Source of the DNA: Cupriavidus basilensis | Lineage (GTDB): Bacteria; Pseudomonadota; Gammaproteobacteria; Burkholderiales; Burkholderiaceae | Direction: 5' to 3' | Length of the DNA stretch: 64,000 nt | Assembly: GCF_000876015.1 (NCBI RefSeq) | Contig: NZ_BBQM01000004.1 | Location: 1 to 64,000 of the forward strand | Shown here: piece by piece, positions 1-64,000 of the stretch | How positions within the stretch are numbered: the stretch's first letter is position 1 | How the letters are laid out: every line of letters begins with the position of its first letter | The notes under the pieces: model-generated | What the model was told of the DNA's origin: nothing | The model's database searches: none | Seen by the model: the letters and a program-made list of their open reading frames with translations, nothing else | Program-made: the position numbers and the translations under genes

Positions 1-15
1 AGCCCGCTTTCTTTG

Positions 16-46
16 CCTACTTTCTTTTCGGGGAAAAGAAAGTAGG
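16..46. repeat. REP-like perfect hairpin element
   Basis: Two 13-base arms (CCTACTTTCTTTT at 16-28 and its exact complement at 34-46) enclose a 5-base loop. I recall similar hairpins scattered through betaproteobacterial genomes as REP-like or terminator elements; copy number here cannot be checked. It lies downstream of dacB, which is transcribed toward it. Confidence 0.6.
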
Positions 47-69
47 TCGCTCCGGGGGAGCGAAAGCCT

Positions 70-143
70 TTGACTTTGACGTTCAGCAGTTGACTTTGAC
101 GTTCAGCCGTTGACGTTCAGCCGTTGACTTTGATCTTGACGTT
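70..143. repeat. short tandem repeats of a ~20-bp unit
   Basis: The unit TTGACTTTGACGTTCAGCAG occurs at 70-89 and again at 90-109 (one substitution), then in shortened and variant forms at 110-123 and 124-143. It is non-coding DNA between the hairpin at 16-46 and the 3' end of dacB. Confidence 0.6.
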
Positions 144-156
144 AAAAAATCGAACC

Positions 157-1713
157 TCAGGGCGCCCCCTGATAAACCCACTGCAACAAAGCATCATGCG
201 CCTGCTGCCCAGCCGAAGCATTCGCATGATTGATATAGCTGACCACCACATATCGCTCGCCGTTGAGCGCATCCACATATCCCGCCAGCGCCCGCACGTC
301 CGACAGCGTGCCTGTCTTCATGTAGGCATTGCCGGCGGCGCCCGCGCGCGTGAGGCGGTTGCGCAGCGTGCCGTCCACGCCGAGGATCGGCAGCGAGTCG
401 ATCAGCACCGGTCCCACGTCGCTGGCCAGCGCCTGCTGCAGCAGGCGCGACATGTCGTAGGCGCTGATGCGCTCCTCGCGCGACAGGCCCGAGCCGTTGT
501 CCAGCACGAGGTCCGGCATGTCCAGGCCCTGGCGGCTCAGCCAGCGCTGCACCACCTTGGCCGAGCGTGCCGTGCTGGCGGGGCCGCCGCGGTCCACTTC
601 GGCGCCGATGGTGAGGTAGAGCTGGCGCGCCATCACGTTGTTCGAATACTTGTTGATGTCGCGCACGATTTCCGACAGCGGCTGGCCGTAGTGGCGCGCC
701 AGCAGGAAGGCGCCGCGCGGCGCGCGGCCCATGCGCAGCGCGGGCAGGTGCGTGAAGTGGCCGCCCGCGGCCTGCCATTCGGCGACGAAGCCGCCCCAGG
801 CGAATTCATTGTGCGAGAGCGCGGCGATGTTGACCACGTGCTCGCCGCAGTCGGCCGCGTAGCTGCCGTCGAAGGAGGCCAGCACGGTGCCGTCCGGCTG
901 CGGCGTGATCAGCGGGTTGGCGCGCGCGCGCCAGTCGCCGCATTTGCCGCGCGACAGCGCCAGGCGGTTGTCGAGCTTGAGCTGGGCCAGCGCCGGCGTG
1001 ACCGAGACCGCCACGGTCTCGCTGGCGGGGTCCGGCGTGAGCGTGAACGAGAGCGTCTTGAAGGCGTACAGCAGCGCGTCGGGGCTGACGTTGTAGGCGC
1101 GCTGGGTCTCGCCGTCGATGGTGCTGCCGTTGTCGATGGCGGTGTCGAAGAAGCTGCGGTCCAGCACCAGGTCGCCGTTGATGGTGGCGGCGCCGGCGCT
1201 GCGCGCGCTGGCCACCAGCTTGGCCATTTCCTCCGGCACCAGCTTGGGGTCGCCCTGGCCGCGCAGGTAGACGTTGCCGTTGATGGTGCCGTCCGGGCCG
1301 GGCTGGCCGTCGGCGTAGAGCGAGGTCTGCCAGCGGTAGGCCGGCCCGAGCAGCTGCAGGCCGGCGAAGGTGGTCACCAGCTTCATGGTCGACGCCGGGT
1401 TCATCGGCGCCTGCGCGTTCCAGCTCGCGCGCGGCGCCGGCGCGCCGACCTTGATGACGTAGAAGCTGGTGGCGGCCAGCGGGATGTGGGCGTGCCTGAG
1501 CGCGGCGGTCACGCCGGCCGGGAGGCCCGAGCGCGGCGCGGCCGGCGCGCTTTCGGCGGCCTCGTGCTTCGCGGCGTGGGTGCTGGCGCGGACCGCCTTG
1601 GCGGCGGGTCTGGCATCGGCGGCCGGCAGGCCGTTGAGGAACAGCAGCGCCGCGGCGCAGAGAAGCGGCAGGCGGCGGGCAAAGGGGGGGCGGCGTTTCG
1701 GCATGGTGCCCAT
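157..1713 (-). CDS. dacB: D-alanyl-D-alanine carboxypeptidase/endopeptidase (PBP4, peptidase S13)
   Basis: This is a periplasmic penicillin-binding protein that trims or cleaves peptidoglycan peptide cross-links. The three serine-transferase motifs are present: STMK at residues 108-111 (nucleophile Ser108), SNN at 357-359 and KTG at 466-468. The long spacing between the first and second motif is typical of the S13/PBP4 family. A basic N-terminus followed by a hydrophobic stretch (about residues 15-32) is a signal peptide. The start is set at the ATG at 1713 (518 aa); an ATG at 1704 is equally possible. The open frame extends further upstream but that part looks non-coding. An Ala/Pro-rich linker follows the signal peptide. 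It is transcribed alone, divergent from the small lipoprotein gene. Confidence 0.92.
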   Translation of the reverse strand: MGTMPKRRPPFARRLPLLCAAALLFLNGLPAADARPAAKAVRASTHAAKHEAAESAPAAPRSGLPAGVTAALRHAHIPLAATSFYVIKVGAPAPRASWNAQAPMNPASTMKLVTTFAGLQLLGPAYRWQTSLYADGQPGPDGTINGNVYLRGQGDPKLVPEEMAKLVASARSAGAATINGDLVLDRSFFDTAIDNGSTIDGETQRAYNVSPDALLYAFKTLSFTLTPDPASETVAVSVTPALAQLKLDNRLALSRGKCGDWRARANPLITPQPDGTVLASFDGSYAADCGEHVVNIAALSHNEFAWGGFVAEWQAAGGHFTHLPALRMGRAPRGAFLLARHYGQPLSEIVRDINKYSNNVMARQLYLTIGAEVDRGGPASTARSAKVVQRWLSRQGLDMPDLVLDNGSGLSREERISAYDMSRLLQQALASDVGPVLIDSLPILGVDGTLRNRLTRAGAAGNAYMKTGTLSDVRALAGYVDALNGERYVVVSYINHANASAGQQAHDALLQWVYQGAP

Positions 1714-1934
1714 GTTAACGCACGGACACGGCGCCACGGATGACGCCGCTTTCAGATTTCGGCCGGTGTTGGCGATCGGCATCGGCGCGCTTGCCAGGGC
1801 CGCGTTTGTGGGAATCCGCTGACAGCAGGTTCGGCCTCCGCCCGCTCGCGAAGTGCCTTTCCAGCCGCCATACTGTCTGTATGCATCGTGCCCGGGTTTG
1901 CGCCCGGCGCGGCAATCCGACAAGGAGCCCCATC

Positions 1935-2144
1935 ATGCGTACCGTGACCCTGACTCTCGTGCTGGCCACCCTGCTGACCGCGGCGGGCTGTGCCGACATG
2001 ACGCCCAAGCAGCGCAACACCGCGATCGGCGCCGGCGTCGGCGGCGTGGCCGGCGCGGCCCTGATCGGCGGCCCGGCCGCGACCATCGGCGGCGCGGCGC
2101 TGGGCGGCGTGGTGGGCAACGTGGCCACGCCGGAGCGGCGCTGA
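1935..2144 (+). CDS. small glycine-zipper lipoprotein (OsmB/YMGG-like)
   Basis: This 69-residue protein has a lipobox (LTAAGC, Cys19) after a short hydrophobic leader, so it should be a lipid-anchored envelope protein. Residues 31-63 carry repeated GxxxG/GGxxG glycine-zipper patterns in small hydrophobic sequence, as in OsmB-like and YMGG families. The start is fixed by a strong AAGGAG at 1922-1927 before the ATG at 1935; the longer open frame from 1740 is not supported. Its role is probably envelope stress or osmotic response, inferred from family resemblance only. Confidence 0.75.
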   Translation: MRTVTLTLVLATLLTAAGCADMTPKQRNTAIGAGVGGVAGAALIGGPAATIGGAALGGVVGNVATPERR

Positions 2145-2177
2145 GCGTGGCGCGCCGGCGCGGCGCGCGAACAAGAA

Positions 2178-2204
2178 CGGATGCCGCGGCATCCGTTTTT
2201 TATT
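2178..2204 (+). terminator. rho-independent terminator of the lipoprotein gene
   Basis: A perfect 18-base palindrome (CGGATGCCG/CGGCATCCG, 2178-2195) is followed at once by a T-rich run, 34 bases after the lipoprotein stop codon. Confidence 0.9.
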
Positions 2205-2219
2205 GCGCCGTCGCCGCGC

Positions 2220-2681
2220 CTACCGGCCGCACGGCTCCGGCAGCGCCGCCGGCTTCGGATCCGCGGCGGCCTTGCCGGGCGGGAACGCCGCGTCGTATGC
2301 CCAGTTGTAGAAGAAGGCATAGACCACGTAGAAGGCCGCCACCGCGATGTCCATGAGGAAGGCGTCGAGCAGGCTCATGCCGAGGTACCACGACACCATC
2401 GGCAGGAACACCACCAGCAGGCCGCCTTCGAACAGCAGCGCGTGCAATACGCGCACCGCCACCGGCTTGCGCAGTTGCCCGGTGAGCCGCAGCATGGCCT
2501 TGTCGAACAGCAGGTTGTAGAGGTAGTTCCAGCCGGCCGCGATGACCGAGGCGACCACCGCGAGGATGCCCATCTGGTGCAGCGCGAAACCGAACACGAG
2601 GCTGCCTAGCGGCGCGAAGAGGCACAGGCCGATGACCTCGAAGCCGATGGTGTGGCGGATCCGGTCCTTCGTGGTGCGCAT
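2220..2681 (-). CDS. PACE-family multidrug/chlorhexidine efflux transporter (AceI-like)
   Basis: This 153-residue inner-membrane protein has four hydrophobic segments arranged as two tandem bacterial transmembrane pair domains, which is the PACE family architecture. Glu15 in the first helix matches the acidic residue known to be needed for proton-coupled transport in AceI, and the WNYLYN...FDK loop motif after helix 2 is typical. The family exports biguanides and other cationic biocides or diamines. The ATG at 2681 is chosen because an AGGAA sequence precedes it; an in-frame ATG upstream at 2714 would add 11 residues with no membrane or motif content. The divergent LysR gene is its likely regulator. 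Confidence 0.88.
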   Translation of the reverse strand: MRTTKDRIRHTIGFEVIGLCLFAPLGSLVFGFALHQMGILAVVASVIAAGWNYLYNLLFDKAMLRLTGQLRKPVAVRVLHALLFEGGLLVVFLPMVSWYLGMSLLDAFLMDIAVAAFYVVYAFFYNWAYDAAFPPGKAAADPKPAALPEPCGR

Positions 2682-2749
2682 GATCTTTCCTGTCTGGTGA
2701 AACACAGCGGCCATTCTATCGAGAATCCGCCAGTGGTAAAGTTGGTATC

Positions 2750-2770
2750 CATCGATTTATCAGATAGATG
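2750..2770. promoter_or_regulatory. candidate LysR operator in the PACE/LysR gap
   Basis: In the 122-bp divergent gap, an AT-rich stretch bounded by CATC and GATG contains a T-N11-A arrangement typical of LysR-type binding sites. The assignment is positional inference. Confidence 0.3.
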
Positions 2771-2803
2771 CCGGCTGCATTCGCGCTGCCGGCCGGAGCG
2801 CCC

Positions 2804-3706
2804 ATGAGCCTTTCCCTCGAACAATTGCAGGCCTTCGCCGCCGCCGCCGAATGCGGCTCGTTCTCCGCCGCCGCGCGCCGGCTCGGCAAGGCGCAGTCGG
2901 TGGTCAGCACCGCCGTGTCCAACCTGGAGATCGACCTCGGCAACCAGCTGTTCGACCGCGCCGGGCGCTACCCCGCGCTGACCGCCGCCGGCGAGCGCCT
3001 GCTGGCCGAGGCGCGCGTGATCCTGGAACGCTGCGAGCATTTCCGCGGCGTGGCCAAGAGCCTGGGCGAGGGCGTCGAGAGCCGCCTCGTGCTGGCGGTC
3101 GACGAGCTCTACCCGGAGGAGACGCTGGGCGTGATGCTCGAGGAGTTCTCCGCGCGCTTCCCGGCGGTGGAGCTGGAACTGCTGTTCCCGCTGATGGAGG
3201 ACGTCAGCCGGCTGGTGCTGGAAGGCAGCGCCGACCTCGGCCTGATGTGGCGCCAGGAGGTGCTGCCGCCGGAGCTGGGCTTTCGCGCGCTGGGCTGGGT
3301 GCCGATGCGGATCATCTGCGCGCCGGACCATCCGCTGGCCGACCAGCGCGTCGGCTGGGAGGAGCTCAAGCGCTACCGCCAGTTGATGGTGGCGGTGCGC
3401 AGCAGCGACAGCGAGGAGAAAAAACGCCTGCGCGTGGCGGCCGAGGTGTGGTGGGTGGAGAGCCAGTGGGTGATCGTGGAGCTGGTCAAGCGGCGTCTGG
3501 GCTGGGCCTTCGTGCCGTGGCACGTGGCGGCCAATTCGCCGGCGGCGGCGCAACTGGTGTCGCCGGTGCTGGAGTTCGACGACCAGGACTGGCCGGTGGC
3601 GATGGAGCTGGTGTGGCACAAGCAGCGCCCGCTCGGCAAGGCCGCCGCCTGGCTCAAGGAGCGCGTCAGCAAGCAGCCGCTGCCGCGCCCCGGCGGCGAA
3701 GGCTAG
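2804..3706 (+). CDS. LysR-family transcriptional regulator
   Basis: The N-terminal 60 residues form a LysR winged helix-turn-helix (SLEQLQAFAAAAECGSFSAA...), followed by a LysR substrate-binding domain. The length of 300 residues is normal. The start at 2804 is preferred because GGAG lies at 2795-2798; an upstream in-frame ATG at 2768 would add 12 unconserved residues. It is divergent from the PACE efflux gene, the arrangement seen for AceR/AceI-type pairs, so it probably activates that gene. Its stop codon overlaps that of convergent tctC: both use the shared CTAG at 3703-3706. Confidence 0.9.
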   Translation: MSLSLEQLQAFAAAAECGSFSAAARRLGKAQSVVSTAVSNLEIDLGNQLFDRAGRYPALTAAGERLLAEARVILERCEHFRGVAKSLGEGVESRLVLAVDELYPEETLGVMLEEFSARFPAVELELLFPLMEDVSRLVLEGSADLGLMWRQEVLPPELGFRALGWVPMRIICAPDHPLADQRVGWEELKRYRQLMVAVRSSDSEEKKRLRVAAEVWWVESQWVIVELVKRRLGWAFVPWHVAANSPAAAQLVSPVLEFDDQDWPVAMELVWHKQRPLGKAAAWLKERVSKQPLPRPGGEG

Positions 3707-4698
3707 CGGGCCAGGCCGAATTCCCTGGCCAGCGCGGCGTAGCGCTGCACCGTCTGCCGGACGTAGGCGTCGAGCGCGGCGGCATTCATCGCGGCAGGGC
3801 CTACCGGGTAGAGGCCCTGCGCGGCGCGCAGGCGGGCGAAGTCCGGGCTGGCCTGCAGGCGCTCGAAGCGCGCCGCCCAGCGCTGGTAGTCGGCCTGCGC
3901 GACCCTGGGGCCCATGTAGAAACCGCGCACCACGGGCCAGGTGATGTCGTAGCCCTGCTCGCGCGCGGTCGGCACGCCGGCCAGCCGGCCCGGCAGGCGC
4001 TGTTCGGCCAGCACCGCGAGGATGCGGATGTTGCCGGTGGCCAGTTGCATGGCCGCCTCCGAGGCGTCGCCCGAGACCGCCTGCACGTCGCCGGCCCGCA
4101 GCGCGGTGAAGGCCTCGCCGCCGCCCTCGAAGCCGACGAAGCGCATGCGCTTGTAGCCCACGCGGGCCTGGCGCGCCACCAGCGCGGCCTTCATCCAGTC
4201 CTGGTTGCCGATGGTGCCGCCGGCGCCGAACAGCACCCGGTCGGGATCGGCCGCGAGCGCGGCCACGAGGTCTTTCAGGGTCTGGTAGGGCGAGTCGGCG
4301 CGCACCGCGATCATGCCGTAGTCGGCGGCCAGCGCGCCGACCCAGCGCACGTCCGCCGCGCCATACTTGCCGAACTTGCCTTCGGCCAGCGCCAGCAGCG
4401 AGCCGCTGGAAAAGGCGACCAGCGTGTCGGGCTCGGCCGGGCGCTGCGCCACCACGGTGTTGTAGGCCACCGCGCCGATGCCGCCGGGCAGGTAGGCGAG
4501 GCGCATCGGCTCGGCCATGCCGGCCTCCTGCAGCGCGCGCTGCGCCAGCTTGCAGGTCAGGTCGAAGCCGCCGCCCGGCTTGGCGGGCACGATGCACTCG
4601 GGCGCGGCCACGGCCGGCAGCGCGCAGGACGCGGCCAGCGCGGCGCAGGCAATACGCACAATACGCACAACATGCGCGGCGGCGGGGACTTGGCCCAT
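3703..4698 (-). CDS. tctC: TctC/Bug-family tricarboxylate-binding periplasmic protein
   Basis: This is a solute-binding protein of the Bug family with a cleavable signal peptide ending in LPAVAA. The mature protein begins with the Bug beta-strand/loop pattern (CIVPAKPGGGFDLT), and the internal FGAGGTIGNQDW segment corresponds to the second ligand-binding loop. The start at 4698 has GGGAG upstream. It lies back to back with tctD-tctE; in Bordetella, the homologous BctC is known to contact the sensor kinase BctE and report citrate. No tctA or tctB transporter gene is next to it, so a ligand-presenting role to TctE is the simplest reading. Confidence 0.85.
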   Translation of the reverse strand: MGQVPAAAHVVRIVRIACAALAASCALPAVAAPECIVPAKPGGGFDLTCKLAQRALQEAGMAEPMRLAYLPGGIGAVAYNTVVAQRPAEPDTLVAFSSGSLLALAEGKFGKYGAADVRWVGALAADYGMIAVRADSPYQTLKDLVAALAADPDRVLFGAGGTIGNQDWMKAALVARQARVGYKRMRFVGFEGGGEAFTALRAGDVQAVSGDASEAAMQLATGNIRILAVLAEQRLPGRLAGVPTAREQGYDITWPVVRGFYMGPRVAQADYQRWAARFERLQASPDFARLRAAQGLYPVGPAAMNAAALDAYVRQTVQRYAALAREFGLAR

Positions 4699-4959
4699 CG
4701 GTTCTCCCAGGAAATGCCGCCGCGGCGGCGGAAGGCGGCAACAGCATAACGGCAAACGCGGGATGCGAGAATACGGCATCATGGCGCGCCCCGGGGGCGC
4801 GGGAAGCCCGGCAAGACGCGCCAGCGCCGGTCAAGACGACGACGTTTTCCGCTCCCTTTCCCCTCACGGCGAGAGGGGCGGGGAGAGGGGAGCAAATCGT
4901 CGCACGGCATGACGTATCTCGGGACGCATCGCCCGGTGACAGGAAAAAGCAAAAAAAGC

Positions 4960-4969
4960 AGGAGGAGAA
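4960..4969 (+). promoter_or_regulatory. strong ribosome binding site of tctD
   Basis: The purine-rich AGGAGGAGAA lies 6 bases before the ATG at 4976 and fixes the tctD start. Confidence 0.8.
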
Positions 4970-4975
4970 GCGCGG

Positions 4976-5668
4976 ATGAGAGTGCTGCTGGTCGAGGACC
5001 ACGACGAACTGGCCACCTGGGTGACGCAGGCGCTGCGCGCCATGCATTTCACGGTGGAGCGCGCGGCCGACGCGGCCAGCGCCGAATCGCTGCTGTTCAG
5101 CACGCACGCCGGCGCGGCCGGCGGCGACTACGCGCTGGTGCTGCTGGACCTGACCCTGCCGGACCGCGACGGCCTGGAACTGCTGGCGCATCTGCGCAAG
5201 CGCGGCTACCGCGTGCCGGTGATGATCCTGACCGCGCGCGGCGAGGTGGGCGACCGCGTGCGCGGCCTCGACCTGGGCGCCGACGACTACATGGCCAAGC
5301 CCTTCGACCTCGCCGAGTTCGAGGCGCGCGTCAAGGCGCTGCTGCGGCGCGCGCGGCAGACCGAGGCGCCGCTGGTGCTGTGCGGCGGCCTCGGCTTCGA
5401 CACCGTGGCGCGGCATTTCCAGGTGGGCGGCGTGCCGCTGGCGCTGACGCCGCGCGAGCACGCGGTGCTGGAGATCCTGATGACGCCGCCCGGCAGGGCG
5501 GTCAGCAAGGAGCGCATCTACGCCAACATCTTCACGCTGGCCGACGAGGCCCAGCCCGACGTGATCGAAGTCTACGTGCACCGGCTGCGCCGCAAGCTCG
5601 AAGGCTCGGGCGCGGCCATCGTGACGCTGCGCGGGCTGGGCTACATGCTGGAGCCGGCCGGTGGCTGA
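4976..5668 (+). CDS. tctD: two-component response regulator TctD
   Basis: This is an OmpR/PhoB-type regulator of 230 residues. The receiver domain has the acidic pocket EDHD at 7-10, phospho-acceptor Asp58 in LLDLT and Lys109 in the AKPF loop; a winged-helix DNA-binding domain (about 125-225) ends in LRGLGYML. It is expected to control tricarboxylate uptake genes in response to the partner kinase TctE, whose GTG start overlaps its 3' end by 8 bp. It is divergent from tctC. Confidence 0.92.
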   Translation: MRVLLVEDHDELATWVTQALRAMHFTVERAADAASAESLLFSTHAGAAGGDYALVLLDLTLPDRDGLELLAHLRKRGYRVPVMILTARGEVGDRVRGLDLGADDYMAKPFDLAEFEARVKALLRRARQTEAPLVLCGGLGFDTVARHFQVGGVPLALTPREHAVLEILMTPPGRAVSKERIYANIFTLADEAQPDVIEVYVHRLRRKLEGSGAAIVTLRGLGYMLEPAGG

Positions 5669-7091
5669 GCCGGGCACGCCGGCCGGCCGGCAGCGGCCCG
5701 CCAGCCTGCGCGCGCGCCTGCTGTGGTGGCTGATCCCGCCGATGCTGGCGCTGCAGGCGGCCTACGGCGTGGTGGCCTACTCGAACGCGCTGGCCTCGGC
5801 CGACATGGCCTACGACCGCACCTTGCTGGCGTCGGCGCGCAACATCTCCGAGCGCATCACGCTCACGCCCGACGGCGTGCGCGTGGACGCGCCCTACATC
5901 TCGCTGGACACCTTCGAGGTCGGCATGAACGCCACCATGTTCTACCGCGTGAGCGGCGTGCATGGCGAGTTCGTCTCCGGCTACGACGACCTGCCGCCGT
6001 TCGACGCCAGCCAGCCGCGCACCCGTCTCTATCCGGCGCTGGTGAGCTTCTACGACCGCACCTACCGCGGCCGGCCGATCCGCATCGCCGCGCTGCGCCA
6101 GCCGGTCATGGATGCCAGCGGCACGCGCGGCGGCATGGCGCTGATCGAGGTGGGCGAGACGCTCGATTCGCGCCAGGCGCTCACGCGCAACATCCTGTTC
6201 GACGTGCTGTGGGGGCAGGCCGTGCTGGTGCTGGCCGTGGTGCTGGTGATCTGGCTGTTCACGCGGCGCGCGCTGGCGCCGCTGGACGCGCTGCGCGACG
6301 AGGTGGCGCGGCGCCAGCCCGGCGCCACCACGCCGCTCGCGCTGGACAGCGCGCCGCGCGAGGCCGCGCCGCTGGTGGCGGCGATGAACGGCTACATGGC
6401 GCGGCTGGAGCAGGTGCTGGCGGCGCAGCGGCGCTTCATCGCCGACGCCGCGCACCAGTTGCGCACGCCGCTGGCGGTGCTGCACACGCAGGCGCAGCTG
6501 GCCGCGCGCGAGCACGATCCGGCCGAGCAGCGCCGCATCGCGCGCGAGCTGGCCGACAGCACCGCGCGCATGGCCGCGCTGGCCGAGCGCCTGCTGTCCA
6601 CGGCGCGCGCCGCGCATGGCGGCACCGCGCCGGCGCGGCCGCTGGCGCTGGACGCGCTGGCGCGCGAGGTGTGCGTGGAGCTGATGCCCGACGCCCGCGC
6701 GCGCGGCATCGACCTGGGGCTCGAAGCAGAAGTGGAGGCGGACGGCGCGGCGCGCGTGGCGGGCACCGAGCTGCTGCGCGAGCTGGTGGTGAACCTGGTC
6801 GACAACGCGCTGCGCTACACGCCGCGCGGCGGCCGCGTGACCGTGCGCGCGCGCCGCGACGGCGCGGCCTGCCTGCTGGAGGTGGAGGACGACGGCCCCG
6901 GCATCGCGCCGGACGAGCGCGCCGCCGTGCTGGAGCCGTTCTACCGCGGCAAGGGCGCGGGGCCGGGCGGCAGCGGGCTGGGCCTGACCATCGCGCGCGA
7001 CATCGCCGGCGCGCACGGCGCCACGCTGGCGCTGCTGTCCGGCGCCGCAGGCCGCGGGCTGCTGGTGCGGGTCAGCTTCGCGGCCGCCTGA
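5661..7091 (+). CDS. tctE: sensor histidine kinase TctE
   Basis: This membrane kinase (476 aa) has a first transmembrane helix near residues 19-40, a periplasmic sensor region of about 140 residues and a second helix near 183-202. The H-box AAHQLRTPLAVL (His265), N-box NLVDNALRY, G1 box DDGPGI and G2 box GGSGLGLTIA are all intact. It begins with GTG inside the tctD 3' end, indicating translational coupling. In related systems the sensor region is contacted by the ligand-loaded Bug protein, which here would be the divergently encoded TctC. Confidence 0.92.
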   Translation: MAEPGTPAGRQRPASLRARLLWWLIPPMLALQAAYGVVAYSNALASADMAYDRTLLASARNISERITLTPDGVRVDAPYISLDTFEVGMNATMFYRVSGVHGEFVSGYDDLPPFDASQPRTRLYPALVSFYDRTYRGRPIRIAALRQPVMDASGTRGGMALIEVGETLDSRQALTRNILFDVLWGQAVLVLAVVLVIWLFTRRALAPLDALRDEVARRQPGATTPLALDSAPREAAPLVAAMNGYMARLEQVLAAQRRFIADAAHQLRTPLAVLHTQAQLAAREHDPAEQRRIARELADSTARMAALAERLLSTARAAHGGTAPARPLALDALAREVCVELMPDARARGIDLGLEAEVEADGAARVAGTELLRELVVNLVDNALRYTPRGGRVTVRARRDGAACLLEVEDDGPGIAPDERAAVLEPFYRGKGAGPGGSGLGLTIARDIAGAHGATLALLSGAAGRGLLVRVSFAAA

Positions 7092-7106
7092 GCGCGGCCG
7101 GGCGCG

Positions 7107-7120
7107 GACCGGCGCCGGTC
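7107..7120. terminator. candidate hairpin between convergent tctE and the efflux operon
   Basis: A perfect 14-base palindrome (GACCGGCGCCGGTC) lies between the tctE stop and the stop of the NodT-type gene, which it overlaps by 2 bases. No T-run follows, so a rho-independent function is doubtful. Confidence 0.3.
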
Positions 7121-8783
7121 AGCGCGCGCGCGTGCTGCCCGGCGTTTCCTCGGCGATAGCCTGCACCGGCGTGCCCGTCCTGCCGCCCGCCGGCGCCGGC
7201 GCTGCCGGCGCGCGCGCGAGGTTCGCGGCGGCCGGCGCCGACAGCGGCGTCCACGCGGGCACGGCGGCCGGCGTCGCTTCGGCCGCGTTCATTGCGGGCG
7301 CTGCCGGCGCCGCCGCGCCGGGCTGGCCGCCGCGCGCCACGTCGCCGCCCTCCACATGCCAGCCGCCGCCCAGCGCGCGCATCAGCACCACGCTGGCAGT
7401 GAACTGGCGGCCGTAGATCGACAGCGCCGTGACCTCGGCCTGGTAGGCGGTGGTCTGCGCGGTCAGCACGTCGAGCAGCGCGGCGGTGCCGGCGCGGTAG
7501 CGGTTGTTGACCAGCGCCAGCGCCTCGCGCGCGGAGCGCAGCGCGTCGTCCTGCACCACGGCTTCCTGCTCCAGCAGGCGCGCCGCGGCGAGGTTGTCCT
7601 CGATCTCCTGGAAGGCGGCCAGCACGGTCTGCCGGTACTCGGCCACCGACTGGTCGTAGGCGGCCACCGCCTGCGCCTTGGCCGCGCTGCGCAGGCCGCC
7701 GTCGAACAGCGTGCCGGCCAGCGCCGGGCCGATCGACCACACGCGGTCGGGCAGCGCCAGCCAGCGCGCCAGCGTGGCCGCGGACAGCCCGCCCGAGGCC
7801 GACAGCGACAGCGTGGGATAGAACGCCGCCTGCGCCACGCCGATCTGGGCGTTGGAGGCCGCCATCTGGCGCTCGGCGGCGGCGATGTCGGGGCGGCGCT
7901 CGAGCAGCGCGGACGGCAGCGCCGCCGGCACGCGCGGCACGCGCGAGGCGAAGTCGTGCGCCGCGACCGAGAACGAGGCCGGCGCCTGGCCGATCAGGAT
8001 GGCGATGGCGTGCTCGTACTGCGCGCGCGTGATCTGGATGTCGATCTGCTGGGCCTGGGCGCTCTTGAGCTGGGTTTCCGACTGCAGCACGTCGGAGCGC
8101 TGCGCGGTGCCGACCGCGTACTGGTTGCGCACCAGCTGCAGCGAGCGCGTGTAGTCGGCCACGGTGCGCTCGAGCAGCGCGCGCTGCTGGTCGGTGATGC
8201 GCAGCAGGAAGTAGGTCTGCGCCAGCGTGGCCTGGGTCGACAGCAGCGTGGAGGCCAGCGTGGCCTCGCTGGCCTGCGCGCTGGCCTCGCTGCTTTCCAC
8301 CTGGCGGCGCACCTTGCCCCACAGGTCGGGCTCCCAGCTCGCCGTCAGCGAGGCGCCCTGGCTGTTGGCGATGCGCGCGGCGCCGGTGGTGGTGGTGCCG
8401 GAGCTGGAGCGGCCGGCCGAGGCGGACGCGCCCACGGTCGGGTAGTAGCCCGCGCGCGCCGACTGCAGCAGCGCCTGCGCCTGCCGGTACTGGGCCTCGG
8501 CCGCCTTGATGTTCTGGTTGGAGATCTGCACCTGCGACATCAGCGCGTCGAGGTCGGCATCGCCGAAGATGGCCCACCAGCGGCCGCGCGCGCTGGCGTC
8601 CTGCGGCTCGGCCGGCTTCCATTCGCCCCACTGCGCGCTGTCGGCGGGGGCTTCCTTGAAGGCGGGCGCGGCCGGCGCGTCCGGGCGCTGGTAGTCGGGG
8701 CCGACGGCGCAGCCGCCCAGCAGCAGGGCGCAGGCCAGGGCCAGCGGGGCGGGCACGGAAGAGGAGCGGAAAATGGCGTTCAT
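7119..8783 (-). CDS. RND efflux outer-membrane lipoprotein, NodT/OprM family
   Basis: This is the TolC-like exit duct of the tripartite efflux system encoded upstream. It has a lipobox (LLGGC, Cys25 from the start at 8783) and the motif VGPDYQRP just after it, which is characteristic of NodT-type lipoproteins, plus two repeated outer-membrane efflux domains. An ATG at 8792, exactly adjoining the TGA of the permease gene, is an alternative start three residues longer. The C-terminus carries an unusual Ala/Pro-rich tail of roughly 80 residues after the second OEP domain. It is the last gene of a four-gene operon. Confidence 0.93.
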   Translation of the reverse strand: MNAIFRSSSVPAPLALACALLLGGCAVGPDYQRPDAPAAPAFKEAPADSAQWGEWKPAEPQDASARGRWWAIFGDADLDALMSQVQISNQNIKAAEAQYRQAQALLQSARAGYYPTVGASASAGRSSSGTTTTGAARIANSQGASLTASWEPDLWGKVRRQVESSEASAQASEATLASTLLSTQATLAQTYFLLRITDQQRALLERTVADYTRSLQLVRNQYAVGTAQRSDVLQSETQLKSAQAQQIDIQITRAQYEHAIAILIGQAPASFSVAAHDFASRVPRVPAALPSALLERRPDIAAAERQMAASNAQIGVAQAAFYPTLSLSASGGLSAATLARWLALPDRVWSIGPALAGTLFDGGLRSAAKAQAVAAYDQSVAEYRQTVLAAFQEIEDNLAAARLLEQEAVVQDDALRSAREALALVNNRYRAGTAALLDVLTAQTTAYQAEVTALSIYGRQFTASVVLMRALGGGWHVEGGDVARGGQPGAAAPAAPAMNAAEATPAAVPAWTPLSAPAAANLARAPAAPAPAGGRTGTPVQAIAEETPGSTRAR

Positions 8784-8792
8784 GGGTCGCAT

Positions 8793-11700
8793 TCAGGATT
8801 CGAGGCCGGGGCGGCCCGTGGCGAGCGCGGCGCGGCGGCTGCGCCACGCCTTCACCTTGAGGCGCCAGCGGTCCAGGGTCAGGTACACCACCGGCGTCGT
8901 GTAGAGCGTCAGCAACTGGCTGACCACCAGCCCGCCCACGATGGAGATGCCCAGCGGCGCGCGCAGCTCGGCGCCGTCGCCGTGGCCGATCGCCAGCGGG
9001 ATGGCGCCGAGCAGCGCCGCCATCGTGGTCATCATGATGGGGCGGAAGCGCAGCAGGCAGGCGCGGTAGATCGCGTCCTGCGGCGCCAGGCCCTCGCGCC
9101 GCTCGGCGTCGATGGCGAAGTCGATCATCATGATGGCGTTCTTCTTGACGATGCCGATCAGCAGGATCACGCCGATCAGCGCGATGATGGTGAAGTCGGT
9201 GTGCGTGCCCAGCAGCGCCAGCAGCGCGCCCACGCCGGCCGAGGGCAGCGTCGAGAGAATGGTGAGCGGGTGCACGTAGCTCTCGTACAGCATGCCCAGC
9301 ACGATGTAGATCGTGATCAGCGCGGCCAGGATCAGCAGCGGCTGGCTCTTGAGCGAGTCCTGGAACGCGCGCGCGCTGCCCTGGAAGCTCGCGCGCAGCG
9401 TCTCCGGCGCGCCGATGCGCGCCATCGCGTCCTGGATCGCCGCGGTCGCCTGCGACAGCGAGAAGCCGTCGGCGAGGTTGAACGAGATGGTGGACGCGGC
9501 GAACTGGCCCTGGTGGTTCACGCCCAGCGGCGTGCTGGTCGGCGTCACGCGCGCGAAGGCCGACAGCGGCACGCGGTGGCCGTTGCCGGCGACCACGTAG
9601 ATGTCCTTGAGCGCGTTCGGCCCCTGCAGGTATTCCTGGCTCAGCTCCATCACCACGCGGTACTGGTTGAGCGGGTTGTAGATGGTCGCCACCTGGCGCT
9701 GGCCGAAGGCGTCGTTGAGCACGGCGTCGATCTGCTGCGCGGTGATGCCGAGCTTGTAGGCGGTGTCGCGGTCGATGATGACCGAGGTCTGCAGGCCCTT
9801 GTCGTTGGTGTCGGTGTCGATGTCCTCGAGCCCCTTGACGTTGGAGAGCGCGGCGCGCACCTTGGGCTCCCATTCGCGCAGCACCTCGAGATCGTCGGAC
9901 TGCAGCGTGAACTGGTATTGCGAGCTGCTCTGCCGCCCGCCGATGCGGATGTCCTGCACCGACTGCAGGAACAGGCTGGCGCCGGGCTCCTTGGCCAGCT
10001 TGCCGCGCAGCCGCGCGATGATCTGGTCGGCCGATTCGTCGCGCTGGCTCAGCGGCTTGAGCGTGACGAACATCTGCCCGGTATTGCGCTGCGAGCCGCC
10101 GGTGAAGCCGGTCACGTTGACCACGGCCGGGTCCGACTGCACGATGCGGGTGAAGTTGTCGAGCTTGACGCGCATGGCCTGGAACGAGGTGGCCTGGTCG
10201 GCGCGGATGAAGCCGATCAGCCGCCCGGTGTCCTGCTGCGGGAAGAAGCCCTTGGGCACGATCACGTAGAGCCACACGTTGAGCCCGACCGTGCACAGCA
10301 GCACCAGCCAGACCAGCCGGCTGTGGCGCAGCGCCACCGCCAGCGAGCGCGCGTAGCCGTCGTGCAGCCACTGGAACACGCGCTCGCTGGCGCGGAAGAA
10401 GCGTCCCTGCGCCTGCTCGGGGGGCATCGGCTTGAGCAGGCGTGAGCACATCATCGGCGTGGTGGTCAGCGACACCACCAGCGACACCATGATGGCCACC
10501 GACAGCGTGACGGCGAACTCCTGGAACAGCCGCCCGACGATGCCGCCCATCATCAGCAGCGGGATGAACACCGCGATCAGCGACAGGCTCATCGACAGCA
10601 CCGTGAAGCCGACCTCGCGCGTGCCCTTGAGCGCGGCGGCCATCGGCGTCATGCCTTCCTCGATGTGGCGCGAGATGTTCTCCAGCACCACGATGGCGTC
10701 GTCCACCACGAAGCCGGTGGCGATGGTCAGCGCCATCAGCGACAGGTTGTTCAGCGAGAAGCCCGCCAGGTACATCACCGTGAAGGTGCCGACCAGCGAG
10801 ACCGGCACCGCCACGCTCGGGATCAGCGTGGCGCGCACGTTGCGCAGGAATAGGAACACCACCATGATCACCAGCGCCACCGAGATCATCAGCGTGTACT
10901 CGACCTCGCGCAGCGAGGCGCGGATGGTGGGCGTGCGGTCCATCATCACGTCCATCGAGATCGCCGCCGGGATCATCTTCTGCAGCTGCGGCAGCATCTC
11001 GGTGACGCGGTCCACGGTCTCGATGATGTTGGCGCCGGGCGAGCGGTTGAGCACCAGCAGCACCGAGGGCTTGCCGTTGGCCGAGCCGGCGTTGCGGATG
11101 TCCTCGACCGAATCGACCACGTTGGCCACGTCGGACAGCCGCACCGGCACCGCGAACGAGTTCGGGCCCGCGCCGCCGGCGTTGCCGCCGGTCGCGCCCG
11201 TGCTGATGGTGGTGGTGCCGCTGCTGGTGGTGATGGTGGTGACGGTGACGCCGTTGACGGTCTTGGTGCTGACGCCGCCGCCCGCGGTGGCGTTGGCGGT
11301 GCTGGCGATCAGCGCGCCGGCCGAGGTCGACGAGAACGTGCCGGGCGTGGCGTAGCGGATGATCAGCGGCATGTATTCCGCCGCCGTGCGGGCCTGGTCG
11401 TTGGCGTACACCTGCCAGTTCTTGGCCGCGCTTTCGACCGAGCCCAGCGGCCGGTTGGCGTTGGTGGCGCTGATGGTGTTGCGCACGTCCTCGAGCGCGA
11501 TGCCGTACTTGTTGAGCGCGGTCGGGTTGAGCTCCACGCGCACCGCCGGCAACGAGGCGCCGCCGATGGTGACCTGCCCCACGCCCTCGACCTGCGACAG
11601 CTTCTGCGCGAGGATGGTGGAGGCCGCGTCGTAGAGCTGGCCGCGCGTCATGGTCGGCGAGGTCAGGCCGATGATCATGATCGGCGCGTCGGCCGGGTTG

Positions 11701-12095
11701 ACCTTGCGGTAGGTCGGGTTGTTGGGCAGGCTGGTGGGCAGCGTGCCGCGCGCGGCGTTGATGGCCGCCTGCACGTCGCGCGCGGCGCCGTCGATGTCGC
11801 GCGACAGGTCGAACTGCATGGTCACGCGGGTCGAGCCCAGCGAGCTGCTGGAGGTGATCTCGGTGACGCCGGCGATGGCGCCGAGCGCGCGCTCCAGCGG
11901 CGTGGCCACGGTGGCGGCCATCGTCTCGGGGCTGGCGCCCGGCAGCGAGGCCGATACCGAGATGGTGGGGAAGTCCACCTGCGGCAGCGGCGACACCGGC
12001 AGCGTGCGCAGCGCCGCGACGCCGGCCAGCAGGATGCCGAGCGTGAGCAGCGCGGTGGCGACCGGCCGGTGGATGAAGAGGGCGGACAGGTTCAT
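8793..12095 (-). CDS. mdtC: RND multidrug efflux permease, MdtC-like
   Basis: This inner-membrane proton-drug antiporter subunit of the HAE-1 family has twelve transmembrane helices and two large periplasmic loops; the N-terminus [19 protein letters not shown] and the TM4 [14 protein letters not shown] motif with paired aspartates are typical. At 1100 residues it is about 60 longer than its neighbour. The surplus is a Thr/Ser/Gly-rich insertion at about residues 251-314 in the first periplasmic loop, where the paralogue has simply YQNGAPIR. It overlaps the upstream permease gene by 4 bp (ATGA). MdtB- and MdtC-type subunits form heterotrimers, so the two genes likely act together. Confidence 0.9.
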
Positions 12096-15000
12096 CGCGG
12101 CTCCGCGGGTGCCGGCTTGCCGCCGCCCCAGCCGCCGTCGCCTTCGTCATCGGGCTTGCCCGGGTCGTGCGGATCGTGCGGATCGCCGATGTGCCTGCGC
12201 CGCCAAGCCGCCAGGCGCGCGGCGATGCGGTCGAAGGCGAGGTAGATCACCGGCGTGGTGAACAGCGTCAGCACCTGGCTGACCAGCAGGCCGCCCACCA
12301 TCGTGATGCCCAACGGGCGGCGCAGCTCGGAGCCGATGCCGGTGCCCAGCATCAGCGGCAGCGCCGCCAGCAGCGCGGCCATCGTCGTCATCAGGATCGG
12401 GCGGAAGCGCAGCAGGCAGGCCTGGTGGATGGCGTCGCGCGGCTTCATGCCGCCCTCGCGCTCGGCCTCGAGCGCGAAGTCGATCATCATGATGGCGTTC
12501 TTCTTGACGATGCCGATCAGCAGGATGATGCCGATGATGGCGATGATGCCGAGGTCCTGCCCCGACACCAGCAGCGCCAGCAGCGCGCCCACGCCGGCCG
12601 AGGGCAGCGTGGACAGGATGGTGACCGGGTGGATGGTGCTCTCGTACAGCACGCCGAGCACGATGTACATGGTCACCACCGCGGCCAGGATCAGCCACAG
12701 CGTGTTCGACAGCGAGGCGCGGAACGCCAGCGCGGCGCCCTGGAACTCGGTCTGCATCGAGATCGGCAGGCCGATCTCCTGCTCCACCTTGGTGATCTTG
12801 TCGACCGCCGCGCCCAGCGACGCGCCCGGCGCCAGGTTGAAGGAGATCGTCGAGGCCGGGAACTGGCCCTCGTGGTTGATCACCAGCGGGCCGGTGCGCT
12901 CGGAGATGCGCGCCACCGCGCCCAGCGGCACCTGGCCGCCGGACGAGGAGGGCAGGCGCAGCTCGGCCAGCGACTGCGGGCCGGTGCGGAAGTTGGGCAT
13001 GGCCTCCAGCACCACGCGGTACTGGTTCGACTGCGTGAAGATGGTCGATACCAGGCGCTGGCCGTAGGCGCTGTACAGCGCGCTGTCGATCACCGCGGTG
13101 GTGATGCCGAAGCGCGCGGCCGAGTCGCGGTCGATCTCCACGTAGGCGCGCAGGCCGTTGTTCTGCAGGTCGCTGGCGACGTCGCGCATCTCCGGCTCCT
13201 GCTTGAGCCGCTCGACCAGGCGCGGCACCCAGGTGGCCAGCGTGGCCGGGTCCGGGTCCTGCACCGTGAACTGGTACTGCGTGCGCGCCACGCGGTCCTC
13301 GATGGTCAGGTCCTGCACCGGCTGCATGTACATGGCGATGCCGCCGAGCTTCTCGACCGAGGCCTGCAGGCGGTGCGTGACCTCCTCGATGGTCTCGCTG
13401 CGCTGGTCCTTGGGCTTGAGGTTGATCAGCATGCGCCCGGCGTTGAGCGTGGTGTTGGTGCCGTCCACGCCGATGAACGACGACAGGCTTTCCACCGCCG
13501 GGTCCTGCATCACCACCTTGGCCACCGCCTCCTGCTTGAGCTGCATGGCCGGGAACGAGGTGCTCTGCGAGGCCTCGGTGATGGCCTGGATCACGCCGGT
13601 GTCCTGCACCGGGAAGAAGCCCTTGGGCACCAGCAGGTAGAGCAGCACGGTCAGCACCAGCGTGCCCACCGCCACCAGCAGCGTGCTTTTCTGGCGGTCG
13701 AGCACCCAGTCCAGCGCGCGGCCGTAGCGCGCGATCACGTCATCGAAGAAGCGGCCGGTGGCGCGGTGGAAGCGCGACAGCTTTTCTTCCGGCACGTGGT
13801 GCAGCAGGCGCGCGCACATCATCGGGGTGAGCGTGAGCGAGACCACCGCGGAGATCAGGATCGACACCGCCAGCGTGATGGCGAACTCGCGGAACAGCCG
13901 GCCCACCACGTCGCCCATGAACAGCAGCGGGATCAGCACCGCCACCAGCGAGAAGGTCAGCGAGATGATGGTGAAGCCGATCTGCTTCGAGCCCTTGAGC
14001 GCCGCCGCCATCGGGCTCTCGCCGTCCTCGATGTAGCGCATGATGTTCTCGATCATCACGATCGCGTCGTCCACCACGAAGCCGGTGGCGATGGTCAGCG
14101 CCATCAGCGTTAGGTTGTTGATCGAGAAGCCGGCCAGGTACATCACGCCGAAGGTGCCCACCAGCGACAGCGGCACCGCCACGCCCGGGATGATGGTGGC
14201 CGGCACGTTGCGCAGGAACACGAAGATCACCATCACCACCAGCGCCACGGCCAGCAGCAGCTCGAACTCCACGTCGCGCACCGAGGCGCGGATGGTGGTG
14301 GTGCGGTCGGTCAGCAACTGCACGTGCACGGCGGCCGGCAGCGCGGTCTCCAGCTGCGGCAGCAGCGTCTTGATGCGGTCCACCACCTCGATCACGTTGG
14401 CGCCGGGCTGGCGCTGGATGTTCATGATGATGGCCGGCTTGTCGTTGGACCAGGCCGCCAGCCGCGAATTTTCCGCGCCGTCGACGATGTTGGCGACGTC
14501 GGTGATGCGGATCGGCGCGCCGTTCTGGTAGCCGATGATGATCTGCTTGTACTCGTCGGCCGACTTGAGCTGGTCGTTGGCGTCGATGGTCGAGGCGCGC
14601 GCCGGGCCGTCGAAGCTGCCCTTGGAGCCGTTGACGTTGGCGTTGCCGATGGCGGTGCGCAGGTCGTCGATCGACATGCCGAGCGAGGCCAGCGCGGTGG
14701 GGTTGGCCTGCACGCGCACGGCCGGGCGCTGCCCGCCGCTGAGCGTGACCAGGCCCACGCCCTGGATCTGCGAGATCTTCTGCGCCACGCGCGTGTCGAC
14801 CATGTCCTGCAGCTTGGGCAGCGGCAGGGTGTCGGAGGTGATGCCCAGGCTCAGGATGGGCGCGTCGGCCGGGTTGACCTTGCTGTAGACCGGCGGCATC
14901 GGCAGGTCGGCCGGCAGCAGGTTGCTGCCGGCGTTGATGGCCGCCTGCACCTGCTGCTCGGCGATGTCGAGCGACAGCGTCAGCTCGAACTGCAGCGTGA

Positions 15001-15271
15001 TCACCGAGGCGCCGCCCGACGACGAGGACGACATCTGCTTGAGCCCCGGCATCTGGCCGAACTGGCGCTCCAGCGGCGCGGTGATCGACGAGGTCATCAC
15101 GTCGGGGCTGGCGCCGGGGTAGAGCGTGGTGACCTGGATGGTCGGGTAGTCGACCTCGGGCAGCGCGGACAGCGGCAGCAGGCGGAAAGCCACCAGCCCG
15201 GACAGCAGGATGGCGAGCATCAGCAGCGCGGTGGCGACCGGCCGCTCGATGAAGAGGCGTGACGGGTTCAT
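12092..15271 (-). CDS. mdtB: RND multidrug efflux permease, MdtB-like
   Basis: This is the second HAE-1 RND permease (1059 aa). It shows the family N-terminus [20 protein letters not shown], the TM4 [14 protein letters not shown] motif and the late [20 protein letters not shown] helix. The start at 15271 is preferred: AAGGA precedes it and it lies 10 bp after the stop of the MFP gene. The open frame runs 50 residues further upstream into the MFP gene but that part is Ala/Pro/Arg junk. The C-terminal tail is Gly/Asp-rich. It couples by a 4-bp overlap to the MdtC-like gene. Export of bile salts, novobiocin-like drugs or metal-stress metabolites would fit MdtABC homology. Confidence 0.9.
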
Positions 15272-15281
15272 GTATCGGTCC

Positions 15282-16745
15282 TTACTGCGGCCGCTGCGGC
15301 GCGGCGCCCGCCGGGGCGCCGCCGCCGGCCGCCGCCGCGCTGGCGCCGTTGTGGTGGCGGCGGCCCTCGCCGCCGGCGCCGGAGGCACCGGAGGCACCGG
15401 CGGCGCCCGAGCCGCTGGCACCGCCCCAGCCGCCTTCGCGGCGGCGTCCGCGCCCGCGCGGCTGGCTGGCCGGCACGAGCTGCGAGGCGCGCGCGGCCGG
15501 GTCCACGGTTTCCACCGTCATGCCTTCCTTGAGCCGGTCGGCGCCGTCCACCACCACGTGCTGGCCCGGCTCCAGGCCCTTGGCGACCGACACCCGGTTC
15601 TCGTCGCCCGGGCCCAGCGTGACGTTCTGCACCTTGACCTGGTTGTTGTCGTCGACCACGTAGACGAAGGTGCCCTGCTGGCCGCGCTGGACCGCCGCCA
15701 CCGGGATGACGGTGGCGTCCTCGAGCGTGTCCACGCGGGTGCGCACGTTGACGAACTGGTTGGGGAACAGCATCCCGTCGGCGTTGGGGAAGATGGCCTT
15801 GAGCTTGACCGTGCCGGTGGTGGTGTCGATCTGGTTGTCGGTGGTCAGCAGCGTGCCCTCGGCCAGCTTGTTGCGCGCCTGGCGGTCCAGCGCGATCACC
15901 GGCAGCTGCTCGCCGGCGTTCAGGCGCCGCAGCACCGACGGCAGGTTGTCCTCGGGAATCGTGTACAGCACCGCGATCGGCGCCACCTGGGTGATCAGCG
16001 CGATGCCGTTGGTATCGGTGGTGCTGACGATGTTGCCGGGGTCCACCTGGCGCAGGCCGATGCGCCCGGACACCGGCGCCAGCACGCGCGTGTAGCCCAG
16101 TTGCAGGCGCGCGTTGTCGACGTTGCCCTGGTCGGTCTTGACGGTGCCCTCGTACTGGCGCACCAGCGCGTCCTGGGTGTCCACCTGCTGGCTGGAAACC
16201 GAATCCTGCGCCAGCAGCGTGCGGTAGCGCTTCTGGTCCAGGCGGGCGTTCTCGAGCAGCGCGCGGTCGCGCGCCAGCGTGCCCACGGCCTGGTCGAGCG
16301 CGGCCTGGAACGGGCGCGGGTCGATCTCGGCGAGCACGTCGCCGGCCTTGACCATCTGGCCTTCCTTGAACAGGACCTTGAGCATGGGCCCGGACACCTG
16401 GACGCGCACGGTCACGTTGGCCACCGGCGTGACGTTGCCCAGGCCGTTGAGGATGACGTCCATGTTGCGCCTGGCGACCGTGCTGACCACCACCGGCGAG
16501 CGCTGCGCGCCGGGGCCGCCGGGGCCGCCGCGTCCGCCCGGACCACTCGCGCCGGGCGCGCGCGCGCCGGCGCCGGCCGCGGCGCCCTGCGCGTCCGGCG
16601 CGGCCGCGCTACGATGGTGGTACCAGTACCATCCGCCGCCCGCCAGCAGCACGGCCAGCGCGGCGGCGATCAGTCTGGGGCGGTGCGAGGCCGCCTTGCC
16701 GGACGTTGGCTGTTTAGCCTGTTGGTTTTCTTCGGGGTTGGCCAT
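15282..16745 (-). CDS. mdtA: RND efflux membrane-fusion protein, MdtA-like
   Basis: This periplasmic adaptor links the two RND permeases to the outer-membrane duct. It has an N-terminal anchor helix (about residues 24-42), a barrel-sandwich (lipoyl) segment beginning near [20 protein letters not shown], a helical hairpin and the beta-barrel/membrane-proximal domains ending near KEGMTVETV. The start at 16745 has AGGAA upstream; the longer frame is not supported. The last ~65 residues are a Gly/Ala/Arg-rich low-complexity tail. It is the first gene of the efflux operon and is divergent from an OmpR/EnvZ-type two-component system. Confidence 0.92.
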
Positions 16746-17062
16746 GACCGGTTCCTGGGATGCGACGCGACAAAACGCGTAAATCGGGTTTTCGGGGTGG
16801 GAGAGGCAGAAGTATGCCGTAATGCCATCCGCGCGAGCCGCGGGCAGCACGCGACGGCACATCGTGCCGGGCAGCTTCGGATCGGTGCCGCGCTCTCCGG
16901 CGGCGCCGGGGGCAGCAAACATAAGCGAAGCATAATGCGCCCTGGCGGCGCGGATGTTTCACCGCCGACGCCCATTCTTACAGTTCATTACCAGTGGCCC
17001 GGGTGTAATGCCCTGAAACAATTCGCCCGGATTGCCGCGCCCAGCCTAGCTATCATCTGCCT
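16746..17062. other. divergent regulatory gap between mdtA and the response regulator
   Basis: This 317-bp stretch carries no convincing gene. It contains an inverted pair CATTAC (16986-16991) and GTAATG (17005-17010) separated by 13 bases, which could be a regulator site for either divergent operon. No clear -35/-10 pair was identified. Confidence 0.4.
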
Positions 17063-17794
17063 ATGCGAGCCAATCAGCCCACCCAGATCCTGGTCGTCGA
17101 CGACGATCCAGAACTCCGCGACCTGCTGCGCGAATACCTGAGCCAGCAAGGCTTTGCGGTCTCCGTCCTGCACGACGGCGAAGGCCTGCATGCGCGCCTG
17201 GAGCGAGAGCGCCCGGCGCTGATCGTGCTGGATCTGATGATGCCGAAGGTGGACGGCCTCACCGCGCTGCGCAACCTGCGCGCCAAGAACGACGACATCC
17301 CGGTCATCCTGCTGACCGCGCGCAGCGACGAGATCGACCGCATCGTGGGCCTGGAGATCGGCGCCGACGACTACCTCGGCAAGCCGTTCTCGCCGCGCGA
17401 GCTGCTGGCCCGCATCAACGCCGTGCTGCGGCGCAAGCTGGCGCGCCCGGCGGCTGCGCCGGAAGACCGCGAAGGGCTCGCGTTCGGGCCGTTCCGGGTG
17501 AATTTCCGCCAGCGCTCGCTGGTGCGCGCGGGCGACGCGGTGCCGATCAGCGACACCGAATTCGCGCTGCTCAAGCTGCTGCTCACGCATCCGCTCGAAG
17601 TGCTCTCGCGCGAGCGCATCGTGGAGCTGATGTACGGCTCCGCGAGCGGCATCAGCGACCGCGGCATCGACGTGCAGATATGGCGCCTGCGGCGCCTGCT
17701 CGACGAAGACGCGCAGCGGCCCCGCTACATCCAGACCGTGCGCGGGCGCGGCTACACCTTCGTGCCCGACGAAGCCGACGACATACCGCAATGA
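17063..17794 (+). CDS. ompR: OmpR-family response regulator
   Basis: This 243-residue DNA-binding regulator has an N-terminal receiver domain (DDD at 13-15, phospho-acceptor Asp57, Lys107) and a C-terminal winged helix ending in VRGRGYTFVPD. The overall pattern is closest to OmpR and Bordetella RisA as I remember them. The ATG at 17063 has no evident Shine-Dalgarno sequence. Its stop overlaps the kinase start by 4 bp (ATGA). Being divergent from the mdtABC-like operon, it may control that operon, but housekeeping OmpR-type osmotic or acid-stress control is equally possible. Confidence 0.88.
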   Translation: MRANQPTQILVVDDDPELRDLLREYLSQQGFAVSVLHDGEGLHARLERERPALIVLDLMMPKVDGLTALRNLRAKNDDIPVILLTARSDEIDRIVGLEIGADDYLGKPFSPRELLARINAVLRRKLARPAAAPEDREGLAFGPFRVNFRQRSLVRAGDAVPISDTEFALLKLLLTHPLEVLSRERIVELMYGSASGISDRGIDVQIWRLRRLLDEDAQRPRYIQTVRGRGYTFVPDEADDIPQ

Positions 17795-19068
17795 AACTGC
17801 GCATCGACACGCTGTTCGGCCGCATCGCGCTGCTGATTGCCGCGGTGCTGGTGCTGAGCCACTTCTCGTGGCTGGCGATCCTGCGCATGGACCGCCGCCA
17901 GCAGCAGGTGGACTATTCGGTCGAGCAGATGCTGTTCCAGTTCGACAGCATCCAGCGCGCGCTGGCGGCCAAGCCGCCGGCGCCGCTGCCGAGCCTGGTC
18001 GAGGTGGCCAGCGAGGCCAGCGCGGTCGAGCACACCGTGACCGCCAAGGGCCGCGCGCGCCGCCTGGTCGACCAGTTCGCCCAGCGCCTGCCGGCCGGCA
18101 GCCAGGTGCGGCTGGAGGAGGAAGAGACCTCGCGCATCTGGGTCAAGCTGCCGCATCGCGAGGACTGGATCGCCATGCCGGTGCTGTGGGTGGTCAACCC
18201 GCCGCCCGACAACCGCCTGCTGCCGGGCGTGATCCTGGTGGTGGGCGTGGCGATGGCGGTGGCGCTGCTGATCGCCTGGCAGATCCAGCGCCCGGTGCGC
18301 GACATGGCCGCCGCGGCCGAGCAGCTCTCGCGCCAGCACGCGGTGGAGCCGCTGCGCGAGCGCGGCCCGCACGAGCTGCGCCAGTTGATCGAGCGCTTCA
18401 ACCGCATGATGGCCGACCTCACGCGCATCGACCAGGAGCGCAACACCATGCTGGCCGGCATCGCCCACGACCTGAAGACGCCGCTGGCGCGGCTGCGCCT
18501 GCGCGCCGAGATGCTGGCCGATCCCAAGTCGGCCGCCGGCGTGACGCGCGACGTGGAGTCGATGTCCGCCATCGTCGAGCAGTTCCTCACCTTCGCCCAG
18601 AGCGGCGAGCCGGCCGCGCGCCCGGTGCCGGTCGACCGCCGCATCGCCGAGCTGGCCGCCTCGCTGGCCGAGCAGGACAAGACCATCGAGCTGTCGCTGG
18701 CCGCCGGCGAAGGCTTTCGCATGATCGCCACCCAGCTCGACCGCATCGTCGGCAACCTGATCGACAACGCCTACGCCTACGGCGCGCCGCCGGTGCGGCT
18801 GTCCACCTCGCGCCAGGCCGACGGCTGGCACATGGTGGTGGAGGACGAAGGCAGCGGCATTCCGCCCGAGGCGATGGAAAAGGTCACGCTGCCATTCGTG
18901 CGGCTGGACCCGGCGCGCGGCGGCAACGCCCACTCGGGCCTCGGCCTGGCCATCGTCGACCGCCTGGTGCGCCAGTCGGGCGGCCGCCTGGTGCTGGAAA
19001 ACCGCGCCGAAGGCGGCCTGCGGGTGGAGATGATCTTCCCGTTCGCGGCGCTGGCGCAGGCGGCCTGA
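17791..19068 (+). CDS. envZ: EnvZ/RisS-type sensor histidine kinase
   Basis: This 425-residue kinase has two transmembrane helices (about 10-30 and 143-163) around a periplasmic loop of about 110 residues, a HAMP linker, and a catalytic core with H-box IAHDLKTPLARL (His226), N-box NLIDNAYAYG, G1 box EDEGSGI and G2 box HSGLGLAIVD. The start at 17791 gives the 4-bp overlap with the regulator; the frame upstream of it is a shadow of that gene. The partner is the preceding OmpR-like regulator. Confidence 0.9.
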   Translation: MKLRIDTLFGRIALLIAAVLVLSHFSWLAILRMDRRQQQVDYSVEQMLFQFDSIQRALAAKPPAPLPSLVEVASEASAVEHTVTAKGRARRLVDQFAQRLPAGSQVRLEEEETSRIWVKLPHREDWIAMPVLWVVNPPPDNRLLPGVILVVGVAMAVALLIAWQIQRPVRDMAAAAEQLSRQHAVEPLRERGPHELRQLIERFNRMMADLTRIDQERNTMLAGIAHDLKTPLARLRLRAEMLADPKSAAGVTRDVESMSAIVEQFLTFAQSGEPAARPVPVDRRIAELAASLAEQDKTIELSLAAGEGFRMIATQLDRIVGNLIDNAYAYGAPPVRLSTSRQADGWHMVVEDEGSGIPPEAMEKVTLPFVRLDPARGGNAHSGLGLAIVDRLVRQSGGRLVLENRAEGGLRVEMIFPFAALAQAA

Positions 19069-19076
19069 GCGACTCC

Positions 19077-19096
19077 GCCGCGCGGGTCCGCGCGGC
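19077..19096. terminator. candidate hairpin after the envZ-like gene
   Basis: Nine-base arms (GCCGCGCGG/CCGCGCGGC) flank a 2-base loop starting 9 bases after the kinase stop. No T-run follows, so it is only a candidate terminator. Confidence 0.35.
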
Positions 19097-19273
19097 AGGG
19101 CGTATCAATCCTGAAGCAGTTTTGGCCGGATCGGCGCGCCGGCGCGCCCGTCTTCCCTTGCCATCGCCATGCGTGCCGCGTGCCGCCTCGCGTGGTACGC
19201 AGATTGCGGCGCCTGGCTTCTCCATGTGTTTCGGCGACGCACCGTGCCGTGCCAGTTGATCAGGAGACGCATC

Positions 19274-19567
19274 ATGGCAACCTTTGTCACCTTACTGAAC
19301 TTCACCGACCAGGGAATCCGTACCGTAAAGGATACGACCCGGCGTGCCGCAATCGTCCGCGAAATGGCGAAGACATGCGGCATCGAGATGAAAGACATCT
19401 ACTGGACGCTCGGGCAATACGACCTCGTGGCGACCTTTTCCGCGCCCGACGAAGCCACGATGACGGCGTTCGGCCTGTCGATCGGCGCGGCCGGCAACGT
19501 CCGCACGCAGACGCTGCCGGCCTTCTCCGCGGACGAGATGGAAAAGATCCTCGGCAAGATGCCCTGA
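19274..19567 (+). CDS. GYD-domain protein
   Basis: This 97-residue protein has the alpha/beta dimeric ferredoxin-like pattern of GYD-domain proteins: MATFVTLLNFTDQGIRTVKD at the start, then WTLGQYDLVATFSAPDEATM, where GQYD stands at the family GxYD position. The function of the family is not established; members often sit beside catabolic genes. The start at 19274 is preceded by AGGAGA; the longer open frame from 19169 is not supported. It is convergent with the aminotransferase gene. Confidence 0.85.
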   Translation: MATFVTLLNFTDQGIRTVKDTTRRAAIVREMAKTCGIEMKDIYWTLGQYDLVATFSAPDEATMTAFGLSIGAAGNVRTQTLPAFSADEMEKILGKMP

Positions 19568-19610
19568 GCGCCCGCCCGAAGATTCAGGGTCGGGCGACTC
19601 CGCGTGGCGC

Positions 19611-19628
19611 GGGTCCGGCAGCGGACCC
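19611..19628. terminator. candidate hairpin between convergent genes
   Basis: A 7-bp stem (GGGTCCG/CGGACCC) with a 4-base loop sits between the GYD gene and the convergent aminotransferase gene. It has no T-run. Confidence 0.35.
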
Positions 19629-19637
19629 GGCGCACCT

Positions 19638-21023
19638 TCAGGCCGGTTCCTGGTGGCGGGCCCTGGCCCAGCTATAGGTATCGTCGAGCGCGCCTTCGAT
19701 GCCGTCGAACAGCTGTTCGATCTCGCTCCTGGAGATGATCAACGGCGGGCACATGTTGACCGTGTCCCCGAGCGCCCGCGTGATGACGCCGCGCGACAGC
19801 GCGAAGGTCCCGGCTTTGGCCGCGACCCCGGTTTCCACGGGATAGGCTTCCTTGGTCTGCTTGTCCGCCACCACCTCGACGGCCCCGAGCAGCCCGACGC
19901 CCCGGGCCTCCCCGACGAGCGGATGGCCGGCCAGCGCGGCCAGCCGCGCCTGGAAATGGGGGATGATTTCGCGCACGTGGTCGAGAATCCGCTCGTCCTC
20001 GTAGATATCGAGGGTCTCCAGGGCGACCGCGGCCGCGACTGGGTGGCCCGTGTATGTGAAGCCGTGGCCAAAGGTGCCGATCTTGCGGCTCTCGTCGACC
20101 ATCGCCCGATACACCTTGTCGTTGACCATCAGCGCCGAAATGGGCAGGAAGCCGGCGGAGAGCTGCTTGGCGCAGGCAATCATGTCGGGCTGCAGATCGT
20201 AGAGCTGCGAGCCGAACGTCTCTCCCGTTCTGTAGAAACCGCAGATCACCTCGTCGGCAATAAGGAGGATGTCGTACTTCCTGAGGATCTTCTGGATCTT
20301 TTCGAAGTACGTCGCGGGCGGAACGATGACGCCGCCGGACACCATGATCGGCTCGGCGAAGAAGGCGGCAATGGTCTGCGGGCCTTCGGCGAGAATGAGC
20401 CGCTCCAGCGAGTCGGCGCAGCGAGTCGCGAAGGCCTCCTCGCTTTCGCCGGCGAGCGCGTTGCGGTAGTGGTGCGGGCAGTCGGTGTGCAGGATGCCGG
20501 CGATCGGCAGATCGAAATCCCGGTGATTGTTCGGCAATCCGGTGAGGCTCGCCGAGGCGATCGTGACGCCGTGGTATGCCCGCTTCCGCGAGATGATCTT
20601 CTTCTTGTCGGGCCGGCCCAGCGCATTGTTGTAGTACCACGCGAGCTTGATCGCGGTGTCGTTGGCTTCCGAGCCGGAGTTGGCGAAGAAGACTTTCGAC
20701 ATCGGTGCCGGGGCCATCCCGATCAGCCGCTCGGCGAGGCGGATGGACGGCTCGGACGCCTTGTGCCCGAATGCGTGATAGAAGGGCAGCTTGCGCATCT
20801 GCCTGTCCGCCGCATCCGCCAGGCGGTCATTGCTGAAACCGAGCGACGCGCAGAACAGGCCGGCAAGCCCCTCCAGATAGCGGTTTCCCTTGTCGTCGTA
20901 CACATACACGCCTTCGCCGCGCGTGATGATCATGGGGCCAGTCGTTTCGTGCACCCCCAGGTTCGTGTAGGGATGCAGTTGATTGGCGATATCCGCCGAT
21001 GAGAGATTCGTTGCCTGTTTCAT
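19638..21023 (-). CDS. class III (omega) aminotransferase, PLP-dependent
   Basis: This 461-residue enzyme belongs to the class III aminotransferases that move amino groups from omega- or beta-amino acids and amines to pyruvate or 2-oxoglutarate. The PLP lysine is Lys286 in CAKQLSAGFLPISA, the cofactor-ring aspartate is Asp257 in IADEVICGF, and the phosphate-binding SGSEAND motif is at 116-122. It shares direction with the upstream Bug-protein gene (39-bp gap), so the two probably form a uptake/degradation operon under the GntR regulator further upstream. The substrate cannot be read from the sequence. Confidence 0.9.
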   Translation of the reverse strand: MKQATNLSSADIANQLHPYTNLGVHETTGPMIITRGEGVYVYDDKGNRYLEGLAGLFCASLGFSNDRLADAADRQMRKLPFYHAFGHKASEPSIRLAERLIGMAPAPMSKVFFANSGSEANDTAIKLAWYYNNALGRPDKKKIISRKRAYHGVTIASASLTGLPNNHRDFDLPIAGILHTDCPHHYRNALAGESEEAFATRCADSLERLILAEGPQTIAAFFAEPIMVSGGVIVPPATYFEKIQKILRKYDILLIADEVICGFYRTGETFGSQLYDLQPDMIACAKQLSAGFLPISALMVNDKVYRAMVDESRKIGTFGHGFTYTGHPVAAAVALETLDIYEDERILDHVREIIPHFQARLAALAGHPLVGEARGVGLLGAVEVVADKQTKEAYPVETGVAAKAGTFALSRGVITRALGDTVNMCPPLIISRSEIEQLFDGIEGALDDTYSWARARHQEPA

Positions 21024-21062
21024 TGTTCTACTCGCGTTTGGATTGCATGGCTACCGGCGGGG

Positions 21063-22043
21063 TCAGATGGGCTCCACCCCCGCCTCCTTCATGACATCGC
21101 GCAGCTTCGGGATGTCCGACTTGATCTGTTCGGCGAATGCCGCGGGGCCGATCTTTTCCGGCGGGAGTTCCTGGCCCACTTCGGACAGGCGTTCCCTGTA
21201 TTCCTTCGACTTCAGGACCTTGGTCAGCGCCGCCTGCAGCTTGCCGACGATGTCCTTCGGGGTATTTTTCGGCGCGACGATGGAAGCCCACGACGACATG
21301 TCGAATCCGGGGAATCCCTGCTCTGCGATGGTGGGAACGTCCGGCAGCGCCGCCGTGCGCGCGGCGCTCGTGACGGCGAGGGGTTTCAGGTTGCCGTTCC
21401 GGATGTACGAGATGCTGCTCGAGATCGTGTCCGCATAGATCTGGACCTGGTTTCCGATCAATGCCGGAAGCGCCTCGGCGGCGCCCTTGTAGGGGACATG
21501 GGTCATCTTGATGCCGGCACGGGTGTCGAGCAGCTCCACGGCGAGATGGGAAAACGTCCCGGTTCCGAATGAGCCATAGCTGAGCGCGTCGGGGTGTTGC
21601 TTCGCCTGGCCGATCAGTCCCTTGACGTTCTTGAGCGGGAGCGTCTGGTTTGCCAGCAGGACCAGCGGCTGATACGAGACCAGCGACACCAGCTCGAACG
21701 CATCCGGGTCGTAGCGCAGCTTCTTGTACTGAAAGCGATTCGATACGAGCGACGACGTGGTGGCCACCAGCAGCGTATAGCCGTCGGGCGTGGCATTCGA
21801 CACGGCCTCGGACGCGATCAGCGTCGCCGCGCCGGGGCGGTTCTCGACGACAAACGACTGGTTGAGCTCGGCCGACAGCTTCTCGCCCAGGTAGCGGCTC
21901 ACGATGTCGACGCCGCCTCCGGCCGGGAACGGAACCACGAGGCGTACCGGCCTGGCCGGCCAGGAGCTGGTTTGCGCAAGGGCGGTGGTCCCGAGGGCCA
22001 GCAGGGTGAATCCACAGCAGATTCGTCGAAAGAGACTCATCAT
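21063..22043 (-). CDS. Bug-family (TctC-like) solute-binding protein
   Basis: This 326-residue secreted protein has a signal peptide ending in TTALAQ and the family start WPARPVRLVVPFPAGGGVDIVSR, plus the second-loop YGSFGTGTFSHLAVEL. Tandem ATGs at 22043 and 22040 are both possible starts, with ACGGAG upstream. It sits upstream of the aminotransferase gene, so the ligand is likely an amino compound or a related acid. No membrane transporter subunits are encoded nearby, as is common for the large Bug family in Burkholderiales. Confidence 0.88.
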   Translation of the reverse strand: MMSLFRRICCGFTLLALGTTALAQTSSWPARPVRLVVPFPAGGGVDIVSRYLGEKLSAELNQSFVVENRPGAATLIASEAVSNATPDGYTLLVATTSSLVSNRFQYKKLRYDPDAFELVSLVSYQPLVLLANQTLPLKNVKGLIGQAKQHPDALSYGSFGTGTFSHLAVELLDTRAGIKMTHVPYKGAAEALPALIGNQVQIYADTISSSISYIRNGNLKPLAVTSAARTAALPDVPTIAEQGFPGFDMSSWASIVAPKNTPKDIVGKLQAALTKVLKSKEYRERLSEVGQELPPEKIGPAAFAEQIKSDIPKLRDVMKEAGVEPI

Positions 22044-22156
22044 CACTCCGTAGAAAGGTCGTCTTGGCAGCGGAGGGGTTGCCTCCGTCCTGGAGCCGTC
22101 TGCCCGGGGCGCGAGAAGCCAATGATACGCAGGCGCCCCGGATTTTGAATCCGCGT

Positions 22157-22174
22157 ATACACGAATACGTGTAT
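22157..22174. promoter_or_regulatory. inverted repeat, candidate GntR operator
   Basis: ATACACG and its complement CGTGTAT are separated by 4 bases, in an AT-richer part of the 364-bp gap between the Bug gene and gntR, 114 bp before the Bug start. FadR/FCD-type GntR regulators bind short palindromes of this kind; the assignment is an inference. Confidence 0.5.
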
Positions 22175-22330
22175 CCAATTCCAGATGGCGAAATATAATG
22201 GAGCAAGAGTTGTGCCTGGGAGGGTGAGGCTTGCGCGCACCCTTGCAGTGCCGTTTGTGTGTCGCGGGCAACGATTCCGGCGTCTGCGCTGCACCGGAAG
22301 CGCACATCGGGATGGCGCGGATGTGCCGTG

Positions 22331-22363
22331 CCCGCGCATGTTCGTGTCACGAACATGCGCGGG
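22331..22363. promoter_or_regulatory. 33-bp near-perfect palindrome upstream of gntR
   Basis: Two exact 16-base arms (CCCGCGCATGTTCGTG and its complement) surround a single T. It ends 13 bases before a consensus TATAAT (22377-22382) that fits the -10 box of the gntR promoter, so the right arm covers the -35 area. It could be an autoregulatory operator or, less likely, a hairpin terminator. Confidence 0.55.
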
Positions 22364-22407
22364 GGAGCGCGCTCTCTATAATTGCTCCCCAAACATCAGG
22401 ACACAGA

Positions 22408-23088
22408 ATGCGTCAGTCACCGTTCGAGCCTCGCCCCGCAAGCGCGCAGGAAGAGGCGTACCAACACATCCTCCACGGGATCCGGATGGGGGAGATGCGG
22501 CCCGGCGATCGCCTCGTTCCCGAGGAAATCGCGGCTGCCATCGGCATGAGCCGCATGCCGGTCCGCGAGGCGTTCAGCCGGCTGGCGGGCGAGGGCCTGC
22601 TTGTCATCCGGCCGAACCGCGGTGTCGTGGTCCGGGGCCTGACCGAGAAGGAGGTCAGCGAGGTCTTCGAGATGCGCGCGGTGCTGGAGGGGCTGGCCGC
22701 GGCGATGGCGGCCGAGCGGGCCACGGAGGCGGATATCCAGGATCTGGAACAGCTGCTCGTGCGGATGGAAAGCTGTCAGCCCAGCCTCTCGGACTGGATC
22801 ACCGTGCATCGGCAGTTCCACGAACGGCTGTGTTCCATCAGCGACGCGCCCAGGCTGATGCGCCAGATATCCTCACTGCATTCGGTGGTGGAGCCGCTGA
22901 TGCGCATCTGGCTGGAGAACTCGCCTTCGCTGGACAGCATCCAGTCCGTCCACGAGGAATTGATGCAGGCGCTGAGGGACGGCGACCCCGCCGTCATGGA
23001 GGCATTGATGCGCGCTCATGTGCGGGAGACGACTTCGAGTATCACGGATGCGATGCGGCAGGGCGCTCAGGCCTCGTCTGGCGTGTAG
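22408..23088 (+). CDS. GntR-family regulator with FCD domain
   Basis: This 226-residue regulator has an N-terminal GntR winged helix (EEAYQHILHGIRMGEMRPGD... MSRMPVREAFSRL) and an all-helical FCD ligand-binding domain. FCD members use a metal-assisted pocket for carboxylic acid effectors. The start at 22408 is supported by AGGA 8 bases upstream; the frame extending to 22231 runs through the palindromic promoter region. It is divergent from the Bug/aminotransferase genes and probably represses them and itself. Confidence 0.88.
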   Translation: MRQSPFEPRPASAQEEAYQHILHGIRMGEMRPGDRLVPEEIAAAIGMSRMPVREAFSRLAGEGLLVIRPNRGVVVRGLTEKEVSEVFEMRAVLEGLAAAMAAERATEADIQDLEQLLVRMESCQPSLSDWITVHRQFHERLCSISDAPRLMRQISSLHSVVEPLMRIWLENSPSLDSIQSVHEELMQALRDGDPAVMEALMRAHVRETTSSITDAMRQGAQASSGV

Positions 23089-23126
23089 CGCGCGGAAGCG
23101 GGCCGCGCCGCTTCCGGCGCAGACCT

Positions 23127-23738
23127 TCAGCCCGCCTTCTTCTTTTCACCGATCCGGCTTTCCTTGCCGGCCAGCAGGTTGCCGATGTTCGCCCGGTGCC
23201 GCACCACCAGCATCACGCTGATGACGAACACCGCGCCGGCGATCACGTCCACTCCCGACATCAGCACGTAGAAGAACGGCGCGAACACCGCCGCCACCAG
23301 CGCGGCCAGCGACGAGTAGCGGAAGAAGAAGGCCATGATGAGCCACGTGGCCAGCGTGCCCAGGCCCAGCAGCGGGTCGATGGCGAACAGGATGCCGGCC
23401 GCGGTCGCCACGCCCTTGCCGCCGGCGAAACCGAAGAACACCGGGAACAGGTGGCCGAGGAACACCGCCACCGCCGCCAGCGCCACGCCGCTGTCGCCGA
23501 TGCCGTAGGCCGGGCCGAAATGCCGCGCCAGCCAGACCGCCAGCCAGCCCTTGAGGCCGTCGCCGATCAGCGTCAGCACCGCCGCCTTCTTGTTGCCGCT
23601 GCGCAGGACGTTGGTGGCGCCGGGGTTGCCGGAGCCGTAGGTGTGCGGATCGGGCAGGCCCATCGCCTTGCTGACCACGACGGCGAAGGAGAGGGAACCG
23701 ATCAGGTAGGCGAGGATAGCGAGAATCAGGTTGGCCAT
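23127..23738 (-). CDS. plsY: glycerol-3-phosphate acyltransferase PlsY
   Basis: This integral membrane enzyme (203 aa) transfers acyl groups from acyl-phosphate to glycerol-3-phosphate, the first step of phospholipid synthesis. The catalytic motif 1 region [14 protein letters not shown], motif 2 [18 protein letters not shown] and the motif 3 glutamate-type region at the C-terminal half are recognisable, with several hydrophobic helices. Normal length. It is followed in the same direction by ybaK. Confidence 0.95.
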
Positions 23739-23876
23739 GTGGGGAACGGGAATTTGAGGCTGGCCGGATTGTAGCGCGGGCCAGCCCGGCGCAGTGCCGC
23801 GGCTGCGCCGTGATTTCCCCGTGACTTCCCCAATACCGCGCCGCCGTTCTTGCGGGACGGCGCGCGCGGGCGCCGC

Positions 23877-24368
23877 TCAGTCGGGCAGCGCGCACTCCAC
23901 CGCCACGGCGCCGACCAGCCCGGGCAGCACGCCCGGCGCGATGCTCACCAGGTAGCCGCGCCGGCCGCCGTTGATGTAGATCGTGTCCAGCGCCAGCACG
24001 CTCGCCTCCACGTAGACCGGCATGCGCTTGCGCGTGCCGAACGGCGAGGTGCCGCCGACCATGTAGCCGCTGTGGCGCTGCGCGACCTCGGGCTTGCACG
24101 GCTGCACGCTCTTGCGGCCGGTCTGGCGCGCGAGGTTCTTGGTGGAAACCGAGCAGTCGCCGTGCATCAGCACGATCAGCGGCTGCGCCTTCTCGTCTTC
24201 CATCACCAGCGTCTTGACCACGGCATGCTCGGGCACGCCGAGCTGGCGGGCCGATTCGCCGGTGCCGCCGTGCTCGACGTACTCGTAGGCATGCTCGCCG
24301 TAGGCCACGCCGTGCTGCTTGAGGAACTGGGTGGCCGGGGTCTCGGAAACGTGTCTGGGCTTGCTCAT
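23877..24368 (-). CDS. ybaK: Cys-tRNA(Pro)/Cys-tRNA(Cys) deacylase YbaK
   Basis: This 163-residue protein has the YbaK/ProX editing fold and clears mischarged Cys-tRNA(Pro). Diagnostic segments are LVMEDEKAQPLIVLMHGD, the catalytic-lysine region STKNLARQTG and GYMVGGTSPFG. The ATG at 24368 gives the standard length. It lies 38 bp downstream of the xerD stop and is probably co-transcribed. Confidence 0.92.
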   Translation of the reverse strand: MSKPRHVSETPATQFLKQHGVAYGEHAYEYVEHGGTGESARQLGVPEHAVVKTLVMEDEKAQPLIVLMHGDCSVSTKNLARQTGRKSVQPCKPEVAQRHSGYMVGGTSPFGTRKRMPVYVEASVLALDTIYINGGRRGYLVSIAPGVLPGLVGAVAVECALPD

Positions 24369-24406
24369 GATGAATGCTGCTGTGACGGGTGCGCGCGGCG
24401 GGGCGC

Positions 24407-25366
24407 TCAGCCGCGCGGATGGTGGTGCTGGTGCAGTTCGCGCAGGCGCTCGCGCGCCACGTGGGTGTAGATCTGCGTGGTGGAGATGTCGGCATGCCCG
24501 AGCAGCAGCTGCACCACGCGCAGGTCGGCGCCGTGGTTGAGCAGGTGAGTGGCGAAGGCATGCCGCAGCGTGTGCGGCGACAGCGGGGCGTGGATGCCGC
24601 CCTCGCGCGCGTGGCGCTTGATCAGGTGCCAGAAGGCCTGGCGCGTCATGCCCTCGCCGCGCTGGGTGACGAACAGCGCGTCGCAGGCGCGCTCGCCGAG
24701 CAGCGCGGGGCGGCCCTGCGCGAGGTAGCGGCGCAGCCAGTCGCCGGCTTCCGCGCCGAACGGCACCAGCCGCTCCTTGTTGCCCTTGCCGCCGACCACG
24801 CGCGCCACGCCCTCGTTGAGGCCGATCTCGATGGTCTTCATCTGCGTGAGCTCGGACACGCGCAGGCCGCTGGCGTACATCAGCTCCAGCATGGTGCGGT
24901 CGCGCAGGCCCAGCGCGGTGGCGGTGTCGGGCGCGGCGAGCAGGGCCTCGACCTGCGCCTCGCTCAGCGTCTTGGGAAAGCGCGGCGGCTGCTTGGCCGG
25001 GCGCAGCAGCAGGCAGGGGTCGGCGGTGATCATGCGCTCGCGCAGCGCCCACTGGAAGAAGCGCTTGAACACCGTGAGCCGCCGGTTGGCCGACGACGCG
25101 CGCGTCTCGGGGTGGCGCGCGGCGAAGTAGCCGTTGAGGGCGGCGTCGTCGACCTCGAGCAGCGCGCGCGGGGCGTCGGCGTGCAGCCAGCGCGCGAGCA
25201 GCGTGAGGTCGCGCCGGTAGGCGTCGATGGTGTTCTGCGAGAGGCCGTCCTCGAGCCACAGCGCGTCGCAGAAGCGGCCGACCAGGTCCAGGTCGGCCAG
25301 CAGCGCGGCGCTGTCGGGCGCCGCGTCGGGGTCGGGGAGGGCGGCTGTGGCTGCGGCGCGGCTCAT
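24407..25366 (-). CDS. xerD: site-specific tyrosine recombinase XerD
   Basis: With XerC this enzyme resolves chromosome dimers at dif during division. The 319-residue protein has an N-terminal core-binding SAM-like domain and a C-terminal catalytic domain with the Arg in ASGLRVSELT, Lys in GGKGNKERLVP, HTLRHAFATHLL, and the final His/Tyr pair in LGHADISTTQIYTHV. The gene is in a housekeeping setting with no mobile-element signs, which favours XerD over a phage integrase. Its start overlaps the ogt stop by 4 bp. Confidence 0.93.
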   Translation of the reverse strand: MSRAAATAALPDPDAAPDSAALLADLDLVGRFCDALWLEDGLSQNTIDAYRRDLTLLARWLHADAPRALLEVDDAALNGYFAARHPETRASSANRRLTVFKRFFQWALRERMITADPCLLLRPAKQPPRFPKTLSEAQVEALLAAPDTATALGLRDRTMLELMYASGLRVSELTQMKTIEIGLNEGVARVVGGKGNKERLVPFGAEAGDWLRRYLAQGRPALLGERACDALFVTQRGEGMTRQAFWHLIKRHAREGGIHAPLSPHTLRHAFATHLLNHGADLRVVQLLLGHADISTTQIYTHVARERLRELHQHHHPRG

Positions 25367-25842
25367 ATCAGCATCACGCCTTCGTGGCGCAGCAGCCAGC
25401 GCTTGGTGTCGAGCAGGAAACCGTCCTCGCTGTGATGGGCGAAGCCGCCCAGGCCGCCCGCGCTCACCACGCGGTGGCACGGGATCACCAGCGGAAACGC
25501 GTTGGAGCCGCAGGCCTGCCCGACCGCGCGCGGCACGCTGGCGATCTCGCGCGCCATCGCGCCGTAGGTGGTGACCTTGCCGCGCGGCACGGCGGCGATG
25601 GCGCGCCACACGCGGCGCTGGAAATCGGTGCCGGTCGGCGCCAGCGGCACGTCCAGCGGCGCGTCGGGATCGGCGTAATAGGCCTCGAGCTGCCGCGCCA
25701 GCCGCCGCGCCACCGCGCTGGCGGGCGCGACGGGCGGCACGCTGCCGGGCAGGTAGACGATCTCGCGGATCATGTCGCCCGCGGTGCGCACGCCGACCTT
25801 GCCGAAGGGCGCGGGGAGGATGGCGTCGAAGCGGGAATGCAT
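25363..25842 (-). CDS. ogt: methylated-DNA-[protein]-cysteine S-methyltransferase
   Basis: This suicide repair enzyme removes O6-alkyl groups from guanine. The active site is the cysteine in FPLVIPCHRVV, preceded by the helix-turn-helix-like RVWRAIAAVPRGKVTTYG. The 159-residue length matches Ogt without an Ada N-terminal domain. The start at 25842 begins MHSRFDAILPAPFGKVGV, as in family members. Translationally coupled to xerD by the ATGA overlap. Confidence 0.93.
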   Translation of the reverse strand: MHSRFDAILPAPFGKVGVRTAGDMIREIVYLPGSVPPVAPASAVARRLARQLEAYYADPDAPLDVPLAPTGTDFQRRVWRAIAAVPRGKVTTYGAMAREIASVPRAVGQACGSNAFPLVIPCHRVVSAGGLGGFAHHSEDGFLLDTKRWLLRHEGVMLI

Positions 25843-25943
25843 GGCGGGCGGAGTGCGGGAAACGGGCAGCGGTTGGCGCGAAAGGCCGGCGCAACGGCCG
25901 GGCCGGTAAATCCGGATTCTAGTGCATGGCGGCGCGGCGATCG

Positions 25944-25968
25944 AAAAAGGCCTCCCGCGGGAGGCCTT
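25944..25968 (-). terminator. rho-independent terminator of the Bug gene at 26076
   Basis: A perfect 22-base palindrome (25947-25968, arms AAGGCCTCCCG/CGGGAGGCCTT) is followed on the minus strand by a run of T residues. Confidence 0.85.
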
Positions 25969-26007
25969 CCGGATTGCCGATTGCCGGCGAGGCTGGCTTG
26001 CCGCCGG

Positions 26008-26047
26008 TGTTCTCCCCCGTTCCCATTTCATGGGAGAGGGGAGCAAA
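26008..26047. repeat. dispersed repeat containing GGGAGAGGGGAGCAAA
   Basis: The word GGGAGAGGGGAGCAAA at 26032-26047 also occurs at 4881-4896 in the tctC/tctD gap, and as a near match on the other strand at 32254-32269 next to the vgrG island. Each is in non-coding DNA with CTCCC/GGGAG complementarity, which suggests a REP-like family. Confidence 0.5.
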
Positions 26048-26075
26048 CCTTCGGCGGCGCAGTTCCGCTCCGCGC

Positions 26076-27044
26076 TTACTGCTCGAGCTTGATGTTCTGC
26101 ACCTTGACCAGGTTCTTCATCTTGTCGAACTCCTTCTTGATCTCCGCCGCGTGCTGCGCCGGCGAGTTGCCCGACGGCTCGGCGCCGGCGGTGCGCAGGC
26201 GCTGCTGGAAGTCCTTGTCCTGCAGGGCCTTGACGGCGGCCTCGTTGAGCTTCTTGATGACGTCGTCGGGCGTGCCGGCCGGCGCCACCAGGCCGTACCA
26301 GGCCGGGTCGTTCGGCTCCTTCAGGCCCATCTCGCCGAAGGTCGGCACGTCGGGCAGCGAATCCAGGCGCTTGTTCCACGCCACCACGATCGCGCGCAGC
26401 TTGCCGGCCTTGATGTAGGGCATCGACGACGGCAGGTTGTCCACCATGATCGGCACCTGGCCGGCCAGCACGTCGTTCAGCGCGGGGCCCGCGCCGCGGT
26501 ACGGGATATGGACCATGAAGGTCTTGGTCGAGACCTTGAACTGCTCGCCCAGCATGTGGCCGAACGCGCAGGTGCCGGACGTGGCGAACGAGTACTTGCC
26601 CGGGTTGGCCTTGAGCACCGCGAGGAATTCCTGGTAGTTCTTGGCCGGGAAGTTCGGGTTGACCGCGATCACGTTGGCCACGTTGGCCAGGTTGGTGATG
26701 GGCTTGAAGTCCTTGATCGGGTCGTAGGACAGCTTGGGGTTGCAGGCGGGGTTGACCGCCATCGTCGACACCGTGGAGATGCCGATGGTGTAGCCGTCGG
26801 GCGCGGCCTTGGCGATGGCGTCGGCGCCGATCGAGCCGCCCCCGCCGGCGCGGTTTTCCACCACCACGGGCTGGCCCAGGATGCGGCTCATCTGGTCGGC
26901 CGCGCCGCGCCCGACGATGTCGGTGGTGCCGCCCGGGGCGAACGGGATGATCAGCCGGATCGGCTTGGTCGGAAAGCTTTGCGCCTGCGCGACCGACGCG
27001 GCGGCGGCCAGGCCGAGGGCCAGTGCAATCTTGCTCTTGTGCAT
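26076..27044 (-). CDS. Bug-family (TctC-like) solute-binding protein
   Basis: This 322-residue periplasmic binding protein has a clear signal peptide (GLAAAASVAQAQ) and the signature FPTKPIRLIIPFAPGGTTDIVGRG, followed by ATSGTCAFGHMLGEQF for the second binding loop. The start at 27044 has GGGAGA upstream. It stands alone with its own terminator and has no transporter neighbour, so the ligand is unknown. Confidence 0.88.
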   Translation of the reverse strand: MHKSKIALALGLAAAASVAQAQSFPTKPIRLIIPFAPGGTTDIVGRGAADQMSRILGQPVVVENRAGGGGSIGADAIAKAAPDGYTIGISTVSTMAVNPACNPKLSYDPIKDFKPITNLANVANVIAVNPNFPAKNYQEFLAVLKANPGKYSFATSGTCAFGHMLGEQFKVSTKTFMVHIPYRGAGPALNDVLAGQVPIMVDNLPSSMPYIKAGKLRAIVVAWNKRLDSLPDVPTFGEMGLKEPNDPAWYGLVAPAGTPDDVIKKLNEAAVKALQDKDFQQRLRTAGAEPSGNSPAQHAAEIKKEFDKMKNLVKVQNIKLEQ

Positions 27045-27191
27045 GAGATCGTGTCTCCCATCAAAGACCGGGCGGGGATGTCCGCCCAAGGTGAAGAACG
27101 CCGGCCAGGCGCCCGCGGTGGCGGGCGCGGCGAGGCCGGCGGCGTGAGTTCTGGCGGGCGGGGCCGTGCGCTGCGGCCCGCGTCTCGCCGG

Positions 27192-27818
27192 TCAGCCGCC
27201 CAGGAGGCCGCGCTTGAGGTCCCGGTCGACCGGATGGTCGCCCAGGAAGATGCGCAGCACCGCCTGGTAGAAATCCTCGCCCGGGATCGGCTTGCCGCGC
27301 GGGGTGCCGTTGATGGCCACCACGGTGCCGCCGTCGGGCGAGAAGTCGAAATCGATCACGTCGCCCTTGCGGGCCGTGCCCATCTGTTCCATCGTCCGGT
27401 GCAGCAGCAGCAGGCGTTCGGACAGCCGCCGCACCTGCATCTCGCTGTGATTCTCGCGGATGCCCTCGTCCAGCGCCTTGATGAAGCTGTCCGCGCCGAC
27501 CTCGCGCAGCGGCCGGATCTGCAGGCGCTTGGGGCCCGGCGCGCCCAGCACCACGGTGGCGTTGCGGGCCTTCTCGGGCAGGTAGAGCGCGGCCACGTAG
27601 CCCTTGATGACGAACACCGAGCGCAGGCCCATGCCGTTGAGCTGCAGTTCCTTGCCGCCGACCCGGGTCGCGTCGTCGATACGCATGCCCTCGATCTCGC
27701 CGGCGCGGGCGTGCCCGCCAGGCAGGGACAGGGCCGCGGCCGCGCTCGCGATGAGCGCCAGCTGGCAGGCGCGGCGCGGCAACGGCGCGCGCGCGGACGG
27801 GGTACGACGGGGCAGCAT
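27192..27818 (-). CDS. secreted chalcone-isomerase-like protein
   Basis: This 208-residue protein has an N-terminal signal peptide and then the chalcone-isomerase-like fold found in bacterial proteins of unknown role: LNGMGLRSVFVIKGYVAALY, LLREVGADSF-type strand, and FLGDHPVDRDLKRGLLG at the end. Bacterial members lack the plant enzyme's role and may bind fatty acids or act in the envelope; no reaction is assigned. It is divergent from the AEC transporter gene. Confidence 0.8.
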   Translation of the reverse strand: MLPRRTPSARAPLPRRACQLALIASAAAALSLPGGHARAGEIEGMRIDDATRVGGKELQLNGMGLRSVFVIKGYVAALYLPEKARNATVVLGAPGPKRLQIRPLREVGADSFIKALDEGIRENHSEMQVRRLSERLLLLHRTMEQMGTARKGDVIDFDFSPDGGTVVAINGTPRGKPIPGEDFYQAVLRIFLGDHPVDRDLKRGLLGG

Positions 27819-27990
27819 GAAGGACAGGCGGAACGACGGAACGTGTCATATTGAGGGATTTCTGCAACAATACCTATCGGTATCGGCCCTAGTCCGCACT
27901 TTGTTGCACTTTGCCGAAATTGCGCTACGCGAGGCAGTTTCTGCAGATAAGACAAATAAAACAAAGAAAGCAGTTAAAACAAACGAGACA

Positions 27991-28884
27991 ATGTCTTTCG
28001 CCTTGCTGTTGGTGCCGGATTTCAGCCTGATCCTGATCGGCTGGCTGCTGGTGCGCTATACGCCGTTCGACCGCGCGTTCTGGGCCGGCGTCGAGCGCCT
28101 GGTGTATTTCGTCCTGTTCCCGGCGCTGCTGCTGCAGTCCACCAACAGCGCGAAGTTCGATTTTTCCTCCACCTCGGCCATGCTCGGCCTGGCCCTGGCG
28201 ACCACCGCGTTCGGCATGGCCGGCGGCTACGCCGTCAAGTGGGTGCTGCGGCCCGCGCCGGTCGATTTCGCCTCCGGCCTGCAGACCGCCTTCCGCTTCA
28301 ATTCCTACATCGCGCTGGCGCTGGCCGCGCGCCTGGGCGGCAGCGAGGGCCTCGCCATGATGGCGGTGATCGTCGGCTGCACGGTGCCGCTGTGCAACGT
28401 GGTGGCGGTGTGGGCGCTGGCGCGCCACGGCGACGCGCGCGTGTGGCGCGAGCTGGCGCGCAACCCGCTGATCCTGGCCACCGCGGGCGGCCTGCTGACC
28501 AACCTGCTCGGCCTGCATCCGCCCGAGGTGCTGGCGATGACGCTGAACCGGCTCGGCTCGGCCTCGACCGCGCTGGGGCTGATGACCGTGGGCGCCGGCC
28601 TGCAGATGAGCGGCGCCACCGGCGCGGCCGGGCCGATGGCGTGGTGGAGCGCAGTCAAGCTGGTGGCGATGCCGTGCTTCGCGTGGCTGCTGGCGCGGCT
28701 GCTGCCGCTGACCGAGCTGCAGGCGCAGATCGTGGTGCTGTACGCCTCGCTGCCGACCGCCTCGAGCACCTACATCCTGGCCGTGCGCATGGGCGGCAAC
28801 GGGCCGATGGTGGCGGCCACCATCTCGGTCATGACCGTGGTGGCCATCGTCACCACGCCGTTCTGGCTGGCCGTGGTCAGCTAG
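27991..28884 (+). CDS. AEC-family transporter (auxin efflux carrier-like)
   Basis: This 297-residue inner-membrane protein has about ten hydrophobic helices with internal pseudo-symmetry typical of the AEC/BART transporters, which move organic acids such as malate or malonate. Recognisable parts are LYASLPTASSTYILAVRMGG near the C-terminus and NPLILATAGGLLTNL in the middle. The start at 27991 is chosen at the first hydrophobic helix; the frame upstream to 27604 lies in the divergent gene and in an AT-rich leader. No clear Shine-Dalgarno sequence precedes the ATG. Confidence 0.85.
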   Translation: MSFALLLVPDFSLILIGWLLVRYTPFDRAFWAGVERLVYFVLFPALLLQSTNSAKFDFSSTSAMLGLALATTAFGMAGGYAVKWVLRPAPVDFASGLQTAFRFNSYIALALAARLGGSEGLAMMAVIVGCTVPLCNVVAVWALARHGDARVWRELARNPLILATAGGLLTNLLGLHPPEVLAMTLNRLGSASTALGLMTVGAGLQMSGATGAAGPMAWWSAVKLVAMPCFAWLLARLLPLTELQAQIVVLYASLPTASSTYILAVRMGGNGPMVAATISVMTVVAIVTTPFWLAVVS

Positions 28885-28960
28885 CGCGCGCGGCTAGCGT
28901 GGACGGCGCCGGCGCGGCCCGCCGGCGGCTTCGGTCCGATCCGGCATGCTCAAGCGGGTT

Positions 28961-30136
28961 TCAGTCCGCGGCGCAGGCCGGCGCCGCGGCGCCCACTTCC
29001 TGCGCCAGCGCCCAGTCGATGTGCTCGCGCACCAGCGGGCTGGCCGTGGCCTGGCGCGCGCCGAGCGCGGCGCGGATGCGCGCGGCCAGCGCCGCGTCGC
29101 CGCGCTCGCAGGCCGCGCGCAGGCCATTGCCGAGCCCCACCGCGAGGTTGCGCAGCCAGCGCTCGTGGCCGATGCGGCGGATCGGGCTGCCTTCCAGGCG
29201 CTGGCTGAATTCCGCCTCGGTCCAGCCGAACAGCGCCGCCATGTCGGGCGCGTCGAAGCCGTTGCGCACGTCGAAGTCCGGCAGCGTGGCGCGGTGGGCG
29301 AACTTGTTCCACGGGCACGCGAGCTGGCAGTCGTCGCAGCCGTACACGCGGTTGCCCAGCGGCGCGCGCAGCGGCTCGGGGATGGCGCCCTTGTGCTCGA
29401 TGGTCAGGTAGGAAATGCAGCGGCGCGCGTCGAGCCGGTAGGGCGCGAGGATGGCCTGCGTGGGGCAGATGTCGATGCAGCGGCGGCAGTTGCCGCAATG
29501 GGCTTCCGCGGGCGGGTCGGCCGGGAACGGCACGTCGACCAGGATCTCGCCGAGGAAGAACATCGAGCCGCCCTCGCGGTCGAGCAGCAGCGTGTGCTTG
29601 CCGCGCCAGCCCAGGCCGCCCTGCGTGGCCAGCGCGACCTCCATCACCGGCGCCGAATCGGTAAACACGCGGTAGCCGAACGGGCCGATGGCGGCCTCGA
29701 TGCGGCTGGCCAGCTGCTGCAGGCGGCTGCGCAGCACCTTGTGATAGTCGCGTCCGCGCGCATAGAGCGAGACCACCGCGGTGGCGGGGTCGTCGAGCCG
29801 GGCCAGCTCGCGCGCGCGCCAGTCGTCGGCGCCGGCGGCCGGCAGGTAGGGCATGCGGGCCACGATCGCGCGCACGGTGCCGGGCACCAGTTCCGCGGGG
29901 CGGGCGCGCCGCGGGCCGTGGTTCGCCATATAATCCATGTCGCCGTGGTAGCCCTGCGCCAGCCACGCCATCAACCCCGCTTCCGCCCGGCTCAGGTCCA
30001 CGTCGGCGATGCTGACCGCGTCGAAGCCCAGCTCCGCGCCCCACGCCCGGATCGAGCGCACCAGCGTAGCCAGGCCGGCGCCGCCGCTGGCAGGAAGGGG
30101 TGAGGTGGCGGGCGCGCCGGTGGCTCGGTCGATCAT
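28961..30136 (-). CDS. queG: epoxyqueuosine reductase QueG
   Basis: This cobalamin- and iron-sulfur-dependent enzyme performs the last step of queuosine synthesis in tRNA. Two ferredoxin-type clusters are visible, CGNCRRCIDICPT and CDDCQLACPWN, after the N-terminal QueG domain containing YHGDMDYMANH. The start at 30136 (391 aa) is 16 bp from divergent tsaE; an upstream extension of the frame would run into tsaE. This queG/tsaE/amiC arrangement is usual in the Burkholderiaceae. Confidence 0.94.
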   Translation of the reverse strand: MIDRATGAPATSPLPASGGAGLATLVRSIRAWGAELGFDAVSIADVDLSRAEAGLMAWLAQGYHGDMDYMANHGPRRARPAELVPGTVRAIVARMPYLPAAGADDWRARELARLDDPATAVVSLYARGRDYHKVLRSRLQQLASRIEAAIGPFGYRVFTDSAPVMEVALATQGGLGWRGKHTLLLDREGGSMFFLGEILVDVPFPADPPAEAHCGNCRRCIDICPTQAILAPYRLDARRCISYLTIEHKGAIPEPLRAPLGNRVYGCDDCQLACPWNKFAHRATLPDFDVRNGFDAPDMAALFGWTEAEFSQRLEGSPIRRIGHERWLRNLAVGLGNGLRAACERGDAALAARIRAALGARQATASPLVREHIDWALAQEVGAAAPACAAD

Positions 30137-30152
30137 TCCCGAATTGTACGCA

Positions 30153-30665
30153 ATGCCCCTGCTCGAAGAACGCACCCTGACCCTGCCCGACGAAGCCGCC
30201 ACCGCGCGGCTCGGCGCGGCGCTGGCCGGCGCCGTGCGCGTGCTGCCGCCGCAAACCGTGCACGTGCAGCTCTCGGGCGATCTCGGCGCGGGCAAGACCA
30301 CGCTGTCGCGCGCGATCCTGCGCGCGCTCGGCCACCCGGGCAAGGTCCGCAGCCCGACCTACACGCTGTGCGAGCCGTACCAGGTCGCGCGCGCCGACGG
30401 CTCGCCGCTGACCGTCTACCACTTCGACCTGTACCGCTTCGCCGACCCGGAGGAATGGGCCGATGCCGGTTTTCGCGACTGCTTTGCCGAACCCGCCCTC
30501 AACCTGGTCGAATGGCCGGAGAAGGCCGGCCGCCTGCTCGGGGAACCGGACCTTCATCTGTTGCTCCAATCGGACACGGGCGACGCCGACGATGCCGCGG
30601 AGCGCCGGACGGTCACGCTTCGTGCCTATACTCAGACTGGACTTACCCTGCTTTGCGCATGCTGA
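30153..30665 (+). CDS. tsaE: tRNA threonylcarbamoyladenosine biosynthesis ATPase TsaE
   Basis: TsaE is the P-loop ATPase partner of TsaB-TsaD in making t6A on tRNAs. The Walker A motif is SGDLGAGKTTLSRAIL, and the SPTYTLCEPY and YHFDLYRF segments are hallmarks. The start at 30153 gives 170 aa. Its last codons overlap the amiC start by 7 bp. Confidence 0.95.
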   Translation: MPLLEERTLTLPDEAATARLGAALAGAVRVLPPQTVHVQLSGDLGAGKTTLSRAILRALGHPGKVRSPTYTLCEPYQVARADGSPLTVYHFDLYRFADPEEWADAGFRDCFAEPALNLVEWPEKAGRLLGEPDLHLLLQSDTGDADDAAERRTVTLRAYTQTGLTLLCAC

Positions 30666-32176
30666 TCAAGCGACTCGCCACCGACCGCCCCGATGAACTG
30701 CTGCTGGCCCGCCGCAAATGGCTGGCGCAGTGCCTCAAGGCCGGCGCCGGCACCGTGGTGCTGACGCTGGCGGGACCGCAGATCGCCTTCGGCGCCGGCA
30801 TCGTCGCCGTGCGGGTCTGGCCCGCCGAGGAATACACCCGCGTCACCATCGAGTCCGACGCGCCGCTGGCCGCGGTGCACCAGATGGTGCACGGCCCCGA
30901 CCGCCTCGTGGTGGACATCGACGGCCTCGACCTGTCGCCCACGCTGCGCGAGCTGGTGGCCAAGATCACCTCCAACGACCCGTACATCCAGACCGTGCGC
31001 GTGGGCCAGAACCGGCCGCGCGTGGTGCGGCTGGTGTTCGACCTGAAGGAAGACGTCTCGCCGCAGGTGTTCACGCTGGCGCCGATCGGCAACTACCGCA
31101 ACCGCCTGGTGTTCGACCTCTACCCGGTCAACCCGCCCGACCCGCTGTGGAAGCTGGTGCGCGACACCGAGGACAAGCAGCGCCGCTTCGCCGCGGCGCA
31201 GCCGCCGGCCGGCGCGGACCGCGCCGACACCGTCTCCGGCGCGCCCGCCACCGGCGAGGAAGACGCCATCGGCGCGCTGGTGCGCCGGTTCGAGGACAAG
31301 GGCGCCAACCCGGTGCCGGCCATGCCGCCGATGGCCGCGATCCGGCCCCGGCCGCCCGCGCCTCAGGCCGCGCCGTCCGCCCAGTCCGCGCCGCCGCTGG
31401 CGCAGAACGGCGCGCCGCCGGCGCTGCCCGCCAACAATCCGCCCGTCGACCGCCCGTTCAAGATGCGCCGCCTGCTGACGGTGGCCATCGACCCGGGCCA
31501 CGGCGGCGAGGACCCGGGCGCCACCGGCGCGGCCGGCTCGCGCGAGAAGGATGTGGTGCTGCAGATCGCCCACCGCCTGCGCGCCAAGATCGACGCCCAG
31601 CCCAACATGCGCGCCATGATGACGCGCGACGCGGACTTCTTCGTGCCGCTCAACGTGCGCGTGCAGAAGGCGCGCCGCGTGCAGGCCGACCTGTTCGTGT
31701 CGATCCACGCCGATGCCTTCCTGTCACCGGAGGCCAAGGGCGCGTCGGTGTTCGCGCTGTCCGAGCGCGGCGCCTCGAGCAGCGCCGCGCGCTGGATGGC
31801 CAACAAGGAAAATGCCTCCGACCTGATCGGCGGCGCCAACATGGGCAACAAGGACGCCCAGGTCGCGCGCGTGCTGCTGGACCTGTCGACCACCGCGCAG
31901 ATCAACGACAGCCTGCAGGTCGGCAAGGCCGTGCTGTCGGAGATCGGCGGCATCAACCGCCTGCACAAGGGCAGCGTGGAGCAGGCCGGCTTCGCCGTGC
32001 TGAAGGCGCCGGACATCCCCTCGATCCTGGTCGAGACCGCCTTCATCAGCAACCCGGAGGAAGAGCGCAAGCTCAACGACGAAGCCCACCAGGAGCAACT
32101 GGCCAACGCCATCCTGCGCGGCATCCGCAACTACTTCGCGCGCAATCCGCCGCTGTCGAAGAACCCGTCGGTGTAA
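30659..32176 (+). CDS. amiC: N-acetylmuramoyl-L-alanine amidase AmiC
   Basis: This periplasmic zinc amidase splits daughter-cell peptidoglycan. The N-terminus carries a twin-arginine leader (ARRKWLAQ at 17-24 then a hydrophobic stretch), as for Tat-exported AmiC. An AMIN septum-targeting domain follows (about 48-150), then a Pro/Ala-rich linker and the Amidase_3 domain from about residue 273: AIDPGHGGEDPGA, REKDVVL, FVSIHADAF and VETAFISN supply the zinc ligands and catalytic glutamate. The start overlaps tsaE. The vgrG island begins just downstream. Confidence 0.95.
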   Translation: MLIKRLATDRPDELLLARRKWLAQCLKAGAGTVVLTLAGPQIAFGAGIVAVRVWPAEEYTRVTIESDAPLAAVHQMVHGPDRLVVDIDGLDLSPTLRELVAKITSNDPYIQTVRVGQNRPRVVRLVFDLKEDVSPQVFTLAPIGNYRNRLVFDLYPVNPPDPLWKLVRDTEDKQRRFAAAQPPAGADRADTVSGAPATGEEDAIGALVRRFEDKGANPVPAMPPMAAIRPRPPAPQAAPSAQSAPPLAQNGAPPALPANNPPVDRPFKMRRLLTVAIDPGHGGEDPGATGAAGSREKDVVLQIAHRLRAKIDAQPNMRAMMTRDADFFVPLNVRVQKARRVQADLFVSIHADAFLSPEAKGASVFALSERGASSSAARWMANKENASDLIGGANMGNKDAQVARVLLDLSTTAQINDSLQVGKAVLSEIGGINRLHKGSVEQAGFAVLKAPDIPSILVETAFISNPEEERKLNDEAHQEQLANAILRGIRNYFARNPPLSKNPSV

Positions 32177-32192
32177 GGCGGCGTCCCCCCGG

Positions 32193-32221
32193 AAAGCAGA
32201 ACGGCCGGCAAATGCCGGCCG
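32193..32221. repeat. left copy of 29-bp direct repeat flanking the vgrG island
   Basis: This 29-base sequence is identical to 45430-45458. It holds the left arm and most of the right arm of a terminator hairpin (ACGGCCGGCA...TGCCGGCCG) but the hairpin is cut short here, whereas at the right copy it is a complete 15-bp stem. It lies 16 bp after the amiC stop. Confidence 0.75.
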
Positions 32222-32256
32222 CGGGTCGCTGACGAGTTTTCCGGTGACGAGGGTTT

Positions 32257-32288
32257 GCTACTCTCTCCCGCTTGCGGGAGAGAGTAGC
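32257..32288. repeat. perfect 15-bp stem hairpin, REP-like
   Basis: GCTACTCTCTCCCGC and its complement flank a 2-base loop, with TTTGC/GCAAA words on the outside. It resembles the GGGAGAGGGGAGCAAA family seen at 4881 and 26032, and sits just inside the left edge of the island. Confidence 0.55.
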
Positions 32289-32432
32289 CCGCAAATTTGG
32301 CCTATTATCAGGGTTGCAGGCACTGTAATTTATTGATTTATATGGATTTATAGTGAACGTCATTGCAACCGCTGTAAAACGCAGTGTCGAAAAATTGTCC
32401 CACGGTTTGTAGACAAGTCGGGAGCCTACCCG

Positions 32433-32644
32433 ATGAAGAACCTGACTGAACGCCAATACCGCACCTGCCCGATGGAACACATCGCGTGGCGCCTTCCCTC
32501 TATCTGATTGATGGTGTGTGACCGTACCGCATCGGTTACGCCGACGCGATGTGCGCCTGCATCCAGGTTACGCTCGAAGGCGACTCCGTCAACGTCGAGC
32601 CCTGGGACGTACTGGGCTACCTGTGCGAGTGCCGGGCGCACTGA
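32433..32644 (+). pseudogene. remnant of a small coding region
   Basis: A frame opens at 32433 (MKNLTERQYRTCPMEHIAW) and stops after 24 codons. A second frame continues the protein-like text and ends GYADAMCACIQVTLEGDS... VLGYLCECRAH, but has an in-frame TGA at 32519 and needs a shift to join the first. This looks like a decayed small gene at the left end of the island; I do not recognise the family. The remaining gap (32289-32432 and 32645-32981) shows no convincing gene and is AT-richer than the surroundings. Confidence 0.35.
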
Positions 32645-32981
32645 GCGACTGTCGTTTGCACCCCACGCATTGTGAAAAACTGCAACGTGTGGCGGCATTC
32701 CCTATGCACTCATTCGACGCGCATGTCCTTACCATTGGGCATCCTGGCATGAATTCAATTTCTTTTAATTCCGATTCCTGAATTTCATCGCGCATTTCAG
32801 GAATCGTCTGATTTACCGCCAGACGCCCTTTTCGTAGCATTCCACACGTATTGATACATCGTGATTGCGAGCACAACGATAGCCTCGCAAGATAGCCGGT
32901 CATTGACTGACTGCGACCGCGAATGTCCAACCTGGCACGAAGCACCAAGCCTAACGGTCTGGCGAAACGGAGTGAACAACG

Positions 32982-35309
32982 ATGGCAGAGGGTTTTGCTG
33001 AATTCAAGGCAATCGGTGCTCAGACGCTTAACGTGCTGACCACGGGGCGCCAAGCGTATCACATCGAAGTACCAGGGACCGCAAGTGCCGCCGTGCTGTC
33101 GGTGGTGTCCTTTGAGGCGGTGGAGCGGATGGGCGAGCCCTACACTGTCACCATCCAGCTCACGCACCCGCTGGTACTCGACCGAGCCGACTACCTCAAC
33201 CGCGACGCCACTTTCCTGATTGACCCCGCCGATGGCAGCGAGCCGCGCAAGTTCGCCGGCTGTATCACGCACTTCAGCGAAACCCGGCAGACCCGCGACT
33301 TTTGCGGCTACGAGATCGTAGTCGAGCCGCTGGTTGCACGCCTCAAGCTCACACGTGCCAGCCGTATCTACCAGCAGCAGACCGCGCCGCAGATCATCGA
33401 GGCAATCTTGCGCCGCCATGACCTCAAGGGCCATCAGTTCGTCTTCAAGACGCGACGCAAGTATCCGCAGCACGCCTTCCGCATGCAATATGGTGCCTCG
33501 GACTGGGACTATATCCGGCTGCTGATGGAGCAGGAGGGCCTGTACTGCTATTTCACCCCGGGGAAGTTCGGCGAGATGATCGTGTTCGGCGACGACATCG
33601 ACCACTATCTCTACCAGCCGGAACTGCGCGTGCTGTACCGCGAGACGGCGGGACTGGAGTCGGGCCAGGAGACGTTGTTCTCAATCAAGACCCATGCCAA
33701 GACGATCCCCGAATCGTTCCGGGTGGCGGACTTCAATCCCGACAAGGCGTGGGAGCGCCCCACCGGCGAGGCCAACGTCGCACGCCAGGAGAAGACCACT
33801 TACGGCCAGTCCTATGTCTACGGCACGCACCACCTAGACTTCGATGATGCCAAGTGGGAAGCGGGGTTGCGCCATGAGGCGAAGTACGCCGAACAGCTAG
33901 TTTACGCGGGCGAGAGCAACGTGCTGGCGCTGTGTCCGGCATGCATCCTGCGCGTGGATCTGGCGCTGCCCGACGCGCCCAACGGCCACGTCATCACCGA
34001 GGTCATCCACACGGGCGCCCGCGACGCCGCCTACCGCAATACCTACAAGGCCATTCCGTCCGACCGGCGTTTCCGCTTGCCGCTGAACGAGGCCAACTGG
34101 CCGCGTATTGCCGGCACGCTAAGTGCCCGCATCACCTCGCCGGGGGAGTACAAGTATGCCTACCTAACGCAGCAGGGTCAGTACATCGTCCGCTTCGATT
34201 TTGACTTTGACGAATGGCCCAACGGCGGCGAGAGCGTGCCGCTATGGCTCGCAAAGCCGTTCGCGGGGGCGCAGCAGACGGGATTTCACTTCCCGCTGAT
34301 CGACGGTACCTACGTGGACGTGGCCTTTCGCGACGGGAACCCGAACAAGCCGTATATCGCGCACGTCCAGCACAACAGTCAGCACACGGACCTGATCACC
34401 AATCAGGATCGGTGGCTGTCGCGCAACGTCATACATACGCAGAGCAATAACAAGCTGCGCTTCGAGGACTGGGAGGGCCAGGAAGGCATCAAGCTGTCCA
34501 CCGAGTACGGTGGCAAGACCCAGTTGAACCTCGGTCATCTGGTTGACAGCAAGAAGAAGCAGCGCGGGGAAGGCTTTGAGCTCCGCAGCAATCTGAAAGG
34601 GACGGTCCGGGGCGGACGCGGCTTGCTGTTCACAGCTTGGACGCAGCCAGCCAGCACCCCGCAGACGGAAATGGTGGCGGCCATGAACGAAATGCGCTCG
34701 ATCTTGGCTCAGGCGCAGGGATTGGGGAACGCGGCCAGTCAATCCAAAGCGGAGATCGCCGACTTGAAGGCGGAGAACGCATGGTTGCGCGATAGTCTCA
34801 ACGACCTCAAACAGGCAGTCATGATGCTGGCGGCCCCAAATGGGGTGGCCATCACGACACCGGACCGGGTATCGCTTGCTGCCGGGCGAGATGTGAACGT
34901 TGCCACCAAGGCGGGCTTCAACGTCAGCGCCATTGCAAAGATTGCGATTGCTGCTGGCGATGCGTTGTCGCTGTTTGCCTCAAGACTCGGGATCAAGATC
35001 TTGGCCGCGAAGGGCAATGTCGAAATCCAGGCGCAGACCGATGGTCTGGATCTCTATGCGGACAAGCAGGTGCATATCGCCAGCGCCAACGCGGATGTGC
35101 TGATCAACGCGAGCAAGAAGGCCGTTCTGGCGAGCGGCGGCGCCTGCGTGAAGATCGAGAACGGTAGTGTTGAAATCATCTGTCCGGGCAACTTCAAGAT
35201 CAAGGCCGCTTCCTTCAAGTTCGAAGGTCCAGGCAATCAGTCTCTGCCAGTGCCGTCGCTGCCGAAAAGCCGCCTGAAGGTCCCCAATCAGTACATCTCG
35301 TCGAACTAA
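32982..35309 (+). CDS. vgrG: type VI secretion spike protein VgrG (TssI)
   Basis: VgrG trimers form the tip of the T6SS puncturing device and carry effectors. The 775-residue protein has the gp27-like region (SFEAVERMGEPYTVTIQL, WDYIRLLMEQEGLYCYF), a gp5-like OB region (PRIAGTLSARITSPGEYKYA, GTYVDVAFRDGNPNKPYIAHVQHNSQHTD) and a C-terminal DUF2345 beta-helix with repeated short strands (IAIAAGDALSLFASRLGIKI). A coiled-coil-like stretch lies around residues 570-615. The ATG at 32982 agrees with homologous N-termini as I remember them. It heads the island operon; the effector gene starts 2 bp after its stop. Confidence 0.95.
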   Translation: MAEGFAEFKAIGAQTLNVLTTGRQAYHIEVPGTASAAVLSVVSFEAVERMGEPYTVTIQLTHPLVLDRADYLNRDATFLIDPADGSEPRKFAGCITHFSETRQTRDFCGYEIVVEPLVARLKLTRASRIYQQQTAPQIIEAILRRHDLKGHQFVFKTRRKYPQHAFRMQYGASDWDYIRLLMEQEGLYCYFTPGKFGEMIVFGDDIDHYLYQPELRVLYRETAGLESGQETLFSIKTHAKTIPESFRVADFNPDKAWERPTGEANVARQEKTTYGQSYVYGTHHLDFDDAKWEAGLRHEAKYAEQLVYAGESNVLALCPACILRVDLALPDAPNGHVITEVIHTGARDAAYRNTYKAIPSDRRFRLPLNEANWPRIAGTLSARITSPGEYKYAYLTQQGQYIVRFDFDFDEWPNGGESVPLWLAKPFAGAQQTGFHFPLIDGTYVDVAFRDGNPNKPYIAHVQHNSQHTDLITNQDRWLSRNVIHTQSNNKLRFEDWEGQEGIKLSTEYGGKTQLNLGHLVDSKKKQRGEGFELRSNLKGTVRGGRGLLFTAWTQPASTPQTEMVAAMNEMRSILAQAQGLGNAASQSKAEIADLKAENAWLRDSLNDLKQAVMMLAAPNGVAITTPDRVSLAAGRDVNVATKAGFNVSAIAKIAIAAGDALSLFASRLGIKILAAKGNVEIQAQTDGLDLYADKQVHIASANADVLINASKKAVLASGGACVKIENGSVEIICPGNFKIKAASFKFEGPGNQSLPVPSLPKSRLKVPNQYISSN

Positions 35310-35311
35310 CC

Positions 35312-37699
35312 ATGATCATCAGTCCTCCGTTCTTGCCCGCCAATGGTCTGACATCCGACGATCCACTCAAGCCCGATCCGATGATGGACGCAGTCGATGG
35401 CTTTGAATTGCCCCATCACGGCGTCTATCCGGTTGCCTTTGACCGTCGCTGGCACTGCGGTGTTCATCTTATGCCCAACTATCAGAATGAGGCGGTGCGT
35501 GCCATTGCCGATGGGGAGGTGGTGGCCTACAGGGTTGCGCAAAAAGCGATTTGCGACGGACAAACGGACGATCACGGTGCCGATGCATTGAATTCCAATA
35601 CGGGCTTTGTGCTGCTCAAGCACAAGACCGAGACGGGGGAAGGACGGAGCCTTACCTTCTATTCCTTGTATATGCACTTGCTGGATGTCGATAGTCTCCA
35701 GCCTGTGATAGGGGCACCAAATCTCCCGGAAGTCGGGTCTTCATCCGCGATGGCCAAGTGGTTGGCGGATGACACCAATGGCGTGCAAACTCCCGTCAAT
35801 AAGAAGGTATATCGAAAGGACATCCTCGGTTACTACGGAAAATGCCACGGTCAGTCGCACCTGCACTTCGAAATCTTCATGACGGAGGAAGATTTCACTG
35901 CGTGGTTCGATCAGATCGGGCACACCGTTCAACTGGGCAACCAGACCCCCGCGACACCGGATTCGAAAGACTACTGGGGGCACAGTTACTTTGTGATTCC
36001 AACCGGGCAGACCTTTTACAGTACGCCACCCGACCAGGTAGCCCATGCTGCCTATTTTCCCGAGAAGCAGTCGGGAATACTTACGGAGGGAAATCTGTAT
36101 GTCGAGGCGTACTTCCACAAGGGCCAGCGCTACACGCGCTCCTGGCTAGAAAAGGACGGTTCGCTGACCTGCTTGACCGGCGACCAGCCGGTTCAAGACC
36201 CGTTTCAAAATTACGAGTACACGCTGTATGACCGGGCGACCACCTTATATCCGGCACGCCCGAGCGATGGCTATGAGTTGATGCGTTTCGGCCGCATTTT
36301 GAGCGACCATTCATCCCTTCCAGTTGCGCCCCAAACGACATGGATGGCAGTGACGTTCGAATCAGGCAAACAGGGCTATATCGATATCAGCCAGGATGCG
36401 GTGCAGAAGTTGTCCGATGCGGATTTCCCGTTCTTCATGGGCTGGCAGAAGATCGAGGAGGGAAATACACCATTCAGTGAAGATGGTCTGTGCGATTACG
36501 ATGCGCTGCGCAAGATCGTCAATGATGTGGAAGACCAGGAGACGCCACAGCAGCAACACGAGGCGACTGAGTATAAGCATGAAGATATCCTTTCCGCCTA
36601 CGTTCAGGGCAACGATTCAGTGCGCAAGGCGCTCAGGGGCTTTGTTTGCCTTGCCCCCAGCGAGTGGGATGCCACCGGCAACGAGGTGCGTTACAGGCGT
36701 CTGAAGGATCCGGATGGCTTCTTTGGCAAGCGCAAGGACATCGACCCCAACGGGTACGACAAATTCATCGCGTTTCACACGCAATTGCAGTTTCTGGAGA
36801 AGACCGCACTGGGCGGCGGCAAGAAATTCTGGTTCTTCCACCCTCTGGCGTTCATCGGGCATTTCAGGAAGTGTAGTTGGCTGGCGAAGCGGGAGATCTA
36901 TCAATTAGTTCCGGCAAAAATCGTCCGAAAACCTGGGTCGCATAATTTCCCAAGTCAAAGTTATTTCGAGACCGTACCGCTTAACAGGCCTTTTATTAAC
37001 AAGCACTACACTGAACTTAATAATGCATTGCGAAAATATTTAATAACATCATCAATAAGGCAGGCTTGTTTTTTTGGGAATTCCACGCAAGAAACAGGAT
37101 GGTTTCGAGATCTCAGGGAATCCGGTGGGGCAACCCCAAATCTTCACGCTGGATGGTATGGTCGTGGATTTTTGCAGTTAACCAATCCAAATGGAAATTT
37201 AAATGGTGGAAATAATAACTACTATAAATATTTTAAATTCATGGGGCGCCATCCGGAAACTCCTGCAAATGTGCAAGAGATTGCGTGGAGAGATGAACTT
37301 GGAGTAAATTCATTCCACGCAAGCCAAAGTGCTGGCGCCTATTGGATTTGGTCAAAAAAATCAGCACCTACCGAGCAAAATCCCAATCGACCTCAAGTGG
37401 ACAGTGCTAACACTTACGCCGATGATGTCGCCATCGTTATGGGCAACCAGCGTCGCACCGTGAATACAGATCATGGGCCCAAAATTTGGTACTACAATCA
37501 GTTATTTACGAATTGTGCTACAGCAGTGAATTACCCTGGCGCAACCGGGCAAAATCCACCCAACATGAATGGCTTGATTGATCGATCTACCTCTTTCGCG
37601 AATGCAGTGGTGATTCTGTGCGATGGCCACCCGTTTCCGGCACAAGATGGCGCACAAAATTTAACTCCTGAAATTTTTGAAAGGAGAAGTGATCTATGA
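35312..37699 (+). CDS. T6SS effector: M23-like plus GH19/lysozyme-like peptidoglycan hydrolase
   Basis: This 795-residue protein directly follows vgrG. The N-terminal part (about 30-200) resembles M23/LytM endopeptidases: WHCGVHL (His48), YSLYMHL and HGQSHLHFEI (His183, His185). The position normally held by the second zinc ligand (Asp in HxGxD) is His52. After a spacer (200-540), the C-terminal part (about 558-795) resembles GH19 chitinase/lysozyme folds: QETGWFRDL with putative catalytic Glu594, then YGRGFLQLT (616-624). Both halves would attack peptidoglycan. From about position 36895 the DNA becomes AT-rich, so the hydrolase tip is of different origin from the N-terminal part. It overlaps the next gene by 4 bp. 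Confidence 0.8.
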   Translation: MIISPPFLPANGLTSDDPLKPDPMMDAVDGFELPHHGVYPVAFDRRWHCGVHLMPNYQNEAVRAIADGEVVAYRVAQKAICDGQTDDHGADALNSNTGFVLLKHKTETGEGRSLTFYSLYMHLLDVDSLQPVIGAPNLPEVGSSSAMAKWLADDTNGVQTPVNKKVYRKDILGYYGKCHGQSHLHFEIFMTEEDFTAWFDQIGHTVQLGNQTPATPDSKDYWGHSYFVIPTGQTFYSTPPDQVAHAAYFPEKQSGILTEGNLYVEAYFHKGQRYTRSWLEKDGSLTCLTGDQPVQDPFQNYEYTLYDRATTLYPARPSDGYELMRFGRILSDHSSLPVAPQTTWMAVTFESGKQGYIDISQDAVQKLSDADFPFFMGWQKIEEGNTPFSEDGLCDYDALRKIVNDVEDQETPQQQHEATEYKHEDILSAYVQGNDSVRKALRGFVCLAPSEWDATGNEVRYRRLKDPDGFFGKRKDIDPNGYDKFIAFHTQLQFLEKTALGGGKKFWFFHPLAFIGHFRKCSWLAKREIYQLVPAKIVRKPGSHNFPSQSYFETVPLNRPFINKHYTELNNALRKYLITSSIRQACFFGNSTQETGWFRDLRESGGATPNLHAGWYGRGFLQLTNPNGNLNGGNNNYYKYFKFMGRHPETPANVQEIAWRDELGVNSFHASQSAGAYWIWSKKSAPTEQNPNRPQVDSANTYADDVAIVMGNQRRTVNTDHGPKIWYYNQLFTNCATAVNYPGATGQNPPNMNGLIDRSTSFANAVVILCDGHPFPAQDGAQNLTPEIFERRSDL

Positions 37700-38319
37700 T
37701 TAGGTTATTTATTTTTTCAGTGCTCGCCTTGATCTTTGGAATTTCGGGGGCGCAAACAGGCAATGATTCAAGAAAGGCGATAGCTAAACTTAGGGATAGC
37801 TGCGGTTATGAGGTCGGTCCATCAATCATCTCAAGAATCCATTCTTTCGACATAAAGGAGCTTGAGAAATCATCGGTTTTTGATTTTAACTTGTTGATTG
37901 ATGACGCTGGTCGGAAAATCCATGGACATCTTAGTTTCGGGTGCCATAAGGCTACATCGATCGAGAATATTGAATCAGGTGAAGTTAATTCAACTGCCAA
38001 CAGCAAGAAACATAACAACCTAACAGCAAAAGAAGAAATAGAGGCCGAAGACTTGGGGGGAAGATATGCGCGCATCGTCTCATGGCAACGAAATTATCGT
38101 GCGGATAATTTTGCGGGGACCATAGCTTACGTAAACAGTCTCTTCGGGGATGGTGAAAAGAGCGCGATACCAGAATATTTTCTTGTCTGCCCGGAAGTTC
38201 CTGGTTTTTCCTGTTTCTCAATGGAGATCGGAAATATTAATCGACTCACGAAGAATGAGGTTTTTTGTATTATCAATATACTTGAAGACTTAAAAATTAT
38301 TATTAATAATTCGAACTGA
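37696..38319 (+). CDS. predicted periplasmic immunity protein, first of a diverged pair
   Basis: No family is recognised. The 207-residue product has a signal peptide (MIRLFIFSVLALIFGISGAQ) and a Cys pattern (CGYEVG, SFGCHKA, LVCPEVPGFSCFS) ending in a helix-like LEDLKIII. The start is fixed by AAGGAG at 37681 and a 4-bp overlap (ATGA) with the effector stop. Direct coupling to a periplasm-acting effector and export to the periplasm are what an immunity protein needs; that role is an inference. The DNA is AT-rich. Confidence 0.65.
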   Translation: MIRLFIFSVLALIFGISGAQTGNDSRKAIAKLRDSCGYEVGPSIISRIHSFDIKELEKSSVFDFNLLIDDAGRKIHGHLSFGCHKATSIENIESGEVNSTANSKKHNNLTAKEEIEAEDLGGRYARIVSWQRNYRADNFAGTIAYVNSLFGDGEKSAIPEYFLVCPEVPGFSCFSMEIGNINRLTKNEVFCIINILEDLKIIINNSN

Positions 38320-38325
38320 TCTCCA

Positions 38326-39018
38326 ATGCATTCGCCTATCCGATTGACGAAATTGATTATTAGGCTTTGTATTGCAGGCTTGATGGCCACACCATCAATC
38401 GGTACTGCCGCTGTGGAGAACTCGCCTCCGAATTTGCTCAAACAAACAACGACAGCAGAACATGTTGTCGGCCCATGCCGCTTCAGGATTGCCAACATGT
38501 TTGGAGGGGAATTCCGGGAGGCTCACCCTGATAGCTCTCCACCCCAACAGGGCTCATATTACCTACCGATAACTGGACCGTCATCCTTTCTGACTGGAGG
38601 CTTCGGTTTATTCTGTGTGGAAGCCAATGAAGAGAGGATTACTTCCTCCCTGAATGGGAAGTATGTTGATGGTCGCTGGTGGACGTACGGACCCGTCGAT
38701 GGCCCTGAATTTGTTCCATACGAGGAACAGGCGAAGGCTCGAACAATCCCACTAAAGGAAAAAAACTGGACTGGAATTACCTATACCGAAGATGCCACTA
38801 CGGGTGACGAACGAACGCAGGCTCGTGTTTTTCATTTCTGCCTTGTCCGCGATGCCCGTGCATTGTGTGGATACACGGTTGTCGAATGGCTGGCAGACCG
38901 CAAAGGGCGCAATGACCTTGACCGGATCAAGGCAATTCTTGAGTCTGTCGAGTTTGTTGATACCCCGTTGCCGGCTGGTGGCAGTGCCACATCTAGCGTA
39001 ACAAAAATTGAAAAATAA
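38326..39018 (+). CDS. predicted periplasmic immunity-like protein, second of a diverged pair
   Basis: This 230-residue protein has an N-terminal hydrophobic signal and the same order of landmarks as its upstream neighbour: an early CRFRI, a GLFCVEA strand, FHFCLVRDARALCGY, and a C-terminal DRIKAILESVEF helix. This suggests the two are diverged paralogues. It starts 6 bp after its neighbour. The Shine-Dalgarno sequence is weak. A broader-spectrum or duplicated immunity role is inferred from position. Confidence 0.6.
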   Translation: MHSPIRLTKLIIRLCIAGLMATPSIGTAAVENSPPNLLKQTTTAEHVVGPCRFRIANMFGGEFREAHPDSSPPQQGSYYLPITGPSSFLTGGFGLFCVEANEERITSSLNGKYVDGRWWTYGPVDGPEFVPYEEQAKARTIPLKEKNWTGITYTEDATTGDERTQARVFHFCLVRDARALCGYTVVEWLADRKGRNDLDRIKAILESVEFVDTPLPAGGSATSSVTKIEK

Positions 39019-39055
39019 AACAGAAATCGCAATTATGGAGGTGGCACTCTAGATC

Positions 39056-39532
39056 ATGAAAGAAATACTATCATTTTGGATGTTATGGCTATCAATCGCA
39101 TGCTGCAATGCCAAAACTGGGCAGGAGATTAAATTCAGCCCAACCCCGGGAGTAGTCGCGGTCATAGCTATCGATGGCAATCTGGTCTCCATAAATATCT
39201 GTGGTGGAAGGAAATGCAATAATACTGAGGGCAACCTTTATGTTGGTAATCCAGGTAGCGTTAATTTGGGGGTCGGCGATTATAATTTCGACGGTAATAC
39301 CGATTTTTCGCTATGGTATCTGGATGAGGGGAAGGGTACCTATACAATCCATAGGATATTTCTTTTTTCTAAAAGTGCGGGGAGATTTGGTGAGTACTTG
39401 CCGGCGTGCGGTGATGAGTTTGTTAACCTGAAAGTGGACAAGAAAAATAGGAGGCTAATTAGCACATATTGGGCTGACAATGAGCCGAAAGTGTGTTTCA
39501 CATATCCACAAGAGAACCACAACGGAAAATGA
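39056..39532 (+). CDS. predicted periplasmic immunity protein, XAC2610-like
   Basis: This 158-residue protein has a short signal peptide (SFWMLWLSIACCNA) and a DYNFDGNTDF segment, a calcium-loop/FG-GAP-like motif typical of the XAC2610 family. In Xanthomonas, XAC2610 is the periplasmic inhibitor of XAC2609, a secreted lysozyme with a GH19-type domain, which fits the C-terminal domain of the effector encoded just upstream. GGAGGTGG at 39037-39044 supports the start. Its stop overlaps the PAAR start by 4 bp. Homology is judged from the motif and length only. Confidence 0.6.
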   Translation: MKEILSFWMLWLSIACCNAKTGQEIKFSPTPGVVAVIAIDGNLVSINICGGRKCNNTEGNLYVGNPGSVNLGVGDYNFDGNTDFSLWYLDEGKGTYTIHRIFLFSKSAGRFGEYLPACGDEFVNLKVDKKNRRLISTYWADNEPKVCFTYPQENHNGK

Positions 39533-39789
39533 AATCCCCCATCCGTCTCGGTGACGCCCTGGAAGACGGTGGCCAGGTCACCAGCGCCTCGCCCACCATG
39601 GAATTCATGGGTCGCCCGCTCGCCCGCAAGGGCGATGCTGCCCTATGCGCCCGTCACGGTCCGACCACAATTGCCGAAGGCGACGACGGCTTTCCCGATC
39701 AGGATGGCAAGCCCGTGGCGATGCACCGCCACTGCTGCGCCTGTGGTTGCCGCCTGATCTCGTCGCTGCTGAATGTCCATATCGCTTGA
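39529..39789 (+). CDS. PAAR-domain T6SS spike-tip protein
   Basis: This 86-residue protein caps the VgrG spike. It has the PAAR-like start SPIRLGDALEDGGQVTSASP, LARKGDAALCARHGPTTI and the metal-site residues near HRHCCACGC. DNA composition returns to GC-rich here. The start at 39529 overlaps the preceding stop by 4 bp; an upstream in-frame start at 39493 lies inside that gene. Confidence 0.9.
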   Translation: MKSPIRLGDALEDGGQVTSASPTMEFMGRPLARKGDAALCARHGPTTIAEGDDGFPDQDGKPVAMHRHCCACGCRLISSLLNVHIA

Positions 39790-39792
39790 TGT

Positions 39793-41061
39793 ATGCCGAT
39801 TGATTTGACGCCAGCGGCGGCGGCCAGGCCTTACCCGAAGCAAGGCCCACGACTGGTGCCATGGCTTCTTATCTGGGTCGCGTTCGCTACGCTCGGGGCG
39901 GCACTCGTCATTCTCTTTTGGCCGGTCAGTTGGCCCGCCAAAGGGTTCGGTTTCTGGTTCTGCGCCGCCGGCATCCCCAGTCTGGCCTACTTGCTGGCGC
40001 TCTCGCTGGTTCGCCTTCCCTTCGAATTACACTGGTTTCGTGCTTATGGCGACAACGTCGTCCGGCAGGAGTGGAAGGACAAGAAACAAGTCCAGGCGCA
40101 ACAGCCGCTGCAAGTGCTGGGGATCGGGTACTGCCTGCCCGTCGGCGGTCAGACTCTCGCTAGCGTCGTCGCGGCTGGGCAGTCCGTGCAGAAGGCGCAG
40201 AAGGCGCGCAAAGGGCCAAGCATGGTCGTGCACAGCCGGTTTGACGAGGGTAATGTGTCAGACCTCCCGGTGGCCCATTCCTTTGCGGATAACGAAGCTC
40301 AAGAAGCAGAAAGCCGGCAGGTGGCTACTGTGACGCTCAAGATCGGCGAAGCGCTGGTCCCCCTCGCAGCAAGTCTGACGGCGCTATCGCAGTATGGACC
40401 AGTATTCGCGCCGGTCGTCCGCGTGCTTGCCCGCGACGAGGTGGCCAGCTTGCGGTTGCAGCAGGTGCGGGACGCGCTGGCACAAGCGGGTTTGTCTCAG
40501 CTCGAATGCCGGACTGAGCCAGTTTCCGACCGCCTCATGGTGGCCGATGCCTGGCTAGACGCGCGTGACCGCCGCCCCCTGCTGGTGGTCGCGGTCGAAT
40601 GGTACGAGCAGGACCCGCCGGCTGGCAGCACCGAAGGTTGCGTCGCCGTGCTGCTCAATGCCGGCTACTACAAGGTGCCAGAGCCCGTCACGGTTCTCGG
40701 GAAGCTCCATCGTCCGCTGAAGGGCGAAGCCCGCGCCCTGGACCATCTACTCATGAATGCCCTGAAGTGGGGACGTACGGAGTCGGCAGCGGTGCAGCAG
40801 GCCTGGATTTCCAGCCCCGACAGCGATCACGACAGGGCGTGGCCGACGGCTTGCAAGGCCGCTACGCTTGAGCGTATCGCGCAGACCGAAGCTCAACACC
40901 GTCTGGATCGGCTGGTGGGAAACGCTGGCCTCATCAATGCGTGGATGTCCATCGCGGCGGCCGTCGAGTCGCACGCACAAGGCCCCCAACTCATCGTGGA
41001 CGGCAACCAGGCCGCCATTCTTTACGTCTTTCCTTCTGTCCATGACGACACCGACCAATAA
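39793..41061 (+). CDS. T6SS-island membrane protein of unknown function
   Basis: This 422-residue protein has two N-terminal transmembrane helices (about 21-43 and 51-73) and a large soluble remainder with no domain I can name. It starts 3 bp after the PAAR gene and overlaps the TssM-like gene by 20 bp, so it is translationally tied to the spike cluster. Such genes occur beside orphan IcmF-like genes in Burkholderiaceae vgrG islands. A role in effector loading or in a membrane complex with the downstream protein is possible but unproven. Confidence 0.7.
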   Translation: MPIDLTPAAAARPYPKQGPRLVPWLLIWVAFATLGAALVILFWPVSWPAKGFGFWFCAAGIPSLAYLLALSLVRLPFELHWFRAYGDNVVRQEWKDKKQVQAQQPLQVLGIGYCLPVGGQTLASVVAAGQSVQKAQKARKGPSMVVHSRFDEGNVSDLPVAHSFADNEAQEAESRQVATVTLKIGEALVPLAASLTALSQYGPVFAPVVRVLARDEVASLRLQQVRDALAQAGLSQLECRTEPVSDRLMVADAWLDARDRRPLLVVAVEWYEQDPPAGSTEGCVAVLLNAGYYKVPEPVTVLGKLHRPLKGEARALDHLLMNALKWGRTESAAVQQAWISSPDSDHDRAWPTACKAATLERIAQTEAQHRLDRLVGNAGLINAWMSIAAAVESHAQGPQLIVDGNQAAILYVFPSVHDDTDQ

Positions 41062-44000
41062 TCTGCAGGCCCTCGCCTCCGGCTCCAAGGAGGCGCCCAA
41101 AGCGCTGACGCCATGGGCCATCCCCCTCTTCGTGTTTGTGGTCGCCGTGGTCTTCGCTATCGCGGTGTGGACGAAGGGGGACGTGCTTGGTATCACGACG
41201 CTGGAGGCCAAGATCACCTGGCTGCTCTGGATTGCCGGCGCATGCGGCATCTCGCTGGCGCTCTACACCGCCGTGATCCTCGGGGTTATCCCCATGTCTC
41301 GCCGACGTTTTGCCAAGGAATCGGGCGACAAGACGGTCACGGCCAAGGCTCCCAAGCGAGACCTGCGTCTGCAGCAGGCGTATGAGGAATTGCGCTTCCT
41401 GCTGGGCTGGCGGTGGCGCAATCGCGTGCCGTGGCTGATGCTGTGCGGTGAGGATGCCGCCATTCAGTCCGTTGCACCGGGCCTCCAGCACGCGGGCGTG
41501 TGGCGTACCGATGACGCCATCCTCGTGCATTCGTCGCCGACAGGCATTGAGCCTGCCCTATGGCGCAAGCAACTGCGCCAGTTGCGATGCCGCCGTCCGG
41601 TCGATGTCATTGTGCAGGTCGGTGCCGCATCGGATACGGAACCGCTGCGCGCGATCAACACCCTGCAAGCCACGTTAGGCCGGGCCGCGCCGGTCGTGTT
41701 CTTGCATCCGGTTCCGGTGCAGGGCCGGCGGCCTGACCAGTTCGAGGCCTTCGGGGCCTTTGTCGCGGACACTGGCAGCCGGCGTGCCGGGGCTGCTGGT
41801 GGCCGTATCGACACGGCGCTGGCGTCCTTGGAGGCCCACGCCGTCGAACTGGGGGTTCAACGCTGCTACGAGGGCACCCGCCAGCCGCTCGTAGCCTACA
41901 TGTCGGCGTACATCAGCAAACAGCGCGCGCGCATCGCGGCCAGTTGGGCGGCCTGGGACACGTCGCACTGGCGGCGCGGCCCGCTGGCCGGCGTGATGTT
42001 CGCCCCCATCTATGCCGGGGCCGTCCTGCCGATGCCCGAGCCCGCCGAGGATGCGCCCGGTGAGCCCGCGCCTTCGGCGGTCGCTATGCACGCATCGGAA
42101 GCTCACCACCTGCTGCCGGCATCGGTACTGCCCGCCTGGCGGCAGATTGGCGAGCATGCCGGCCAGTATCGCAGTCGTCGGGTTGGCATTCATCCGGTGC
42201 TAGTGCTGACGGTGCTGGCTTTCGTATCGATTGGTTTGTGGACCGCAGGCATGGTCGTGTCCGGTCTGCGCAATAGTGCGGACCTGAGTGAGGCTCAGCA
42301 AGCGATTCACGCCATCCAGACGGCAACCAAACCTGCCCAGGGTCTGCATGCATTGCTGGCCCTGCAGAAGCAGATAGAGCGCTATGAATACCGCACGCAG
42401 CACCACGCGCCGTGGCTGACCCGCTTCGGCCCGAACCGTGACGCCGAAGTACTCGCCGCCCTGTGGGAGCCCTACGCGCAGGCCTCCCGCCGGCTACTGA
42501 TTATCCCGATCCAACAGAATCAGGAAGCGTCGCTGGTGGACCTCGCGCGGTTGCAGACCACAACGCTGGATGACAAGACCAGCCAGTGGGCGCTTGCCGG
42601 GCGGGATGGTCTCAAGGCCTACCTGATGCTTGCCCACCCGGAGCGGGTTGAGCCCGGTTTCCTTGCCAAGCGCCTTCCGCAGGACTGGTCCACCGAGGCC
42701 CATATCACGCGGGGAGAGAAACAGGACCTGGCCGAGCGTCTGTTCAAGTTCTACGCGCAGCACCTGAAGGACCACCCGGACTGGAGGATTGAGCCCCGCC
42801 CCGCGCTAGTGGCCGGGGCACGCCAGACGCTGCTGGCGGTGATCGGTGCGCGCAACGCGCAGGATACGCTGTACCAGGGCATCGTGAATGGTGCTGGCAA
42901 CAAGTACCCCGACTTGACGCTGCCGTCACTCACGGCTGGCACGGAGGCGCGTGGGCTGCTGCGGTCCTCGACGGTGGTGCCGGGCATCTTCACACGCCAG
43001 GCCTATGAGGGCTATGTCGCCGATGCGATTGACGCTGCCGCCAAGCGTCGCGACGTGTCCACCGATTGGGTACTGGCTGGCGGCAAGGCGGCCAGCGCCG
43101 CCCCCGACAAGTCCGCCGCCGAGCTGCACGCAGCCCTGACCGAGCAGTACTTCGCCGACTACGCCCAGCGCTGGCAGGACTTCATGAACAACCTGCAGTG
43201 GGAATCGGCAGGCACTTTGCCCGCCGCCATTGACCAGCTCAGGCTGTTGGCCGACGCGCGCCAGTCGCCGGTGATCGCGCTGATGAAGTCGCTTGCTTAT
43301 CAGGGCGCCGCCGGGGTGCAGAAGGCTTCGCTGTCGGATACGCTGGCGAACAAGGCCAAGGATATCCTAGGCAAGAAGGACGACACCCCCGACAGCACCA
43401 AGGCCGCCCCGCTTGCCCCGCTGGATGCGGCGTTTGGTCCGGTGCTGCGCCTGATGGGACAGGCTGCCCAAGCGGGGCAAGGCGGCAACAGCGATCTGAG
43501 CCTGCAGCGCTATCTCGACCGCATCACCGCCTTGCGGCTGCACCTGCAGCAAGTCAACAGTGGCGCCGATGGGGCCGAGCAGGCGCGGCAGATGGCGCAG
43601 ACGCTGTTCCAGGGTAAGAGTTCCGATCTGGCCGACACGCAAGCCTACGGGCAATTGGTCTCGGCTAGCCTCGGCGCGGAGTGGGCGAACATGGGCGAAG
43701 CGCTGTTCGTGCAGCCGGTCGTGCAGGCCACGCAGACTATCGTGCTGCCCGCGCAGGCGAGTCTGAACGAGGCCTGGCAGCGCTTCGTGGTGCCAGACTG
43801 GGACAGGACGTTTGCGGGCCGCTATCCGTTCGCCAACACGGCTAACGACGCCTCGTTGCCAGAATTCGCGCGGTTCATGCGTCCGCAGGGCGGCGTTATT
43901 CCTGCCTTCCTGGCTACTGAACTCGCGGGGGTGCTGGAGTTGCGGGGTAATGAGTGGGTGCCTGCCGCCGGCGCGCACGGGGTCACCTTCGATCCTCAGT

Positions 44001-44584
44001 TCCTCAAGTTCCTCAATGCGCTGCAACATGTCGCCACCCACATGCTGGTTCAGGGTGATCCGCAGTACCACTTCGAAGTCAAACCGATCGCGACGCCGGG
44101 ACTCACCGATACGAAGCTGACCATCGACGGACAGAAGCTGCACTATTACAACCAGCGTGAAACCTGGCAACGCATGACGTGGCCCGCCAACACCCTGCAG
44201 GAGCCGGGCACGATCCTGCAGTGGCAGACCCTGACGGCCGGCACCAACAAGAACTACGAATATTACGGGCGCTTCGCATTCTTGCGCATGCTGGCGCGCG
44301 GCGACGTCGAGCGGGTTGATGCGGCGACGTACCAGATCAGTTGGCCGGCGGTGCTTGACACGCGCGCCAACCCGGACGACAAATCCGACCTGCCACAGCG
44401 CAAGCCTCTCATGATGCGGTTCTTGATTCGCGCCGAGGCCGGCGCCGGTCCGCTGGACATGCTCGCGCTGCCGGGGCTGCAGGTGGCACCACGCATTTTT
44501 CTGGTCGGCAAGAATGGCGCTGCCGTGGTCGCGCCGTCGCCTGCGGTCAAGAACAAAGGCAAGGCCAAGCGCGGAGGCGCATGA
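41042..44584 (+). CDS. orphan IcmF/TssM-like protein
   Basis: This 1180-residue protein has the layout of the T6SS membrane-complex protein TssM: two N-terminal transmembrane helices (about 24-43 and 58-83), a cytoplasmic domain, a third helix (near HPVLVLTVLAFVSIGLWTAG) and a long periplasmic part ending in a beta-rich IcmF C-terminal domain. The region where TssM carries its Walker A motif reads WLMLCGEDAAIQSVAPG, without a GK[ST], so ATP binding appears lost. No other core tss genes are present, so it is an accessory paralogue. The start at 41042 lies inside the preceding gene. Confidence 0.8.
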   Translation: MTTPTNNLQALASGSKEAPKALTPWAIPLFVFVVAVVFAIAVWTKGDVLGITTLEAKITWLLWIAGACGISLALYTAVILGVIPMSRRRFAKESGDKTVTAKAPKRDLRLQQAYEELRFLLGWRWRNRVPWLMLCGEDAAIQSVAPGLQHAGVWRTDDAILVHSSPTGIEPALWRKQLRQLRCRRPVDVIVQVGAASDTEPLRAINTLQATLGRAAPVVFLHPVPVQGRRPDQFEAFGAFVADTGSRRAGAAGGRIDTALASLEAHAVELGVQRCYEGTRQPLVAYMSAYISKQRARIAASWAAWDTSHWRRGPLAGVMFAPIYAGAVLPMPEPAEDAPGEPAPSAVAMHASEAHHLLPASVLPAWRQIGEHAGQYRSRRVGIHPVLVLTVLAFVSIGLWTAGMVVSGLRNSADLSEAQQAIHAIQTATKPAQGLHALLALQKQIERYEYRTQHHAPWLTRFGPNRDAEVLAALWEPYAQASRRLLIIPIQQNQEASLVDLARLQTTTLDDKTSQWALAGRDGLKAYLMLAHPERVEPGFLAKRLPQDWSTEAHITRGEKQDLAERLFKFYAQHLKDHPDWRIEPRPALVAGARQTLLAVIGARNAQDTLYQGIVNGAGNKYPDLTLPSLTAGTEARGLLRSSTVVPGIFTRQAYEGYVADAIDAAAKRRDVSTDWVLAGGKAASAAPDKSAAELHAALTEQYFADYAQRWQDFMNNLQWESAGTLPAAIDQLRLLADARQSPVIALMKSLAYQGAAGVQKASLSDTLANKAKDILGKKDDTPDSTKAAPLAPLDAAFGPVLRLMGQAAQAGQGGNSDLSLQRYLDRITALRLHLQQVNSGADGAEQARQMAQTLFQGKSSDLADTQAYGQLVSASLGAEWANMGEALFVQPVVQATQTIVLPAQASLNEAWQRFVVPDWDRTFAGRYPFANTANDASLPEFARFMRPQGGVIPAFLATELAGVLELRGNEWVPAAGAHGVTFDPQFLKFLNALQHVATHMLVQGDPQYHFEVKPIATPGLTDTKLTIDGQKLHYYNQRETWQRMTWPANTLQEPGTILQWQTLTAGTNKNYEYYGRFAFLRMLARGDVERVDAATYQISWPAVLDTRANPDDKSDLPQRKPLMMRFLIRAEAGAGPLDMLALPGLQVAPRIFLVGKNGAAVVAPSPAVKNKGKAKRGGA

Positions 44585-45159
44585 TGAAGGTCGCAGGGAG
44601 GATCGGAGCTGCGGCAGTACTCGCGGTACTGTGCGTGTCACTCTCGCATGCGGCACCGAACGCTTCGACGGAAAAGGAAGCCGCACTCTGTGCCCGCGTC
44701 ATCAGCAGTGGTGCCGCTGAAATTGTGAAAGGTGCGTTGCGGCTGAAGGCCAGATTGCCGACTGTGCGCGAGGCGGATGCACGGCGCTTCGCTTCTTACG
44801 CACCGGGTGGGGTGTCGCCGCCGCTACCGGTTGCGAGCCGCCCCCAGTACTACGTCTGGCTCATACGGCACCAGTTGGAGACGGTAGCAGGCCGGATCGG
44901 GCGCGTGCCAGCGCAATCCAATCCCGCCGACCGTGCTCTGCGCGTTATCGACAACGCCAACGGCGCGCAGGGATACATCGCGTTGGCGATGAAGGCTCTA
45001 GCGTATGCCTCGACCTTTCGCGGGCATGAAAGGGACTCGGGCGCCGATGCACTAGCGGTGCTCACCGAGGACCAGGTGCGGATCTATGCCAGCGATTTGG
45101 AAGCGCTATCCGTGGCCTTGAGCCTCCTCATTTCCTGCCATTTGCGGCGGCCTCAATGA
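44581..45159 (+). CDS. secreted protein of unknown function, vgrG island
   Basis: No family is recognised. The 192-residue product has a signal peptide (AAVLAVLCVSLSHA) and a mostly helical mature region with two cysteines far apart. Its start overlaps the stop of the TssM-like gene (ATGATGA), so it belongs to the same operon. It could be an envelope partner of the TssM-like protein or a further immunity factor. Confidence 0.65.
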   Translation: MMKVAGRIGAAAVLAVLCVSLSHAAPNASTEKEAALCARVISSGAAEIVKGALRLKARLPTVREADARRFASYAPGGVSPPLPVASRPQYYVWLIRHQLETVAGRIGRVPAQSNPADRALRVIDNANGAQGYIALAMKALAYASTFRGHERDSGADALAVLTEDQVRIYASDLEALSVALSLLISCHLRRPQ

Positions 45160-45407
45160 CGATACGGACCTTCCACTACCGCCATGCGATCTACGACTGG
45201 CCCATGACCATCCGCCGCCCGGCACGTGAGTGCGCGCAACTGGTACTCAAGGCATTGCAGCACTTCGGACCTTCGCCCCGCTGGCGGCTGTATTTGCACA
45301 CGGGCCGGAACACGAAAGAGATGGCGCGCGTCCTGCAGCACCTGAGTATGGCGGAAGTCATTGATAAGGAACCGCCCGGCGACTCCCAAGGCTGCGCCAT
45401 GTCCTGA
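45156..45407 (+). CDS. small protein of unknown function, last gene of the island
   Basis: This 83-residue product has no signal peptide, is rich in Arg and His, and is not recognised. It overlaps the preceding gene by 4 bp (ATGA), which supports it being real. It ends 22 bp before the right copy of the 29-bp repeat. Confidence 0.5.
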   Translation: MTIRTFHYRHAIYDWPMTIRRPARECAQLVLKALQHFGPSPRWRLYLHTGRNTKEMARVLQHLSMAEVIDKEPPGDSQGCAMS

Positions 45408-45429
45408 CAGGGGAGAACACCAGCAGCAC

Positions 45430-45458
45430 AAAGCAGAACGGCCGGCAAATGCCGGCCG
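45430..45458. repeat. right copy of 29-bp direct repeat flanking the vgrG island
   Basis: Identical to 32193-32221. Here the sequence is part of the complete terminator hairpin at 45433-45464, so this side keeps the ancestral structure. Confidence 0.75.
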
Positions 45459-45464
45459 TTCTGC
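45433..45464 (-). terminator. terminator of the BASS transporter gene (originally shared with amiC)
   Basis: A perfect 15-bp stem (GCAGAACGGCCGGCA and complement) with a 2-base loop is followed on the minus strand by TTTG. Before the island arrived it would have lain between convergent amiC and the BASS gene. Confidence 0.8.
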
Positions 45465-45478
45465 ATCGAGCGCGGTGC

Positions 45479-46501
45479 TTACGCGCGCGCGGTGGCCGTG
45501 CCGGGCAGCGTGTCGCGGTTGGCGTAGCGCGAGGCGATCACCGAGCAGACGATCAGCTGCAACTGGTGGTAGACCATCAGCGGCAGCACCAGCAGGCCCA
45601 GCGCCGGGTGGCCGGCGAACAGGATCTTGGCCATCGGGATGCCGTTGGCCAGGCTCTTCTTGGAGCCGCAGAACACCGCCGTGATCTCGTCTTCCACCGA
45701 GAAGCCGAGGCGGCGCGCGGTGAAGGTGGTGGTGGCCAGGATCACCAGCAGCAGCACGGCGGCCAGCGCCATCACCGCGCCGATGGTCTCCCAGCTGTAC
45801 TTGTGCCAGAGGCCGGCGGCGGTGGCGTCGCAGAACGAGGAATACACGATCAGCACGATCACGCCGCGGTCGATCTTGTTGGTGATCTGCTTGTTCTTGA
45901 CCAGCCAGTTGCCGATCAGCGGGCGGGCCGCCTGGCCCAGCGCGAACGGCAGCAGCAGTTGCAGCGCCACGCCCATGAGCGCCTTGCCCAGCGGCATGGA
46001 GGCGCCGCTGGCGCTGATCACCAGCCCCATCAGCAGCGGCGTGGCGGCCATGCCGATCAGCCCGGAGATGGTGGCGTTGAAGATCGCGCCGGGCACGTTG
46101 CCGCGCGCCATCGAGGTCATGGCCACCGACGACGACACCGTGGACGGCAGCGCGCACAGGTAGAACACGCCCAGCAGCAGCTCGGCGGGCAGCATATGGC
46201 GCAGGCCGAACATCAGCGCCAGGCCGACCACCGGGAACACGATATAGGTGAAGCTCTGCACGAAGGCGTGCAGGCGCCAGTGGCGCGCGCCGGCCACCAG
46301 CCGGTCGCGCGACAGCGCCGCGCCGTGCAGGAAGAACACCAGCGCCACGCCCAGGTTGGTGACGATGCCGAGGTGCAGCGGACCGTCGCCGGCGCCGATC
46401 TGGGGCGCCAGCAGCGAGATGCCGATGGCGGAGAGCATGATGAGGACGAAGCCGTCGATCAAGTCGTAGAGTTTCTTGAACGGTGAGAGGATGGCGGACA
46501 T
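45479..46501 (-). CDS. bile acid:sodium symporter (BASS)-family transporter, SBF-like
   Basis: This 340-residue membrane protein has about ten hydrophobic helices. The crossover segments LCALPSTVSSSVAMTSMARGN and EITAVFCGSKKSLANGIPMAKI are characteristic of SBF-like/DUF4137 members of the BASS family. The substrate is an organic anion taken up or exchanged with sodium; it cannot be named. It is divergent from a LysR regulator with a 94-bp gap. Confidence 0.88.
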   Translation of the reverse strand: MSAILSPFKKLYDLIDGFVLIMLSAIGISLLAPQIGAGDGPLHLGIVTNLGVALVFFLHGAALSRDRLVAGARHWRLHAFVQSFTYIVFPVVGLALMFGLRHMLPAELLLGVFYLCALPSTVSSSVAMTSMARGNVPGAIFNATISGLIGMAATPLLMGLVISASGASMPLGKALMGVALQLLLPFALGQAARPLIGNWLVKNKQITNKIDRGVIVLIVYSSFCDATAAGLWHKYSWETIGAVMALAAVLLLVILATTTFTARRLGFSVEDEITAVFCGSKKSLANGIPMAKILFAGHPALGLLVLPLMVYHQLQLIVCSVIASRYANRDTLPGTATARA

Positions 46502-46595
46502 GACAGCAGGTTGGATTAGGGTTTCGCCTAGTATTGGACGCTACGCCAGCCTAGAATGCAAATTCATTTATCGCATCCATTGATCTCATAGACGC

Positions 46596-47501
46596 ATGAA
46601 TTACACCTTGCGCCAGTTGCGCGTCTTTCTCGCCGTGGTCGGGCATGGCAGTTTCAGCCGCGCCGCCGATGCCGTGGGGCTGACCCAGCCCGCCGTGAGC
46701 CGCGGCGTGGCGGAGCTGGAAGAGGCACTTGGCGTGCGCCTGCTCGACCGCACCACGCGCGAGGTGCTCGTCACCGAGGCGGGGCAGGCGCTGGCGCCGG
46801 CCATCGAGCGGCTGCTCGGCCAGCTCGACGACACGCTGGAAGAGACGCGCCAGCTGGGCGAGCGCTATCGCGGCCGCGTTGTGATTGCCAGCGCACCCAC
46901 GATCTCGGCGCGGCTGATGCCGCTCTACGTCTCCACCTGCGCGCGCCAGTATCCGGACATCCGCCTGAGCGTGCGCGACAACGTGCAGGCCGACGGGCTG
47001 GAGCAGATCCGCGCCGGCGCGGTGGATTTCGGCGTGCTGATCGACCCGCTCGCGCGCGAGGGGCTGACCATCGCGCCGCTGGCCACCGACCCGTTCTGCT
47101 TCGTGTGCCGGCGCGACCATCCGCTGGCCGGCGCCGAGTCGGTGCCGTGGCGCGCGCTGGACGGCATGCCGCTGGTGCTGCTGGATTTCGCCTCGGGCAG
47201 CCGGCCGCTGATCGACCGCATCTTCGCCAGCCACGGCGTGACGCCGAGCGTGGTGCAGGAGCTCGGCCACTCGGCCAGCGTGTTCGGCATGGTCGAGGCC
47301 GGCATCGGCGCCTCGGTGCTGCCGTCGTTCTCGCTGCCGCTGCCGGCCGCCTCGCCGCTGGTGTGGCGCCCGCTCACGCCGCGCGAGGAGCGGCGCATCG
47401 TCATGGTGTGCCGCGAGGACCGCTCGCTGTCGCCGTCGGCGGCGGCGGTCTGGCAGATGGTGCGCAGCCTGCCGCTGCCGGCCGAGCCGGCCATGCCGTA
47501 G
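46596..47501 (+). CDS. LysR-family transcriptional regulator
   Basis: This 301-residue regulator begins MNYTLRQLRVFLAVVGHGSFSRAA, the LysR helix-turn-helix, and continues with a normal LysR effector domain. It is divergent from the BASS transporter gene, which is its probable target. No Shine-Dalgarno sequence is obvious before the ATG. Confidence 0.9.
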   Translation: MNYTLRQLRVFLAVVGHGSFSRAADAVGLTQPAVSRGVAELEEALGVRLLDRTTREVLVTEAGQALAPAIERLLGQLDDTLEETRQLGERYRGRVVIASAPTISARLMPLYVSTCARQYPDIRLSVRDNVQADGLEQIRAGAVDFGVLIDPLAREGLTIAPLATDPFCFVCRRDHPLAGAESVPWRALDGMPLVLLDFASGSRPLIDRIFASHGVTPSVVQELGHSASVFGMVEAGIGASVLPSFSLPLPAASPLVWRPLTPREERRIVMVCREDRSLSPSAAAVWQMVRSLPLPAEPAMP

Positions 47502-47514
47502 GCGCCGCGGACGC

Positions 47515-48273
47515 TCAGGCGCGCGCCGCCGTCACCATCACCGCCTCCAGCGCGAAGCTGCCGTCGGCCTGCACCAGATAGTGGTCGCGGACTTCCGCCG
47601 GCGCCAGCTGCCACAGGTGGCGGATGGCGGCCACCGCCACCTCGGGCGTGCGCATGCGCTGCACCCAGGTGGCGAACTCCAGCTCGATGCGCCACACCGG
47701 CGACACGCTGGCCGTGAAGCCGGCCGCCGCCAGCATTGCCAGCCACGCGCGGCCGGTGTAGTCGCGGATATGGGACGGATCGCGCAGCAGCTCCACCGAT
47801 TGCAGCCAGGTGTCGAGCAGCGGGTCCTCGGAGCCCGCGATGTCGATCAGCACCACCTTGCCGCCCGGCTTGAGCACGCGGCGCATTTCCGCCAGCGCGG
47901 CCGGCACGTTGCGCCAGTGGTGGGCGCTCATGCGCGAGATCACGGCGTCGAAGCCGGCATCGGCGAACGGCAGCACTTCCGCGGCGCCCTGGCGCGTGAC
48001 GATGTTGCCGAGGCCCTTGTCGCGCGCGGCCGCGTCCACCACGGCCAGCATCTCGGCCGACAGATCGTAAGCCGTCACTTCGGCCGCGACCTTCGCCGCC
48101 GCGAAGCTGGCGTGGCCGGCGCCGCAGCCCAGGTCGAGCACGCGGGCGTTCGGGATGCCGGACAGCGCCTGCGCGAGCTGCTGGAGGTCGGCGCCCTGGG
48201 CGTGGACCGCGCTGGTGAGGTAGGCGCTGGCCGTCGCGCCGAACTGGGCGGCGACGAGTTCTTGTTGCTGCAT
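47515..48273 (-). CDS. SAM-dependent class I methyltransferase (UbiE/Methyltransf_11 type)
   Basis: This 252-residue enzyme has the SAM-binding motif I VLDLGCGAGHASF, the acidic YDLSAEML strand and the motif for post-II DAVISRMSAHHW. The substrate is unknown; it is not obviously the ubiquinone enzyme. AGGAGAG upstream of the ATG at 48273 sets the start; the open frame further upstream overlaps the divergent regulator. It is probably controlled by the divergent XRE gene. Confidence 0.88.
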   Translation of the reverse strand: MQQQELVAAQFGATASAYLTSAVHAQGADLQQLAQALSGIPNARVLDLGCGAGHASFAAAKVAAEVTAYDLSAEMLAVVDAAARDKGLGNIVTRQGAAEVLPFADAGFDAVISRMSAHHWRNVPAALAEMRRVLKPGGKVVLIDIAGSEDPLLDTWLQSVELLRDPSHIRDYTGRAWLAMLAAAGFTASVSPVWRIELEFATWVQRMRTPEVAVAAIRHLWQLAPAEVRDHYLVQADGSFALEAVMVTAARA

Positions 48274-48398
48274 ATGGCTCTCTCCTGGCGGCACGCGCCG
48301 CCGGTGGGTTCTGGTGAGGGGACGGGGCGGCGGGGGGGCTTGCCCGCCCGCCGGCTTCGACGTACTGTAGCAGCCTGTTTTCCCGGTACAAGTCACCG

Positions 48399-48416
48399 TT
48401 TTATCCTGGTATAAAA
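48399..48416. promoter_or_regulatory. inverted repeat in the methyltransferase/XRE gap
   Basis: TTTTAT and ATAAAA flank a 6-base spacer in an otherwise GC-rich 196-bp divergent gap. It also contains TATAAA, so it may combine an operator and -10 elements. Confidence 0.4.
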
Positions 48417-48469
48417 CGCACCAGTTTTCGCCGCTGGGCAGGCCGGGAGCCACCGCCCGCCCATTGCAC

Positions 48470-49315
48470 ATGACCGACGCCGCGCCCCTTGCCGCCACCG
48501 CTGCCCCGAACGACACCCCCAGTGAGCACGAACTGACCCGCGAAGCCGTGCTCGGCCGTTTCCTGCGCGCGCACCGCGAGCGGCTGGCGCCGGCCGAGGT
48601 CGGCCTCGCGCCGGGCCGCCGGCGGCGCACGCCGGGCCTGCGGCGCGAGGAACTGGCGCAACTGGCGGGGTTGAGCGCGACCTGGGTGACGTGGCTGGAG
48701 CAGGGCCGCCCGGTGGCGCTGTCCGCGCGCGCGCTGGCCGGGCTGGCCGGCGCGCTGCGGCTGTCGCGCGCCGAGCGCGCCTACCTGTTCGAGCTGGCGG
48801 GCCGGCGCGACCCGATGCAGGCGCAGGACGGCCACGTGCCGGCCACCGTGATGGCGAGCGTGGAAGCGATCGCCGGGCCGGCCTACCTGCTCGACCGGCA
48901 ATGGAACGCGCTGGCGTGGAACGCGGCGGCGGCGGACCTGTTCGTGGGCTGGCTCGACGGCGCCAGCAGCGAGCGCAACCTGCTGCGCAGCATGTTCCTG
49001 TCGCCGGGCCTGCAGGCGCTGGTGGAAGACTGGCCGCACCGGGCGGCGCGGCTGGTGGCGGAATTCCGCGCGCACAGCATCCGCCATGCCGAGGACCCGC
49101 CCACGCGCGCGCTGGTCGAGGGTCTGCTGGCCGAGAGCCCGGCCTTCCGCGCCGACTGGCTGTCGCAGGACGTGGAGGAGCGCCAGGGCGGCCGGCGCGG
49201 CTTTCGCCATCCGCGGCGCGGGCTGCTGCATTTCGAGCAGCTCACGCTGGTGCCGGCGGCCGCGCCGGGGCTGACGCTGGTGATGCTGATGCCGGCGCAG
49301 CGCGCCGGCGGCTGA
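48470..49315 (+). CDS. XRE-family regulator with MmyB-like ligand-binding domain
   Basis: This 281-residue protein has an N-terminal helix-turn-helix (RRTPGLRREELAQLAGLSATW, then VALSARALAGLAGALRLS) followed by an MmyB-like PAS-type domain (PAYLLDRQWNALAWNAAAADLF). Such regulators in actinobacteria and proteobacteria often control a neighbouring oxidoreductase or methyltransferase. The ATG at 48470 is used; a TTG two codons earlier is possible. It is convergent with the SDR gene, 2 bp apart. Confidence 0.87.
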   Translation: MTDAAPLAATAAPNDTPSEHELTREAVLGRFLRAHRERLAPAEVGLAPGRRRRTPGLRREELAQLAGLSATWVTWLEQGRPVALSARALAGLAGALRLSRAERAYLFELAGRRDPMQAQDGHVPATVMASVEAIAGPAYLLDRQWNALAWNAAAADLFVGWLDGASSERNLLRSMFLSPGLQALVEDWPHRAARLVAEFRAHSIRHAEDPPTRALVEGLLAESPAFRADWLSQDVEERQGGRRGFRHPRRGLLHFEQLTLVPAAAPGLTLVMLMPAQRAGG

Positions 49316-49317
49316 GC

Positions 49318-50076
49318 TTACTTGGGCTGCATGCGGATGGCGCCGTCCAGGCGGATCACCTCGCCGTTGAGCATGGTGTTGCCGATGATGGCGGCGACCA
49401 TCTTGGCATATTCGGCCGGGCGGCCCAGGCGCGGCGGGAACGGCACCATCCGGCCGAGCGCGTCCTGCACTTCCTGCGGCATGCCCAGCAGCATCGGCGT
49501 CTCGAAGATGCCCGGCGCGATGGTCATGCAGCGCACGCCGTCGCGCGACAGGTCGCGCGCGATGGCCAGGGTCATGGCCACCACGCCGCCCTTGGAGGCG
49601 GCGTAGGCGGCCTGGCCGATCTGCCCGTCGAAGGCCGCCACCGAGGCGGTGTTGACGATCACGCCGCGCTCGCCCTCGGCGTCGGGCGTGTTCTGCACCA
49701 TCGCCGCGGCGGCCAGCCGGATCATGTTGAAGGTGCCGATCAGGTTGACGCGGATGGTCTTGTCGAACGCATCGAGCGGGTGCGGGCCGTTCTTGCCGAC
49801 GGTCTTGCTGGCGGTGGCGATGCCGGCGCAGTTGACCAGCCCGGCCAGGCGGCCCAGCGCCGTGGCGGCGGCCACCACCGCCTGGCCGTCGGTCTCGCTG
49901 GTGACGTCGCAGCGCACGAAGCGCCCGCCCAGCTCGGCCGCCAGCGCCGCGCCGGCGGCCTCGTTGAGGTCGGCGATCACCACCTTGCCGCCCGCCGCGG
50001 CCAGCATGCGGGCGCTGCCCTCGCCCAGGCCCGACGCGCCGCCGGTGACGATGAATACGTTGTCGCGGATTTCCAT
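49318..50076 (-). CDS. SDR-family 3-hydroxyacyl-CoA dehydrogenase (HSD10-like)
   Basis: This 252-residue short-chain dehydrogenase has the nucleotide-binding [10 protein letters not shown], the NCAG structural motif and catalytic Ser/Tyr/Lys in TASVAAFDG and YAASK. The sequence pattern matches HSD17B10-type 3-hydroxyacyl-CoA dehydrogenases involved in branched-chain or fatty acid oxidation. AAGGAG precedes the ATG at 50076. A 14-bp palindrome lies about 105 bp upstream. Adenylate kinase lies further upstream in the same direction but is separated by its own terminator. Confidence 0.9.
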
Positions 50077-50180
50077 CTTTGTCTCTCTCCTTTGATTTCG
50101 GGATGCTCGTTTCGGGATGCTTGCCCCGGGATGCGGGCATGCCGGACCGGCGCTGCCGTTGGATCGGCATGTTGGCATAA

Positions 50181-50194
50181 CGTTTACGTAAACG
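50181..50194. promoter_or_regulatory. palindromic operator upstream of the SDR gene
   Basis: CGTTTACGTAAACG is a perfect 14-bp palindrome inside AT-richer sequence. It resembles sites I associate with regulators of branched-chain/fatty acid degradation (LiuR-like), which suits the predicted product, but the matching regulator is not in the window. Confidence 0.5.
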
Positions 50195-50244
50195 TCAATC
50201 AGTGGCCGATCAGCGCGGGCGGCTTCCGCCCCGGTCCCAAAACG

Positions 50245-50266
50245 AAAAAAGCGGCCCGAAGGCCGC
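50245..50266 (-). terminator. rho-independent terminator of adk
   Basis: The stem GCGGCC/GGCCGC with loop CGAA (50251-50266) is followed on the minus strand by six T residues, 54 bp after the adk stop. Confidence 0.85.
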
Positions 50267-50319
50267 CTTTCGCGTGCGCCGCGCGGCGTTGCCGCCGCGG
50301 TCGCTGATTCAAATGCCGC

Positions 50320-50985
<666 letters not shown>

Positions 50986-51344
50986 TTACGGGTCCTCAGA
51001 GTTTTGAATCTGGTAAGGCGGGGGATGGAAGGAGGGTAACGCCGAAACTTGACGCGAGGCTTACCGCGCCGCGGGGGCGGCGCGCCTCGGATCGGAGTCT
51101 GGTCTGTCGACGGCCGGCATGCCGCGGCTCGCTGCCGATGGCGGCGACCCGGATACCGGACGGGCTCACTCTTTTCATCTCCCCACCGAGCCTTGGCCGG
51201 GCGTCTGAACGCCCGACGGCTCTGTATCGTCAAGCATTATGCCATGAGGCGGCGTAAAACCGGCTTGCCGGCACGGTGACAACTGTCATGACAGCCGTGC
51301 CGGTGATGCGCGCGCGCACCGCGGCACCGCGCGCCGGGGTGGCG
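50986..51344. other. intergenic region between kdsB and adk
   Basis: This 359-bp stretch holds the kdsB terminator at its right end and presumably the adk promoter; I see no gene. Short GC-rich complementarities (for example GGGCGTCTGAACGCCC near 51200) are present. Confidence 0.5.
51256..51303 (-). terminator. terminator of the exbB-kdsB gene cluster
   Basis: Nine-base arms (CCGGCACGG at 51268-51276, CCGTGCCGG at 51295-51303) with complementary TGACA/TGTCA inside are followed on the minus strand by a second small GCCGG hairpin and TTTTA. Confidence 0.7.
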
Positions 51345-52154
51345 TCAGGGGCCTTCCTGCGCCATGCCTTGTGCCCACAGCGCGCGCACGCGCTCCAGGT
51401 CGGCCGGCGTGTCGACGCCCGGCGCGGGCGCGGCGGTGGTCTGCAGCACGCCGATGCGCTCGCCGTGCCACATCGCGCGCAACTGCTCGAGCGCCTCGGT
51501 CTGTTCCAGCGGCGCCGCCGCCAGCGTGGGAAAGCGCCGCAGGAACGCCGCGCGGTAGGCGTACAGGCCGATGTGGCGCAGCACCGGCATGTCCGGCAGC
51601 GCCGCCCGCGCGTCGGCCGCGGGGCGGGCCGGCACGCCGGCCCAGGCGTCGCGCGCCCACGGGATCGGCGCGCGCGAGAAATACAGCGCGCGGCCGGCCG
51701 CGTCGCACACCACCTTCACCACGTTGGGGTTGAAGACCTCGGCGATCGCGCCGATCGGGTGGGCGGCGGTGGCGATGGCGCAGTCGGCGTGGCGCGCCAG
51801 GTGCAGCGCCACTTCGTCGATCAGGCCCGGCTCGATCAGCGGCTCGTCGCCCTGCACGTTGACCACGATGGCGTCGTCGGCCAGGCCCAGCAGCGTGGCC
51901 ACCTCGGCCAGGCGGTCGGTGCCGGACGGGTGGTCGGCGCGCGTGAGCACCGCCTCGATGCCGTGCGCGGCGCAGGCCGCGGCGACCTCGGCGGCGTCGG
52001 TGGCGACCACCGTGCGCCGCGCCGAGCTGGCGTGGGCGCGCTCGGCCACGCGCACGATCATGGGCTTGCCGCCGATGTCGGCCAGCGGCTTGTCGGGCAG
52101 GCGGGTCGAGGCCAGGCGCGCCGGGATGACCACGGTAAAGGCGGGCAGGGACAT
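51345..52154 (-). CDS. kdsB: 3-deoxy-manno-octulosonate cytidylyltransferase
   Basis: KdsB activates KDO with CTP for lipopolysaccharide synthesis. The N-terminal [15 protein letters not shown], then [18 protein letters not shown] and [10 protein letters not shown] are family signatures. The ATG at 52154 gives 269 residues; the C-terminus [13 protein letters not shown] is typical. It follows ycaR by 23 bp in the envelope operon. Confidence 0.96.
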
Positions 52155-52177
52155 GATGCGGGCTCGGTATGCGTGGG

Positions 52178-52366
52178 TCAGTCCGGCGAGACCAGGCGGC
52201 CCGGCACGGTCTGGCGGGCCTCGTCGGCCAGCATCACGGGGATGCCGTCGCGGATCGGGTAGGCCAGCTTGTCGACCTGGCAGATCAGTTCCTGGGCGGC
52301 GCGGTCGTATTCCAGCTTGCTCTTGCACAGCGGGCAGACCAGGATTTCAAGCAGCCGGTTGTCCAT
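52178..52366 (-). CDS. ycaR: Trm112-family small protein YcaR
   Basis: This 62-residue Trm112-like protein has the usual [16 protein letters not shown] start and IRDGIPVML end; only one CxxC is kept, as in bacterial members. Its role is not settled. AAGGAAA precedes the ATG and its start overlaps the lpxK 3' end by 20 bp. Confidence 0.93.
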
Positions 52367-53456
52367 CTCGGGTTTCCTTGGTGTGGCCGGCCGCGGCCGC
52401 GGCGCCCGCCGCGCCGGGCGCGGACTGGGCGTGCGCGGCGACGGCGCGGCGAATCTTGTCGATCAGGCCCGCGTCGATCACGGGCAGGGTGGGGACGACC
52501 CAGATCCGCGGATCGAGCGGGTCGCTCAGGCGCTCGCATTTTACGGCATCCTTCTCGGTGATCAGGATGGCGTCGGCGGCGCGCGCGACGGGATCGTCGG
52601 CGAACGGGTCTTCGGCGAAGTCGTAGTGGTCCGGCAGCGGCATGGTGTCGGGCTGCAGGCCGGCGCCGCGCAGGCTGGCGAAGAAGCGCTCGGGGTTGCC
52701 GATGCCGGCCGCGGCCAGCACGCGCTGCCCGGCGAACGCCGACAGCGGCCTGGCCAGGGCAGGGTCGGCCAGTTGCCAGGCGTCCTGCAGTTCCAGGCGC
52801 ATGCCGTAGACGTCCGGCCGCGCGGGGCTGGCGTGGAAGTCCGGGTCGTTGATGAGGGTGGCGTCGCGCTGGCGCGAGAGCGGCTCGCGCAGCGGGCCGG
52901 CCGGCAGCAGGAAGCCGTTGCCGCCCATGCGCGTGTCGAACATCACGATCTCGAAGTCGCGCTGGAGCTTGTAGTGCTGCAGGCCGTCGTCGAGCAGCAG
53001 CACGTTGACGCCGGGGTGCGACACCAGCATGGTCTGCGCGCACAGCGCGCGGTCGGGGAAGACCCACACCGGCACGTCGGCCGCGCGCGCGATCAGCAGC
53101 GGCTCGTCGCCGACGTCGCGCGCCTCCGAGGTCGGCTTGACCCGGCGCGGGTGCTTCAGCGTGACGCCATAGCCGCGCGAGACCACGCCCGGGCGCAGGC
53201 CGGCCTCGGCCAGCGCGTGCGCGAGCGCGATCACGGCCGGCGTCTTGCCGGTGCCGCCCACGGTCACGTTGCCCACCACCACCACCGGCATCGGTAGCCG
53301 CGTGGACTTGTACCAGCCGCGCCGGTAGGCCAGCCGGCGCCAGCCGCTGACCAGGCCGAAGAGCCACGAAAGCGGCAGCATCAGCCAGGCGAACCAGCTG
53401 CGGCGCTGCCACTGGGCGGTCACGAAGTCGGCGAGGGCGTGGCGGGGAGCGGGCAT
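52347..53456 (-). CDS. lpxK: tetraacyldisaccharide 4'-kinase
   Basis: LpxK phosphorylates the lipid A precursor at the inner membrane. The P-loop is [16 protein letters not shown], preceded by an N-terminal membrane-associated helix ([19 protein letters not shown]). The [13 protein letters not shown] segment holds the catalytic Asp pair. At 369 residues it is slightly long owing to an Ala-rich C-terminal tail. Confidence 0.96.
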
Positions 53457-53711
53457 GGGCGTCGGGGGAGGGTCTGGGGAAGCGTCGGAGGGGGGCGTCA
53501 GGAAAGCGTCAGGAAAGCGGCGGACGGTGGCGAAGGATACGGGAGCGCGCCGGGAACGGCGCGCAACGAGCGGGGCAACTGCCGCGGCCGGCCGGTGCGG
53601 GCCGGGCGCGGCGAGGCCGCCTTATCCGATCATTATGGGCACCTTCCGGCGCCCGCGGCAAGCCGGGGCTGGCCCGGGCCGCCGTGCGCCGCGGCGAGCT
53701 CCGGCGTCGCC

Positions 53712-54140
53712 TCAGCGCGCCTGCGAGCTCTGCGTGGCGAAGGTCAGGCGCGGCAGGCCGGCCAGGCGCGCCGCTTCCATCACGTTGATGACCGACTGGT
53801 GGCTGGCCTGCGCGTCGGCGTTGACGATCAGCACGGGCGGCTGGCCCTCGCCGCCGCCGGCCACCTCGCGCAGGCGCGCGGCCAGGCTGGTCACGTCCTG
53901 CTGCTCCATGACCTGCTTGTTGACGGCGTAGACGCCCTTGGCCGAGACCGACACCACGATCTCGCCCGGGCGCTGCTGGGCCTTCTCGGCGTCGGCGGTC
54001 GGCAACTGGATCTGCAGCTCGGTGTAGCGCGAATACGTGGTCGTGATCATCAGGAAGATCAGGATCACGAGCAGCACGTCGATCAGCGGGATCAGGTTGA
54101 TCTCCGGCTCTTCGCGTCGCTGGCGGGAACGGAAGTGCAT
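53712..54140 (-). CDS. exbD: biopolymer transport protein ExbD/TolR
   Basis: This 142-residue protein has one N-terminal transmembrane helix carrying the conserved acidic residue in INLIPLIDVLLVILIFLM and a periplasmic domain. With ExbB it converts proton-motive force into mechanical energy for TonB- or Tol-type transport. It starts 8 bp after exbB. The gap to lpxK (53457-53711) shows no gene. Confidence 0.94.
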   Translation of the reverse strand: MHFRSRQRREEPEINLIPLIDVLLVILIFLMITTTYSRYTELQIQLPTADAEKAQQRPGEIVVSVSAKGVYAVNKQVMEQQDVTSLAARLREVAGGGEGQPPVLIVNADAQASHQSVINVMEAARLAGLPRLTFATQSSQAR

Positions 54141-54148
54141 GGCGGGCG

Positions 54149-54769
54149 TCAGGCGCGGCGCTGCGGCAGGATGGCGTCGAGGAACGCCGTGGCGCGGAAT
54201 TCCAGCTCGGCCACGTAGTCGTCCACGCGGCGGCGGAAATAGCGCCAGAAGATCAGCGCCGGAATCGCGATGATCAGGCCGAAGGCGGTGTTGTACAGCG
54301 CCACCGAGATGCCGTGCGCGAGCTGCTCGGGGCTGGCGCCGGCGCCGCCCTGGCTGCCGAAGATCTCGATCATGCCGATCACCGTGCCCAGCAGGCCCAT
54401 CAGCGGCGCCACCGAGGCGATGGTGCCGAGCGCGTTGAGATAGCGCTCCAGCTCGTGCGCCACCGCGCGGCCGGCTTCTTCGACCACTTCCTTGGCGGCG
54501 TCGCGCGAGGTGTGGGGCTGCAGCACGACGTGGCGCAGGCCGGCCGCCAGCACGCGGCCCAGCGGCGAGTTCTGCTCCAGGGTGCTCACCACCTCGGGCG
54601 TGGCGCGGCGCTGGTGCGCCACCGTCAGCGCTTCCTCGTACAGCTTGGGCGGCAGCACCTTGCTGCGCTTGAGGCTCAGGAAGCGCTCGACGATCAGCGC
54701 CAGGGCGATGACCGAGGCGATCAGCAAGGGCCAGATCGGCCAGCCGGCCGCTTGAATGATGGAAAACAC
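54149..54769 (-). CDS. exbB: biopolymer transport protein ExbB/MotA/TolQ
   Basis: This 206-residue protein has three transmembrane helices: WPIWPLLIASVIALALIVERF, then the long IASVAPLMGLLGTVIGMIEIF and ALYNTAFGLIIAIPALIFW pair that forms the proton channel with ExbD. The GTG at 54769 (protein begins FSIIQAAG) is chosen because the usual ExbB N-terminus starts there; an upstream ATG at 54940 would add unrelated Arg-rich sequence that runs into the first repeat unit. Confidence 0.9.
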   Translation of the reverse strand: MFSIIQAAGWPIWPLLIASVIALALIVERFLSLKRSKVLPPKLYEEALTVAHQRRATPEVVSTLEQNSPLGRVLAAGLRHVVLQPHTSRDAAKEVVEEAGRAVAHELERYLNALGTIASVAPLMGLLGTVIGMIEIFGSQGGAGASPEQLAHGISVALYNTAFGLIIAIPALIFWRYFRRRVDDYVAELEFRATAFLDAILPQRRA

Positions 54770-54933
54770 GTGGAACCCCGAAATTCGACGGCTTGTCTGC
54801 ACGCCAGCCGCCGCAGCCGCACGCGCGCTGGCTCTGTATTGAAAAATCAGGCGCCACTCTAACCCGCGGCATGGCGGCGCGGCAAGACGCCATGCCGCGG
54901 TGTCTCGGCGGCGCATCGCCGCGCCGCGCGGGA

Positions 54934-55046
54934 TGTCCACACAGGACAGGGACAGCGTTGTGGATGGATTGTGGACAGCTATCTGACAAGCCGGTCAACG
55001 TCTTGATTCGAAAGGGAAAACAATCGCCAGCCTAAAAAACGGGCAG
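54934..55046 (+). repeat. 113-nt iterated non-coding unit, copy 1
   Basis: The first of four units aligning without gaps. It begins TGTCCACA, has GTTGTGG at columns 24-30 and TTGTGGACA at 36-44, TTGATT at 70-75, and ends AAAAAACGGGCAG at 101-113. Confidence 0.7.
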
Positions 55047-55107
55047 CGCGCCTGTGACGCCGGCGACCCGCCGGCGCCGCGCCGGCACGCGCGGCCAGGT
55101 TTCGGGC

Positions 55108-55220
55108 TGTCCACATAAAGGCAGGACAGTGTTGTGGAGCGGTTGTGGACAGTTGCCTGAAAACACAGCTAAGTCATTGATTCGGCAGCGGCTTCCCGTG
55201 GCTGCTCAAAAAACGGGCAG
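55108..55220 (+). repeat. 113-nt iterated non-coding unit, copy 2
   Basis: Gap-free with copy 1, sharing TGTCCACA, GTTGTGG, TTGTGGACA, TTGATT and AAAAAACGGGCAG at the same columns, plus TAAGTCATTGAT (63-74) shared with copy 3. Confidence 0.7.
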
Positions 55221-55290
55221 AGAGAGCCCGGCAGCACTTGGGCGCGCCGTCAGGGGGAGGAATCCGAAAAACTTCCGCCATGTCGACCGC

Positions 55291-55403
55291 TTTCCACATT
55301 CGTCCGGGACAGTCTTGTGGACGGGTTGTGGACAACTGCCGGAGAAGCGAGCTAAGTCATTGATAACAAAGGCCGGAATCCGGCATGCCCAAAAAATGGG
55401 CAG
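55291..55403 (+). repeat. 113-nt iterated non-coding unit, copy 3
   Basis: Gap-free with copies 1 and 2: TTGTGGACA at 36-44, GCTAAGTCATTGAT at 61-74 and AAAAAATGGGCAG at 101-113; the first word is TTTCCACAT. Confidence 0.7.
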
Positions 55404-55551
55404 CAGCCGGGCAGGCCGGTTTCCGGGGTGCCCGGCGCGATTCCGAGTGAATATGGTTTATGCACCACTTTTGATGGTCTTTACATCGTGTTTACGGTTT
55501 ACCCACAGCCGGCGGACGGGCGGCCGCCAATCTATCCACAGGCACGGGCCG

Positions 55552-55664
55552 TCCGGCAAGGTTGTCCAGAGTTCCTGTGGATAACTTTGTGAACAAGCCG
55601 GGGGCGCAGCCGGTAAGTCGTTGACGCATAAGGGGTTTGCTTACATTGCTCAAAAAATAAGACA
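55552..55664 (+). repeat. 113-nt iterated non-coding unit, copy 4 (most diverged)
   Basis: The columns still align: TTGTGAACA at 36-44, TAAGTCGTTGA at 63-73 and AAAAAATAAGACAG at the end. This copy contains an exact DnaA-box match where the others have a TTGTGG word. Confidence 0.55.
55576..55584 (-). promoter_or_regulatory. consensus DnaA box
   Basis: TGTGGATAA is the complement of TTATCCACA, an exact DnaA-box match. One-mismatch boxes lie nearby at 55499-55507 (TTACCCACA) and 55532-55540 (CTATCCACA). A role in DnaA binding is an inference. Confidence 0.45.
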
Positions 55665-55803
55665 GCAGAAACTACATAAGAATCAAAGGCTTGTGTCAAG
55701 TCATGCGGCTTTGCGGGTCGACGGGCCGCCCCCCGCCAAGAGACTTGACAGAGCGGTTATGCTGTGGACATGTCAATTCCACGCCGCATGCCCGGCTGCG
55801 CCC

Positions 55804-57189
55804 ATGTCTGAATCGCTGAACTTTTCGCGTGAATCCCAGCCTGCGGCGCCCGCGGGCGGCCGCGAAGCCATCCCCGTCGGCGAGCTCAACCACGCCATTT
55901 CCCAGGTGCTCGAACGCAATTTCCCGCTGCTCTGGGTAAGGGGAGAAATCTCCAATTTCACCCGCGCCGCCAGCGGGCACTGGTACTTTTCGCTCAAGGA
56001 TGCGCGCGCGCAGATCCGCTGCGTGATGTTCCGCGGGCGCAACCAGCATGTCGGGTTCGTGCCGCGCGAGGGCGAGGCGGTGGAAGTCCGGGCGCTGGTG
56101 TCGATGTACGAGGCGCGCGGCGAGCTGCAGCTCGGCGTGGAAGCCATGCGCCGCGCGGGCCTCGGCAATCTCTACGAAGCCTTCCTGCGCCTGAAGGAGA
56201 AACTCGCGCAGGCCGGCCTGTTCGCGCCCGAGCGCAAGCGCCCGGTGCCGGCCCATCCGCGCGCCATCGGCGTGGTGACGTCGCTGCAGGCCGCCGCGCT
56301 GCGCGACGTGCTCAGCACCCTGCGCCGGCGCGCGCCGCACGTGCCGGTGGTGGTCTATCCGGTGCCGGTGCAGGGCGCGGGCGCCGCCGAGAAGATCGCC
56401 GCGATGATCGACACCGCCAGCGCGCGCAACGAATGCGACGTGCTGATCCTGTGCCGCGGCGGCGGCAGCATCGAAGACCTGTGGTCGTTCAACGAGGAAT
56501 GCGTGGCGCAGGCCATCGCGCGCTGCGCCGTGCCGCTGGTGTCGGGCGTGGGCCACGAGACCGATTTCACCATCGCCGATTTCGTCGCCGACGTGCGCGC
56601 GCCCACCCCCACCGGCGCCGCCGAGCTGGTCAGCCCCGACCGCGCCCACATGCTGATGCAGGCCCTGCGCGCGCGCAACGCGCTGGCCCAGTGCATGCAG
56701 CGCCAGCTCGACCGCCGCGCCCAGGGCCTGGACTGGCTGGCGCGCCGCCTGCGCAGCCCGCAGGCGCAGTTGCAGGAGCGCCGCCTGCAGGTCGACAACC
56801 TGATGCGGCACCTGCGCAGCGCGCTGCGCGACACCGTGGCCGCGCGCCGCCACCAGCAGCAGGTGCTGGCCATGCGCTGGGCCGCCGGCCGCCCCGACCT
56901 GGCGGCGGCCCAGGCCGAACTGCGCCGCGTCGCGCTGCGCATGGGCGATGCCGCGCGCCGCCAGCACGAGCGCGCCGGGCAGCGCTGGCAGCGCGCCGCC
57001 GGCGCGCTGGAACTGCTGGCGCCGCAGCGCACGCTCGAGCGCGGCTACGCCGTGCTGCTCGACCAGCGCGGCCACGCGCTGCGCTCGCCGGCCGAGCTGC
57101 GCGCCGGCACCACCATCGAGATCCACCTGGCCGAAGGCGTGGCCGACGCCGGCATCGCCAGCGTCCAGCCGCGCCTGGGCGAGGTGTAG
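55804..57189 (+). CDS. xseA: exodeoxyribonuclease VII large subunit
   Basis: XseA forms the nuclease that degrades single-stranded DNA together with XseB. The N-terminal OB fold ([23 protein letters not shown]-like) is followed by the catalytic domain ([52 protein letters not shown]) and a helical C-terminal region. The start at 55804 (461 aa) agrees with the family; the frame upstream reaches into repeat copy 4. xseB is not adjacent. Confidence 0.95.
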
Positions 57190-57290
57190 CGCGGGCGGGC
57201 CGCGGCGGCCTTCGCGGGCGTCGGCGGCCCACCGACAGCGAACGCATATCGATGAACCTAATATGTTCGAGGGGGCTTTGTTTCCCGCGT

Positions 57291-57319
57291 TTGCGCGGGT
57301 CTGGCAAGTCCCCTACAAT
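57291..57319 (+). promoter_or_regulatory. probable sigma-70 promoter of sodB
   Basis: TTGCGC (57291-57296) and TACAAT (57314-57319) are 17 bp apart, 38 bp before the sodB ATG. A small CCCGCG/CGCGGG inverted repeat (57284-57299) covers the -35 box. Confidence 0.55.
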
Positions 57320-57357
57320 CGACATCTCCCGTCCTTCAACCCCACAGAGACAAAACA

Positions 57358-57939
57358 ATGGAACATACTCTCCCCCCGCTGCCCTACGCGCATGATGCGC
57401 TCGCTCCGCACATCTCCAAGGAGACCCTGGAGTTCCATCACGACAAGCACCACCAGACCTACGTCACCAACCTGAACAACCTGATCAAGGGCACCGAGTT
57501 CGAGAACTCGACCCTCGAGGAAATCGTCAAGAAGTCCTCCGGCGGCATCTTCAACAACGCCGCCCAGGTGTGGAACCACACCTTCTACTGGGACTCGCTC
57601 AAGCCCAACGGCGGCGGCCAGCCGACCGGCGCGCTGGCGGCTGCCATCAACGCCAAGTGGGGCTCGTTCGACAAGTTCAAGGAAGAATTCACCAAGACCG
57701 CGGTCGGCACCTTCGGCTCGGGCTGGGCCTGGCTGGTCAAGAAGGCCGACGGCTCGCTGGACCTGGTCTCGACCTCCAACGCCGCCACCCCGCTGACCAC
57801 CGACGCCAAGCCGCTGCTGACCTGCGACGTGTGGGAACACGCCTACTACATCGACTACCGCAATGCCCGCCCGAAGTACGTCGAGGCATTCTGGAACGTG
57901 GTGAACTGGGACTTCGCCGGCAAGAACTTCGCGGGCTGA
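57358..57939 (+). CDS. sodB: superoxide dismutase [Fe]
   Basis: This 193-residue cytoplasmic enzyme removes superoxide. The metal ligands His27, His74, Asp157 and His161 are in place ([21 protein letters not shown]). The [13 protein letters not shown] segment with Gln70 is the iron-type signature. It has its own promoter and terminator. Confidence 0.96.
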
Positions 57940-58030
57940 GCGCCTGCCGTGGCGTGAATCCGGACAGCGGCGCCGCGCCGGGAAAGCCCGGCCGCGCCGC
58001 CCGAAGCCCGGGTGCCGCCATGCTTCGAAA

Positions 58031-58062
58031 GAAAGCCCTCCAGTCGTGAGGGCTTTCTTTTT
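58031..58062 (+). terminator. rho-independent terminator of sodB
   Basis: A 10-bp stem (GAAAGCCCTC/GAGGGCTTTC) with a 7-base loop is followed by five T residues. Confidence 0.9.
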
Positions 58063-58080
58063 GCCTGCGCGCCGGGGACA

Positions 58081-58108
58081 AAAAAGGCCCTCGATTCCGA
58101 GGGCCTTG
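58081..58108 (-). terminator. rho-independent terminator of bdhA
   Basis: A 10-bp stem (AAGGCCCTCG/CGAGGGCCTT) with a 4-base loop is followed on the minus strand by a T-run, 21 bp after the bdhA stop. Confidence 0.9.
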
Positions 58109-58128
58109 CATCCGCGCGCATCGCCGCC

Positions 58129-58905
58129 TTACTGCGCCGTCCAGCCCCCGTCGGCCACCCAGGCCGCGCCGCGGATCTCGCTGCCGAACGGCGAGCACAG
58201 CATCAGCGCGAGGTTGCCGAGCTGCGCGGGCGTGACGAACTGGCCCGACGGCTGCTTTTCATCGAGCAGGCGCGCCTGCGCCGCGGCCGGCGTCAGGCCC
58301 TCGCGCGCGGCGAGGTCGTCGATCTGCTTCTGCACCAGCGGCGTCAGCACGAAGCCCGGGCAGATCGCGTTGCAGGTCACGCCGGTGCGCGCGGTCTCGA
58401 GCGCAGTGACCTTGGTCAGGCCGACCAGGCCGTGCTTGGCCGCCACGTAGGCGGACTTGCCGGCCGAGCCGACCAGGCCGTGCACCGAGGCGATGTTGAT
58501 GATGCGGCCCCAGTCGCGCGCGCGCATGCCGGGCAGCGCGCAGCGCGTGGTGTGGAAGCCCGAGGTCAGGTTGATGGCGATGATGTCGTCCCACTTCTGC
58601 GGCGGGAAGGCCTCGACCGGCGCGACGTGCTGGATGCCGGCGTTGTTGACGAGAATGTCCACGGCGCCGAAGCGCGCGCCGGCCGCGGCGAACATCGCCT
58701 CGATCTCGTCGGCCTTGCGCATGTCGGCCGGGTGGTGCTCGGCCTGCGCGCCGGTGGCGCGGATGGCGGCCAGGGCCGCGTCGATGTCGCCGAAGCCGTT
58801 GAGCATGATGTTGGCGCCGGCCTGCGCCAGCACCTCGGCAATGCCCAGGCCGATGCCGCTCGTCGAGCCGGTGATCAGCGCCGTCTTTCCTTTCAGGTCT
58901 GTCAT
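58129..58905 (-). CDS. bdhA: 3-hydroxybutyrate dehydrogenase
   Basis: This 258-residue SDR enzyme oxidises (R)-3-hydroxybutyrate to acetoacetate, a step in use of PHB or external hydroxybutyrate. It has TGSTSGIGLGIA, NNAGIQHVAPVEAFP, the catalytic SVHGLVGSAGKSAYVAAKHG and TPLVQKQIDD, which are diagnostic of the BdhA group. It lies 69 bp downstream of the permease gene and has its own terminator. Confidence 0.94.
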   Translation of the reverse strand: MTDLKGKTALITGSTSGIGLGIAEVLAQAGANIMLNGFGDIDAALAAIRATGAQAEHHPADMRKADEIEAMFAAAGARFGAVDILVNNAGIQHVAPVEAFPPQKWDDIIAINLTSGFHTTRCALPGMRARDWGRIINIASVHGLVGSAGKSAYVAAKHGLVGLTKVTALETARTGVTCNAICPGFVLTPLVQKQIDDLAAREGLTPAAAQARLLDEKQPSGQFVTPAQLGNLALMLCSPFGSEIRGAAWVADGGWTAQ

Positions 58906-58974
58906 GGGATTTGCGTGTATGCGTGGGGATTTCGCCCGCGCGTCATGTCCGCGCGGGCGGCTTTCGTGCCGGAC

Positions 58975-60366
58975 TCAGACCAGGCCGGTGAGATAAAAGA
59001 CCGCGATGACGAAGAATACCGCGAGCGTCTTGATGACGGTGACGGCGAAGATGTCGCGGTACGACTCGCGGTGGGTCAGTCCGGTCACGGCCAGCAGGGT
59101 GATGACGGCGCCGTTGTGCGGCAGCGTGTCCATGCCGCCGCTGGCCATCGCCACCACGCGGTGCAGCACGTCGAGCGGGATGCCGGCGGCCTGCGCGCCC
59201 TGGATGAAGGTGTCGGACATGGCGGCCAGCGCGATGCTCATGCCGCCCGAGGCCGAGCCGGTGATGCCGGCCAGCGTGCTGACCGAGACCGCGGCGTTGA
59301 CCAGCGGGTTGGGGATGCTCTTGAGCGCGTCGCTGACCACCAGGAAGCCCGGCAGCGCGGCGATCACGCCGCCGAAGCCGTATTCCGAGGCGGTGTTGAG
59401 CGAGGCCAGCAGCGCGCCGGCGACGGCGGCCTTGCTGCCTTCGGCGAAGCGCTGGCGCACGGTGCCGAACGCGGTCAGCACCACGACCACGATGCCCAGC
59501 AGCAGGGCGCCTTCGACGGCCCAGATGGCCGTGACCGAGGCGGTCGGGATCGAGACCGGCTTGGCCAGCCCCGGCAGCGAGAGCGAGCTGGTGGCGCCGT
59601 ACCATTGCGGAATCAGGCGGGTCAGCGCGAAGTTCGCCACGCCCACCAGCACCAGCGGCGCGATGGCCAGCACGGGGTTGGGCAGGTGCGTGGTGGCCAC
59701 CGGCTCCGGCTCGTTCACCAGCGAGGTGCCGTAGCCTTCGCCGCGCGCCACCGCCGCGCGGCGGCGCCATTCGAGGTACGCCAGGCCCACCGCGATGATG
59801 AACAGCGCGCCGAGCACGCCGAGCGCGGGCGCGGCCCACGCGGTGGTCTTGAAGAACGTGGTCGGGATGATGTTCTGGATCTGCGGCGTGCCGGGCAGCG
59901 AATCCATCGTGAACGAGAACGCGCCGAGCGCGATCGCGCCGGGCATCAGCCGCTTGGGAATGTTGCTCTGGCGATAGAGCTCGGCGGCGAACGGATAGAC
60001 CGCGAACACCACCACGAACAGCGACACCCCGCCGTAGGTCAGCAGCGCGCACACCGCCACGATCACGGCGTTGGCGCGCGCGCTGCCGATGTAGCGGATC
60101 GCGGCGGCGACGATCGAGCGCGAGTATCCGGACAGCTCGATGACCTTGCCGAACACCGCGCCGAGCAGGAACACGGGGAAGTACAGCTTGACGAAGCCCA
60201 CCATCTTTTCCATGAAGATGCCGGTGAAGGCGGGCGCGACCGCGGACGGATCGGTGAGCAGCACGGCGCCGAGGGCGGCCAGCGGCGCGAACAGGATGAC
60301 GCTGTAGCCCCGGTAAGCGGCGAACATCAGGAATGCAAGGGCTGCAATGACTACGACAAACGACAT
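58975..60366 (-). CDS. GntP-family permease, probable 3-hydroxybutyrate/organic acid importer
   Basis: This 463-residue inner-membrane protein has about 12-14 hydrophobic helices of the GntP/gluconate:proton symporter family (LFFPVFLLGAVFGKVIELSGYSRS-like and GITGSASGGMSIAL segments). Pairing with bdhA makes hydroxybutyrate or acetoacetate the best guess for the substrate. GGAG precedes the ATG. A sigma-54-type promoter lies upstream. Confidence 0.85.
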   Translation of the reverse strand: MSFVVVIAALAFLMFAAYRGYSVILFAPLAALGAVLLTDPSAVAPAFTGIFMEKMVGFVKLYFPVFLLGAVFGKVIELSGYSRSIVAAAIRYIGSARANAVIVAVCALLTYGGVSLFVVVFAVYPFAAELYRQSNIPKRLMPGAIALGAFSFTMDSLPGTPQIQNIIPTTFFKTTAWAAPALGVLGALFIIAVGLAYLEWRRRAAVARGEGYGTSLVNEPEPVATTHLPNPVLAIAPLVLVGVANFALTRLIPQWYGATSSLSLPGLAKPVSIPTASVTAIWAVEGALLLGIVVVVLTAFGTVRQRFAEGSKAAVAGALLASLNTASEYGFGGVIAALPGFLVVSDALKSIPNPLVNAAVSVSTLAGITGSASGGMSIALAAMSDTFIQGAQAAGIPLDVLHRVVAMASGGMDTLPHNGAVITLLAVTGLTHRESYRDIFAVTVIKTLAVFFVIAVFYLTGLV

Positions 60367-60483
60367 GAGGTCTCCGCGAGGATCTTATTGATTTGAGCGC
60401 GCGCCCACGGCCGGGAAACCGGGCGCGCGCACGGCGACGGTCCCGCCCGCGGCAAGGGCCGCGCGGCGGGCGCCGCATGCCTT

Positions 60484-60499
60484 TGCACGGACCATGCCA
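60484..60499 (-). promoter_or_regulatory. candidate sigma-54 (-24/-12) promoter for the permease-bdhA genes
   Basis: On the minus strand the sequence reads TGGCATGGTCCGTGCA. It has the invariant GG and GC dinucleotides with correct spacing and differs from TGGCAYRNNNNTTGCA at one position. It lies about 118 bp upstream of the permease ATG and faces it. Confidence 0.6.
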
Positions 60500-60589
60500 G
60501 TGCTGGAAGTGGCTGACGAGCCATAAATCCGCGGAGAAGGTGGACGGAAAGGCATAACGAAGTCTCGAATCGTAGAATCCGGAGGGCGG

Positions 60590-62260
<1,671 letters not shown>

Positions 62261-62370
62261 CGCGATCGGGGCTGGTGCCGGCCGCCCGCCGCCGCCTTGC
62301 GGAATCGTTCGCGCCGGCGCTTAAACCGTATATACTGTTTATATCGTTTTCGTTTCGTGAAAGAATCTGG

Positions 62371-62931
62371 ATGCATTCCCCCATCATCAAGGCGCCGACC
62401 GACACAACCTTCTACTTCCCCATGAGCATGGATACTCCCGGCAAGCAGGCAGCAACGTCCCCCCGCAAGGCCCGCAAGACCTCCGCCAAGGCGGCTCCGG
62501 CCGAGGCCGCGCAGGCCGCGGCAAAAGCGCCGAAGGCAGCGAAGGCCGCCAAGGTGGAGAAAGCGGAAAAAGCCGTGAAGCCGGCCAAGGCGCCGAAGGC
62601 GGCCAAGCCCGCCAAGGCACCCAAGGTCGACAGCCCGGCCAAGCCCGCCGAAGCCGCCAAGGCCCCGGCCCCGGTGGCGGCCAGGCCGGAAGAAAAGGCC
62701 CGCCGCGCGAAGAAGGAAAAAGTGGTGCGCGACAGCTTCACCATGCCGAAGTCGGAATACGGCCAGCTCGACGCGCTCAAGGAGCGCTGCCTCGGCGCCG
62801 GCGTCGCCGCCAAGAAGAGCGAGCTGCTGCGCGCGGGCCTGATCCTGCTCGCCGGCCTCGACGACCAGCAACTGCTGGCCGCGGTCGCGGGCCTGGAAGC
62901 GGTCAAGACCGGGCGTCCCGCCAAGGCCTGA
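62371..62931 (+). CDS. histone H1-like Ala/Lys/Pro-rich DNA-binding protein
   Basis: The middle of this protein is built of KAPKAAKAAK/KPAKAPK-type repeats, as in bacterial H1-like nucleoid proteins. The C-terminal 70 residues form a compact, non-repetitive domain (DSFTMPKSEYGQLDALKERC, then VAAKKSELLRAGLILLAGL) of the kind found with such tails in Burkholderiales, which could fold like a ribbon-helix-helix. The start is uncertain: ATG at 62371 (186 aa) or 62422/62428. An AT-rich tract just upstream (around 62326-62350) probably holds the promoter. Confidence 0.75.
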   Translation: MHSPIIKAPTDTTFYFPMSMDTPGKQAATSPRKARKTSAKAAPAEAAQAAAKAPKAAKAAKVEKAEKAVKPAKAPKAAKPAKAPKVDSPAKPAEAAKAPAPVAARPEEKARRAKKEKVVRDSFTMPKSEYGQLDALKERCLGAGVAAKKSELLRAGLILLAGLDDQQLLAAVAGLEAVKTGRPAKA

Positions 62932-62994
62932 TTCTCGACGCTGGCCGCCCGACGCCGGCCGCCCAAGGCCTGACCCGGCGCCGGGCGGCCGCGC

Positions 62995-63525
62995 CTACCT
63001 GACCAGCGCCAGCACGTCGCGAAAGCGCGCGTGCCGGCTGCTGCGCATCCACTCGAAGGCCGCCATCTCCACCGTCACCACGGCCGCGCCGGCCTGCCGC
63101 AGGCGCTCGGCCGCGGCGGCGTGGCTGGCCGGCTGGCGCGAGCCGGCCGCGTCGGTGACGAGGCTCACGCCGTAGCCGCGCCGCAGCAGGCCCATCGCGG
63201 TCTGCAGCACGCACACATGGGCTTCGCAGCCGGCGATCGCCACGGTCTTGCGCCCGGCGGGCAGGGCCTCGGCGAGGCCGTCCTCGCAGCCGTCGAAATG
63301 ATCCTTGGCCACGGTCAGCCCGCACAGTTGCCGGATCTCCGCGAGATTCTCGCCCAGGCTGGCCGGGCTCTGCTCGGTGCCGATCACCGGCACGCCGAGC
63401 ATGCCGGCGATGCGGGCGAGCCGCGCGCATTCCCGCAGCACGCGCTCGCCGTCATGGATGGCCGGCATCAGCCGCGCCTGCAGGTCCACCAGCACCAGCA
63501 CGGAATCTTCGGCGTTCAGCAGCAC
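62995..63525 (-). CDS. isochorismatase-family cysteine hydrolase
   Basis: This 176-residue hydrolase has the Asp/Lys/Cys triad of the family: Asp in VLVDLQARL, Lys in AKDHFDGC and Cys in GCEAHVCVLQT. It looks like the YcaC/nicotinamidase-related group; the substrate is unknown. It starts with GTG at 63525, supported by GAGGAG upstream. Confidence 0.88.
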   Translation of the reverse strand: MLLNAEDSVLVLVDLQARLMPAIHDGERVLRECARLARIAGMLGVPVIGTEQSPASLGENLAEIRQLCGLTVAKDHFDGCEDGLAEALPAGRKTVAIAGCEAHVCVLQTAMGLLRRGYGVSLVTDAAGSRQPASHAAAAERLRQAGAAVVTVEMAAFEWMRSSRHARFRDVLALVR

Positions 63526-63603
63526 GTTGGTCTCCTCGGTTTGCAGCGTTGGCTTCGGCGCGGTCCGGCCGTCATGGCCGCCCGCGGGCCCGCGCCTGCC
63601 AAT

Positions 63604-64000
63604 TTAAACGCCGCGGCCGCTGTCCACAAGCGCGTTTCCCGCGGCGGTGGCGCCCGGCGCCGGAAACCTGCCGCCAAGCCGCCCGGTAAGCGCGCGCGCC
63701 GCGCTCCTGACCGCCAGCGCCCAGGCCGGGCGCAGCCGCTCGCGCGGCATGGTCAGCGTGATGGTGCCGGCAAGCTGCCCGGCGGGGCCGAAGACGGGCG
63801 CGGCGATGCCGGCGAGTTCCGGCTCGCGGTCGCCGCAGAGCACGACGACCCGCCGCTGGCGGATGCGCCGGCCGAGCGCAGCGTCGTTCTCGCTGTCCTC
63901 GCCGCCGTAGGCCTGCAGCACGCGCCCGCCCGCGCCGCGGTCCAGCGGCAGCAGGTCTCCCACGCGGATGTGGTCCCGCACCGGCTGCGGCGAGTCGACG
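63604..64000 (-). CDS. IclR-family regulator, C-terminal part (cut by window edge)
   Basis: The open frame continues past the right end of the window. The visible part is an IclR effector-binding domain: IRQRRVVVLCGDREPELAGIAAPVFGPAGQLAGTITLTM. The helix-turn-helix should lie beyond position 64000. It is in the same direction as the isochorismatase gene and may regulate it. Confidence 0.8.
   Translation of the reverse strand, partial: VDSPQPVRDHIRVGDLLPLDRGAGGRVLQAYGGEDSENDAALGRRIRQRRVVVLCGDREPELAGIAAPVFGPAGQLAGTITLTMPRERLRPAWALAVRSAARALTGRLGGRFPAPGATAAGNALVDSGRGV

Follow-up and report, generated by a model that had tools for sequence, protein, structure and literature searches.

The gap between a TolQ/ExbB-type gene, encoded on the minus strand, and xseA in Cupriavidus basilensis contains four clusters of DnaA-type boxes, and the cluster closest to xseA, unit 4, is a DARS-type core by the orientation and spacing of its boxes. 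Judged from sequence and its conservation, the locus is probably a DnaA-reactivating site of the DARS type, with a likelihood of about 0.65; in Cupriavidus and Ralstonia, it would have been enlarged by three modules that each have an additional box-step. The kind of element is already known. DARS-like sequences occur in many proteobacteria (review, PMC10380432), and the available passages of PMC4245941 and PMC8682772 describe the DARS2 core and its dependence on Fis in gammaproteobacteria related to E. coli. What is new, among the open-licence papers listed in the searches, are betaproteobacterial DARS-type loci, a layout with Fis before IHF, and arrays, as no description of any of these was found there. 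The available sections of two Cupriavidus genome papers, including PMC2864759, place DnaA boxes at origins and on plasmids and do not name xseA. The window, which is the whole stretch of 64,000 nucleotides that was analyzed, supplies the coordinates collected in Table 1; the array extends to 870 nt upstream of xseA.

Table 1. Features of the TolQ/ExbB-type gene to xseA gap and its flanks, in window coordinates.
Feature	Position	Strand	Remarks
TolQ/ExbB-type proton-channel gene	54149..54772	-	upstream flank; TIGR02796 5.7e-26, under the model's cut-off
Module 1	54933..55044	+	from the letters and conservation in 35 genomes (third module of one genome degenerate)
Module 1 box I	54933-54941		ATGTCCACA
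Module 1 GGGACAG motif	54947-54955
Module 1 direct DnaA boxes	54959-54967, 54970-54978
Module 1 IHF site	54996-55008	-
Module 1 Fis-type site	55030-55044
Module 2	55107..55218	+
Module 2 box I	55107-55115
Module 2 GGACAG motif	55121-55129
Module 2 direct DnaA boxes	55133-55141, 55144-55152
Module 2 IHF site	55170-55182	-
Module 2 Fis-type site	55204-55218
Module 3	55290..55401	+
Module 3 box I	55290-55298
Module 3 GGGACAG motif	55304-55312
Module 3 direct DnaA boxes	55316-55324, 55327-55335
Module 3 IHF site	55353-55365	-
Module 3 Fis-type site	55387-55401
Additional DnaA-like box	55532..55540	+	CTATCCACA; starts 30 nt before unit 4 core
Unit 4 DARS-type core	55562..55596	+	box spacing as in E. 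coli DARS1 and DARS2 cores
Unit 4 box I	55562-55570		TTGTCCAGA
Unit 4 box II	55576-55584		TGTGGATAA; head-to-head with box I
Unit 4 box III	55588-55596		TGTGAACAA
Unit 4 weak Fis-like site	55648..55662	+	one mismatch; +86 from core start
Unit 4 IHF site	55681..55693	+	AATCAAAGGCTTG; +119 from core start
TGTGGA box	55763..55768	+	GCTGTGGACAT; 41 nt upstream of xseA start
xseA (exonuclease VII large subunit)	55804..57189	+	downstream flank; TIGR00237 match G000:C59:55876-57150

Unit 4 holds three DnaA boxes whose starts lie 14 and 12 nt apart, with boxes I and II head-to-head, and reads TTGTCCAGA-N5-TGTGGATAA-N3-TGTGAACAA. The head-to-head arrangement of boxes I and II is characteristic of DARS and functionally essential (PMC10380432). 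Sites were scored against the DnaA, IHF, and Fis consensus sequences given in passages of PMC4585315 and PMC4245941. The gap was extracted from 35 genomes with a BLAST match, namely the present one (G000) and 34 of 35 sampled relatives of the same genus; the remaining relative, G012, is 54% complete and gave no match. All 35 genomes carry the unit 4 core, 27 at 2 and eight at 3 of 24 mismatches. In many genomes, the second-ranked match to the core is an opposite-strand reading of the same boxes, and these were left uncounted. All 35 likewise have a forward IHF site without mismatches, at +119 or +120. The Fis-like site of unit 4 is weak throughout the genus: the relaxed pattern is matched exactly in 8 of 35 genomes, and the strict pattern exactly in none and with one mismatch in 33. 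In 16 of the 35, TCCACA occurs no more than 40 nt before the core. Between unit 4 and xseA is a TGTGGA box (GCTGTGGACAT) that could, from its sequence, link DnaA to xseA expression.

The E. coli MG1655 stretches used for comparison are presumably datA, DARS1, and DARS2; they were identified by gene neighborhood and boxes in records that carry no such labels. DARS2, beside mutH, reads TTATTCACC-N5-TGTGGATAG-N3-TGTGAAGAA, and DARS1, in the bioD-uvrB gap, reads TTATCCACT-N5-TGTGGATAA-N3-TGTGTATTA. DARS1 has the same 14/12 core as unit 4, at 2 of 24 mismatches to the DnaA consensus, but its bioD-uvrB gap is without an exact IHF consensus. With DARS2, unit 4 has in common the three-box core, the head-to-head boxes I and II, the 14 and 12 nt between starts, and an IHF site and a Fis site (in unit 4 a weak Fis-like one) no more than about 160 nt from the core start (DARS2 as described in passages of PMC4245941). 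The order of the sites differs. In E. coli DARS2, the core is followed by IHF at +109 (one mismatch; another, on the other strand, at +93) and then by Fis at +145, whereas in unit 4 it is followed by the weak Fis-like site at +86 and then by IHF at +119, so that Fis comes before IHF. The present locus also has four modules instead of one and a different gene neighborhood.

The three other clusters are of a second type. An earlier note on this DNA had described four like units that align without gaps; its positions for units 1-3 are right and the gapless alignment was reproduced, but its fourth copy is a different unit, with the middle box one base out of register, no GGGACAG, and a different box set. 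Common to copy 4 and units 1-3 are DnaA boxes and an A-run. In each of modules 1-3, a reverse DnaA box (box I) is followed by two direct DnaA boxes, an IHF site, and a Fis-type site in fixed geometry: 26 nt from box I to the first direct box, 11 nt between the direct boxes, and, counted from box I, a reverse-strand IHF site at +63 and a Fis-type site at +97. This arrangement, too, departs from that of DARS2.

Stacking the modules of the 35 genomes by geometry gave 105 units, including the degenerate third unit of G016, which was placed by hand. With the T of TCCACA as column 0, the near-invariant columns are TCCACA at 0-5 (with T at -2), GGACAG at 14-19, TGTGGA at 23-28, TGTGGANA at 34-41, GANA at 49-52, [TC]AANNNNTTGAT[AT] at 60-72, and GNN[CT][AG]-AT5-[CT][AG]NNC at 94-108. 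Columns 60-72 are the IHF consensus on the reverse strand, exact in 59 of 105 units and with at most one mismatch in 102, around 33 different NNNN fillers. Columns 94-108 are of Fis type, the relaxed pattern GNNYRWWWWWYRNNC being exact in 76 units and the strict form GNNYANNNNNTRNNC in 48; at other offsets of modules 1-3, the IHF and Fis patterns occur 0 or 1 times. Two words that the earlier note had called conserved are real but belong to larger sites: TAAGTCATTGAT is most of the IHF site on the opposite strand, and AAAAAACGGGCAG is most of the Fis-type site, which begins four bases earlier. The description of variable filler at fixed spacing holds as well, the conserved columns being the consensus positions of DnaA, IHF, and Fis. 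Of the six exact IHF matches in the 64 kb, units 1-3 contain three and a fourth lies at 55681, against 0.17 expected.

The box content of modules 1-3 separates them from unit 4. Across the 105 units, median mismatches to the DnaA consensus are 1 for box I and 2 and 1 for the direct boxes, compared with a background of 5.8. Position 45 has a median of 4. Position 11 has a median of 5, and the GGGACAG motif that stands at this would-be box place is therefore not a DnaA box. No DnaA box was found at the box II position of modules 1-3 (median 5 mismatches, background 5.8), so these modules do not have a DARS core in the strict sense.

Small RNAs in tandem, or an RNA with a conserved structure, had been offered as another explanation of the repeats, and the inverted repeat TCCACA/TGTGGA in each unit speaks for it. 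The TCCACA/TGTGGA pair is in fact the only consensus helix, but 0 of 630 cells in the 105 units are changed on both sides, and the fold z-scores, calculated for 35 of the 105, are near zero (medians -0.82 and -0.22). An Rfam scan of the window returned 0 matches, and the columns that are conserved are those expected from the DnaA, IHF, and Fis consensus sequences. Neither compensatory changes nor a stable conserved fold was found, and an RNA is extremely improbable. A coding function was also rejected, with at least one stop in every frame over 660 nt in 32 of 35 genomes and an open frame in three.

A search of the complete 7.8 Mb genome for the module geometry, TCCACA-N17-TGTGGA-N5-TGTGGA, gives three matches, always at this locus, and neither BLAST nor the exact pattern found unit copies elsewhere in it. 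Of 60 genomes of the genus, 58 have the geometry, among them all 54 of good quality, and the two without it are 54% and 78% complete; 57 genomes have exactly three copies and one, of good quality, has two. A backward control pattern has no match in the same 60 genomes. The place before xseA was verified in 35 genomes, of which 34 have three exact units and G016 has two. The units are thus kept in the genus with their conserved columns, where the earlier note's reading would have fallen with units absent from close relatives or lacking such columns. A mobile or plasmid repeat was ruled out, the plasmid collection being without a near match. Among 399 genomes of the order, the exact unit pattern is found in four, three of them from this genus and one a lone match. 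Among the matches listed (80 of at least 118), the exact form adjoins xseA or the TolQ/ExbB gene in records of Cupriavidus, Ralstonia, and a Burkholderiaceae bacterium, and the remaining matches are mostly single. The Ralstonia- and Burkholderiaceae-titled loci have the Cupriavidus form, with 15 modules by exact geometry; in all 15, the IHF site is within one mismatch (exact in two) and so is the Fis-type site.

Homologous arrays occur in another family. In eight genomes of family f8, the gap between the TolQ/ExbB-type gene and xseA holds 5-7 cores, 46 in total at no more than 3 mismatches to the relaxed core; a ninth genome, G042, was seen and left out of the count. Box II is present in these array cores. 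With up to one mismatch allowed, a reverse-strand IHF site lies at +51/52 in 38 of the 46, a Fis-type site at +84/85 in 24, and both in 22. The IHF site at +52 (reverse) and that at +119 (forward) are mirror images about the Fis site at +85. The f8 arrays and the Cupriavidus modules agree in two distances, 25-26 nt between the last direct box and IHF and 33-34 nt between IHF and Fis. We infer from this that each Cupriavidus module is a DARS module carrying about 12 nt more inside, one protomer step. Judged by the f8 arrays, with box II and the same distances, modules 1-3 look like reworked DARS modules.

Modules 1-3 could also work in the other direction, by inactivating or sequestering DnaA. 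In this rival, a datA-like hydrolysis site or titration sink, ATP-DnaA would oligomerize on the direct boxes with the aid of IHF and thereby lower the free or ATP-bound pool. The modules have no head-to-head boxes I and II at the DARS spacing, and their direct boxes are 11 nt apart; according to passages of PMC8682772, intervals of 2-3 bp between boxes favor cooperative head-to-tail ATP-DnaA oligomers, which a box spacing of 11-12 nt fits. E. coli datA likewise pairs DnaA boxes with an IHF site. Its box positions and orientations differ from those here, however, and its box 2 - IHF - box 3 arrangement does not occur; the datA stretch comes no closer to a 14/12 core than 6 mismatches, compared with 2-3 for unit 4. 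Furthermore, datA is described with a single IHF site and without a named Fis site in the available part of PMC5742627, whereas most of modules 1-3 have a Fis-type site (76 of 105 exact). Unit 4 and the homologous f8 arrays are DARS-type cores, which speaks against an inactivating locus, and the rival is on balance unlikely. Titration of DnaA, as earlier suggested, is less likely than reactivation, the nearest match being the DARS family, and nothing observed hints at the segregation role suggested along with it. Modules 1-3 themselves might reactivate DnaA across a wider gap between head-to-head boxes, promote the hydrolysis of ATP-DnaA, or serve as a sink, and reactivation is placed first because unit 4 and the f8 arrays are DARS-type cores.

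The core of unit 4 is conserved far beyond the genus. A relaxed core pattern matched 334 of 399 genomes of the order, and its control matched in one genome. For the position of the core, xseA was located in 108 of 110 genomes, and the upstream stretch of one genome per family was taken for 49 families, with three stretches shortened by contig ends and with the f5, f8, f40, and f49 loci seen beforehand; eleven further fetched genomes were left out of this count. A 14/12 core in the sense of xseA is found upstream of it in 30 of 49 families at no more than 4 of 24 mismatches and in 36 at no more than 5. The 134 other spacings used as controls gave a mean of 0.51 families and a maximum of 14, the latter from near neighbors such as 14/14, and a core on the strand opposite to xseA is found in 1 of 49. 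At up to 5 mismatches, no core was found in 13 of the 49 families, two of these having stretches shortened by contig ends.

The accompanying sites recur along with the core. IHF sites with at most one mismatch lie at +118..+121 in 24 of the 36 core-bearing families and are absent there in 12; after shuffling, 5.2 families have such a site at any position at all. Fis sites in these families are most often at +85/+86, where the strict consensus is exact in 14 of 36 (together with IHF in 11) and absent in exact form in 22. Five Ralstonia- and Burkholderiaceae-titled loci have the core at 4 mismatches, with IHF at +120 in all four that reach far enough; the sixth, PBA, has only a poor core at 6 mismatches. 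In the class, a second core pattern matched 223 of 276 genomes, 3 of the 276 being from this order, and its control matched once. Among 28 class loci, all from other orders, IHF lies at +118..+122 in 14 and strict Fis at +86/+87 in eight. The common layout therefore differs from the E. coli one, in which both IHF matches of DARS2 precede Fis. The DnaA-box geometry, the IHF and Fis-type sites, and conservation across the order support the earlier suggestions of a bound nucleoprotein site and of a DnaA-dependent role in replication control, which the locus would probably have.

In another rival, DnaA, IHF, and Fis would regulate transcription at this locus and so tie xseA, or the TolQ/ExbB-type gene, to the replication cycle. 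The distance from the core to the beginning of the xseA match is about 190-470 nt in 36 of the 49 families, and 34 of 35 genomes of the genus retain the TGTGGA box some 42 nt ahead of xseA, the contig of the 35th (G006) ending near there. The array, however, extends as far as 870 nt from xseA, DARS1 and DARS2 of E. coli adjoin other genes, and cores with IHF at +118..+120 also lie beside priA (6 of 6 checked), so that transcriptional coupling is a rather improbable account.

A DARS would be expected on the dnaA replicon and away from oriC, and this is where the array lies. It is on the dnaA-bearing contig in 13 of 13 genomes of the genus examined (by hand arithmetic, with circularity assumed for G003); in 12 of them its distance from dnaA is about 570-770 kb, and in G023 about 1.0 Mb. 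The shared position may reflect no more than synteny. In G030, the array is at 572 kb and the skew switch near 3,835-3,845 kb of 3,928 kb, about 0.66 Mb apart; five consensus DnaA boxes (G030:C3; L361, L362) lie at 3,835.7-3,837.0 kb, about 92 kb from dnaA. In G042, a DnaA-box cluster (G042:C1; L372) at about 5,138 kb is followed by a noisier switch, about 49 kb before dnaA. These two clusters are likely the origins, away from dnaA, and no core at up to 4 mismatches was found in either. The available part of PMC2864759 places the skew switch of C. metallidurans CH34 about 90 kb from dnaA with a perfect DnaA-box cluster, and as the CH34 and G030 switches lie some 90 kb off, boxes upstream of dnaA need not be oriC. 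In the present genome, the dnaA-upstream boxes resemble the skew-switch clusters in being consensus DnaA boxes without a DARS core, their best 14/12 match having 9 of 24 mismatches. The window has no lasting GC-skew switch. The locus as oriC was ruled out, the array being far from the G030 skew switch and the skew-switch clusters having no core.

The distance from dnaA also recalls crtS of Vibrio cholerae, a replication-triggered signal for the second chromosome. A crtS-like role would suit the roughly 570-770 kb in 12 of 13 genomes, but the homologous f8 arrays include that of G042, which is a single 5.2 Mb contig, and the core is order-wide; such a role is very improbable.

Among trans-acting factors, DnaA, Hda, IHF-alpha, and a Fis homologue with 41% identity to E. 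coli Fis over 73 residues are encoded. All 10 genomes of the order that were searched have a Fis match, which in G090 contains two in-frame TGA. By contrast, a passage of PMC4245941 states that only gammaproteobacteria related to E. coli have Fis.

By analogy with E. coli work, ADP-DnaA would bind boxes I and II of unit 4 head-to-head, box III would steady the DnaA oligomer, and IHF, perhaps with Fis, would bend the DNA. ADP would then leave, and the released apo-DnaA would pick up ATP, so that ATP-DnaA would rise before initiation. In modules 1-3, the roughly 12 extra nucleotides between box I and the direct boxes, marked by GGGACAG, may amount to one DnaA-protomer step. As box II is lost, these modules may or may not release ADP on their own. 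By adding DnaA-IHF-Fis complexes at a single position some 0.6-0.8 Mb from dnaA, they may set how much DnaA is recharged when the position of the array is replicated.

A broader picture, for which the odds are somewhat short of even, is that DARS reactivation is class-wide and that its layout, unlike that of E. coli DARS2, is a possibly older one with the core, Fis at +86, and IHF at +119. In the betaproteobacterial order, xseA and often priA would be the preferred sites. Arrays of up to 7 modules in some lineages would act as an ATP-DnaA dosage dial, and Cupriavidus and Ralstonia would have a new module type in which the head-to-head boxes are one protomer step further apart and whose function may be reversed. 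Most of what is known about the resetting of DnaA from ADP to ATP comes from E. coli. The fixed gene neighborhood in most sampled families, the different order of Fis and IHF, and the arrays of 4-7 modules are natural variants for dissecting the parts of a DARS, and control of the DnaA cycle would become testable in a non-enteric bacterium with two chromosomes.

DARS-type cores also occur at other loci. The present genome has a second one at G000:C56:104411-104445 (L242), at 3 mismatches, beside priA and with an exact IHF site at +120, and in some other families the hemE-priA gap carries such cores. The six priA-side cores checked for IHF come from five genomes (five sites exact, one at one mismatch) and include one of the five cores of L237. 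Gene names were checked by profile at L242 (priA) and L249 (priA, hemE); by eye, the genes at L254, L258, and L237 are taken to be hemE/priA, and those at L239 and L256 parE, comM, and ABC-F. The hemE-priA gap of G030 has consensus boxes, and no core at up to 4 mismatches was found in it, which means that the second locus varies even within the genus. The distance between the priA-side gaps and the G030 and G042 skew-switch clusters is about 44-55 kb.

Several minor observations were made along the way. At L237 (G385:C6:401000-406500), from another family, a priA-like ORF is preceded by five DARS-like cores (0-4 mismatches), so that here the second locus, too, carries an array. Cores lie beside other genes at L239 (parE side), L256 (comM side), and L250-L253, which include genera of the window's own family. 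Of these, g27, g29, and g30 have cores at other places, with IHF at +119 in one of six examined (L256, beside the comM-like ORF). In the present genome, a DARS-like box trio at G000:C40:266211-266245 (L241) has one mismatch and is almost palindromic (TTATCCACACTTTGTGTGGATAA); it lies near a gene weakly similar to aromatic-pathway hydratases/decarboxylases. Within the window, G+C drops to 0.49-0.59 at 32001-40000, compared with about 0.65-0.75 around it, which suggests a foreign island.
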